From: Sphingobacteriales bacterium
GTDB taxonomy: Bacteria > Bacteroidota > Bacteroidia > Sphingobacteriales > Sphingobacteriaceae
NCBI GenBank assembly: GCA_004292865.1
Contig: RDXP01000117.1
Coordinates: forward strand, 1-48,494
Reading direction: 5' to 3'
DNA length: 48,494 nt
The notes below the pieces were generated by a model. That model did not search any database, was not told where the DNA came from, and saw nothing but the letters and a program-made list of their open reading frames with translations. A program made the position numbers and the translations under genes. This document shows, in pieces, positions 1-48,494 of the stretch (the stretch's first letter is position 1; every line of letters begins with the position of its first letter).

Positions 1-150
1 GTTATTAAAGCCTTTAAAATTAAGTTTAGTATTTCTAAAATTACTGATTCGGCTTACAACCCTGATTTTGTAACTAAAATTGAAAATAGTAGAAAACAAG
101 CTTTGGAGGGGAAAACTGTAAAAATAGATTTGGATGAAATATGGAAATAG
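1..150 (+). CDS. 3' end of a small antitoxin-like protein (partial, truncated by window edge)
   Basis: Frame 1 is open from base 1: VIKAFKIKFSISKITDSAYNPDFVTKIENSRKQALEGKTVKIDLDEIWK*. The 'YNPDFVxKIxxSRKQ..G' tail resembles DUF2683-like antitoxins, and the stop overlaps the start of the downstream YoeB-like toxin. Confidence 0.6.
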   Translation, partial: VIKAFKIKFSISKITDSAYNPDFVTKIENSRKQALEGKTVKIDLDEIWK

Positions 151-398
151 ATTATACGCTTCAAGCAAAAAATGATTTAGCTTATTGGAAAAAAATCAAC
201 AATATTATCATTCTAAAAAAAATACGAAACCTTATTGAGGTAATTACAAATACTCCTTACCATGGTATAGGTAAACCAGAACAGCTTAAACACACGCTTT
301 CGGGGTGTTGGTCTCGCAGGATAAATCAAGAACATCGTATAGTTTACTTTATACGAGGAAATTTAATTACCATACTTTCTATAAAAGGGCATTATTAA
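141..398 (+). CDS. Txe/YoeB family toxin of a type II TA module
   Basis: 85 aa with YoeB-like motifs 'GIGKPEQLKHTLSGCWSRRINQEHRIVYFI' and terminal 'IKGHY'; overlaps the upstream antitoxin-like ORF by 10 nt. Confidence 0.9.
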   Translation: MEIDYTLQAKNDLAYWKKINNIIILKKIRNLIEVITNTPYHGIGKPEQLKHTLSGCWSRRINQEHRIVYFIRGNLITILSIKGHY

Positions 399-575
399 TT
401 TAAAATGATGATAGTATTTTTAGATAACTATACCATAACTATCACAGCATAAACCTATAAAAAAGCCATATTTTTGTATTTGTACATTGATTTTAAAATA
501 ACATTTGCACAATTCTTCCCACCTAAAGCTATAAAATAACGTAAATTTGGTTTGTTAGTTTTAAAAATTTAAAAT

Positions 576-809
576 ATGCAAACTCCTCCTCAAACCATAA
601 TGGTTCAATTGTTGCATCCAAATTCGCTTCGCTTATTAGAAGATTTAGCGCAAATAGATGTTATAAAATTACTAAGTCCTGTAAATACGGATGCTGATTT
701 AATAATACCCGAATGGCACAAAGATATTGTTCGCAAACGAGTAGCAAAATCAACCGACGAAAATTTTACCGAAATGAACGATGCTTTTAGCAAATTAATT
801 CTGGAATAA
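576..809 (+). CDS. small addiction-module antitoxin-like protein
   Basis: 77 aa; 'IIPEWHKDIVRKRVAKSTDENFTEMNDAFSKL' resembles RelB-like small antitoxins; TAATG overlap with the downstream toxin fragment. Confidence 0.5.
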   Translation: MQTPPQTIMVQLLHPNSLRLLEDLAQIDVIKLLSPVNTDADLIIPEWHKDIVRKRVAKSTDENFTEMNDAFSKLILE

Positions 810-901
810 TGCCCCATCATAAATTTAAGGTGGTATTTCAAAATGATGCTTCGATACAGTTGCAGCAGAGTATCCATTATTATAATGGGAAGCAAAAAGG
901 T
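809..901 (+). pseudogene. RelE/ParE-type toxin, N-terminal fragment only
   Basis: MPHHKFKVVFQNDASIQLQQSIHYYNGKQKG matches the toxin N-terminus. The rest of ORF 809..997 is antisense to another toxin fragment on the - strand. Confidence 0.6.
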
Positions 902-908
902 ATCGTAA

Positions 909-1064
909 TTAAAAAAAAGGATTGGTTTCTAACGTTTTTAGACTCTTTTTATACGATTGCAAAAAGCGCATACCTAAGCCATTTTTCCTATCATTAAAAA
1001 ATACAATTGCATTTTGCAAATCTTGCTTAACCCTAATGTCGGCTGTAATTTTAAAGCTTTTCAA
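909..1064 (-). pseudogene. second RelE/ParE-type toxin, N-terminal fragment (TTG start), C-terminus missing
   Basis: Manual - strand translation: (L/M)KSFKITADIRVKQDLQNAIVFFNDRKNGLGMRFLQSYKKSLKTLETNPFF*. Aligns with the + fragment (LQNAIVFFNDRKNG / LQQSIHYYNGKQKG) and stops at the point where this family normally continues. Confidence 0.55.
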
Positions 1065-1233
1065 TGTTTTCAGCTTCTAACTGTTCAATCATTTCAAAGG
1101 CATCTACTTCGGTTTCGGGGTTTTGCATGCGTTGTAAAACAATGTTTTTTTGCCACTCAGGAACAGGATTATGTTTTAAAAAAGGCATAATAATAACCTC
1201 TACCGTTTTAGCCGTAAAATGCTTAGGTAACAC
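1051..1233 (-). CDS. small antitoxin-like protein partnered with the - strand toxin fragment
   Basis: 60 aa; 'PVPEWQKNIVLQRMQNPETEVDAFEMIEQLE' parallels 'IPEWHKDIVRKRV' of the 576..809 protein. The frame stays open upstream without a standard start, so the N-terminus is uncertain. Confidence 0.45.
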   Translation of the reverse strand: MLPKHFTAKTVEVIIMPFLKHNPVPEWQKNIVLQRMQNPETEVDAFEMIEQLEAENIEKL

Positions 1234-1386
1234 AACATTAAACGAATTATTTTTTACTTCAATATACTGTCTAATAGCATCTATAATTTTATATTTAATA
1301 GAGGTAAGGCATTTAATTTAAATTTTTTATATACCAATGTTTAGTAAAATTGCCACAATTACACCTACCTTTTTTGTCTCTAAACT

Positions 1387-2637
1387 TTATCCTCTTACTT
1401 GCCCCGTACCTTTTACAAACCATTTTTCGGTTACTAGTTTTTCTAGTGCAAATGGGCCTCGGGCGTGTAGTTTTTGGGTGCTTATGCCAATTTCGGCACC
1501 TAAGCCAAACTCGCCACCATCGGTAAAGCGGGTAGAAGCATTGGCATAAACTGCGGCAGCATCTACTTCGTTTAAAAAACGTTCTATTTTTTCTTCGTTG
1601 CTTGATATAATAGCTTCGGAATGTTTAGAGGAATATTTTTGAATATGCGCTAAGGCTTCATCCAAGCCATTTACAGTTTTCACCGAGCATTTAAGGGCTA
1701 AAAATTCACGGCCAAAATCTTCGGTTTCCGCTTTTTGTAAGTAAGGATAATTTGCAGCTAATAAAATGGGATAACTTTTGTCGTCGGCAAAAATCTCTAC
1801 TTCAAATGGCAATAGCAAAGGTATTAATTGTAGCAAAAATGGTTCTAAAACCTGCTCATCAACTACCGCAGTATCCAGCGAATTGCATACCGATGGGCGA
1901 GTTACTTTGGCGTTGCACACAATATTTGCCGCCATGGCAATATTGGCACTAGCTTCAACGTAGGTATGGCATACCCCTGCACCCGTTTCTATTACAGGCA
2001 CTTTGGCGTTTTCTCGTACAAAATCTATCAATGTTTGCGAGCCTCGAGGGATTATAATATCAACGTATTTATCGGCGGTAAGCAACTCGTACACGTGTTT
2101 TCTATCCACAGGTAAAAGTTGTACTATATTTTCATCTAAATTAAAACTTTTTAAAACACCACGAATTAAATTTACCAGCACAATATTGGTATAAAAAGCA
2201 TCGGAACCGCCACGCAATATACATACGTTTCCGCTGCGTATGCACAGGGCGGCAACATCAACAGTTACATTGGGCCTTGCCTCGTATATTACACCTACCA
2301 CGCCCAAAGGCACTGTTTTTTTTTGGATAAATAAACCGTTGGCTAAAGTTTTTGAAGATAGTATTTGATGGGTAGGGTCTTGCAATACAGCAATTTCTAG
2401 GATGCTGCTGGCCAGGGCTTTAATACGTTCGGGGTTTAGCAAAAGCCTATCTTTTTTGCTATCGGTATCGGGCATTTTATCCAAGTCTAATTGGTTTTGC
2501 GCTATAATATCATCGGCATTAAGCGTTAAAACTTGGGCAATTTTTTCTAATACGGCTTGTTTATCCTCCGCTTTAAGCGTTCTAATTATAGCCGATGCTT
2601 GGGCTGCTTGTAGTAAAATTTGGTTTATATTATCCAT
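1387..2637 (-). CDS. proA: glutamate-5-semialdehyde dehydrogenase
   Basis: 416 aa; motifs GVVGVIYEARPNVTVDVAALCIRSGNVCILRGGSDA and FTDGGEFGLGAEIGISTQKLHARGP. Confidence 0.97.
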   Translation of the reverse strand: MDNINQILLQAAQASAIIRTLKAEDKQAVLEKIAQVLTLNADDIIAQNQLDLDKMPDTDSKKDRLLLNPERIKALASSILEIAVLQDPTHQILSSKTLANGLFIQKKTVPLGVVGVIYEARPNVTVDVAALCIRSGNVCILRGGSDAFYTNIVLVNLIRGVLKSFNLDENIVQLLPVDRKHVYELLTADKYVDIIIPRGSQTLIDFVRENAKVPVIETGAGVCHTYVEASANIAMAANIVCNAKVTRPSVCNSLDTAVVDEQVLEPFLLQLIPLLLPFEVEIFADDKSYPILLAANYPYLQKAETEDFGREFLALKCSVKTVNGLDEALAHIQKYSSKHSEAIISSNEEKIERFLNEVDAAAVYANASTRFTDGGEFGLGAEIGISTQKLHARGPFALEKLVTEKWFVKGTGQVRG

Positions 2638-2641
2638 TGTT

Positions 2642-3679
2642 TTATATCAATACTATATCATCAGTATGGGCAATTTCTAGGTTTTGAAGTTTGTTATTAC
2701 TTTCAATTTTCCTCGAATTTATACGCGATTTTGCCACAGCTAAAGGTTGATTTTGAGCATCTAAAATCTCAAATACTTCTCCTTCTTCAAAATGCTGTAA
2801 CACTTTTACTACACCCACGGCCAGTAAACTATGCCTATTTGTAATTGCTTTAGCCGCCCCAGCATCTATTTGTAGCTTACCGCTAATTAAACTGCCGCTG
2901 GCCAGCCATTTATTACGGGCCGATATGTTGCAGGCTTGCGGCTGGCACACGGTACCTATTTTACCCTCAATGGCTTGCAATATAGCATTTTGGGTTTTCA
3001 TTCCAAAAATTACGGTTTTAATTCCCATTTGGGTAGCTAGGCGGGCAAAGGTAAGTTTGGAGGTCATACCGCCTAGGCCTGCTGCCGATTTTTCTTTGGT
3101 AGCTAACTGTAAGGTACTGGCATCAATGGTTTTAAATTCGGGTATTACGTTTCCATCTGCACCTAAAACACCCGGAACCGATGTGCATAACAGCATTAAA
3201 TGCGCACCAAAACCTACGGCAATTAGGGTGGCTAGTTCATCGTTATCCGAAAACTTTAGCTCCAGGTTGCTTACCACATCGTTTTCGTTGGCTATGGGTA
3301 TAATGTTATTGGCCCATAGTTCTTGGTAGGTGCGTTGTAGTTGTAAAAACTGGTTTCGGTTGCTAAAATGATGGCGTTCGCACAGGCTTTGCGCTATGCT
3401 AATGCCGTGTAGGGCAAAATATTGTGCGTAAGTATTTAGCAGTAAGGGGTTGCCTATGGCGGCAGCGGCTTTGCGTTCGGTAAGTTGGCCGCTAAAGTTT
3501 TTTAACTTTTTTTTGCCTGCTGCTACTGCGCCTGATGATACCAAAACCATATTGTAGTTTTGATGTAAATGCGCCACTTGCTGGCAAATTGTTTGTATAA
3601 TTTCTTCGTTTAAATCGCCACGATGGGTGGTGATGGATGCGGTACCAAATTTTAAAACGAGGATGGGTTTGTGTGTCAT
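2642..3679 (-). CDS. proB: glutamate 5-kinase with C-terminal PUA domain
   Basis: LVLKFGTASIT, VSSGAVAAGKK, GLGGMTSKLTFARLA. Start placed at the internal Met (MTHKPILVLKFG) rather than the ORF-track start at 3745. Confidence 0.95.
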   Translation of the reverse strand: MTHKPILVLKFGTASITTHRGDLNEEIIQTICQQVAHLHQNYNMVLVSSGAVAAGKKKLKNFSGQLTERKAAAAIGNPLLLNTYAQYFALHGISIAQSLCERHHFSNRNQFLQLQRTYQELWANNIIPIANENDVVSNLELKFSDNDELATLIAVGFGAHLMLLCTSVPGVLGADGNVIPEFKTIDASTLQLATKEKSAAGLGGMTSKLTFARLATQMGIKTVIFGMKTQNAILQAIEGKIGTVCQPQACNISARNKWLASGSLISGKLQIDAGAAKAITNRHSLLAVGVVKVLQHFEEGEVFEILDAQNQPLAVAKSRINSRKIESNNKLQNLEIAHTDDIVLI

Positions 3680-3919
3680 TTTTTTTATGTAGTGATTTTT
3701 GTTGGTTGATTTTATTGCCAAATGCAAGCAGTTCAATTTTAGCAAAAAAAATTAGTTTGGCTAACAGTTAAATCTGTGTATAACGCTGCTCCCCAAAAAA
3801 ATCAAATGTACAAGAATTAGCTATTAAATTAAAAAATGAGCCATTTATACCTTGTAGCTAAAACTCGAATCTCACCGCCCAAAAAACCTTAATTTTTTAT
3901 AAACAACACTGTTGAAAAC

Positions 3920-3950
3920 TTTTTGTGGTAAAAAGTGGTAAAAAGTGGAG
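3920..3950 (+). promoter_or_regulatory. candidate MraZ operator: three GTGG boxes at 10-bp period
   Basis: ttttgtggta / aaaagtggta / aaaagtggag at 3921-3950, 44 nt before the mraZ start and next to a -7-like TACTTTTA at 3961. Confidence 0.65.
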
Positions 3951-3993
3951 AGATAATCTATACTTTTACCTTAAATAATACCATAATTATAAA

Positions 3994-4455
3994 ATGTCTC
4001 AACTCATTGGTGAATTTGAATGCAAGCTCGACGCTAAAGGGCGGCTGATGATACCCAGCAACCTAAAGCGACAACTGCCCGATGCCGAGCAGCAAGGCTT
4101 GGTAATAAACCGAGGTTTCGAGAAGCATTTGGTAATTTACACCAAGCAAGAATGGGATAAAATAGTAGCCGATTTATCAACCCTTAACCAGTTTGAGGCT
4201 AAAACACGTGAGTTTATACGCTACTTTACCCGTGGTGCTACCGAGCTTTCGCTAGATTCGGCAGGCCGCATACTCATACCAAAATCATTATGCGATTACG
4301 CCAACGCCAAAACCGATGTGGTACTTTTATGCCAATTTAACAAGATAGAACTGTGGGATAAAGCCGCTTACGATACCCAATTAGATAACGAACCAGAAAA
4401 TTTTGCCAAGCTAGCCGAAGAGGTTATGGGCAAAGGAAGGGGGCAAAATGCTTAG
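3994..4455 (+). CDS. mraZ: division/cell wall cluster transcriptional regulator MraZ
   Basis: 153 aa; GEFECKLDAKGRLMIPSNLKRQLP and LDSAGRILIPKSL (two SpoVT-AbrB-like halves); first gene of the dcw cluster. Confidence 0.97.
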   Translation: MSQLIGEFECKLDAKGRLMIPSNLKRQLPDAEQQGLVINRGFEKHLVIYTKQEWDKIVADLSTLNQFEAKTREFIRYFTRGATELSLDSAGRILIPKSLCDYANAKTDVVLLCQFNKIELWDKAAYDTQLDNEPENFAKLAEEVMGKGRGQNA

Positions 4456-5353
4456 TACCTACCACCAACCTGTAATGCTGCAAGCCTGTATTAATGGTTT
4501 AGCTATTAAGCCCAATGGCACTTACGTAGATGTTACTTTTGGTGGCGGTGGCCACTCGCAAGAAATTATAAACCAGCTTAATGCCGATGGTATTTTGGTA
4601 GCCTTTGACCAAGATGTAGATGCACAGCAAAACTTAATTATGGATGAACGATTTGTGTTTATCGACCAAAATTTTAAATTCCTAAAAAATAATTTGCGCT
4701 TACACGGCACCTTACCTGTTGATGGTATTTTGGCCGATTTAGGGGTTTCATCGCACCAGTTTGATATTCCCGACCGTGGGTTTTCTATCCGTTATGATGC
4801 CGAGCTGGATATGCGTATGGACCAAACATCAAGCCTTACGGCCAAAGAAATTATAAATACCTATACCGAAGAAAATTTGCACAAGATTTTTGGCATGTAT
4901 GGCGAAATTCAAAATGCAAAATCGCTAGCCAAAACCATTGTTACAGCAAGGTTAAACCAAACCATAAACACGGTAAACCAGCTAAAATCCGCCATAAGCG
5001 CATTAATACCTAAACAAAAAGAAAACAAATACTTGGCCCAAGTTTTTCAGGCTTTACGTATTGAGGTAAACCAAGAAATGGAAGCCTTGCAGGTTTTTTT
5101 AGCGCAAACGATAGAGGTTTTAAAACCTGGAGGGCGGCTGGTAATTATGTCGTACCACTCGCTGGAGGATAGGATGGTTAAAAATTTTATGGCCAAAGGC
5201 AAATTTAGTGGCGAGGTAGAAAAAGATTTTTTTGGTAACGATATAAAGCCTTTTGATGTAATTACCCGAAAATCGGTTACGGCCAGCGCACAAGAGTTAG
5301 AAACCAATAACCGAGCCCGCAGCGCAAGGTTACGTATTGCTGTAAAACGATGA
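4448..5353 (+). CDS. rsmH: 16S rRNA (cytosine(1402)-N(4))-methyltransferase
   Basis: 301 aa; YHQPVMLQ, YVDVTFGGGGHS, GILADLGVSSHQFD, SYHSLEDRMVKNF. Confidence 0.97.
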   Translation: MLSTYHQPVMLQACINGLAIKPNGTYVDVTFGGGGHSQEIINQLNADGILVAFDQDVDAQQNLIMDERFVFIDQNFKFLKNNLRLHGTLPVDGILADLGVSSHQFDIPDRGFSIRYDAELDMRMDQTSSLTAKEIINTYTEENLHKIFGMYGEIQNAKSLAKTIVTARLNQTINTVNQLKSAISALIPKQKENKYLAQVFQALRIEVNQEMEALQVFLAQTIEVLKPGGRLVIMSYHSLEDRMVKNFMAKGKFSGEVEKDFFGNDIKPFDVITRKSVTASAQELETNNRARSARLRIAVKR

Positions 5354-5778
5354 GCAACCAGTTTAAAAGCAAAATAGAGGAAATACAGGAAGAAAACGAA
5401 GCCGTTTTTGAGCCTAAAGTAAAGCAAAAATCCGATTTTGCCTTGCCGGCCAATAACTTTTTTCACTTGCTTTTTGTAAAAGGAGTGGTATCAAAAGAGG
5501 CCGCTACCGATGCCTTGCCTTTTATATTGTTTTTATCGTTTTTAGCCTTAATATATATTGGTAACCGCCATTCGGCCGAAAACAATATACGCGAAATTGA
5601 TAAACTAAACAAAGAGGTGAAAGAGTTAAGCTGGGATTTTAAAACCCTAAAAGCCGACTTGATGTTTAAAAGCAAGCAAACCGAAGTAGTAAGCCGGGTA
5701 GATACCCTGTTGCAATTAAAAGTACCTGTTACACCGCCCATAAAAATTGTTGTAAGCCCCCGTGAATATAAGAACTAA
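5350..5778 (+). CDS. ftsL: FtsL-like division protein
   Basis: 142 aa; single TM segment then coiled-coil; located between rsmH and ftsI. Confidence 0.75.
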   Translation: MSNQFKSKIEEIQEENEAVFEPKVKQKSDFALPANNFFHLLFVKGVVSKEAATDALPFILFLSFLALIYIGNRHSAENNIREIDKLNKEVKELSWDFKTLKADLMFKSKQTEVVSRVDTLLQLKVPVTPPIKIVVSPREYKN

Positions 5779-7858
5779 CATATTATTAAGGGTTTATGCC
5801 GCTTTTGGCATTATACTGCTGTTTGCTTGCGCTGTGGTGGCCAAATTGGTACACGTACAGGTGGTGCAAGGGCCGCATTATAGGGCTATGGCCAAAAGTT
5901 TTAGTACCAAATATGTTGAAGTTGAAGCATCACGAGGAAATATTTATGCTATTGATGGCAGCCTTTTGGCAACATCGGTTCCGCAATATGAGGTGCGTAT
6001 GGATATGCTGGCTGGTGGTATAAAAGACGATAAAGTATTTTATGATAAAGTAGATTCGTTAGGGGCTGCTTTAGCTACTTATTTTAAAGACAAATCGGCC
6101 CGAGATTACACCCGCAAACTGCGTAATGCCCGCCAAGATAAGCTGCGTTATTTTCTTATAAAACGAGATATGACGTATCAAAACTTAAAGGCCATGAAAA
6201 AATTTCCGATGTTTAATTTAGGAAGGTATAAGGGCGGGATGATAACCATACAACAAAACAAACGCATTTTACCTTTTAGAAATTTGGCCGCCCGTACCAT
6301 TGGTTATAAAAACGAAAACGTAAAAAACGGCGTAGGCCTAGAGGGTGCTTACGGCCAATATATTAATGGCGAAAGTGGCAAGCGATTGGTGCAACGTATA
6401 TCGGGTGGGGTGTGGATGCCTGTAAACGAAGAAGATGAAATTGCCCCTAAAGATGGTGCCGATATTATTAGCACCATTGATATTAACATGCAAGATTTGG
6501 CACAAAATGCCCTACAAAAACAACTCGTAAAAAGCCAAGCCGACCATGGTACCGTAATAGTAATGGAAGTAGCCACAGGCGAAATTAGGGCAGTAGCCAA
6601 TTTTACCAAAGTTAGCGATGGCGTGTATAAAGAACAATTTAACTACGCCATTGCGGGCAATCAAGACCCTGGCTCTACCTTTAAGCTGGCATCGTACATG
6701 GCATTGCTCGAAGATAAATTGATAGACACCAACACCATGGTTGGTACAGGTACTTATAAAATACCAGGTAAGGTAATTACCGATTCACACGGAAGTATTG
6801 GCGTGGTAACGGTAAAAAAAGCCTTTGAACAATCATCGAACGCAGCTATTGCCAAACTCGTAAATACCAATTATAGGTTTAGGCAATCGAAATTTACCAA
6901 TCATTTATACAATTGGCATTTAAACGAAAAGCTAGAACTGCAAATACCTGGCGAAGCCCAGCCCGTGGTTAAAACGCCTAGAAATACCAGCTGGAACAAA
7001 AACATGACCTTGCCACAAATGGCCTACGGTTACGAAATGCAACTTACACCTTTAAAAATGCTATCGTTTTATAACGCCGTGGCCAATAACGGCAAATATA
7101 TTTCGCCCATTTTTGTAAAAGAAATTAAGCGATTAGGTAATTCGGTAGAACAGTTTAAGGCCCGGGTAATTAACCCCAAAATATGCTCGGATGTTACCCT
7201 AAGCAAGGTTAAAGCAATGCTTGAAGGCGTAGTAACCGAAGGTAGTGGAAAGCTAATTGTATATAACCCACTCTATAATATTGCTGGCAAAACGGGTACA
7301 GCCCAAGTGGCCGATGGAAACAAAGGGTACAAAGCCAATAAGCAATATCAGGCTTCGTTTGTAGGATATTTCCCTGCCGAAAACCCCAAATACTCGATGA
7401 TTGTGGTAATAAACGACCCCAAAGGATTATATTATGGTGCGCTGGTATCGGGGCCTGTTTTTAGGGAAGTAGCCGACCATATTTTTGCCAGTGATATGGA
7501 TATGCTACATTACGCAAACATTAAACAAAAAACCACAAGCCGCAGCACCCCCCAAGCAAAACAAGGCTACAACAAAGCCAATAATATGGTTTACAATAGC
7601 TTTGGCATAAAAACACAACTAGAAAAACTAAGTACCGACGATGCCGATAGCAATAGCGGTATTGCCTATAAAGAGGTATTTAAACGCCGAGGTATTGTGC
7701 CCAATGTAACAGGTATGGGCTTAAAAGATGCGCTGTATGTGTTGGGGAACTCGGGCTTAAAACCCATTATTAGCGGCAGCGGGCAAGTTACCAATCAATC
7801 TATTTTGGCGGGTACACCTATTATTAAAGGAACTAAAATTTTAATCGCATTACAATAA
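5762..7858 (+). CDS. ftsI: division transpeptidase (class B PBP) with C-terminal PASTA domain
   Basis: 698 aa; DPGSTFK (SxxK), SSN, KTGTAQVA; C-terminal 'VPNVTGMGLKDALYVLGNSGLKP'. Confidence 0.95.
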   Translation: MNIRTNILLRVYAAFGIILLFACAVVAKLVHVQVVQGPHYRAMAKSFSTKYVEVEASRGNIYAIDGSLLATSVPQYEVRMDMLAGGIKDDKVFYDKVDSLGAALATYFKDKSARDYTRKLRNARQDKLRYFLIKRDMTYQNLKAMKKFPMFNLGRYKGGMITIQQNKRILPFRNLAARTIGYKNENVKNGVGLEGAYGQYINGESGKRLVQRISGGVWMPVNEEDEIAPKDGADIISTIDINMQDLAQNALQKQLVKSQADHGTVIVMEVATGEIRAVANFTKVSDGVYKEQFNYAIAGNQDPGSTFKLASYMALLEDKLIDTNTMVGTGTYKIPGKVITDSHGSIGVVTVKKAFEQSSNAAIAKLVNTNYRFRQSKFTNHLYNWHLNEKLELQIPGEAQPVVKTPRNTSWNKNMTLPQMAYGYEMQLTPLKMLSFYNAVANNGKYISPIFVKEIKRLGNSVEQFKARVINPKICSDVTLSKVKAMLEGVVTEGSGKLIVYNPLYNIAGKTGTAQVADGNKGYKANKQYQASFVGYFPAENPKYSMIVVINDPKGLYYGALVSGPVFREVADHIFASDMDMLHYANIKQKTTSRSTPQAKQGYNKANNMVYNSFGIKTQLEKLSTDDADSNSGIAYKEVFKRRGIVPNVTGMGLKDALYVLGNSGLKPIISGSGQVTNQSILAGTPIIKGTKILIALQ

Positions 7859-7860
7859 AA

Positions 7861-9321
7861 ATGAGTTTGTTAAAAGATATATTGTATGGCGTTGCTATTG
7901 AGCAAGTTATTGGCACTACCGATATGCTTGTTAATGCCCTACATTTCGACTCGAGGGAGGTAAACCAAGGCTCGGTTTTTATAGCTATTGATGGAACGCA
8001 AACCAATGGCCATCAATATATTAATACAACAATTAACCAAGGAGCTATCGCAATTATATGTGAAACTTTACCCGATAAATTTACCGATGGTGTAACGTAT
8101 ATAAAAGTGGCCAACTCGGCGAAAGCCTTAGGTATAATTGCCGCCAACTTTTACCATAACCCCAGCCAAAAATTAAAACTGGTAGGCATTACAGGCACCA
8201 ATGGTAAAACCACCGTAGCCACATTACTGTACCAACTTTTTATAGCATTAGGCTACAAAACAGGTTTAATATCAACGGTAGAAAACCAAATAAATGGCAA
8301 AATAATACCATCAACACATACCACACCTAACCCTATTGCGCTTAACCAATTGCTGGCCGATATGGTAACGCAAGGTTGCGATTATTGCTTTATGGAAGTA
8401 AGCTCACACGCTATTGTGCAGCAGCGTATTGCAGGTGTAACCTTTGCTGGAGGCGTATTTACCAATATTACCCACGACCATCTCGATTTTCATAAAACGT
8501 TTGATAACTATATAAAAGCCAAAAAAGCATTTTTTGATGGCTTACCAAAACCAGCCTTTGCCCTTACCAATGTTGATGATAAAAACGGCACTGTAATGTT
8601 GCAAAACACCCAAGCAAGCAAAAAAACTTATGCCTTAAAAACCTTGGCAAATTTTAAAGGTAAAATTATCGAAAACCAGTTTTCGGGCTTGCACCTTGAT
8701 GTTAACGGTAACGAAGTTTACTTTAAAATGGTGGGCAGTTTTAACGCCTATAACCTTTTGGCCGTTTATGGTACAGCCATTTTGCTGGAGCAAGATAGCC
8801 TAAACGTACTTACTGTTTTAAGCACATTAAGCGGAGCCGAAGGCCGGTTCGATTATATTATATCGCCCAATAAAATAGTAGGTATTGTTGATTACGCCCA
8901 CACGCCCGATGCCGTACAAAACGTATTAAGCACCATAAGCGATTTAGCAAACGGTACCGAAAAAGTAATTACCATTATTGGTTGCGGTGGCGATAGAGAT
9001 AAAACCAAACGCCCCATAATGGCCCGTACCGCATGCGACTGGAGCGATAAAGTAATTTTAACATCTGATAACCCCCGTACCGAAGCCCCCGAAAAAATTA
9101 TTGAAGAAATGATGGTGGGCGTATCGCCTGTAAATCAAAAAAAAGTAATGCGCATTACCGATAGGCGTGAAGCCATAAAAACCGCTTGCCACCTAGCACA
9201 ACCTGGCGATATTATTTTACTAGCAGGCAAAGGCCACGAAAAATACCAAGAAATAAACGGTGTAAAAACCCATTTTGACGATAAAGAAATATTAACGCAA
9301 CAATTTAATTTACTGGCCTAA
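7861..9321 (+). CDS. murE: UDP-N-acetylmuramoylalanyl-D-glutamate--2,6-diaminopimelate ligase
   Basis: 486 aa; [42 protein letters not shown]. Confidence 0.96.
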
Positions 9322-10622
9322 TGTTGTACTACTTTTTTACATATATAGATAACCATTACAACTTCCCAGGTGCTGGACTTTTTAAGTTTATATCATTTAG
9401 GGCAGCAATGGCTATAATTTTATCGCTGATAATTACAACAGTTTATGGTGCTACACTTATCAATTATTTAAGGCAAAAACAAGTAGGCGAAACTGTACGC
9501 AACCTAGGTTTAGATGGGCAAATGCAAAAAGCGGGTACACCTACCATGGGTGGCTTAATTATTATTGCAGGCATTTTAATCCCTGTTTTATTGTTTGCCA
9601 AGCTCGAAAACATTTATATAATTTTAATGATAGTTACCACCCTGTGGATGGGTGCCATAGGTTTTTTAGACGATTATATAAAAATATTTAAAAAAAATAA
9701 AGAAGGCCTTGCGGGTAGGTTTAAAATTGTGGGGCAAGTAGGGCTATCGCTCATTGTAGGTTATACCATGTTTTTTCATTCCAATATTTTGGTACGAAAA
9801 AACATTTCTAAAATGCCAGTAAGCTACAGCAAATCAATGGGAAAACACACTGTGGGTTCGTCGCAAGAGGTAATATCGCCTAATGGCCAAAAATTAATAC
9901 GCATACAAAAACCCGATGGCGTATATTATGCCAAGGATGTAAAAAGCACCATAACCAATATTCCGTTTTATAAAAACAACGAGTTTGATTATGCCAAGGT
10001 TTTAAAGTTTTTGGGTGGTAATTATCAAAAATATGGCTTAATTGTTTTTTTACTTTTTACTATCGTAATTGTAACTGCAGTATCCAACGGTGCCAATATT
10101 ACCGATGGTATTGATGGCTTGGCTACGGGTACATCGGCCATTATTGGCTTAACACTGGCACTGCTGGCTTATGTATCGGGCAATACCATCATTGCCGATT
10201 ACCTTAACATTATTTACATACCTAACAGTGGCGAATTGGTAATTTTCGCAGGGGCTTTTGTAGGGGCTTGTATTGGCTTTTTATGGTACAACACCTACCC
10301 TGCCCAAGTTTTTATGGGCGATACTGGTAGCTTAACCATTGGTGGTATTATTGCCGTTTTTGCCATCATTATCCGAAAAGAATTATTAATACCCATTTTA
10401 TGTGGTGTGTTTTTAATCGAAAACCTATCGGTAATTATTCAAGTATTTTGGTTCAAGTTTACCAAGAAAAAATATGGCCAAGGGCGTAGGGTGTTTTTAA
10501 TGGCTCCGCTGCACCATCATTTTCAAAAAAAGGGTTACCACGAATCTAAAATTGTTACCCGTTTTTGGATTGTAGGCATTTTACTTGCCGTTATTACTAT
10601 TGTAACCTTAAAACTACGCTAA
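9321..10622 (+). CDS. mraY: phospho-N-acetylmuramoyl-pentapeptide-transferase
   Basis: 433 aa; [44 protein letters not shown]. Confidence 0.97.
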
Positions 10623-10623
10623 T

Positions 10624-12012
10624 ATGGAAAACCAAGCTACATATACTATAAACAGTTTTGTTTTTGATAGCCAAAAACCATTATTATGCATTTTAGGCGC
10701 AGGCGAAAGTGGTGTGGGCGCAGCTGTATTGGCACAAAAACAGGGTTATAATGTTTTTGTTTCTGATTTTGGTGAGATAAAAGAAAACTATAAAACCGAG
10801 TTACAAAACCTAAATATCCCATTCGAAGAAAACCAGCATAGCGAAGAAATTATACTTAAATCTGTTGAAATTATAAAAAGCCCAGGCATAGCCGATAAGG
10901 CACAAATAATACAAAAACTAATAGCTAATAATATCCCTATAATTTCCGAAATTGAATTTGCCAGCCGGTACACCAATGCCAAAACAATATGTATTACAGG
11001 TAGCAATGGCAAAACCACTACCACATTATTAACCTACCATATATTAAAAAACGCAGGCTTAAATGTAGGCTTAGCGGGTAATATTGGCTACAGCTTTGCT
11101 AGGCAAGTGGCTAAGCAAAACTTTGATATTTATGTATTAGAAATCAGCAGTTTTATGTTGGATAATATGTACGCCTTTAAGGCCGATATTGCCGTATTGC
11201 TAAACATAACTCCCGACCATTTAGATAGGTACGATTATGTGATGCAAAACTACGTAAACGCAAAATTTAGAATTATCCAAAACCAAACTTCGGCCAATCA
11301 TTTTATTTATTGTGATGATGATGCCGAAACCCTAAAAGAATTACCCAACAAAATCATACACGCACAAAAGCACCCTTTTTCTATCGAACATCCGCTAACA
11401 TCGGGTGCTTTTTTAAATAACAATACAATGCAAGTACATATAAAAGATAACGATACATTTGAAATGATGGTAAACGAACTGGCCATACAAGGCAAGCATA
11501 ATTTATACAATTCGATGGCATCGGGCATTGCGGCAAAAATTTTGGAGATACGAAATCCCACCATCCGCGAAAGCTTAAGTAACTTTAAAAACGCCGACCA
11601 CCGACTAGAGTTTGTAGCCAAAATAGCCGATGTTACTTTTATAAACGACTCTAAAGCCACCAATGTAAACTCCACTTGGTATGCGCTAGATTCGTACAAT
11701 ACCGATATTGTACTAATTATGGGCGGGGTAGATAAGGGTAACGATTACAACCAAATACGCGAACTAGTAAAGCAAAAAGTAAAAGCCATTGTATGCCTAG
11801 GCAAAAAAAACCAAGCCATACACAATGCTTTCGAAGATGTGGTAGAACTTATTGTAAACACAGCAACCGCAGCCGATGCCGTACAAGTTGCCTACCATTT
11901 AGCCAATAAAGGCGATACCGTTTTACTTTCGCCTGCCTGTGCAAGTTTCGATTTGTTTAGCAATTACGAAGATAGGGGAAACCAATTTAAACAAGCCGTA
12001 TTGGCTTTATAA
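10624..12012 (+). CDS. murD: UDP-N-acetylmuramoylalanine--D-glutamate ligase
   Basis: 462 aa; GAGESGVGAAVLA, TGSNGKTTTT, LEISSFML, NDSKATNVNSTWYAL. Confidence 0.96.
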   Translation: MENQATYTINSFVFDSQKPLLCILGAGESGVGAAVLAQKQGYNVFVSDFGEIKENYKTELQNLNIPFEENQHSEEIILKSVEIIKSPGIADKAQIIQKLIANNIPIISEIEFASRYTNAKTICITGSNGKTTTTLLTYHILKNAGLNVGLAGNIGYSFARQVAKQNFDIYVLEISSFMLDNMYAFKADIAVLLNITPDHLDRYDYVMQNYVNAKFRIIQNQTSANHFIYCDDDAETLKELPNKIIHAQKHPFSIEHPLTSGAFLNNNTMQVHIKDNDTFEMMVNELAIQGKHNLYNSMASGIAAKILEIRNPTIRESLSNFKNADHRLEFVAKIADVTFINDSKATNVNSTWYALDSYNTDIVLIMGGVDKGNDYNQIRELVKQKVKAIVCLGKKNQAIHNAFEDVVELIVNTATAADAVQVAYHLANKGDTVLLSPACASFDLFSNYEDRGNQFKQAVLAL

Positions 12013-12024
12013 TTAACAATCAAA

Positions 12025-13203
12025 ATGATGATAAACAATATTTTAAACCGTACTAAAGGCGACCGTTGGATATGGCTCATCATCATCCTATTGTCCATAC
12101 TTTCGGTATTGGCGGTGTACAGTTCTACAGGTACGTTGGCACATAAAAAAGGCGTAGGCTCCGAGTCGTTGGTTATCAAACACTTTATTTTTATTGTGGC
12201 TGGTTTTGGTTTAATATACTGTTCGCACTTAATAAACTACCGCTATTATGCTGGTATTTCTAAAATATTAATGATTATTACCATCCCATTATTACTTTAT
12301 ACCCTACTTTTTGGTAGCCATGTAAACGATGCCAGCCGTTGGGTAGCCATACCTGGTACAGGCTTAACTTTCCAAACATCGGATATGGCAAAACTAGCTT
12401 TAATAACCTTTTTAGCCCGCATGCTTACCAAAAAGCAGGAGAATATTAAAGATGTTAAGCAGGCGTTTATCCCCATTATGGGCTCGGTATTGGTGGTGTT
12501 TATTTTAATTGGTATTGCCAATTTATCTACCGCCTTAATGCTATTTGGCGTAAGCATATTGATACTATTAATTGGCCGTATAAGTTTTAAACAAATTTCT
12601 TTGGTGTGTTTAGGTGGGATGATTTTACTGGCTATTTTGGTGCTTTTTGGCCCACGGCGTGAAACCTATAAATCTCGTATCAACTCTTACATGCACCCCG
12701 AAATGCAACATTCCGACAAAACATTTCAGGAAGACCAAGCCAAAATAGCCATTGCCAACGGCGGTATTTTTGGCAAAGGCCCGGGCAATAGCATACAACG
12801 CAATTTTTTACCCCACCCCTATTCCGATTTTATTTACGCCATCATCATCGAAGAATATGGTATGCTGGGTGGCATTGCTGTAATTGTATTATACCTTATT
12901 TTAATGTACCGCATTATACGTATAGTTACCCAAGCACCCAAGGCATTTGGAGCATTATTGGCGGCTGGGCTAGGCTTTAGTTTAACCATACAAGCATTGG
13001 CCAATATGGCGGTGGCAGTAAATTTATTCCCCGTTACGGGTGTGCCTTTGCCCTTAGTAAGCATGGGCGGAACCAGCATTTTATTTACCAGTATAGCCTT
13101 TGGCATCATACTATCGGTAAGTAAAGATGTGGAAGAATATAAGGCCGAAAATTTAAAAAATAAAGACAAAATTATTGTAGGCGAAATCCCAGCAATGGCA
13201 TAA
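12025..13203 (+). CDS. ftsW: SEDS-family division protein FtsW
   Basis: 392 aa; polytopic; FIYAIIIEEYGMLGG and GVPLPLVSMGGTS. Confidence 0.93.
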   Translation: MMINNILNRTKGDRWIWLIIILLSILSVLAVYSSTGTLAHKKGVGSESLVIKHFIFIVAGFGLIYCSHLINYRYYAGISKILMIITIPLLLYTLLFGSHVNDASRWVAIPGTGLTFQTSDMAKLALITFLARMLTKKQENIKDVKQAFIPIMGSVLVVFILIGIANLSTALMLFGVSILILLIGRISFKQISLVCLGGMILLAILVLFGPRRETYKSRINSYMHPEMQHSDKTFQEDQAKIAIANGGIFGKGPGNSIQRNFLPHPYSDFIYAIIIEEYGMLGGIAVIVLYLILMYRIIRIVTQAPKAFGALLAAGLGFSLTIQALANMAVAVNLFPVTGVPLPLVSMGGTSILFTSIAFGIILSVSKDVEEYKAENLKNKDKIIVGEIPAMA

Positions 13204-13207
13204 ATAT

Positions 13208-14320
13208 ATGGAAACAGCAAAACGAATTATCATTAGCGGCGGCGGCACTGGGGGGCATATTTTCCCTGCTATTGCTATTGCCAATGCTTTGCGCCAAATA
13301 GATAGCCGCACCCAAATACTTTTTGTAGGTGCACTGGGCAAAATGGAGATGGATAAAGTACCCGCCGCAGGCTATCAAATTATTGGTTTAGATATTAAAG
13401 GTTTTCAGCGTAATAATTTATTAAAAAATTTAGCCCTTCCGTTTAAGGTATTAAAAAGTGTGTTACATGCCAGCACCATTATTAAAAACTTTAAGCCCAA
13501 TGTGGTGGTAGGTGTAGGCGGCTACGCATCGGGGCCTTTATTGTATGCGGCATCGTTAAAAAATGTGCCTATTTTAATACAAGAACAAAACTCGTATGCA
13601 GGCATTACCAATAAATATTTAGGTAAAAAAGCCAGTAAAATATGTGTAGCTTTTGATGGGATGGAAGCCTTTTTCCCAGCCAGTAAAATTATAAAAACAG
13701 GCAACCCTATTAGGCAAGCATCGGTAGCTATTGAAGGTAAACGAAACGAAGCTTTACAATATTTTGGCTTATCGCCGATAAAAAAAACCATACTACTTAC
13801 TGGCGGAAGCCTAGGCGCTGGTACGCTAAACAAAACCATATTAGCAGGGTTAGCCAAGCTCGAAGAAAACCATATACAGCTAATATGGCAAACAGGTAAA
13901 TACTATTACAAGGGAATTATTGAACAATACGGCAACCGAAGTAAAGATGCTGGCATAAAAATTTACGAGTTTTTAAACCGCATGGATTTTGCCTACGCTG
14001 CCGCCGATGTGATTATTTCGAGAGCTGGTGCAGGCACCATTGCCGAACTGTGTATGGTACAAAAACCTGTAATTTTAGTGCCATCGCCTAACGTGGCCGA
14101 AGACCATCAAACCAAAAACGCCAACGCATTAATTGATAAAAATTGCGCCCTTTTGGTAACCGATAAAAATGCCGAAACCGATTTAGTTGATACCGCTATA
14201 AAACTATTAAACGATAGCAAACTAATGCAAAGCCTAAGCAACAATATTGCCCAATTGGCCTTGCCCAATGCCGATACGGATATTGCCAAACAAATATTTA
14301 AACTAGCCCATAAAATATGA
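13208..14320 (+). CDS. murG: UDP-GlcNAc--undecaprenyl-PP-MurNAc-pentapeptide transferase
   Basis: 370 aa; ISGGGTGGHIFPAIAIANAL, GVGGYASGP, SRAGAGTIAEL. Confidence 0.96.
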   Translation: METAKRIIISGGGTGGHIFPAIAIANALRQIDSRTQILFVGALGKMEMDKVPAAGYQIIGLDIKGFQRNNLLKNLALPFKVLKSVLHASTIIKNFKPNVVVGVGGYASGPLLYAASLKNVPILIQEQNSYAGITNKYLGKKASKICVAFDGMEAFFPASKIIKTGNPIRQASVAIEGKRNEALQYFGLSPIKKTILLTGGSLGAGTLNKTILAGLAKLEENHIQLIWQTGKYYYKGIIEQYGNRSKDAGIKIYEFLNRMDFAYAAADVIISRAGAGTIAELCMVQKPVILVPSPNVAEDHQTKNANALIDKNCALLVTDKNAETDLVDTAIKLLNDSKLMQSLSNNIAQLALPNADTDIAKQIFKLAHKI

Positions 14321-15669
14321 TACTAGCCGATATACAAAAAGTTTATTTAGTAGGTATAGGTGGCATAGGTATGAGCGGACTTGCTCGCTACTTTCACCAC
14401 ATTGGTTGCCAAGTGTGCGGTTACGATAAAACCGAAACACCCTTAACCTTGGCTTTAATTGCCGAAGGTATGACGGTAAATTACGATGATAGCGTTGATA
14501 AAATTCCGCAAGCGTTTACGGTAAACACGCCTAACACCTTAATTATTTACACCCCAGCCATACCCGCAAACTCGCCCATTTTAAATTATTTTAAACAAAA
14601 CGGGTTCGAGCTGCAAAAACGTTCGCAGGTTTTAGGCATATTATCCAAAGGTATGTTTACCGTTGCTGTGGCAGGCACACACGGCAAAACCACCACCAGT
14701 TGTTTAATAGCACATATTTTACAAAGTTCGGGCAATAATTGTTCGGCATTTTTGGGGGGCATAAGCAGCAATTACAATACCAATGTGCTGTTTGGCGATA
14801 ACCATGTTTTGGTTGTGGAAGCCGATGAATACGATAGGTCTTTCCTTACCCTACATCCCGATATTGCCATTATAACATCAATGGATGCCGACCACCTGGA
14901 TATTTATGGCGATGAAAGCCACTTGGTGCAATCGTTCCAATTATTTGCCTCGCAAATAAAACCCGATGGTACCTTAATTGCCAAGCTGGGGCTCGATGTA
15001 AGCACAGGCACAACCTATTCAATTATTGGCAAAGCCGATGCCCAAGCCTATAATATTCGTATAGAAAACGGTGCATTTGTGTTCGATTTTAAAAATCAAA
15101 ACCTACAATTAGAAGGCTTAATTTTAGGTTTGCCTGGCCAGCACAATATCGAAAACGCCGTTGCTGCCATACAAGTAGCACTTTTAATGGATATTGATGT
15201 AAACCGAATTCGTGAAGCATTACACTCATTTAAGGGGGTAAAAAGGCGTTTCGAGTATCAGCTTAAAGCTAATAAAATATATGTGGACGATTATGCCCAC
15301 CACCCCGAAGAGTTAAAGGCTTGCTTTACAGCGATAAAAACCTTATATCCCGATAAGGAATTAACCGTAATTTTTCAGCCACATTTATTTACCCGTACCC
15401 GGGATTTTGCCGATGCCTTTGCACACGTTTTAAGCACTGCCGATGATTTGGTATTGTTAGATATTTACCCAGCCCGCGAGCTGCCGATAAAAAACGTAAA
15501 TAGCCAAATGTTGTTAGATAAAATTACCCTAAATAAAAAGCAAATTTGCAGTAAACAACAAGCCCTAGATTATATAAAAAACAAACAGCCCCAACTACTA
15601 TTAACCGTAGGTGCTGGCGATATTGATACCTTGGTTTTACCTTTACTTAACAGTTTAAAAGATGCTTAA
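14317..15669 (+). CDS. murC: UDP-N-acetylmuramate--L-alanine ligase
   Basis: 450 aa; GIGGIGMSGLA, AGTHGKTTTSC, DDYAHHPEE, FQPHLFTRT. Confidence 0.96.
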   Translation: MILADIQKVYLVGIGGIGMSGLARYFHHIGCQVCGYDKTETPLTLALIAEGMTVNYDDSVDKIPQAFTVNTPNTLIIYTPAIPANSPILNYFKQNGFELQKRSQVLGILSKGMFTVAVAGTHGKTTTSCLIAHILQSSGNNCSAFLGGISSNYNTNVLFGDNHVLVVEADEYDRSFLTLHPDIAIITSMDADHLDIYGDESHLVQSFQLFASQIKPDGTLIAKLGLDVSTGTTYSIIGKADAQAYNIRIENGAFVFDFKNQNLQLEGLILGLPGQHNIENAVAAIQVALLMDIDVNRIREALHSFKGVKRRFEYQLKANKIYVDDYAHHPEELKACFTAIKTLYPDKELTVIFQPHLFTRTRDFADAFAHVLSTADDLVLLDIYPARELPIKNVNSQMLLDKITLNKKQICSKQQALDYIKNKQPQLLLTVGAGDIDTLVLPLLNSLKDA

Positions 15670-16540
15670 AAAAATAAACTGGCGTTTGGTATTTAACACT
15701 TTTGCGTGGGCAATTAGCCTATCGGGATTGTTGGTGCTAATGAGTTTTATCGAAACCCAAAAAACCGAATTAACCTGCAAAACAGTAAAAGTACTATTGC
15801 CCGGCAACCAGTTTTTTATTGAACAAGCCGAGGTTGACGAAATTTTAAACGCCAATAACAAACAATTGGTGGGTAAAAGGTTACGTTATATCAATATCCA
15901 AAACCTAGAGGATAAACTAAAAGCAAATCCTTTTATACTGTTTGCCAAAGTTTACGCCGATATGGAAGGTACGCTACACGCCGAAATCACACAACGTGAA
16001 CCCATATTGCGCATATTTAACACCGCAGGGCAAGATTTTTATGTAGATGCCCAAGGGTTAAAAATACCACTATCAAGCCATTATACCGCCAGGGTTTTGG
16101 TAGCCAATGGGGCTATTAACGAAGCATTTAATGGTAAAATAGATACGCTAAAAACCCCGATGGGCAAAAGCGTATTTGCCATTGCCCATTTTATTGCTAC
16201 CGATACTTTATGGAACGAGCAGATAGAGCAAGTGTATGTAACACAAAATAACGTTATTGAACTTGTACCCCGTTTAGGCAACCAAAAAATTATTTTAGGC
16301 AATGCCGATAGCCTAAGCAATAAATTTAAAAACCTATATATATTTTATAAAAAAGCCATGCCCAAGGTAGGCTGGCAAACTTACAGCAGCATTAACCTAA
16401 GTTATAAAGGGCAAATTGTATGCGAAAAACGAGATACCTTATATCATAAACCCGACACCTTAAAAACGGCAGTTGCCGATAGTTTAATTCAAAAAACGAT
16501 TAAAAAAATTGTAAAAGATTCAATAAAAAAAATGCTATAA
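15662..16540 (+). CDS. ftsQ: FtsQ-like division protein
   Basis: 292 aa; N-terminal TM and POTRA/FtsQ-like layout between murC and ftsA. Confidence 0.85.
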   Translation: MLKKINWRLVFNTFAWAISLSGLLVLMSFIETQKTELTCKTVKVLLPGNQFFIEQAEVDEILNANNKQLVGKRLRYINIQNLEDKLKANPFILFAKVYADMEGTLHAEITQREPILRIFNTAGQDFYVDAQGLKIPLSSHYTARVLVANGAINEAFNGKIDTLKTPMGKSVFAIAHFIATDTLWNEQIEQVYVTQNNVIELVPRLGNQKIILGNADSLSNKFKNLYIFYKKAMPKVGWQTYSSINLSYKGQIVCEKRDTLYHKPDTLKTAVADSLIQKTIKKIVKDSIKKML

Positions 16541-16543
16541 AAA

Positions 16544-17887
16544 ATGGAAAAAGGCATCACAAAACAAGGTAAAAATTCGCCCATAGTAGTTGGGTTGGAT
16601 ATTGGTACTACCAAAATATGCGTAATTGTAGGCCGCCGAAACGAGTACGGTAAAATAGAGGTACTGGGCTTGGGCAAAGCCGAATCGGCTGGGGTAACCC
16701 GTGGCGTAGTATCTAACATTGCAAAAACTGTAAAAGGCATTGTAGATGCTGTAAAAGAAGGCAGTGCACAATCAAATGTGGATATTAGAGTGGTAAGCGT
16801 AGGTATTGCTGGGCAGCATATTAAAAGCCTACAACACCGAGGCATATTAACCCGTAAAGATTTAAGCTCCGAAATTTGCAAAAAAGATATCGACCGCCTA
16901 ATCGACGATATGTTTAAACTAGCCATGAACCCCGGCGAAGAAATTATTCATGTGCTTCCGCAAGAGTTTACCGTAGATAATGAACCTGGTGTAAAGGATC
17001 CAATTGGCATGGCAGGTGTTAGGCTCGAAGCTAATTTTCATATTATTACTGGACAAGTTACCGCCATTAAAAATATTATGAAATGCGTTACCAATGCCGA
17101 TTTAGAAACACAGGATTTGATATTAGAACCTTTGGCATCGTCCGAATCGGTATTAAGCGACGAAGAAAAAGAAGCTGGCGTAGTATTGGTGGATGTAGGC
17201 GGTGGCACTACCGATGTAGCTATTTTTCACGAAGGTATTATCCGCCATACGGCAGTAATTCCTTTTGGAGGCAATAGCATTACCGAAGATATTAAAGAAG
17301 GCTGCGCCGTTATGCGTAACCAAGCCGAGCTGCTAAAAGTTAAATTTGGTTCGGCCCTGGCCGATGAAAATAAAGACAACGAAATTGTATGCGTACCCAG
17401 CTTGCGTGGCCGCGAACCCAAAGAAATATCGATAAAAAACCTTGCCAATGTAATACAAGCCCGCATGGAAGAAATTATCGAACATGTGTATTACGAAATA
17501 AAATCGTCCAACTACGAAAATAAACTCATAGGCGGCATTGTAATTACAGGTGGTGGGGCGCAGCTAAAACATGTTACCCAATTGGTGGAATTTATTACAG
17601 GTTTCGATTGTAGGGTGGGTTACCCTACCGAACATTTGGCCAAAAACGAAGCCCTGCCTAAAAATGTATATGAAGATTTAAAAAGCCCCATGTATGCCAC
17701 AGGTATTGGTTTGCTGATGAAAGGCATCCAAAAAATAGAAGACGAAATGCTTAAAGATAACACCACAGCAAAGCAAACTAAAATTAGTGCCGAGCCTACA
17801 AAATCAAAAGGCTTATTCGCTTCAATAATTGAGGGAAGCAAAAAATTTATTAAAGACGATATTAGCGATACTGATTTTTTAAAGTAA
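16544..17887 (+). CDS. ftsA: cell division protein FtsA
   Basis: 447 aa; VGLDIGTTKICVIVG, VDVGGGTTDVAIF, ITGGGAQLKHV. Confidence 0.97.
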   Translation: MEKGITKQGKNSPIVVGLDIGTTKICVIVGRRNEYGKIEVLGLGKAESAGVTRGVVSNIAKTVKGIVDAVKEGSAQSNVDIRVVSVGIAGQHIKSLQHRGILTRKDLSSEICKKDIDRLIDDMFKLAMNPGEEIIHVLPQEFTVDNEPGVKDPIGMAGVRLEANFHIITGQVTAIKNIMKCVTNADLETQDLILEPLASSESVLSDEEKEAGVVLVDVGGGTTDVAIFHEGIIRHTAVIPFGGNSITEDIKEGCAVMRNQAELLKVKFGSALADENKDNEIVCVPSLRGREPKEISIKNLANVIQARMEEIIEHVYYEIKSSNYENKLIGGIVITGGGAQLKHVTQLVEFITGFDCRVGYPTEHLAKNEALPKNVYEDLKSPMYATGIGLLMKGIQKIEDEMLKDNTTAKQTKISAEPTKSKGLFASIIEGSKKFIKDDISDTDFLK

Positions 17888-17950
17888 TTGAAAGCGTGAA
17901 TTTGATGATTATTGAGAGATATAAGCGTTATGGTTTTACATCGTTTAGGT

Positions 17951-18057
17951 GCGTTAACGATTGCAACGGCATCCTTTTTTTTATTGCCCCCCATCTTGGG
18001 CAATTGGCAAATGGGGGGCAATAAAAAAAAGATATAGTGGAAAGCGTGTTAAAACGC
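17951..18057. repeat. two-tier inverted-repeat element, possible structured RNA or Bacteroidota repeat
   Basis: Perfect 20-nt arms TTTTTTTTATTGCCCCCCAT (17975-17994) and ATGGGGGGCAATAAAAAAAA (18011-18030), 16-nt loop; outer stem GCGTTAAC (17951-17958) with GTTaaAACGC (18048-18057). Confidence 0.75.
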
Positions 18058-18263
18058 CCAAATTATAATTTTTAAAAAATACATTATATATAACAATTGA
18101 AGCTAGTTAGTTACATGTTTAACTGCTCAGGAAATTAAGTTATCAACATTTTTTATTTTTCAACAGACTAACATTTGTGGAAAACGATTGTGGAAAAAGT
18201 TATATCATTACAATACATATTAACCTAAGTGTAAATTAATTTAAAAAACTGAATATTAAGTAT

Positions 18264-19898
18264 ATGAAGTTTGAAATGCTAAAAGAAAAATCATCTATTA
18301 TTAAAGTAATAGGTGTAGGCGGTGGCGGTGGCAATGCCGTAAACCACATGTATAGGCAAGGCATAGCCGGTGTAGATTTTATTATTTGTAACACCGATGC
18401 ACAGGCATTAGAGCTAAGCCCTATACCCAATAAGGTACAATTAGGTGCTAGCTTAACCGAGGGAATGGGCGCAGGTTCGATACCCGAAGTGGGTAAAAAC
18501 TCGGCCATCGAAAATATTGACGATATAAAAGATATGCTGGGTAGCAATACCCGAATGCTGTTTATAACCGCAGGTATGGGCGGCGGCACAGGCACAGGCG
18601 CAAGCCCAATTATTGCTAAAGCCGCCCGCGAACTAGATATACTAACAGTAGCCATTATTACTACGCCCTTTTCGTTCGAAGGAAAACGCCGTAAAATGCA
18701 GGCCGAAGATGGGCTGGAAGAGCTGAAGAAAAATGTAGATTCGTACCTTGTAATTTCTAACGATCGCCTTCGCGAGATTTTTGGTAACCTCACCCTAGGC
18801 TCGGCATTTGGCCAGGCCGATGATATTTTAACTACCGCCGCCAAGGGCATTGCCGAAATTATAACCCTACCAGGCTATATCAACGTTGATTTTAAGGATG
18901 TTCGCACCGTAATGAAAGATAGTGGTGTATCTATTATGGGAAGTTTTTCGGCCGAAGGCGAAGAACGGGCATTTAAAGCTGTAAAAGGTGCGCTATCATC
19001 CCCATTATTAAAAGATAACGAGATTGAAGGCGCAAGCTATATTTTGTTAAACATTAGCTCGGGCACCAAAGAAGTTACCATGGATGAGGTAAGCATTATT
19101 ACCGATTTTATACAGGAACAAGCAGGCCTATCGGCCGATTTAATATGGGGAAATTGTAGTGATGAAAACCTTGGCGAAAAAATATCGGTAACCATTATTG
19201 CTACCGGTTTTCAAACCAAAGAAGAACGCGAACAAACCCGCCAAAGCGTACCCGTAAAACAATACCTAAACGCCGAAAACCCATTGATAAAACCTGTTGC
19301 CAATGTTTTACAAGCAAGCAATAATTTTATTAAACCCCTTGCCGAACATACCCAGCCTGTGCCTAAAAAAGAAGATAAGCAACAGATTGACTTATTTGGC
19401 CACACCCTCGCTACAAAAGAAAAAAACACTTCGATAAGCGATACCAAATATATTGGTGAAGATATAATTAAACACCAATTGGTAGAGGAAGAAAAAGAAG
19501 AAGCCCCTACCGAAATCGAAGAACCATCGGCTTTAAAGTTTGATGTTAAAATTTCGGAATCGGAATTTGCTACGCCGTTATTTATACCCGCTGCGCCCGT
19601 TGCCGAAACACCAGAATTGGTGGATGTAGATGCGCATAAAAACGACGAATCGATGGAAGAACAATTGCGAAAATCGAAAGAACGTATTTTACGTTTAAAA
19701 GATTTAAGCATGAAACTGCGCACCAGCAATGGTTTACAAGAAATGGAAAACGAACCAGCCTATAAGCGTAAGCAAATGCTTATGGATAATGTTCCCCACT
19801 CCTCGGAATCAATAGTTTCTCGTTTTACGCTTTCGCTAGAGGATGGACAAACGGAAATACGGCCAAACAATTCCTTTTTGCATGACAATGTAGATTGA
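18264..19898 (+). CDS. ftsZ: cell division GTPase FtsZ
   Basis: 544 aa; GVGGGGGNAVNHM, CNTDAQAL, GGGTGTGASPI, with long C-terminal linker. Confidence 0.98.
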   Translation: MKFEMLKEKSSIIKVIGVGGGGGNAVNHMYRQGIAGVDFIICNTDAQALELSPIPNKVQLGASLTEGMGAGSIPEVGKNSAIENIDDIKDMLGSNTRMLFITAGMGGGTGTGASPIIAKAARELDILTVAIITTPFSFEGKRRKMQAEDGLEELKKNVDSYLVISNDRLREIFGNLTLGSAFGQADDILTTAAKGIAEIITLPGYINVDFKDVRTVMKDSGVSIMGSFSAEGEERAFKAVKGALSSPLLKDNEIEGASYILLNISSGTKEVTMDEVSIITDFIQEQAGLSADLIWGNCSDENLGEKISVTIIATGFQTKEEREQTRQSVPVKQYLNAENPLIKPVANVLQASNNFIKPLAEHTQPVPKKEDKQQIDLFGHTLATKEKNTSISDTKYIGEDIIKHQLVEEEKEEAPTEIEEPSALKFDVKISESEFATPLFIPAAPVAETPELVDVDAHKNDESMEEQLRKSKERILRLKDLSMKLRTSNGLQEMENEPAYKRKQMLMDNVPHSSESIVSRFTLSLEDGQTEIRPNNSFLHDNVD

Positions 19899-19912
19899 AG
19901 GTAATAAACATT

Positions 19913-19948
19913 AAAAAAGCCATTTCTTTAACAGAAATGGCTTTTTTT
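19913..19948. terminator. bidirectional intrinsic terminator between convergent ftsZ and the VOC gene
   Basis: AAAAAAGCCATTTCT-TTAAC-AGAAATGGCTTTTTTT, perfect stem with A-tract and T-tract. Confidence 0.9.
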
Positions 19949-20001
19949 GTTGGCTTACATTAAAAAAATCGAAATCTTTACGAAACCTAACATCCTGTTA
20001 T

Positions 20002-20487
20002 TTAATCAATAGGCTCCCATAATTGAACTTTGTTACCTTCTGAATCAAGAATATGTACAAACTTACCATAGTTAAACGTTTCAATTTTGTCCACAATGGT
20101 TACCCCTTCTTTTTTTAGCTCTTCAACAAGTGCTTCCAAGTTTTGAACCCTATAATTTATCATAAAATCCTGTTTAGAAGGCTCAAAGTATTTTGTGGTT
20201 TCGGCAAAAGGCGTCCATTGTGTTTGGGCTTTCTTTGTACTGTTTGGGCTTTCATACCACTCAAATGTTGCACCGTATGGATTAGTTTCTAAACCAAGGT
20301 GTTTCTGATACCATTCGGTTACTTTTTTGGGGTCTTTGCATTTAAAAAAAACGCCTCCAATTCCTGTTACTTTTTTCATTTTATTATTGTTATTTGATTT
20401 TGTTGTAATTGTTTTAAAAGCAAATCCAAGACAAAAAGTTACGGCCAGTGTTAAAGTTATTAAAATTATTTTTTTCATTTTCGTCAA
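20002..20487 (-). CDS. VOC (glyoxalase/bleomycin resistance) fold protein with N-terminal signal/anchor sequence
   Basis: 161 aa; 'GGVFFKCKDPKKVTEWYQKHLGLE' and 'HILDSEGNKVQLWEP'; hydrophobic N-terminus MKKIILITLTLAVTFCLGFAF. Confidence 0.85.
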   Translation of the reverse strand: MTKMKKIILITLTLAVTFCLGFAFKTITTKSNNNNKMKKVTGIGGVFFKCKDPKKVTEWYQKHLGLETNPYGATFEWYESPNSTKKAQTQWTPFAETTKYFEPSKQDFMINYRVQNLEALVEELKKEGVTIVDKIETFNYGKFVHILDSEGNKVQLWEPID

Positions 20488-20789
20488 GTTCGAGTTATTT
20501 TCATGTTGGCAGTTATCATTTTTTTAGGCTTAGTTTTCATTGAGTTAACAAGGGGGATACCCCACGTTTTCACATAACCGTAAGTAAAAATATCGCTTCA
20601 TCCTGTGCTACTTGTTTATAAATTACTAAGATAGTATTTACCTGTGCATTGTACCAACAGCCCATGTAAAAATAATGTGGAGGCGGCTTGTGTTTTTTGT
20701 TAATGCAATTGTATGCGTTTTACTAGTAGCTGGTTATAAAAAATGGCATTAAGTTATTATTAATCTATTTATTAGCTCACTAACTTTAG

Positions 20790-21215
20790 TTAATTACCCA
20801 TAATTTTGCTTACCGTTAATATCCTTAGGTTATTATCCTGCACATTAATTTGTATTTTAAGGTAATTGCTAGGCAGTAAATCGGGTATTTTTTCGGGCCA
20901 TTCTATAAAACAATAAGCTCCCGAATAAAAATATTCTTCGTAGCCTAAATCTAAGGCCTCAACTTGGTTTTTAAGCCTGTAAAAATCGAAATGAAAAACA
21001 GTGTTTTGTGCCGTATGGTATTCGTTTACGATAGCAAAAGTAGGACTAGAGGTATGCCCCTGCACTCCTAAGCAAGCGCATAAATGTGTAATAAGTGTGG
21101 TTTTACCTGCGCCCATTTCGCCATATAGCACAAAAACTTTGTGTGTTTGTGCATATTGTAATAGTTGCTGGGCGGCTGCCCGTAATTGGGTTTCGTTTTC
21201 GATTATCAAATCCAT
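20790..21215 (-). CDS. tsaE: tRNA threonylcarbamoyladenosine biosynthesis ATPase TsaE
   Basis: 141 aa; LYGEMGAGKTTLITHLC, SSPTFAIVNEY, HFDFYRL, FIEWPEKI. Confidence 0.95.
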   Translation of the reverse strand: MDLIIENETQLRAAAQQLLQYAQTHKVFVLYGEMGAGKTTLITHLCACLGVQGHTSSPTFAIVNEYHTAQNTVFHFDFYRLKNQVEALDLGYEEYFYSGAYCFIEWPEKIPDLLPSNYLKIQINVQDNNLRILTVSKIMGN

Positions 21216-21220
21216 AAAAC

Positions 21221-22777
21221 TTACTTATTTTTATACGTTGCAATGGGTATAATTACCTCTTCCAAAGAAATGCCCCCATGCTGAAAAGTTTCGTTATAAT
21301 AATTAACAAACTGGTTATAATTGTTTTGATAAACAAAATAAGTATCTTCTTTGGCAAAAATATAGCTTGAGCTTACATGTAATTTGGGCAATAGTGCATC
21401 GTGTGGGTTTTTTATTTGAAACACATCTTTGGCTATAAAGTTTAAATTTTTACCCTGTTTATACCGTAAGTTAGCGTTGGTGTTTCTATCGCCTATTACT
21501 TTACTAGGGCTTTTTACCCTAATGGTACCGTGGTCGGTGGTAATTACTACACGTACTTTTTTTTGCGAAAGTTTTTTTAGTAGTTCTAAAAGTGGCGAAT
21601 GCTCGAACCACGATAAGGTTAACGAACGGTATGCTGCATCGTCATTGGCCAGTTCGCGTATCATTTGCATATCGGTACGGGCATGCGAAAGCATATCTAC
21701 AAAATTATACACAATGGCATTTAGTTCGTTATCCATTAGGTTGTTTAACGAATCGTTGAGGTCTTTACCTTGGTCGAATGTTAAAATTTTATGGTACGAG
21801 TGTTTAATATCTTTGCGTAGCATCCGTTTAATTTGGTCGTCAAAAAAATAGGCTTCGTGTAAATTTTTCCCGCCTTCTTCTTCATCGTTTTGCCACTTAT
21901 CGGGAAACCGTGTTTCCATTTCGGAAGGCATTAAACCCGAAAAAATTGCGTTTCGGGCATATTGGGTTGCTGTGGGCAATATGCTATAATAAATATCTTC
22001 TTCCTCGAGCCTAAAATATTCGGTAATAATGGGGTTAATAATCCTCCATTGATCGTACCTTAAATTATCTATCAAAATAAAAAAAACAGGAACGTTTGGG
22101 CTAAGCAAGGGAAAAACTTTCTTTTTAAATAACTGGTGCGATAATGTGGGTGCCGTATCTTGATTTTTTATCCAGCCCAAATAATTTTTTTCGATAAACT
22201 TACAAAACTGCATATTGGCTTCGGCTTTTTGCATGGTAATAATTTCACGCATACCTGCATCCTCTAGTTGCTCCAGCTCCAGCTCCCAAAAAACTAATTT
22301 TTTATACACATCAATCCATTCTTGGTAAGTAAGGTTATCATTTAAGGTCATCCCAAGGGTTCTAAAATCTTGCTGGTAAGCCATTGATGTTTTTTCGCTT
22401 ACCAATCGTTTGTTATCTATTAATTTTTTTATGGTTAATAAAATTTGTTTGGGGTTTACGGGTTTAATTAAGTAATCATCTATTTTGGAACCTATTGCAT
22501 CCTCCATCAAGTATTCTTCTTCACTTTTGGTAATCATTACCACGGGCACATCGGGGTTTATATTTTTAATTTCGGTAAGGGTTTCTAAGCCTGTAAGGCC
22601 TGGCATATTTTCATCCAAAAACACAAGGTCGAAATCTTTGGTTTTAAAAATCTCTAAGGCATCGTTCCCATTTGTGGCGGTAGCTATGTGGTATCCTTTA
22701 TCGTTTAAAAACAGTATATGGGGTTTTAATAAATCGATTTCGTCATCGGCCCAAAGTATATTGGTATTTTGCATCAT
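21221..22777 (-). CDS. porX: T9SS regulator PorX (response regulator receiver plus PglZ-like domain)
   Basis: 518 aa; receiver 'ILWADDEIDLLKPH...LVFLDENMPGLTGLETL', then alkaline-phosphatase-like core (FFILIDNLRYDQW, VVITTDHGTIRV). Confidence 0.93.
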   Translation of the reverse strand: MMQNTNILWADDEIDLLKPHILFLNDKGYHIATATNGNDALEIFKTKDFDLVFLDENMPGLTGLETLTEIKNINPDVPVVMITKSEEEYLMEDAIGSKIDDYLIKPVNPKQILLTIKKLIDNKRLVSEKTSMAYQQDFRTLGMTLNDNLTYQEWIDVYKKLVFWELELEQLEDAGMREIITMQKAEANMQFCKFIEKNYLGWIKNQDTAPTLSHQLFKKKVFPLLSPNVPVFFILIDNLRYDQWRIINPIITEYFRLEEEDIYYSILPTATQYARNAIFSGLMPSEMETRFPDKWQNDEEEGGKNLHEAYFFDDQIKRMLRKDIKHSYHKILTFDQGKDLNDSLNNLMDNELNAIVYNFVDMLSHARTDMQMIRELANDDAAYRSLTLSWFEHSPLLELLKKLSQKKVRVVITTDHGTIRVKSPSKVIGDRNTNANLRYKQGKNLNFIAKDVFQIKNPHDALLPKLHVSSSYIFAKEDTYFVYQNNYNQFVNYYNETFQHGGISLEEVIIPIATYKNK

Positions 22778-22901
22778 TTTTAGTTTTAGATATATCAGAT
22801 AAAACTGTAATTTTAAATTTATTTACAATTTTAAAAAATTGTGAGTTATAAATCGGGTAAGTTAGTTAACAAAACTTGCGCCTCCTAATTTAAGTACTAT
22901 A

Positions 22902-24122
22902 TTGAATAAGAATAAAATAATTAACGACCCAGTGTATGGTTTTATTAGTATCAAAACCTCTTTAATTTTTGATATTATAGAACACCCTTATTTTCAACGT
23001 TTAAGATATATTAAGCAATTAGGGATGACGCATTTGGTGTACCCAGGGGCTTTACATACCCGTTTTCACCATGCCTTGGGTGCCATGCACTTAATGCAAC
23101 TAGCTATCGAACACCTTCAAAATAAAGGACATACCATAACCCTAGCCGAAACCGAGGCCGCCTGTATTGCTATATTATTACATGATATTGGGCATGGCCC
23201 TTTTTCGCATGCTTTGGAACACACCATTGTACAAGGCATTTCTCATGAGCAAATAGGTAAATTATTAATGGCTAAAATTAATGAGGATTTAGATGGAAAA
23301 CTTGCTTTGGCCATGCAAATATTTAATAATACTTACAAAAAAAAGTTTTTGTATCAACTTATAGCTGGGCAGTTAGATTTAGATAGGCTAGATTATTTAA
23401 ACCGAGATAGTTTTTTTAGTGGCGTTACCGAAGGCATGGTAAGCTCCGATAGGATTATTAAACTACTAAATATTAAAAACGGAAACTTGGTAGTGGAAGA
23501 AAAAGGCATTTACTCGATCGAAAAATTTTTAATTGCTAGGCGGCTAATGTACTGGCAAGTATATTTACACAAAACCGTTATTGCTGCCGAGCAAATGTTG
23601 GTTAAAATTTTAAACCGAGCCCGCGAGCTTGCCAATACAGGTGTTGAGTTGTTTGCCACACCTATTTTTAAACATTTTTTGTATAATAAAATTAGCCATA
23701 CCGATTTTTACCAGCAGCAAGTACACCTCAATAACTTTGTACAATTAGACGATAGCGATGTAATGGCAAGCATAAAAGTATGGTGCCAGCATCCCGATTT
23801 TATTTTAAGTACCCTATGTACTAGTTTAACCCAAAGGCAGCTGTATAAAGTAGAAATATCAAACAAACAACCCGATAAGCATAAAATAAAAGCCTTAACA
23901 CAACACATAGTACAAAAATTTAACATTAGCGAAGATGATAGCTCCTACTTTATATTTACCGATACCATAAATAACATTGCTTACAACACCACAGTAGGCA
24001 ACATCAATATACTTATGAAAAACAATGATTTACAAGATATTACCCTAGCTTCGGACAATTCTTTTTTAGACGCATTGGCAAAATCGGTAACAAAAAACAT
24101 ACTTTGTTATACTAAAATATAA
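22902..24122 (+). CDS. HD-domain phosphohydrolase (dGTPase-like)
   Basis: 406 aa; TRFHHALGAMHLM, LLHDIGHGPFSHALEH, DRLDYLNRD. Confidence 0.93.
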   Translation: MNKNKIINDPVYGFISIKTSLIFDIIEHPYFQRLRYIKQLGMTHLVYPGALHTRFHHALGAMHLMQLAIEHLQNKGHTITLAETEAACIAILLHDIGHGPFSHALEHTIVQGISHEQIGKLLMAKINEDLDGKLALAMQIFNNTYKKKFLYQLIAGQLDLDRLDYLNRDSFFSGVTEGMVSSDRIIKLLNIKNGNLVVEEKGIYSIEKFLIARRLMYWQVYLHKTVIAAEQMLVKILNRARELANTGVELFATPIFKHFLYNKISHTDFYQQQVHLNNFVQLDDSDVMASIKVWCQHPDFILSTLCTSLTQRQLYKVEISNKQPDKHKIKALTQHIVQKFNISEDDSSYFIFTDTINNIAYNTTVGNINILMKNNDLQDITLASDNSFLDALAKSVTKNILCYTKI

Positions 24123-24185
24123 AAGTTTATGTTGCTATTTGTGCTAACAATTTGTTCATTTAATATTAACCATTAATTTTACCGA

Positions 24186-25232
24186 ATGCAATTTACCGCA
24201 AACGAAATTTGCCAGCTTATAAATGGTACCCTCGAAGGCAAGCCCAACAGTGTGGTTTCGGCTTTAGCTAAAATCGAAGACGCCCAAGCTGGGGATTTAT
24301 CCTTTTTAGCAAACCCCAAATACGAGCCTTTTTTATATACTACCAAAGCATCGGTAGTTATTGTAAACGATACCTTAGTACTTGATAAAGCTATTACCGC
24401 AACACTTATTCGAGTTGCTGATGCTTACAGCGCTTTTTCGGTACTTTTAGATAAATACAACACCCTTAAATTAAATAAAACAGGGATAGAAGAACCTAGC
24501 TTTATACACCCCAGCGCCAAAATTGGTACCGAAGTATATATTGGCGCATTCGCATATATTGGTGTAGATGCTGTGATAGGCAATTCTACCAAAATTTATC
24601 CACACACCTACATAGGCGATAATACAACCGTTGGCAATAACTGCACCCTATTTTCGGGCGTAAAAATTTACCACGATTGTGTAATAGGCAACCAAGTAAT
24701 TATACATGCCAATAGTGTGGTAGGCAGCGATGGCTTTGGTTTCGCCCCTCAAAAAGATGGTTCATACACCAAAATTAGCCAAATAGGTAACGTTATTATC
24801 GAAAACGATGTAGAAATAGGCGCCAATACCTGCATTGATAGGGCCACCATGGGCTCCACCATTATAAAAAAAGGTGTAAAACTAGATAACCTAATCCAAG
24901 TAGCACATAATGTAGAAATAGGCAACAATACCGTTATAGCCTCCCTTTCGGGGATATCGGGCAGTACCAAAATTGGCGAAAACTGCGTAATAGGCGGGCA
25001 AGTAGGCATAGTAGGCCATATTTCGATAGCAAAAGGAACACAAATACAAGCAAAATCAGGGATAAATCGTACTATTGTAGAAGAAGGAAAAAAATGGGGC
25101 GGTATGTTTGTAACACCACTTACCCATCACCTTAAATCATTAGCCATAACGAACCGATTACCCGAGCTAGACAAAAGAATATTTGAAATAGAAAAAACAA
25201 TTAATAAACTAAAACCTCAAAGCAATGATTAA
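24186..25232 (+). CDS. lpxD: UDP-3-O-(3-hydroxyacyl)glucosamine N-acyltransferase
   Basis: 348 aa; hexapeptide repeats; GSDGFGFAP, GANTCIDRATMGST, IQVAHNVEIG. Confidence 0.96.
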   Translation: MQFTANEICQLINGTLEGKPNSVVSALAKIEDAQAGDLSFLANPKYEPFLYTTKASVVIVNDTLVLDKAITATLIRVADAYSAFSVLLDKYNTLKLNKTGIEEPSFIHPSAKIGTEVYIGAFAYIGVDAVIGNSTKIYPHTYIGDNTTVGNNCTLFSGVKIYHDCVIGNQVIIHANSVVGSDGFGFAPQKDGSYTKISQIGNVIIENDVEIGANTCIDRATMGSTIIKKGVKLDNLIQVAHNVEIGNNTVIASLSGISGSTKIGENCVIGGQVGIVGHISIAKGTQIQAKSGINRTIVEEGKKWGGMFVTPLTHHLKSLAITNRLPELDKRIFEIEKTINKLKPQSND

Positions 25233-25254
25233 TATTGCTTTAAGCACTACAATA

Positions 25255-26667
25255 ATGAATTTGAAACAAAGAACAATAAAATCAGAAGTATCGGTAAGCG
25301 GCCTAGGCTTACATACAGGAGTAGCTGTAACCATGACATTTAAACCTGCACCCGACAACCATGGTTATAAATTTAAAAGAATAGATTTACCCAGCCAACC
25401 CATTATTGATGCCGATGTAGATAATGTAACCGATACCTCACGCAGTACAACCCTATCACAAAACGGCGCAAGTGTAAGCACCGTAGAACATGTTTTGGCC
25501 GCCCTAGTAGGCTGCGAGGTTGATAATGTATTAATAGAATTAGATGGTGGCGAAGTACCTATTTTAGATGGTAGTGCCATAACCTTTGTACAAATGCTAG
25601 ATTCGGTAGGATTTTTAAACCAAGATACCGACCGAGAATATTTTCAAATACCGCATAATATCCATTACTCCGAAACCGACAGAAAAGTGGATATGGTAGC
25701 CATGCCACTAGACGATTACCGCTTTACCTGCATGGTTGATTATAATTCGCCCGTGTTAGGTAGCCAGCATGCCACCATCACCTCCGTTAGCGATTTTAAA
25801 CAAGAAATAGCATCATGCCGCACCTTTGTTTTTTTGCATGAGTTAGAAATGCTATTAAAACACGATTTAATAAAAGGTGGCGATATTAACAACGCCATTG
25901 TAATTGTGGACCACGAAATTGATGATAACGAACTAAAAGACCTTGCCAAAGCATTTAACCGCGAAGATATACAAGTAGCCAAAGAAGGTATCCTAAACAA
26001 CATCGAACTACGCTACCAAAACGAACCCGCCCGCCACAAGCTTTTAGATATGATTGGCGATTTGGCCCTAATAGGCACACCCATAAAAGGCCATATTATG
26101 GCAGCCCGCCCAGGCCATGCCGCCAATATTGCCTTTGCCAAAAAAATAAAAGCAGCCATAAAAAAAGATAAGAAAAAGAAAATACAACACCTTTACGACC
26201 CATCAGTAAAACCACTATACGATATTATGCAAATAATGGATATTTTGCCACATAGGCCTCCGTTTTTGTTTATCGATAAAATACTCGAACTATCCAAAAC
26301 CCATGTAGTAGGTGTAAAAAACGTAACCATGCATGAAAACTATTTCATCGGCCATTTTCCAGATGCACCCGTAATGCCCGGCGTAATACAAATTGAAGCA
26401 ATGGCACAAACAGGTGGTATTTTAGTACTAAGCACCGTACCCGACCCTCGAAACTACCTTACCTACTTCCTTAAAATAGATAAAGTAAGATTTAGAGCCC
26501 AAGTGCTACCCGGCGATGTAATTGTTTTTAGGTGCGATTTAATGGAACCCATACGCCGAGGAATTGCACAAATGAAAGGCGTAGGCATGGTAGGCGAAAA
26601 AATTGTAGTAGAAGCCGAAATGATGGCACAAATATCAAGATATAAAGAAAGCGAAACAACAGTATGA
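25255..26667 (+). CDS. bifunctional LpxC deacetylase / FabZ dehydratase
   Basis: N-terminal LpxC (SGLGLHTG, STVEHVLAALVG, HKLLDMIGDLALIG) fused to FabZ (LPHRPPFLFIDKI, GHFPDAPVMPGVIQIEAMAQ). Start placed at internal Met (MNLKQRTIKSEV). Confidence 0.96.
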   Translation: MNLKQRTIKSEVSVSGLGLHTGVAVTMTFKPAPDNHGYKFKRIDLPSQPIIDADVDNVTDTSRSTTLSQNGASVSTVEHVLAALVGCEVDNVLIELDGGEVPILDGSAITFVQMLDSVGFLNQDTDREYFQIPHNIHYSETDRKVDMVAMPLDDYRFTCMVDYNSPVLGSQHATITSVSDFKQEIASCRTFVFLHELEMLLKHDLIKGGDINNAIVIVDHEIDDNELKDLAKAFNREDIQVAKEGILNNIELRYQNEPARHKLLDMIGDLALIGTPIKGHIMAARPGHAANIAFAKKIKAAIKKDKKKKIQHLYDPSVKPLYDIMQIMDILPHRPPFLFIDKILELSKTHVVGVKNVTMHENYFIGHFPDAPVMPGVIQIEAMAQTGGILVLSTVPDPRNYLTYFLKIDKVRFRAQVLPGDVIVFRCDLMEPIRRGIAQMKGVGMVGEKIVVEAEMMAQISRYKESETTV

Positions 26668-27446
26668 TACAACCCTTAGCATACATACACCCACAAGCAA
26701 AAATTGCTAATAGTGTTGTAATAGACCCCTTTACCGTAATACATAAAAACGTAGAAATTGGCGAAGGCACCTGGATAGGCTCCAATGTTACCATTATGGA
26801 TGGTGCCCGAATAGGTAAAAATTGTAAAATTTTTCCGGGAGCAGTAATATCAGCCATCCCGCAAGATTTAAAATATAAAGGCGAAGATACCCTAGCCATT
26901 ATTGGCGATAATACCACCATCAGAGAGTACGTAACCATTAACCGAGGAACATCCGATAAATGGGAAACCAAAGTAGGCCAAAACTGTTTGCTAATGGCCT
27001 ACTGCCACGTAGCACACGATTGCGAAGTGGGCAATAACTGTATTTTTTCTAACAATACCACCCTGGCAGGGCACATTACCATAGGCGATAACGTAGTACT
27101 TGCTGGTATGGTAGCCATACACCAATTTTGTAACGTAGGCTCACACGCCTTTGTAACGGGCGGTTCATTGGTACGTAAAGATATCCCTCCTTATGTAAAA
27201 GTTGCCCGCGAACCATTAGCCTATGCAGGTATAAATTCTGTAGGCTTACGCCGAAGAGGCTTTACCTCCGAAAAAATTAACGAAATACAAGAAATTTACC
27301 GTGTGCTATTTGTAAAACATAACAACGTAACCAAAGCCCTTGATACCATAGAAGCCGAGTTTAAACCCACCGAAGAGCGTGATGAAATTATAAATTTTAT
27401 CCGAAACTCTAACCGTGGCGTAATGAAAAGTTTTGGAAACTCCTGA
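26664..27446 (+). CDS. lpxA: UDP-N-acetylglucosamine acyltransferase
   Basis: 260 aa; YIHPQAKIANSVVIDPF, REYVTINRGT, AHDCEVGNNCI; ATGA overlap with lpxC/fabZ. Confidence 0.96.
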   Translation: MIQPLAYIHPQAKIANSVVIDPFTVIHKNVEIGEGTWIGSNVTIMDGARIGKNCKIFPGAVISAIPQDLKYKGEDTLAIIGDNTTIREYVTINRGTSDKWETKVGQNCLLMAYCHVAHDCEVGNNCIFSNNTTLAGHITIGDNVVLAGMVAIHQFCNVGSHAFVTGGSLVRKDIPPYVKVAREPLAYAGINSVGLRRRGFTSEKINEIQEIYRVLFVKHNNVTKALDTIEAEFKPTEERDEIINFIRNSNRGVMKSFGNS

Positions 27447-27457
27447 TAAAAAACGTT

Positions 27458-28081
27458 ATGGAAATTCACTTGCAAAACATTGGCCGCAGGTTTAACCACG
27501 AGTGGATTTTTAAAAACGTACATTATACTTTCCAGCCAAACAAAAAATATGCCCTATTGGGTATAAACGGCTCGGGAAAATCAACCCTGTTACAAGTAAT
27601 TTCGGGTGCCCTAACCCCCTCCCAAGGGGCATTGGTTTACACCCTCAATAGCCAAATAATAGCCGCCGAAAATTATTACCAATACCTTAGCCTAGCCGCA
27701 CCTTACCTGGAGTTGATAGAAGAATTTTCGTTAACCGAGGTATTAGATTTTCATTTTAAATTTAAAAAAAGGGTAAAAAACTTAGATAACGAAGGCATTA
27801 TTTCCCTTTTGGGGATGCAGCAAAGCCAGCATAAAGCAATCAAATATTTCTCGTCGGGGATGAAACAAAGGGTAAAACTAGCCCTATCATTTTGTGCCGA
27901 TACCCCCATTTTATTACTGGACGAGCCTACCTCTAATTTAGATACCCAAGGCATACAATGGTACCTAGATATGGTTACACAATTTAGCACTGGCCGCATT
28001 ACCATTATATGCTCTAATCAAACCATCGAATATGGCTTTTGCGATGCCTTTATAAACATAGCCGATTATAAAACACGCTAA
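27458..28081 (+). CDS. ABC transporter ATP-binding protein
   Basis: 207 aa; Walker A GINGSGKSTLLQ, signature FSSGMKQRVKLA, Walker B PILLLDEPTSNLD. Confidence 0.92.
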   Translation: MEIHLQNIGRRFNHEWIFKNVHYTFQPNKKYALLGINGSGKSTLLQVISGALTPSQGALVYTLNSQIIAAENYYQYLSLAAPYLELIEEFSLTEVLDFHFKFKKRVKNLDNEGIISLLGMQQSQHKAIKYFSSGMKQRVKLALSFCADTPILLLDEPTSNLDTQGIQWYLDMVTQFSTGRITIICSNQTIEYGFCDAFINIADYKTR

Positions 28082-28102
28082 AAAAAATTAGAGAAACGCC
28101 GT

Positions 28103-31100
28103 TTACTGTATCGTAAACTTAAGGTTTATACCAAAATTACTAAATGCGGTTATAAATGTTTGCGAGGTATAAGGTTTGGTAATATTGGTATCGTAAAACA
28201 AGCGTACATTAAATCGCTGGTTAATTACATAATCAATACTTGGGCGATAGGTTATATTTTTTGACCCTGTTGATATTTCGGCTTCCTTGGTATCGGCCCT
28301 GTAAATTACTGTTTTATTATCCCGTATGGCAATATCTAATTTAAAATTAAGGTCGTTTTTTAAAGTTACGCCTTTTAAAATCCCAAACGGGAAACGGAAA
28401 TTAGCGGTGCGGTACCCAAACCCAATTACAACAGCTTCATCATTTTGCTGTGCCAGCTGGCTATTGCTAATACCAAAACTTAGGCTTCGCGATTTTCGGT
28501 ACTCGAGGTTAGTGGTAACATTGTTTTTCATCCTTACATCAATACCTAGCAAGGGTACAAATTGCTCAAAAATTGTTACTTGCGAAAACTGATATTTTGG
28601 TAAAAAATTATTGTTTACATCCCTTACGCTTGCCGCACCATTGGTTTCGTTATAGCGTATCAAGGTATTAAACGAGTTTACATTATAAGTTGATGTATAG
28701 CCGTGTGTAATATCAATTGAAGTAAAAAGCTCGCTAAAAAAGGAGAGTTTAGATAAGCCATTATAAGTAAGGCGCCAGTTAGGTAAAGGTATGCTAGGGA
28801 AATTATTAAGGCTCGATTTGCTTGCGTTTTTTCCTTTATAAGCGGCTATAAAAGCTGGCACCAATACATCTTGCGAGTTTTTGCCATAACCATCGGCATA
28901 AGTATCGTTACTAGGGTTACTGTTGGGATTTTGCTGGCCCAGGCGTTTAGAAATAATTTCGCGATTGTCCAAAAACGCTTGAAAAACAGATGAGAGCTTA
29001 TCGGCGTTTTTATCTTTAAATGCCGTGTTTAATGCAATAAACGAAACACTAAAACTTCCTGTAGTTATTGGGCTTAAATTAGCAAACTGTTTATTGCTAT
29101 CATCAAACCTAAAATTGGTAGAATAATTTTTGGTTTCGTTTCTAAATGCCGTAAGCTCGATGCGTAAATCGGTAAAGGGCTCTAGCGTTCCTCGTAAATT
29201 TAACTTGCTATCAAGGGTGTTTACATATAACTGATTTTGTAAGATATCGGTAGTTATCCAGCCATTTGCTAATGCTTTGCCTCGTATATCGTTTTGCGAG
29301 CCTAATAAAAACCCTATGCCTGGTGCACTGGCGTCAAAATCATAACCCAAAATTTTGGTTCGGGGTAAATAGCCTGGTAAAAATGTGCCTTCGTTTTTGG
29401 TGTACGAACCACCTATATTTTTAAAACTTAGCAACACTTTTAAAACACTTTGGGCTAGGGTAGTTTTTTTGGTCGAATCAATGGTGTTTAAACGCTTGTA
29501 AAACGGAAATTTATCGTACAGGTTTACCAAGTTTAAAGTGGGATTAAACTGTATGGTACGTTGGTTTTGTACCGTGTTACCAAAATTAATAGCGGGGTCC
29601 ACTAGGGTTATTAAAGGCTCGCTACGCCAGTTAAAACTGGTTTGGTAACGGGTAATTAAGCTAATAAAGTTTAAGTACGGTATTTTATTTAAGGGTACGG
29701 TATAGCTTAAATTAATGGTGTGGTTATAATCGGTTGTGCGGCCTAGTTTTTGTAAATTTTGCCATAGCGTATCTCTTTTTAGGCCTGTTATACGGCCTTC
29801 GGGTTCATCAACCACACCTAGGTTGGTAGCATTAAAATCTAATTTTAGCGATTTTGATAAATCCCAACTTATACCATATAAACGGTTAATAATAAAGTTT
29901 TTATTAAAAGTGGTATTTACTGGGATAAAGTTAGTGGGGTCGTTATTGTTGCGCAACGAGTTTTCGGAGTACAGCCTGTCTAGCTCGATTCTGAAATTAA
30001 GCACCGATGGCAAAAGGTTAAAATTAAAATCACGCAACAAAGCCAGCATATTGTTTTTAATTCTTTTTTGTAATGGCGAGTAAAATTTGGCCGTCGAATT
30101 ATAATTATAGCCCAGTGCGGCTCTATAATTTTTTTGGAAGTTGCTTTTGGTGATAAAATCTTTTTGTTTAAACTCGTTGTACGAATAGCTGGCATTAAGG
30201 TTTTCTATATCCCACAAGTGCGATTTGGCATTAGGGTCGGTTTTAATTTTGCGTATATTGGTAAAGTTGATGCTTTTGCGTACAGCTACATTTTGCGAAT
30301 ACTCCAATATCTCTTTTTGCTGTTCGGCGGGTAAGGAGCTTAGTACGGTTTTTAGCTCAATATCGGGTTGTTTAGGGTCAAATTGTGGCGTACTTACTTG
30401 GTTCGAGTAGTTTGCCGAAACAGGTAATTTTATACCTACCTTATCGGGGAAAAACTTGCCTAGTTCGAGGCTTGTAGCCACATCAATTGATTTATCTTCG
30501 GATCGTTTGGTTTCGCTTACCCTTTGCTCTAGCGAGCCAAAGCCAATAGATGTTTGGTTTGCCGATACGGTAATATCGCCAAAATCGGCCAGTTGGGCAT
30601 TCATGCGGGCAGTAGCAGCCCAGCCACCTCGTTCGTCAAAATCGGTTACCCGCAATTCGTTAAACCATACTTCGGCGGTTTTAGGCAGGCCATCATCATT
30701 GTTTAAAATGGTATTTGCTTTGGGATTGCGCACCCCAAGCATTATGGTACGTACCTTACTTAAATCGGGCTGGCCTTTAATAATTATGCTGTTTTTGCCA
30801 TCTATTTGGTAAAGAAAAGGATCATTTACCGACGAGTGTTCGCCTCTAATTATTGCCGCATTACGGGCTGTTTTAGCTAGTTGAAATTGTTTAAATTCAA
30901 TTTCCATACGGTTTTGGGCTGGCCATATTAGCTCTGGGTCGCGGGTGCCTTGTTGGGTTACCCTTAGCGGGATATTGTACTCGTAATAGTTATCTTGATA
31001 ATCGGTTCCTACACGTAAAAAAGCATTTACTTCGCCATCTCTAAGCTGCTGGCCTTCGGCGTGGATAAACATTTGTAAGCGTTTGTACGACCTAAAATCG

Positions 31101-34100
31101 TTGATAGTAGTTTTGTAAGCCGCCCGCGAGTAACCATCTTGTAGGTTTTGTACTTTTAGCAATAGCGACTGCTCGTTTTGGCGGCTTTCGCCCCTAAAGT
31201 TCGAAAAATCTTTTTCACGTAAAATACCAGGGGGCACTACATAAGGAATAGGTGTTTTGGACCCGTTTTCTTCGATATTTACTACACCTACATCAAGCAA
31301 CGAGTTATCAATACCCGAAGTGCCAGGGTCTTTAATTTCTTTGGAGATGCTTTTTTCGGCATTATACCTACGCCATTCGCCCCGTATAAGTTGTAACCTT
31401 GCAAAACGGAGTATGGTAGTTTCGTCAAAATCGGTCATAAACATCCGCATAAAACGTATCGACCTAAAATCTTGTATGTTTCCTATTTTATCGTTGTATT
31501 GTGCTATGGGTACTCTAAATTGGTACCAAGTGGCACTTTGCGAGCTACCGTCAACCAGTTTTATCGTTGAGGTAATTTTATCTACAACATTGTTTTTACC
31601 TACTTCTAAATCTTGAGGGCGCATGCTTACCTTGTATTGGTAATATTCGTCTGATCGGGTAAGGTTATTATCCCTATTCAAATCTTCGCCATCGGGCAGG
31701 GCGGTTGCTGCCGAGTTTTCGATACCTAGTTCGTTGGTTGATTGTTGGGCAGTTTTCGAGTTTCCTTCGGTACCATTAAAGTTTTCGTAGCGTTTTAATA
31801 TGCCAGCATTTTGTTGATCAAGCTGTGGCCCTCTAAAATAAGTATAATCATCTGATGCGGGGTCGGCATTTAATTGTGCGGCGGCTTGGGGGTTTAATTG
31901 TGCCACAATGGGTTGTAGTACAGTTGCAAATTTTTGGCGCTCATCGGCACTGCTTATCCCATCAATACCCACATCTTGTTTTTGCCTGGCATCGGGGTTA
32001 TTATCAAATGCCTGTATAATAGGCTGTAGCTTGGGTACTATTCCCCATGCGGTAGCCTCGGTACGGCTGGGGTCGCCATCGGCGGGTAAGCCGTTTTCTA
32101 ATGCTTTTCGGCCATCTCGCAGTACATCTTCCGATATGTTTCCTAGGTTAAAGTATAAATCGCCACCGCTAGCATTAGGGTTTTTAATAAAGGGGTCTAA
32201 CACCCAAAACTCAATAAACTCAATATTTAAGGCTTCAAAATCATTGTTATCAATACGCCTAAAAATACCGCCCCACTTACTCCTTGGGTTGCTAAAGGTG
32301 CCATTATTGTTTAAGCCTGCGGCTGTAAAATTATAGGGGCCACGCAATGAAGGGTAATAAGCCACATTAAAGGTAGGTAATGATAATGGTGTACCCGATG
32401 GGTTTTGCCTAAACGGAAAAACCTCTGTTTCTACCACTTCTCGCACATAAGGGTCGGATAGTTCGGCTTTATTGTTTCTAATATTAGCGGGTGTAAGGCT
32501 GCCCGATCGGTTATAAAACAGTGGGTCGATATTAAAAAACGATACCTTGGCTCGGTTAAATCCATAAGCCAAATCATTGGATAATTTAGCTTCTTGAAAA
32601 TACTGTGGTGTACCCGATATTTGCCACATAGTAGCCGCTTTTAAATCTATAATTGATCTGCTGGCTTCAAAATCATCAATATAACTTGCACCTGTGGTAT
32701 TTCCTGCAAAGTTTAAGGCTTTAGGGTGGCCTGGGTTAAACTTGGCAAACTCGCCACTAAACGATACCGACGATGGGGCTTTGGTGGATATAAAAGGCAA
32801 TTTATCAATCATGCGGGTTAAAAACCGGCTGCTGGCACTATAGTTTACATCAAACCCGTAAATGCTGTTAGCTACAGATTCTTCCCCAAAATTTACTTTA
32901 GGTGTTAAAGGCTGTTCGGTAAGTTTTAAATAGGTAGCACCAAAATTTATTTTTTCGCTTATTTTATAATCTAAGCGGGTACCAAAAAGTGTTTTTTGCT
33001 GTACGCCAAATAGTTCGTTGCTCTCTAAGCGTATTTTTATGGGCTGCCCCGAGCTTAGTAAAGCCGTATTTAAAATTTTAACCCTCCCTACATTATAATC
33101 AACGGTATAATCGGCTCCTTCCACCAGTTTTAAAGTACCCGAAGTTACCACTACCGAACCCTCGGGAACATTGATAGCATTTAACTGAAACTCGGAGCTT
33201 ACCTGCGATTGGTACGTTCCTTTTATCACATAGCGGTTAAGTTCGGGGTGTAATTGCTGTGCGAGTGCTTGGGTCGAATCGTACAGCGGCTGGTAAACGT
33301 ATTTATCAATTAAAGCTTTTTCGCTCGGGCCCGCATTGGGGCTTGGTGGGAGGATTTCAAATTCTCTAAATTTTGCTTTTAAATCTTTACCAAAAGGTTC
33401 GATATATGGAAATATAATACGGCCATTAGTAGGGTCGATGGTTACACCAGGTATAAAATCAAAATAGCCATCGGGTACTGCATCTCGCTGTTGGTTTATC
33501 CTATCTAGGCCGGTAACTTGTAGCCATAATTTACCCGAAAGCTTGGTTCTTTTTAAGGAATTTACAGGGTTAACAGGGTCTATTAAAGTTCCTTCATTTA
33601 TGGCTGGGTTTTCTACTCCCTTATCGTTATCAACCCTTGTAATGCTTAGTTTAAAATCTTGAGGGCTTATTTCATACGCATTAAGGGCGTAAATATTTTT
33701 CATCATTAAATTCCAAATAGGCAATTTGGTTTTAATGGTTTGGTTTTTTAATAGCTTGGTAAAAAGCACTTTTGGGCTAGCTAAATCTACTGTTCGGTCG
33801 TTTGAAAACTCGCCCACTTGGTATTCTACCCCGTTTACCGTGTAGCGGTAGGCTACGGCCAATACTTCATCGGTATTTAAGGCTGCGTTTAACGATATAA
33901 AACCTAGTATAGGGTTAAGGGTATATTCTTTTTCGGTAAGTTTACGGGCATAAGTAAGTTTGGTATAATTATCGGGGCCGTTATTGTTCTGAAAAAAATC
34001 ATCTATTTCGTTATTATTTGTTAGCCGGGCGTTAGCTGGTATTTTTTGTAATAAGTTGTTTGATTGTAATTGAGGAAAATTAGGGTCGGTAAAGGCCGAT

Positions 34101-35239
34101 GGTAAACCACTAAACCCAGCACCCCCTTGAATAAGCGTGGTATTGTGTGGGCTATTTTCGCCCAAATCCATAAAAGCCAATATATCTCGCGAATCGCTGG
34201 TGCTATTGGTTTTATTGGTTACCCATACTTCTAGCTTGGTAATGTTTACAGCCGAGGTAATAATGGGCAGGTTGGCCATTGCCTTATTATAATTATTGCG
34301 AAAGTATTGCGCTAAAAAAAAGTGCTTGTTGGCTTCATACGCATCGGATGTTATCCTAAACTCGTTTTGCTGCGAGCCATTGGTAATGGTAATTTCTTTG
34401 GCTTGCGAGCGTTGTTGCGAAAACAAGGTGGTAATGCCCAAGCGGCCAAACTGTAATTGTGTTTTTACCCCAAATAGGGCTTGTGTACCCGTAATTAACT
34501 GTGTAGTAAGCGGAAAACTTACTACACCTAGCTCTAAGCGTTGCAGGATATCATCTTTTTTACCCGGAAAATCTAGCTTAATTTGGTTTTCGAAATCAAA
34601 CTGGGCTTCGGTACTGTAATTTAAGTTTAACTTTAACCTTTCGCCTATTTTACCTGCTAGGTTCATTTGTATGCGTTGGTTAAAATCGAAGTTTCGTTGT
34701 ACCCTTTGTTTTTCGTTAAATAGGGGGTTTTCGTTTCGGTTTATACGGCCACCAAAAGTAAGGTCGGCACTACCACGGGGGCTTACGCTTATGGTATTGC
34801 CACCAAATACGGTTTCAAAAATTTTATTTCTAATTTTTATGCTTGCGCCCAAGCCTTTTTTACCCGCTGGCGATGAGGCATTGGTTACTAAACCACCCCA
34901 ATATTCTTTTTTTATTTTTTCTAGCTCTATTTGCTGGTATTCTTTAAATGTAAGGTACTGTGGCTGGCGGTATAGTTTATTGCCCAGCATTTCTTTAATA
35001 ATGTAGCGGTTGTTTTTGGCATCGTACTCAACGGTGCGTTTAAGGTTTTCGGGAGGGTTTAAGCTAAACTCGGTAGGTACAAAAAAAGGGGTGGCATAGC
35101 TATCTTTAAACCTATATTTTAATTTAAGGCTGTCGGCTGGGTTTTTTGGCACAGGTTTTTTTATTTGCGCCACCACATTTATTTGCACCAAGCACAAAAA
35201 TAAAAGTATAAACGTAAATAAGAGGCTTATTTTTTTCAA
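28103..35239 (-). CDS. sprA: T9SS/gliding motility outer membrane translocon protein SprA (Sov)
   Basis: 2378 aa with signal peptide; e.g. 'GNTTGASYIDDFEASRSIIDLKAATMWQISGTPQ' and 'AEVWFNELRVTDFDERGGWAATARMNAQLADFGDITVS'; size and ruvA adjacency fit. Confidence 0.95.
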   Translation of the reverse strand: MKKISLLFTFILLFLCLVQINVVAQIKKPVPKNPADSLKLKYRFKDSYATPFFVPTEFSLNPPENLKRTVEYDAKNNRYIIKEMLGNKLYRQPQYLTFKEYQQIELEKIKKEYWGGLVTNASSPAGKKGLGASIKIRNKIFETVFGGNTISVSPRGSADLTFGGRINRNENPLFNEKQRVQRNFDFNQRIQMNLAGKIGERLKLNLNYSTEAQFDFENQIKLDFPGKKDDILQRLELGVVSFPLTTQLITGTQALFGVKTQLQFGRLGITTLFSQQRSQAKEITITNGSQQNEFRITSDAYEANKHFFLAQYFRNNYNKAMANLPIITSAVNITKLEVWVTNKTNSTSDSRDILAFMDLGENSPHNTTLIQGGAGFSGLPSAFTDPNFPQLQSNNLLQKIPANARLTNNNEIDDFFQNNNGPDNYTKLTYARKLTEKEYTLNPILGFISLNAALNTDEVLAVAYRYTVNGVEYQVGEFSNDRTVDLASPKVLFTKLLKNQTIKTKLPIWNLMMKNIYALNAYEISPQDFKLSITRVDNDKGVENPAINEGTLIDPVNPVNSLKRTKLSGKLWLQVTGLDRINQQRDAVPDGYFDFIPGVTIDPTNGRIIFPYIEPFGKDLKAKFREFEILPPSPNAGPSEKALIDKYVYQPLYDSTQALAQQLHPELNRYVIKGTYQSQVSSEFQLNAINVPEGSVVVTSGTLKLVEGADYTVDYNVGRVKILNTALLSSGQPIKIRLESNELFGVQQKTLFGTRLDYKISEKINFGATYLKLTEQPLTPKVNFGEESVANSIYGFDVNYSASSRFLTRMIDKLPFISTKAPSSVSFSGEFAKFNPGHPKALNFAGNTTGASYIDDFEASRSIIDLKAATMWQISGTPQYFQEAKLSNDLAYGFNRAKVSFFNIDPLFYNRSGSLTPANIRNNKAELSDPYVREVVETEVFPFRQNPSGTPLSLPTFNVAYYPSLRGPYNFTAAGLNNNGTFSNPRSKWGGIFRRIDNNDFEALNIEFIEFWVLDPFIKNPNASGGDLYFNLGNISEDVLRDGRKALENGLPADGDPSRTEATAWGIVPKLQPIIQAFDNNPDARQKQDVGIDGISSADERQKFATVLQPIVAQLNPQAAAQLNADPASDDYTYFRGPQLDQQNAGILKRYENFNGTEGNSKTAQQSTNELGIENSAATALPDGEDLNRDNNLTRSDEYYQYKVSMRPQDLEVGKNNVVDKITSTIKLVDGSSQSATWYQFRVPIAQYNDKIGNIQDFRSIRFMRMFMTDFDETTILRFARLQLIRGEWRRYNAEKSISKEIKDPGTSGIDNSLLDVGVVNIEENGSKTPIPYVVPPGILREKDFSNFRGESRQNEQSLLLKVQNLQDGYSRAAYKTTINDFRSYKRLQMFIHAEGQQLRDGEVNAFLRVGTDYQDNYYEYNIPLRVTQQGTRDPELIWPAQNRMEIEFKQFQLAKTARNAAIIRGEHSSVNDPFLYQIDGKNSIIIKGQPDLSKVRTIMLGVRNPKANTILNNDDGLPKTAEVWFNELRVTDFDERGGWAATARMNAQLADFGDITVSANQTSIGFGSLEQRVSETKRSEDKSIDVATSLELGKFFPDKVGIKLPVSANYSNQVSTPQFDPKQPDIELKTVLSSLPAEQQKEILEYSQNVAVRKSINFTNIRKIKTDPNAKSHLWDIENLNASYSYNEFKQKDFITKSNFQKNYRAALGYNYNSTAKFYSPLQKRIKNNMLALLRDFNFNLLPSVLNFRIELDRLYSENSLRNNNDPTNFIPVNTTFNKNFIINRLYGISWDLSKSLKLDFNATNLGVVDEPEGRITGLKRDTLWQNLQKLGRTTDYNHTINLSYTVPLNKIPYLNFISLITRYQTSFNWRSEPLITLVDPAINFGNTVQNQRTIQFNPTLNLVNLYDKFPFYKRLNTIDSTKKTTLAQSVLKVLLSFKNIGGSYTKNEGTFLPGYLPRTKILGYDFDASAPGIGFLLGSQNDIRGKALANGWITTDILQNQLYVNTLDSKLNLRGTLEPFTDLRIELTAFRNETKNYSTNFRFDDSNKQFANLSPITTGSFSVSFIALNTAFKDKNADKLSSVFQAFLDNREIISKRLGQQNPNSNPSNDTYADGYGKNSQDVLVPAFIAAYKGKNASKSSLNNFPSIPLPNWRLTYNGLSKLSFFSELFTSIDITHGYTSTYNVNSFNTLIRYNETNGAASVRDVNNNFLPKYQFSQVTIFEQFVPLLGIDVRMKNNVTTNLEYRKSRSLSFGISNSQLAQQNDEAVVIGFGYRTANFRFPFGILKGVTLKNDLNFKLDIAIRDNKTVIYRADTKEAEISTGSKNITYRPSIDYVINQRFNVRLFYDTNITKPYTSQTFITAFSNFGINLKFTIQ

Positions 35240-35259
35240 AAGGAATTGCGTGTAAATTT

Positions 35260-35844
35260 TTATAATGTTTTTAATGTTGTTTTAATAATTTGTTCTACTG
35301 ATAATGTTTCGGATGTGTTTTTTAAAACAGTATCGATAGCTTTATCGGCGGCAATTTTGGCAAAACCCAGCATCATTAATGCTGATAACGCTTCCTCGCG
35401 GGCGGTATTGTTTAGCGGTGCCGATATTAATGTACCACTGCCTTCTTTTTGTAATTTATCTTGTAGCTCGATAATTAGGCGCTGTGCCGATTTAGGGCCA
35501 ATGCCTTTTATGCGTTTAATTTGATCCACATCGCCTTTAACAATAGCCTCTTGTATCTCGATAGGGCTAATGGACGAAAGCATCATCCTACCTGTACCTG
35601 GGCCAATACCATTTACGGATATAAGGTGTAAAAAAAGCCGTTTTTCGCCTTCATCGGCAAAACCATACAGGGTATGCGCATCTTCTTTTACATGTAGCCA
35701 AACGTATAATTTGCAGTTTTCTTGGTCTTTAATAGCTATAAATGTATGTAACGAAATATGCAATTGATAGCCTATGCCGCCTGTTTCCAGGATTACATAC
35801 GCTGGGCATTTAAAAGTGAGTTTACCATTAATATATGCGTACAT
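35260..35844 (-). CDS. ruvA: Holliday junction branch migration protein RuvA
   Basis: 194 aa; MYAYINGKL, YVILETGGIGYQL, LISVNGIGPGTGRMMLS, IKGIGPKSAQRLIIEL. Confidence 0.96.
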   Translation of the reverse strand: MYAYINGKLTFKCPAYVILETGGIGYQLHISLHTFIAIKDQENCKLYVWLHVKEDAHTLYGFADEGEKRLFLHLISVNGIGPGTGRMMLSSISPIEIQEAIVKGDVDQIKRIKGIGPKSAQRLIIELQDKLQKEGSGTLISAPLNNTAREEALSALMMLGFAKIAADKAIDTVLKNTSETLSVEQIIKTTLKTL

Positions 35845-35858
35845 ACTTTATGTTTTAG

Positions 35859-38165
35859 CTATTTTTGGGGATGCGAAAATACATTTTTTTTATTTAACGC
35901 ATCTTCTTTTGTTTGCACATCTACTACGGCTATGGTTACCATGTTTACAATTTCGCGTACCGAACTATCTAGCTGTAAAACATGTACGGGTTTATTCATA
36001 CCCAACAGTATAGGGCCAATGGCTTCGGCACCGCCTATTTCTTGTAATAATTTATAGGCAATATTGCCTGCATCGAGGCTGGGGAATACCAATGTATTGG
36101 CGGCACCATCGTTTAATTTCGAAAACGGAAAATTATCTTTTAATAAGCCCGCATTAAGGGCAAAGTTGGCTTGCATTTCTCCATCAACAATCATATCGGG
36201 ATAATTGCTGTGCAATATGCTTACCGCTTGGCTAATTTTGTGGGGGGTATCGCCCTCGTTAGACCCAAAGTTGGAGTACGAAAGCAGGGCTATACGAGGC
36301 TCGATATTAAATTGCTTAACCGATTTGTTTACCAATACTGTAATATCTACCAGCTCTTGCGCATCGGGGTTTACGTTAATGGTGGTATCGGCAAAAAACA
36401 CGGGGCCACGCTTGGTAAGCATCATATACATACCCGCTACACGGTTTACGCCAGCTTCGGTACCTATAATTTGTAAGGCGGGCTTTACCGTGGTGGCGTA
36501 GTTACGGGTTAGGCCCGATATTAAGGCATCGGCCAAGCCAAATTCTACCATCGATGCGCCAAAATAATTGCGGTCTCGCATCAGTTTTTGTGCTTCAAAT
36601 AGGTTAATGCCTCGGCGGCCACGCTTGGCATATAGGTTTTGTGCAAATTTTTCGAACAGTTCTTTTTCTTCTACCGGGTCTATAATGTGAACGCCCTCTA
36701 GCTCCAGCTCGTTTTCACGGATAATTTTATTGATAACGCTTTTATTACCTAGCAAAATAGGGATGGCTATGCCTTCATCTTTAACTATCTGTGCCGATTT
36801 TAATATTTTGTAATTATCTGCTTCAGCAAAAACAACTTTTTTAGGGTTGGCCTTGGCCTTGTTGGTAATGGTGCGTAAAATCACATCGTCCATTCCTAGG
36901 CGTTGTTTAAGCTCGTGGTTGTATTTTTCCCAATCGTTAATATCAATACGGGCCACACCCGATGCCATGGCGGCCTTGGCCACGGCTGGTGCTACTGCGG
37001 TAATTAACCTAAAATCAATGGGTTTTGGTATAATATAATCTTTCCCGAACCGAATATTTTTGGTATTGTAGGCTAGGTTTACCGCCTCGGGTACGGTTTC
37101 TTTGGCTAGGTCGGCAAGGGCTTTTACGGCTGCAATTTTCATGGCCTCGTTAATAGCCGTAGCCCGCACATCTAGTGCTCCTCTAAATATGTAAGGGAAA
37201 CCCAATACATTATTTACTTGATTAGGGAAATCGGACCGGCCGGTGGCCATAATAATATCTTTTCGGGTTTTTACGGCTAGGTCGTAATCAATTTCGGGGT
37301 TGGGATTGGCCATGGCAAATACAATGGGGTTTTTGGCCATAGATAGCAGCATTTCCACACTTAGCACATCGGCCGAGGATAGGCCAATAAACACATCGGC
37401 ATTTTTAATGGCATCTGTTAAGGTGTAAATATCGCGGGTGGTGGCAAATTCGGCTTTGGTAGCTTCTAGGTTTTCTCGGTTAGCCCTGATTACGCCTGTA
37501 CGGTCCAGCATCACAATGTTTTCTTTACGAGCACCTAACGATACATAAAGCCTTGTACACGATATTGCCGCCGCACCAGCACCATTAATTACAATTTTTA
37601 TTTTATCGAGTTTCTTTTTTTGTATTTCACACGAGTTAAGCAAGGCTGCTGCCGATATAATGGCGGTACCATGCTGGTCGTCATGCATTACAGGGATATT
37701 CATTTCGGCCTTTAGCCTACGCTCTATTTCAAAACATTCGGGGGCTTTAATATCTTCTAAATTTATGCCGCCAAACGTGGGTTCTAGTGCTTTTACAATC
37801 ATCACAAACTCATCCACATTTTCGGTATCAAGCTCTAAGTCAAACACATCAATATCGGCAAATATCTTAAACAAAATACCCTTACCCTCCATTACAGGCT
37901 TGCCTGCCTCGGGACCTATATTGCCCAAGCCCAATACCGCTGTACCGTTACTTATTACAGCAACTAGGTTTCCTTTGGCAGTGTATTTATATACATCGTT
38001 TTTGTTTTCGGCTATTTTTAAACAGGGTACTGCCACACCTGGCGAGTAAGCTAGGCTTAAATCGCGTTGTGTATTGGTAGGTTTGGTAGGTACCACCTGT
38101 ATTTTACCTGGCCTGCCCATGGCATGGTAATCTAAGGCATCTTGCTTTTTGTGTGCTTTACTCAT
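35859..38165 (-). CDS. maeB: NADP-dependent malic enzyme with C-terminal phosphotransacetylase-like domain
   Basis: 768 aa; AYSPGVAVPC, GTAVLGLGNIGPEAGKPVMEGK, HDDQHGTA; C-terminal PTA-like region. Confidence 0.95.
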   Translation of the reverse strand: MSKAHKKQDALDYHAMGRPGKIQVVPTKPTNTQRDLSLAYSPGVAVPCLKIAENKNDVYKYTAKGNLVAVISNGTAVLGLGNIGPEAGKPVMEGKGILFKIFADIDVFDLELDTENVDEFVMIVKALEPTFGGINLEDIKAPECFEIERRLKAEMNIPVMHDDQHGTAIISAAALLNSCEIQKKKLDKIKIVINGAGAAAISCTRLYVSLGARKENIVMLDRTGVIRANRENLEATKAEFATTRDIYTLTDAIKNADVFIGLSSADVLSVEMLLSMAKNPIVFAMANPNPEIDYDLAVKTRKDIIMATGRSDFPNQVNNVLGFPYIFRGALDVRATAINEAMKIAAVKALADLAKETVPEAVNLAYNTKNIRFGKDYIIPKPIDFRLITAVAPAVAKAAMASGVARIDINDWEKYNHELKQRLGMDDVILRTITNKAKANPKKVVFAEADNYKILKSAQIVKDEGIAIPILLGNKSVINKIIRENELELEGVHIIDPVEEKELFEKFAQNLYAKRGRRGINLFEAQKLMRDRNYFGASMVEFGLADALISGLTRNYATTVKPALQIIGTEAGVNRVAGMYMMLTKRGPVFFADTTINVNPDAQELVDITVLVNKSVKQFNIEPRIALLSYSNFGSNEGDTPHKISQAVSILHSNYPDMIVDGEMQANFALNAGLLKDNFPFSKLNDGAANTLVFPSLDAGNIAYKLLQEIGGAEAIGPILLGMNKPVHVLQLDSSVREIVNMVTIAVVDVQTKEDALNKKNVFSHPQK

Positions 38166-38357
38166 ATTGTTGCAATTATTGTGAACGGCTAAAATTACAA
38201 TTCTAATTTTGTGATTGGTGTTTTTATGTTAAATAATTAACGTAAAATTAAATGATGAACTATATTGGGAACTTGTTGCATTTATAACTTGATTCCGCCT
38301 ATCAATAAAAAAAACAATAGTATCATTGTAAGTGTTTATTTAATTACCCCCCCTAAA

Positions 38358-38936
38358 ATGCTTTTACCCTTTTACCAAAACAACGTTATAGAAGCTGGCT
38401 GCGACGAAGCTGGCCGAGGCTGCCTTGCTGGCCCTGTATTTGCGGCAGCCGTTATTTTGCCACAAAATTTTTACCATCCCTTACTAAACGACTCGAAAAA
38501 AATAAAAGAAAACGACCGTTTTTTACTACGCACCCAAATAGAAAAACAAGCCATTGCTTATGCCGTAGCACAAGTAAGCCACCACCAAATCGATGAAATA
38601 AATATTTTAAACGCATCATTGCTGGCTATGCACAAGGCATTAGATAAACTAAAAACCAAGCCTCAATTTATAATCGTAGATGGCAACAGGTTTACAGCTT
38701 ACCAAAATATACCCCACCAGTGTATTGTAAAAGGCGATGGTAAATATTTTTCGATTGCCGCAGCATCTATACTTGCTAAAACCTATCGGGATGATTATAT
38801 GCAGCAACTGCACACGCAACAGCCCCAGTACAATTGGCAACAAAACAAAGGCTACCCCACCGCACATCATCGTAAAATGATATTACAACATGGCTTTAGC
38901 CCTTACCACCGCAAAACTTTTAAAGTAAAATTTTAG
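38358..38936 (+). CDS. rnhB: ribonuclease HII
   Basis: EAGCDEAGRGCLAGPVFAAAVILP, LNDSKKI, GDGKYFSIAAASILAKTYRD. Start moved to MLLPFYQNN. Confidence 0.95.
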   Translation: MLLPFYQNNVIEAGCDEAGRGCLAGPVFAAAVILPQNFYHPLLNDSKKIKENDRFLLRTQIEKQAIAYAVAQVSHHQIDEINILNASLLAMHKALDKLKTKPQFIIVDGNRFTAYQNIPHQCIVKGDGKYFSIAAASILAKTYRDDYMQQLHTQQPQYNWQQNKGYPTAHHRKMILQHGFSPYHRKTFKVKF

Positions 38937-39055
38937 GCTGTTTTTTTACACCTATCATTGAAACTGTAAGCCCAAAGTCTTAAATATCTCCCATTTTTGC
39001 CTATTTTAGCCCCCATATAGTCCTAAATTTTGGGGCAAAAAAAAAGAATTTAAAA

Positions 39056-40012
39056 ATGAAAATTACCGAGCACATAAAAAATGCCAAAGGCAAAACCCTG
39101 TTTTCTTTCGAATTATTGCCTCCCGTAAAGGGCCAAAGCATTCAATGGATATACGATGCCATCGACCCTTTGATGGAATTTAACCCACCTTTTATTGATG
39201 TTACATCACTACGCGAAGATTATATTTATAAGCAAAAAGAAAACGGGCTGCTCGAAAAAGTATCGTACCGAAAACGCCCAGGTACCATTGCTATATGTGC
39301 CGCTATTATCAATAAGTATAAAGTAGATGCTGTGCCACACTTAATTTGTGGCGGCTTTACAAAAGAAGAAACCGAAAACGCATTGATAGATATGCAATTT
39401 TTAGGTATCGATAATGTACTGGTATTGCGTGGCGATGCCCGAAAAGCAGATGCCAATTTTGTACCTACACCCAATGGACACAATTACGCTACCGATTTAT
39501 TGCAACACGTAAAAGACCACAACTCGGGGAAATTTTTACACGAAGATATTGAGAGCAACGACAAAAGCGATTTTTGTATTGGCGTGGCAGGCTACCCCGA
39601 AAAACACTTTGAAGCCCCCAACCTTAAAACCGATTTTAAATACCTAAAACAAAAAGTAGATATGGGTGCCGAGTTTATTGTTACCCAAATGTTTTTTGAT
39701 AACCAAAAATATTTCGACTTTGTAAAAAAATGCCGCCAAAACGATATTAACGTACCCATTATACCTGGCTTAAAACCCATTAGCGCATTAGGCCAATTGG
39801 TAGCTTTACCCAAAATTTTTCATATAGATTTACCCGAAGAACTAAGCGAAGCCATACAAGATTGTAAAACCACTAAAGATGTAAAACAAATAGGTACCGA
39901 GTTTATGATTAAACAATGTAAAGAATTAATTGAATTTGGCGTACCCGTTTTGCATTTTTATACCATGGGCAAGCCTCACCAAACCAAGCAAATAGCCGAA
40001 GCTATTTTTTGA
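39056..40012 (+). CDS. metF: methylenetetrahydrofolate reductase
   Basis: 318 aa; FSFELLPP, NVLVLRGDARK, VAGYPEKH, ITQMFFDNQ-like (VTQMFFDNQKYF). Confidence 0.95.
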   Translation: MKITEHIKNAKGKTLFSFELLPPVKGQSIQWIYDAIDPLMEFNPPFIDVTSLREDYIYKQKENGLLEKVSYRKRPGTIAICAAIINKYKVDAVPHLICGGFTKEETENALIDMQFLGIDNVLVLRGDARKADANFVPTPNGHNYATDLLQHVKDHNSGKFLHEDIESNDKSDFCIGVAGYPEKHFEAPNLKTDFKYLKQKVDMGAEFIVTQMFFDNQKYFDFVKKCRQNDINVPIIPGLKPISALGQLVALPKIFHIDLPEELSEAIQDCKTTKDVKQIGTEFMIKQCKELIEFGVPVLHFYTMGKPHQTKQIAEAIF

Positions 40013-40099
40013 TAGGTAATAACTACAAAAATTTGGTTTTTATTTGCCGCAGCTTACCATCTTACCAAAACAATATACCCTATTTAAACAAAAAAAGCG

Positions 40100-41038
40100 A
40101 TGCATAAAATATTAAAATCCCTAAAAAACATACTGCCGCTTTTGCAGCAAACCTATACCCGCTTTACCGACGATAGAGGCTTAAAACTAAGTGCCGCTTT
40201 GGCTTATTACACCATATTTTCTATCGCACCCATGCTAATAGTTTTAATAGCCGTTACCGGGATTTTTTATGGGCAAGAAGCCATACAGGGTAAAGTTTTT
40301 TCGCAGCTAAACCATTTTATTGGTAACAAATCGGCAGCCCAAGTACAAGATATTTTAAAACAAATGCAGCTATCGGGCAAAGGCACTTTTGCAATTATTA
40401 CCGGCGTAATTACGCTAATTATAGGCGCATCGGGGGTTTTTATCGAAATACAGGATTCTATAAACCTTATTTGGCGGGTAAAAGCAAAAGCCAAGCGAGG
40501 CTGGGTAAAACTAATTATCGACCGTGTTTTATCCCTTTCGATGGTGGCCAGCCTAGGTTTTTTGTTGATTGTATCGCTCATTATAAACGGCCTTGTATTA
40601 GCCCTTAGCAGTATTTTAACCCGCTTTTTGCCCGATATTACCCTACTCATTATTGTACTACTTAACCAAGGGATAACCCTATTGGTACTGGTAGCCCTGT
40701 TTAGTATTATTTACAAAATACTGCCCGATGTAGATATAGCATGGAAAGATGTAAGGGCCGGTGCCGTTTTTACCTCCCTACTTTTTATGCTGGGCAAATA
40801 CGCTATAGGCCTGTATATCGAAAGCTCGTCCATCGCATCGGTGTATGGTGCAGCGGGTTCGTTTTTACTGGTTATTGTGTGGGTATATTATTCGGCAGCA
40901 ATTTTATACTTTGGTGCCGAGTTTACGCAGGTATATGCACAAAGCTACGGCGGAAAAATAAAACCATCCAAACATGCAGTATATGTTGAACAAACAATCG
41001 TTGAAAAAGAAGTGGCATACCTGCCCAAGCAAAATTAA
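40100..41038 (+). CDS. YihY/BrkB family inner membrane protein
   Basis: 312 aa polytopic; LKLSAALAYYTIFSIAPMLIVLIA and VYGAAGSFLLVIVWVYYSAAILYFGAEFTQVYA. Confidence 0.93.
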   Translation: MHKILKSLKNILPLLQQTYTRFTDDRGLKLSAALAYYTIFSIAPMLIVLIAVTGIFYGQEAIQGKVFSQLNHFIGNKSAAQVQDILKQMQLSGKGTFAIITGVITLIIGASGVFIEIQDSINLIWRVKAKAKRGWVKLIIDRVLSLSMVASLGFLLIVSLIINGLVLALSSILTRFLPDITLLIIVLLNQGITLLVLVALFSIIYKILPDVDIAWKDVRAGAVFTSLLFMLGKYAIGLYIESSSIASVYGAAGSFLLVIVWVYYSAAILYFGAEFTQVYAQSYGGKIKPSKHAVYVEQTIVEKEVAYLPKQN

Positions 41039-41753
41039 CTTCGCCCAATTCGGGTTTTTTATACTCGTTTTTATAGGCTCTTGTGGCAATAATATTAAAA
41101 AAACAAGCCAGTTAAAAATAGTTTCATCAAGCAGTTACTATAAAAAACAAATTGTTTTAAACCCCAATTTTACCCTGCTGGATATAAAAAAAAACATCCC
41201 CAGCATTGTGCTAGATATTAGGTACGCCACCAAAAATAACTTTAGCGGCATTGCGGTATATAAACGTAGCCAAGCTTATGCCCGCAAACCCGTAGTAATG
41301 GCATTACAAAAAATACAACAAAGCCTAGCAAAACAAGGTTTGGGTTTAAAAATTTACGATGCCTACCGCCCCTATCGGGTAACTGTAAAATTTTGGAACA
41401 TTACCCCCAACAATAAAAAAGAATTTGTAGCCAACCCCGCAAAAGGCTCACGCCATAACCGAGGCTGCGCTGTTGATATAACCTTAATTGATTTAAAAAC
41501 AGGCAACGAACTAGCCATGCCCACCCCATACGATAGCTTTTTAAATATGGCTTACGCCGATTACGCCAGCCTACCTAAAAACGTATTAAAAAATCGAGAA
41601 ATTTTGCAAAAAGTAATGACAAATAACGGTTTCAAAATTTTTAAAGCCGAATGGTGGCATTTTGATTTCGAGGGTTGGGAAGCCTACGACCTAATGGATA
41701 TTGAATTTGAGAACTTAGAAAAACTAAACCCGCCGCCCCCAATTGCTCGTTAA
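40974..41753 (+). CDS. D-alanyl-D-alanine dipeptidase (VanX/DdpX-like, M15D), probable lipoprotein
   Basis: GLKIYDAYRPYRVTVKFW, GSRHNRGCAVDITL, EWWHFDFEGWE; N-terminal hydrophobic segment with lipobox-like FIGSC. Start uncertain. Confidence 0.88.
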   Translation: MQYMLNKQSLKKKWHTCPSKINFAQFGFFILVFIGSCGNNIKKTSQLKIVSSSSYYKKQIVLNPNFTLLDIKKNIPSIVLDIRYATKNNFSGIAVYKRSQAYARKPVVMALQKIQQSLAKQGLGLKIYDAYRPYRVTVKFWNITPNNKKEFVANPAKGSRHNRGCAVDITLIDLKTGNELAMPTPYDSFLNMAYADYASLPKNVLKNREILQKVMTNNGFKIFKAEWWHFDFEGWEAYDLMDIEFENLEKLNPPPPIAR

Positions 41754-41774
41754 AAAAATCTCAAAAAAAAAACA

Positions 41775-41921
41775 CTACTGCTTATAAGGCAAAGTAAAAT
41801 CTACCTTACACTTTGCACAGCCACTCGCACAGCCTTTATTAGACCGCAAAGCCCGCCACACCAGCCTTACCATATAGGCCAAGGCGGCAATAAAAAGAAG
41901 TATTACAAGTACGTTTTGCAT
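41775..41921 (-). CDS. small Cys-rich single-TM protein, FeoB-associated Cys-rich membrane protein-like
   Basis: Manual translation: MQNVLVILLFIAALAYMVRLVWRALRSNKGCASGCAKCKVDFTLPYKQ* (48 aa, 147 nt); absent from the ORF track. Confidence 0.75.
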   Translation of the reverse strand: MQNVLVILLFIAALAYMVRLVWRALRSNKGCASGCAKCKVDFTLPYKQ

Positions 41922-42015
41922 CATTAATTACGCTACAAAAATAAGGTATTTTTAGTTTAGCAAGTCATTAAAAATTCACATTGCACATTCGTAGTATTTT
42001 TTAACATTAAAACAA

Positions 42016-42023
42016 TAACTTTG
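42016..42023 (+). promoter_or_regulatory. Bacteroidota-type -7 promoter element upstream of typA
   Basis: TAACTTTG matches TAnnTTTG, about 27 nt before the typA ATG. Confidence 0.5.
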
Positions 42024-42049
42024 CAAAAAATTTACAAAGCATCATTTTA

Positions 42050-43861
42050 ATGCAAAAGATAAGAAATATAGCGATTATCGCTCACGTTGACCACGGTAAA
42101 ACTACCTTGGTTGATAAAATTTTACACAGCTGCTCTATCTTTAGAGATAACGAGCAAACTGGCGAACTAATACTGGATAATAACGACTTAGAGCGTGAAC
42201 GTGGTATTACCATTGTATCCAAAAACGTATCGGTAATGTATAAAGACGTTAAAATCAATATTATTGATACCCCTGGTCACGCCGATTTTGGTGGCGAGGT
42301 TGAGCGTGTTTTAAAAATGGCCGATGGCGTTTTACTATTGTGCGATGCCTTTGAAGGTGCCATGCCGCAAACCCGTTTTGTAACCCAAAAAGCTTTGGCA
42401 TTAGGCTTAAAGCCAATTGTGGTAGTAAACAAAGTAGATAAAGAAAACTGCCGCCCCGAAGAAGTTTATGAACAAATTTTTGAGCTTTTCTTTAACCTCG
42501 AAGCCACCGAAGACCAATTAGATTTTCCGGTAATTTACGGTTCATCAAAACAAGGATGGATGAGTACCGACTGGAAAGTTAAAACCGAAGATATTTTCCC
42601 ATTAATGGATACCATTTTAGCAACCATTCCGCCAGCTCCAATATCTGAAGGTACCTTGCAAATGCAAATAACCTCTTTAGAATATTCTAGCTTTGTAGGC
42701 CGTATAGCCGTAGGCCGTGTTGCCCGTGGTACCGTTAAAGAAAACCAACCTGTATCGTTAGTAAAACGTGATGGTAAAATTGTAAAATCACGCATTAAAG
42801 AATTATATACCTTTGAGGGTTTAGGTAAGATAAAAGCTACCGAGGTATCGGCAGGCGATATTTGTGCTGTGGTAGGTATCGATGGTTTTGATATTGGCGA
42901 TACCATTGCCGATTTTAACGAACCCGAGCAGTTAGAGGTTATCCATATTGATGAACCCACCATGAATATGTTGTTTACCATTAACAACTCTCCGTTTTTT
43001 GGTAAAGAAGGCAAATTTGTAACCTCACAACGTTTGCGTGAGCGTTTGTTTAAAGAAATGGAGAAAAATTTGGCGTTAAAGGTGGTAGAAACCGAATCGC
43101 CCGATTCGTACCTAGTTTACGGCCGTGGTATTTTGCATTTATCGGTACTTATCGAAACCATGCGCCGCGAAGGTTACGAAATGCAAGTAGGCCAGCCACA
43201 AGTTATTGTTAAAATGATTGATGGCGTAAAATGCGAACCCATTGAAACTTTAATTGTAGATGTACCCGGCGAAGTAGCTGGTAAAGTAATCGAACTAGTT
43301 ACCCAGCGCAAAGGCGACCTTTTAATTATGGAGCCTAAAGGCGATTTACAACATTTAGAATTTGAAATACCCGCCCGTGGTATTATAGGATTGCGTAATA
43401 ATGTGTTAACCGCTACGGCGGGAGAAGCCATTATGGCACACCGTTTTAAAGATTACGAACCTTGGAAAGGCCCAATACCTGGCCGCTTAAATGGCGTTTT
43501 AATATCAATGGATAAAGGGATGACTACCGCTTACGCCATTGATAAATTGCAAGATAGAGGCCGCTTTTTTATTGATCCAGGAGTGGATATTTACGAAGGC
43601 CAAGTACTAGGCGAACACATACGCGATAACGATTTAGTAATTAACATTACCAAAGGCAAGCAATTAACCAATATGCGGGCCTCTGGTACCGATGATAACA
43701 CCCGTATTGCACCAGCCATTAAATTTTCGTTAGAAGAATGTATGGAATATATACAAGCCGACGAGTATATTGAAGTTACACCTTTAAGCATCCGTTTACG
43801 TAAAATTTACCTTACCGAAAACGAACGTAAAGTAAACGGCAAAAGATTTATAAATCAATAA
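42050..43861 (+). CDS. typA: translational GTPase TypA/BipA
   Basis: 603 aa; [47 protein letters not shown]. Confidence 0.97.
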
Positions 43862-43883
43862 AATTTTATCACCTATTAAAGAA

Positions 43884-43920
43884 AGAGGGAACTAAGCTAA
43901 GGCTTGGTTCCCTTTTTTTT
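43884..43920 (+). terminator. intrinsic terminator downstream of typA
   Basis: GGGAACTAAGC-TAAG-GCTTGGTTCCC followed by T8. Confidence 0.9.
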
Positions 43921-44229
43921 GTGGGGTAAAAAATAATTATTAATCTTAGGCTCACAACATTTTATAATACAGAGTTTTATGAGTACTAGCTACGGAAACC
44001 CATGTGGCTTATAATGGGAGTTTGAGTAAACAATAATAAAATGTTTTATTCTCCTAACCCTGTTTTTATTCTCCAGCTACACTTTTTCATAAAAATAGAA
44101 CCAGAAAAATCCATCAACAACGTTGTGAAACTTTACACTTAAAAATTAAAACAGGCAAAAAAGGAGTTAACCGACTATAACAGCATTTTTATAGGATAAA
44201 AGTTGGATAAATTTTCCCCAAAACTCTTC

Positions 44230-45276
44230 CTATTTCCCAGCTTTAAACGCATTCCAACCTTGTGCTTTAAGTTCGTGTATATTACCCGCTTTGGTAATAA
44301 GGTAATTGCCTGCGCTTTGCTCGGTTATATAGCCAATTACGGTAATATCAACATCGTGTTTTAGGCGGTCGTAATCGCTTTGTTTTATGGTAAACAGCAA
44401 TTCGTAATCTTCGCCGCCATTAAGGGCACACACGGTAGGGTCCAGGCCAAATTCTCGGGCCGTTTCGGTGGTTTGGGGGTCTATAGGTATTTTTTCTTCG
44501 TATAATTTACAGCCTTTTTGCGATTGTTGGGTAAGGTGGAGTATTTCGGATGCTAAACCGTCCGAAACATCAATCATAGAGGTGGGTTTTATACCCATTT
44601 CTTTCAGTAAATCAATAATATCTAAGCGGGCTTCGGGTTTTAACTGGCGTTCGATAATGTAATCTTTACCTTCTAAATCGGGTTGTATATTGGGGTTGGC
44701 TAAAAAAACTTGTTTTTCTCGTTCCAATAATTGTAGGCCAAGGTAAGCCCCGCCTAGGTCGCCCGATACGCACAATAAATCACCCTCTTGTGCTCCGTTT
44801 CGGTAGGTTATATCTTCGGGATTGGCATAGCCGATACTGGTTATGCTAATTACTAGCCCCTGTTGCGATGATGTGGTATCGCCACCTATTAAATCGATAT
44901 TGTATTTTTGGCAGGCCAGTAGCATCCCGCTGTACAGCTCTTCGATAGCTTCGAGCGAAAACTTGCTCGAAAAACCTAGCGAAACAGTAACCTGATTGGC
45001 TAGGCCATTCATGGCATATATATCGCTTAGATTTACTTGTATAGCTTTATAGCCTAGGTGTTTAAGCGGTGTAAATGCCAAGTCGAAGTGTATGCCTTCT
45101 AATAATAAATCGGTTGATATTAATATTTTTTTTCCTTGCGCATCTATTACTGCGGCATCGTCGCCTACGCCTTTGTGGGTGTGTGGGCTGCTTAGGGTAA
45201 TGTGTTGTGTAAGGTGGTTTATTAAACCAAATTCGCCCAAATCGGCTATTTGTGTGGTATTGGTGTTTTCGAACAT
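44230..45276 (-). CDS. thiL: thiamine-monophosphate kinase
   Basis: 348 aa; GDDAAVID, LIGGDTTSS, CVSGDLGGAYLGL, MIDVSDGLASEILH, GGEDYELLFTI. Confidence 0.95.
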   Translation of the reverse strand: MFENTNTTQIADLGEFGLINHLTQHITLSSPHTHKGVGDDAAVIDAQGKKILISTDLLLEGIHFDLAFTPLKHLGYKAIQVNLSDIYAMNGLANQVTVSLGFSSKFSLEAIEELYSGMLLACQKYNIDLIGGDTTSSQQGLVISITSIGYANPEDITYRNGAQEGDLLCVSGDLGGAYLGLQLLEREKQVFLANPNIQPDLEGKDYIIERQLKPEARLDIIDLLKEMGIKPTSMIDVSDGLASEILHLTQQSQKGCKLYEEKIPIDPQTTETAREFGLDPTVCALNGGEDYELLFTIKQSDYDRLKHDVDITVIGYITEQSAGNYLITKAGNIHELKAQGWNAFKAGK

Positions 45277-45726
45277 TTTATTTATTGCTATCGCATCCCT
45301 ATTTTATTTTCCAATAAGCCTCGTTTTAATCCTCCCGAAAGGGTAAAAATTATATATTATTGGGCAAAATTAAGTAAAGTAAATGTACAAGTTTTTGCTT
45401 GCTTGCTAAAATTATTTAAGCGGTTGATAAATAAGATTAATAACTAAACTTTCGGAGAATTATTTATATAAAATTGGAAATTAAATTTTAAAAATGTATT
45501 TTTTTATGTGAGATTATACGGTTTTTATAAAATTAGTTGGGTATAAAAGCAACAGGTTTTGGGTAAATTTTTGTTTTGTTTACAGTAAAACCTAAAAGTA
45601 TTTTTACCGAAAAAAATGCAAACCGAAACGACACAAAGCTAACCGTAAACACTTTTGGTAAACAATAAAACGGTAAAATGTTTTTTAATTTACCACCTAA
45701 ACTTGGGTTAATAAATGTTAGCTCCA

Positions 45727-46698
45727 TTATTTTTTAAACCTATTGGCAATTTCGTTAATGCTTACATCAATGGGCTTAAAGTTAAAATCAATTATTTGTT
45801 TTATTTTTTGATTGCTAAAGGTTTCTATACGCGATGCTGTTGTGGCTATATCGCTGGTAATAAGTGCTTTTTTATTTGTTAAATATGCTTTTGCGGTGCT
45901 AAAACGCCAGGCAATGCCCAGCATAAAAGGCGTTGCTTTTTTTGCTGGGGCGGGTACACCTAAAGCTTGGGCTATGCTTTGGAACATGTTTTTATACAAC
46001 ATATTTTGGCTATTGATGATAAATCGCTGTGCTACAATATCGCTATGTGCTAAAAAAATCATGGCTTTTGCTACATCGGCCACATCTACAAAGCCACTAC
46101 CGCCTAGGGTATAATAGTTTAGTCCGTTTTTTATGGTTTTAAACATAATATTGGTGGCCTCTACGCTGGCATCTATACCTAAAATAATAGATGGGTTTAC
46201 AATAACCGCTTTTAAGCCTTCCTCAATACCTCGCCACACCTCCATTTCGCTTTGGTATTTAGAAACAGCGTAGCCATTATTCACATCAAAGGCATCCCAA
46301 TAATGTTGTTCGGTAATTAATTCGCCATTTTTACTTTTGCCCAAAGCGGCAATAGAACTTACATGTATTAGTTTTTGTACATTTTGTGCTATACATAAAT
46401 TAACCACGTTGGCTGTGCCATCTACATTGGTGCGTATCATTTGTTCTTTATCTTTGGGATTTAGCGAAACCATTGCGGCACAATGGTAAACGTGTGTAAT
46501 GCCATCAAAGGCTTCCGCCAAATCCGAAAGGTTTAAAATATCGGCGTTAAGCCACTCAATTTTATTGCTTAGGGTTTCTAATTTGGGTGGGATGTGCGAT
46601 GTGTGCCTTTTGATACACCTAATGCGGGTTTCGGATTGTAAAAGTTGTACCACTAGCCGAGTACCCAAAAACCCCGTTGCACCCGTTACTAAAATCAT
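45727..46698 (-). CDS. NAD-dependent epimerase/dehydratase (extended SDR)
   Basis: 323 aa; ILVTGATGFLGTRLV, YHCAAMVS, YAVSKYQSE. Confidence 0.93.
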   Translation of the reverse strand: MILVTGATGFLGTRLVVQLLQSETRIRCIKRHTSHIPPKLETLSNKIEWLNADILNLSDLAEAFDGITHVYHCAAMVSLNPKDKEQMIRTNVDGTANVVNLCIAQNVQKLIHVSSIAALGKSKNGELITEQHYWDAFDVNNGYAVSKYQSEMEVWRGIEEGLKAVIVNPSIILGIDASVEATNIMFKTIKNGLNYYTLGGSGFVDVADVAKAMIFLAHSDIVAQRFIINSQNMLYKNMFQSIAQALGVPAPAKKATPFMLGIAWRFSTAKAYLTNKKALITSDIATTASRIETFSNQKIKQIIDFNFKPIDVSINEIANRFKK

Positions 46699-46722
46699 AT
46701 AAAAAAATTATTTTTTAAATAT

Positions 46723-46763
46723 AAAAAAAAGCGGCCATTCGTGGAGAACGAACGCCGCTTTTA
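46723..46763 (-). terminator. intrinsic terminator for the DUF3127-type gene
   Basis: Stem GCGGC/GCCGC plus TTCGT/ACGAA; on the - strand it is followed by T8 (aaaaaaaa on +). Confidence 0.8.
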
Positions 46764-46787
46764 TCGCATTGTGATTGAGAAAAAAAA

Positions 46788-47165
46788 TTAAAATGGCAAA
46801 TCGTCGCTTTCGCCAGGTGCTGCACTTACATCAACAGGGGGTGCATACTCGGGTATGGGTGCAGCGGCTGGTGCGGCGGCAGGCGCATTTAACGAAGTTA
46901 CCCGCCATACATGTAATGAGTTAAAATAGCCTTTTTTACCCATTTTATCGGTATATGGGCGGCCTTTAAGGTTAAACGAAACCTCTACTTCGGCACCTAC
47001 TTGTAGGTTATCTAACAAAACGCATTTGTCTTGAATGGCCTCAAATTTTACAAACTCGGGGTATTGAGGGTTTTCGGCATACTCAATTACTAATTCTCTT
47101 TTTTTAAATGCTTCGGTAACATTAATAATTTCTGATACTTCGTGTACTTTTCCTTTAATTTCCAT
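46788..47165 (-). CDS. DUF3127-like small protein
   Basis: 125 aa; 'GKVHEVSEIINVTEAFKKRELVIEYAENPQYPEFVKFEAIQDKCVLLDNLQVGAEVEVSFNLKGRPY' and SSB-like acidic tail GESDDLPF. Confidence 0.85.
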   Translation of the reverse strand: MEIKGKVHEVSEIINVTEAFKKRELVIEYAENPQYPEFVKFEAIQDKCVLLDNLQVGAEVEVSFNLKGRPYTDKMGKKGYFNSLHVWRVTSLNAPAAAPAAAPIPEYAPPVDVSAAPGESDDLPF

Positions 47166-47223
47166 AATAAACTTATAATGATTTTCAAATCTGTATATTT
47201 TATTTGAGTAAATTGCGCAAATT

Positions 47224-48411
47224 ATGTATCAAGTTTTCAACAATCCCGCCAAGGTTATTATTACCTGCAATAAAAGATTATCAGTTTACCTTAAACAAGA
47301 GGTTGAGGCATTGGGCTTTAAGCCCGAGCGTGTATTTGCTACTGGCCTAGAATTAAAGGCAACTGTAAATGAGTGTATTAAATTAAATTTGAATTTGCGC
47401 TGTGCCAGCCAAATTTTGTACCGCATTAAAGAATTTACAGCCGCCGATGCCAATGAAATGTATCAAGAAGTACTTGCCATTGAATGGGAAAAGCTAATTG
47501 ATTTTAGTGGTTACTTTTCGGTTACCTCTAATGTGGATAATTCTACCATTACCACCCCGCTTTTTGCCAACTTAAAAGTGAAAGATGCCATTGCCGATAG
47601 GATAAAAAGCGTACATAACTTGCGGCCTAATTCGGGTTCCGATTATTCGAAAACCGTAGTGCACCTGTACTGGAAAAACAATAGTGCCGAAATTTATTTA
47701 GACACTTCGGGCGAAACCTTGGCAAAACATAGCTACCGTAAAATACCCGGCAAAGCACCCATGCTTGAGGCTTTGGCTGCGGGTACTATTTTTGCCACAG
47801 GGTGGGATATGCAAAGCACATTTGTAAACCCTATGTGTGGCTCGGGCACTTTGGCTATTGAAGCCGCCTTAATTGCTACCCACCGTACGCCCGGTTTATT
47901 ACGGATGAACTATGCTTTTATGCACATTTTAGGTTACGATGAAGAGGTGTTTTTTAAAGAACGCCGCCAACTTAAAGACCAAGTAGTTAAGCACATAAAC
48001 TTTAAAATTATAGCTTCTGATATATCGGAAGATGCCGTAAATATTGCCGAAAAAAATGCCCGAACAGCAGGGGTAGATACTTTGATAGATTTTCAGGTGG
48101 CTGATTTTGCCGACACCATTTTACCCGAAGGCCAGGCAGGCGTAATTATTTTTAACCCCGAGTATGGCGAACGCCTAGGTGTACACTCTAAACTAGAAGC
48201 TACTTACAAGCGCATAGGCGATTACCTAAAACAAGGCTGCAAAGGCTATAAAGGCTATATTTTTACAGGTAACCCCGATTTAGCCAAAAAAATAGGCTTA
48301 AAAGCAAGCCGCCGTATAGAGTTTTATAATGGTAAGCTGGATTGTAGATTGTTAGAGTATGAGTTGTATGATGGAAGCAGACGAGAGGTGGAAACAGGTG
48401 GTGGGGAGTAA
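47224..48411 (+). CDS. THUMP-domain class I SAM-dependent RNA methyltransferase (RlmL/YpsC-like)
   Basis: 395 aa; KHSYRKIPGKAPMLEALAAG, FVNPMCGSGTLAIEAALIA, IIFNPEYGERLG. Confidence 0.93.
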   Translation: MYQVFNNPAKVIITCNKRLSVYLKQEVEALGFKPERVFATGLELKATVNECIKLNLNLRCASQILYRIKEFTAADANEMYQEVLAIEWEKLIDFSGYFSVTSNVDNSTITTPLFANLKVKDAIADRIKSVHNLRPNSGSDYSKTVVHLYWKNNSAEIYLDTSGETLAKHSYRKIPGKAPMLEALAAGTIFATGWDMQSTFVNPMCGSGTLAIEAALIATHRTPGLLRMNYAFMHILGYDEEVFFKERRQLKDQVVKHINFKIIASDISEDAVNIAEKNARTAGVDTLIDFQVADFADTILPEGQAGVIIFNPEYGERLGVHSKLEATYKRIGDYLKQGCKGYKGYIFTGNPDLAKKIGLKASRRIEFYNGKLDCRLLEYELYDGSRREVETGGGE

Positions 48412-48494
48412 TTGTGTTTTTAACTAAACTTACGGATGAAGTAAAGCGCATAAATATACTTATTGGCGTATTTATAAAATTAGCTGGATATATA

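Follow-up and report, generated by a model that had tools for sequence, protein, structure and literature searches.

The ftsA-ftsZ gap holds a hairpin of the Flavo-1 family

The window analysed here (the whole stretch of 48,494 nucleotides, contig RDXP01000117.1 of a Sphingobacteriales bacterium) carries the co-directional genes ftsA (PF14450) and ftsZ (PF00091/PF12327), and in the gap between them lies a large hairpin at 17951-18057. The perfect 20-bp arms, 16-nt loop, internal-loop strands and outer helix described in a first-pass annotation are all present there. The features of the region, all on the plus strand, are as follows.

17892-18108, +, possible extent of a decayed insertion unit (the extra gap length of ~250 bp fits a unit of 215-240 bp)
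17943-18055, +, match to Flavo-1 (RF01705), full model 1-76 (cmscan 54.6 bits, gathering 42, E 3.3e-9)
17951-17958, +, 5' strand of the outer helix, GCGTTAAC (sequence reading)
17959-17974, +, 5' strand of the covarying internal-loop helix, GATTGCAACGGCATCC, central dinucleotide A17966 C17967
17975-17994, +, left arm of the variable hairpin, TTTTTTTTATTGCCCCCCAT (sequence; mirrored change in the G013 ortholog)
17995-18010, +, terminal loop of 16 nt, CTTGGGCAATTGGCAA (sequence reading)
18011-18030, +, right arm of the variable hairpin, ATGGGGGGCAATAAAAAAAA (sequence reading)
18031-18047, +, 3' strand of the covarying internal-loop helix, GATATAGTGGAAAGCGT, central dinucleotide G18037 T18038
18048-18063, +, 3' strand of the outer helix, GTTAAAACGC, with the conserved tail CCAAAT (consensus AACGCCCAAAT over copies)

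The outer 3' strand, GTT-AA-AACGC at 18048-18057, is the partner of GCGTTAAC, and the alignment of copies shows that window-type copies in the host genome (G000) mostly begin with GCGTTAACG. Covariation pairs the central dinucleotide A17966 C17967 with GT at 18037-18038. The terminal loop is mostly kept in the orthologs of two relatives, G011 and G013. As RNA the hairpin folds at -45.9 kcal/mol (z -4.27), and 0 of 200 shuffles were equally stable. No terminator-like site (a GC stem followed by a U-run) was found in 17850-18300, which agrees with the earlier view that the hairpin is not a terminator. Elsewhere in the window, both on the minus strand, are a gene for a response-regulator receiver fused to a PglZ domain (21221-22774) and the SprA gene of type 9 secretion and gliding (2378 aa, 28103-35239).

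The first-pass annotation could name no Rfam family for the hairpin and held that a match to a known one would count against its proposal; the hairpin is in fact a member of RF01705 Flavo-1, a named family of unknown function, which it matches over the whole model and above the Rfam gathering cutoff (54.6 vs 42 bits), with the consensus pairs in place, including the short pairs within the internal loop. Like the model, the window copy has a variable hairpin and a covarying helix in which A/G mismatches are conserved; it differs in its inner stem, which is longer at 20 bp, and in an outer GCGTTAAC/GTTAAAACGC helix that extends past the model. Rfam files Flavo-1 as sRNA, and annotation pipelines carry it as a small-RNA gene, while here it behaves as a mobile repeat. 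The family was defined computationally in Bacteroidetes and rated as probably RNA and not cis-regulatory (Weinberg et al. 2010, PMC2864571). In the Flavobacterium psychrophilum transcriptome, Flavo-1 matches fall on either strand relative to transcribed regions without clear distinction, and a large number show no transcription (PMC9723704).

The element was gained in a single lineage

The ftsA-ftsZ gap measures 123-127 bp and is element-free in 14 congeners, whereas it measures 375-413 bp only in G000, G011 and G013, which carry the element and whose FtsZ proteins are 95-99% identical. Among 80 named Sphingobacteriaceae genomes, 77 have a gap of 120-132 bp without the element; of the other three, two carry it (these are the G011 and G013 records, the latter ending at a contig edge) and one is cut off. 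The ~125-bp region that adjoins ftsZ in the short gaps is still present downstream of the element, and the ~250 bp of added length match a full unit (215-240 bp) better than the 107-bp core. The gap is therefore polymorphic for an insertion, and the element was gained recently and specifically within the G000/G011/G013 lineage. Because only the host and two close relatives carry the ~250 extra bp, we read the hairpin as a lineage-specific insertion and not as an attenuator of ftsZ.

Flavo-1 copies are dispersed in the host genome and its relatives

The host genome holds 58 Flavo-1 matches, 52 of them at E<=0.001, and one further weak partial match. None of its copies lies inside a long ORF, and the orientations of the upstream and downstream genes relative to the copy (++ 17, -- 13, +- 9, -+ 6) show no bias. 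The genus, in the Sphingobacteriaceae, includes Pedobacter psychrophilus (G007), P. cryophilus (G003) and Pelobium manganitolerans (G006); among its 18 genomes the number of matches at E<=0.001 ranges from 1 to 119, G003 and G007 having more than 100 copies each. Across the family, 92 of 151 sampled genomes contain a match at E<=1e-5. The suggestion of a dispersed repeat was thus borne out, and flanks of the form GCGGCATCC-hairpin-GATATAGCGGA, as the first-pass annotation had proposed, do recur, in the host genome and in many Sphingobacteriaceae. A replication-strand bias, hinted at by a partial list, was absent from the full list for G007.

Tandem Flavo-1 arrays of ~232-bp units occur amid unrelated genes in another genome (G093; L312 ~5090-5880 and L313 ~4830-5750). 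Separately, the palindromes CCTGCCTGCGCAGGCAGG and CTTGCCTGCTGGCAAGCAGG are nested in the Flavo-1 loops of the G011 ftsA-ftsZ gap (L178) and of several host copies; these are other short repeats inserted into hairpins.

The internal loop is a covarying helix

Both internal-loop strands share one motif, which makes the loop two-fold symmetric. The central pairs are both Watson-Crick in 120 of 135 extracted cores, about 7 of the exceptions being spurious pattern matches, against a mean of 44 and a maximum of 60 in 2000 shuffles. In 124 cleaned copies nearly all of the strongest covariation lies along a single antiparallel register, one position of which shows as many as four pair types, and conserved A.G/G.A positions lie between the pairs; nine register pairs are 96-99% Watson-Crick, although the copies are related by descent, so that these counts are of non-independent events. 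The anticipated covariation around a conserved internal loop was therefore found. The conservation of that loop also held, with one correction: the loop is not unstructured but forms a helix that covaries and keeps A.G/G.A mismatches at conserved positions. Since the Rfam consensus already contains most of these pairs, the covariation confirms rather than extends the Rfam structure.

Wobble pairs are scarce and arms change in mirror image

The core pairs comprised 1090 Watson-Crick, 14 G.T, 3 A.C and 9 others (G.T 14/1116, 1.3%), and the arm pairs 1120 Watson-Crick, 5 G.T, 2 A.C and 18 others (G.T 5/1145, a lower bound, as the counted arm stems are bounded by mismatches). In tRNA stems from the same loci we counted 271 Watson-Crick and 27 G.T pairs (27/298, 9%), so wobble is seven-fold scarcer in the Flavo-1 core. 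The arms at the window site read ATTG/CAAT in the host and G011 and AAATAG/CTATTT in G013, and at another orthologous site (C17/L346) ~8 positions are replaced in both arms. At orthologous sites, then, the arms change together as mirror images and the loop and flanks persist, as would be expected from arm-templated repair or from the conversion of one copy by another. Scarce wobble and mirror-image turnover favour maintenance at the DNA level over a cis-acting RNA. For the mismatches to be conserved, selection must act on a fold, of either single-stranded DNA or RNA, and the excess of G.T over A.C (14 vs 3) is compatible with both an ssDNA hairpin and RNA; G.T is the more stable mismatch in DNA too. 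The near-absence of wobble together with mirrored arm turnover can serve more generally to distinguish DNA palindromes from covarying RNA structures.

Some copies are packaged as IS982-type MITEs

In longer alignments some Flavo-1 copies bear the inverted ends AACCTGAGTTCGATTATTAAAC/GTTTAATAATCGAACTCAGGTT. Many full units of ~215-240 bp in sister genomes have terminal repeats (TIRs) AACCTGAGTTCGATTATTAAAC and TNNNA target duplications: among 35 full-length units with inverted TIRs, from sister genomes or the host's own, the 3-bp flanks are identical in 18 (2.7 expected) and identical 5-bp TNNNA flanks occur in 14 (1.5 expected). The TIR motif has 25, 10, 69 and 38 matches in G000, G011, G012 and G013, respectively, and a reversed control has 0. 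Many full-length units in the sister genomes are thus MITEs of the non-autonomous kind, bearing IS982-family ends and flanked by target duplications. The same TIRs bracket elements of ~1010-1036 bp in G001, G002 and G014; the transposases of G001 and G014 are intact and of the IS982 family (NF033520, 265-272 bits, cutoff 130), and that of G002 is split across two ORFs. Autonomous-looking IS982 elements that share the MITE ends exist in the genus. A ~1-kb TIR pair with <=3 mismatches was not found in G000, G011, G012, G013 or G015.

Within the host genome both ends exceed the 99% background level in only 4 of 58 copies, and one end does so in 11. Around the window copy, weak remnants resembling IS982-type terminal repeats lie at 17892-17913 and 18092-18108, individually non-significant (P 0.08 and 0.47), and there is no recognisable target duplication; its ends are too decayed to establish such packaging, and significant IS982 ends on this copy are not supported. 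An apparently clean empty site in G011, for the copy at C99:16718, proved to be an internal deletion that retains the right end. The end motif has no matches in G003 and G007, each with more than 100 Flavo-1 copies. Because these genomes lack such ends, packaging by IS982 counts as one carrier, in a single clade, and not as the origin of Flavo-1, and the core is older and wider than this packaging.

A ~240-bp IS982-derived MITE is known from Cardinium (MITECca01; PMC9769881). Both it and the units described here are ~240 bp long, have IS982-type inverted repeats and no transposase, and occur in many copies in Bacteroidetes. However, MITECca01 keeps ISCca4 sequence, whereas the present units have a Flavo-1 core at their centre, and the window copy's own ends are not demonstrable.

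Flavo-1 sites outside the genus

Single-copy genomes of other genera hold near-identical 81-nt Flavo-1 copies that mostly lie directly after topoisomerase III genes (L290, L295 and similar, near position 1500). The topoisomerase III genes were identified by NCBIfam matches, and we take further neighbouring genes to be RteC- and Erm-like. The arrangement suggests that these copies may be passengers of CTnDOT-like elements, another carrier. A conserved single-copy ancestral locus was rejected, as the single copies mostly adjoin topoisomerase III genes. An integron attC-like site was likewise rejected: by eye the outer helix is unlike RYYYAAC/GTTRRRY, and the copies are not cassettes.

Flavo-1 as mobile DNA

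We consider it probable that the window feature is one copy of Flavo-1 as a structured, dispersed and mobile DNA element. It would have arrived as a MITE that an IS982 transposase mobilised in trans, its ends having decayed since; the hairpin would be kept at the DNA level, as a cruciform or single-stranded hairpin subject to arm-templated repair, the internal loop would be the recognised structure, and this copy would have no specific role in ftsZ expression. The non-significant TIR remnants, the small number of host copies with one or both ends, the lack of a ~1-kb TIR pair in the five genomes named above and the excess of G.T over A.C in core pairs speak against this reading, as do the conserved mismatches and restricted covariation, which show selection on the fold that a passive passenger would not need. 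It is a good deal more tentative that the whole family is a class of mobile DNA hairpins and not an sRNA, with the two-fold symmetric, purine-mismatched loop a putative recognition site for a DNA-processing enzyme, and that carriers of other kinds, such as IS982 MITEs and CTnDOT-like integrative elements, have repeatedly picked it up. Ordinary in position, the window copy is informative as a case for Flavo-1 behaving as mobile DNA. Should the copies prove to be mobile DNA hairpins, many features annotated as 'sRNA' in Bacteroidetes would be misleadingly labelled, and attention would turn to the enzyme that recognises the conserved loop.

Flavo-1 might instead be a genuine small RNA or mRNA element that was spread by transposition and acts as RNA (e.g., a protein-binding stem or a 3'/5' stability element), the window copy affecting the ftsA-ftsZ mRNA. 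The sRNA filing, the strong covariation with conserved G.A mismatches, the 14:3 ratio of G.T to A.C and the stable fold fit such an element, as does the rating of probably RNA (PMC2864571). We nevertheless regard it as unlikely, given the unbiased orientation relative to genes, the scarcity of wobble relative to tRNA stems, the indistinct sense and antisense matches and many untranscribed ones in F. psychrophilum (PMC9723704), and the G011 ortholog, where two extra palindromes are found; one of them interrupts the conserved internal-loop strand and the other lies in the outer helix. Far less credible still is an attenuator, bidirectional terminator or RNase processing site specific to ftsA-ftsZ. 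The position between two co-directional genes invites that idea, and the first-pass annotation had proposed a tuning of ftsZ relative to ftsA; however, the region has 0 terminator-like sites, among relatives only the two closest carry the element in this gap, the ~125 bp on the ftsZ side are retained, and 57 further host matches adjoin unrelated genes in either orientation.

Between these two in our estimate, and improbable, is an atypical REP mobilised as ssDNA by a RAYT (Y1/HUH tyrosine transposase), comparable to the Bacteroidetes subclass 2.6, whose RAYTs have unnamed atypical repeats (PMC6006769). Flavo-1 shares with REP/RAYT (TnpAREP) systems the short intergenic palindromes, conserved unpaired (single-stranded) flanking parts and high copy number, and the host genome has one RAYT-like gene. 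It differs in having no conserved GTAG guide, and a RAYT gene systematically flanked by Flavo-1 was not found: only 7 of 58 Y1_Tnp/RAYT regions (mostly 5 kb) in the 18 genomes hold a copy, about chance at the density of high-copy genomes, which led us to reject a RAYT-flanked repeat (REPtron) in this genus. Nor is there a global strand bias in G007, and the host RAYT-like gene is flanked by a different palindrome. This gene (L062, 1345-1974, on G000:C2) matches NF047646 below the cutoff (52.6 of 80 bits), and its own palindrome, CCGATGCCTTCGCT/AGCGAAGGCATCGG, is partly tandem.

DnaA-box-like sites upstream of ftsZ

DnaA-box-like sites are clustered just upstream of ftsZ, at 18140-18197 of the window and in the gaps of 77 Sphingobacteriaceae genomes (L381-L460). 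Matches to TTATCCACA with <=1 mismatch average 2.6 per ~127-bp ftsA-ftsZ gap, compared with 0.03 in shuffles. The exact box is present in 25 of the 77 gaps, and the window has three one-mismatch sites; these motifs point to a possible link between DnaA and ftsZ.
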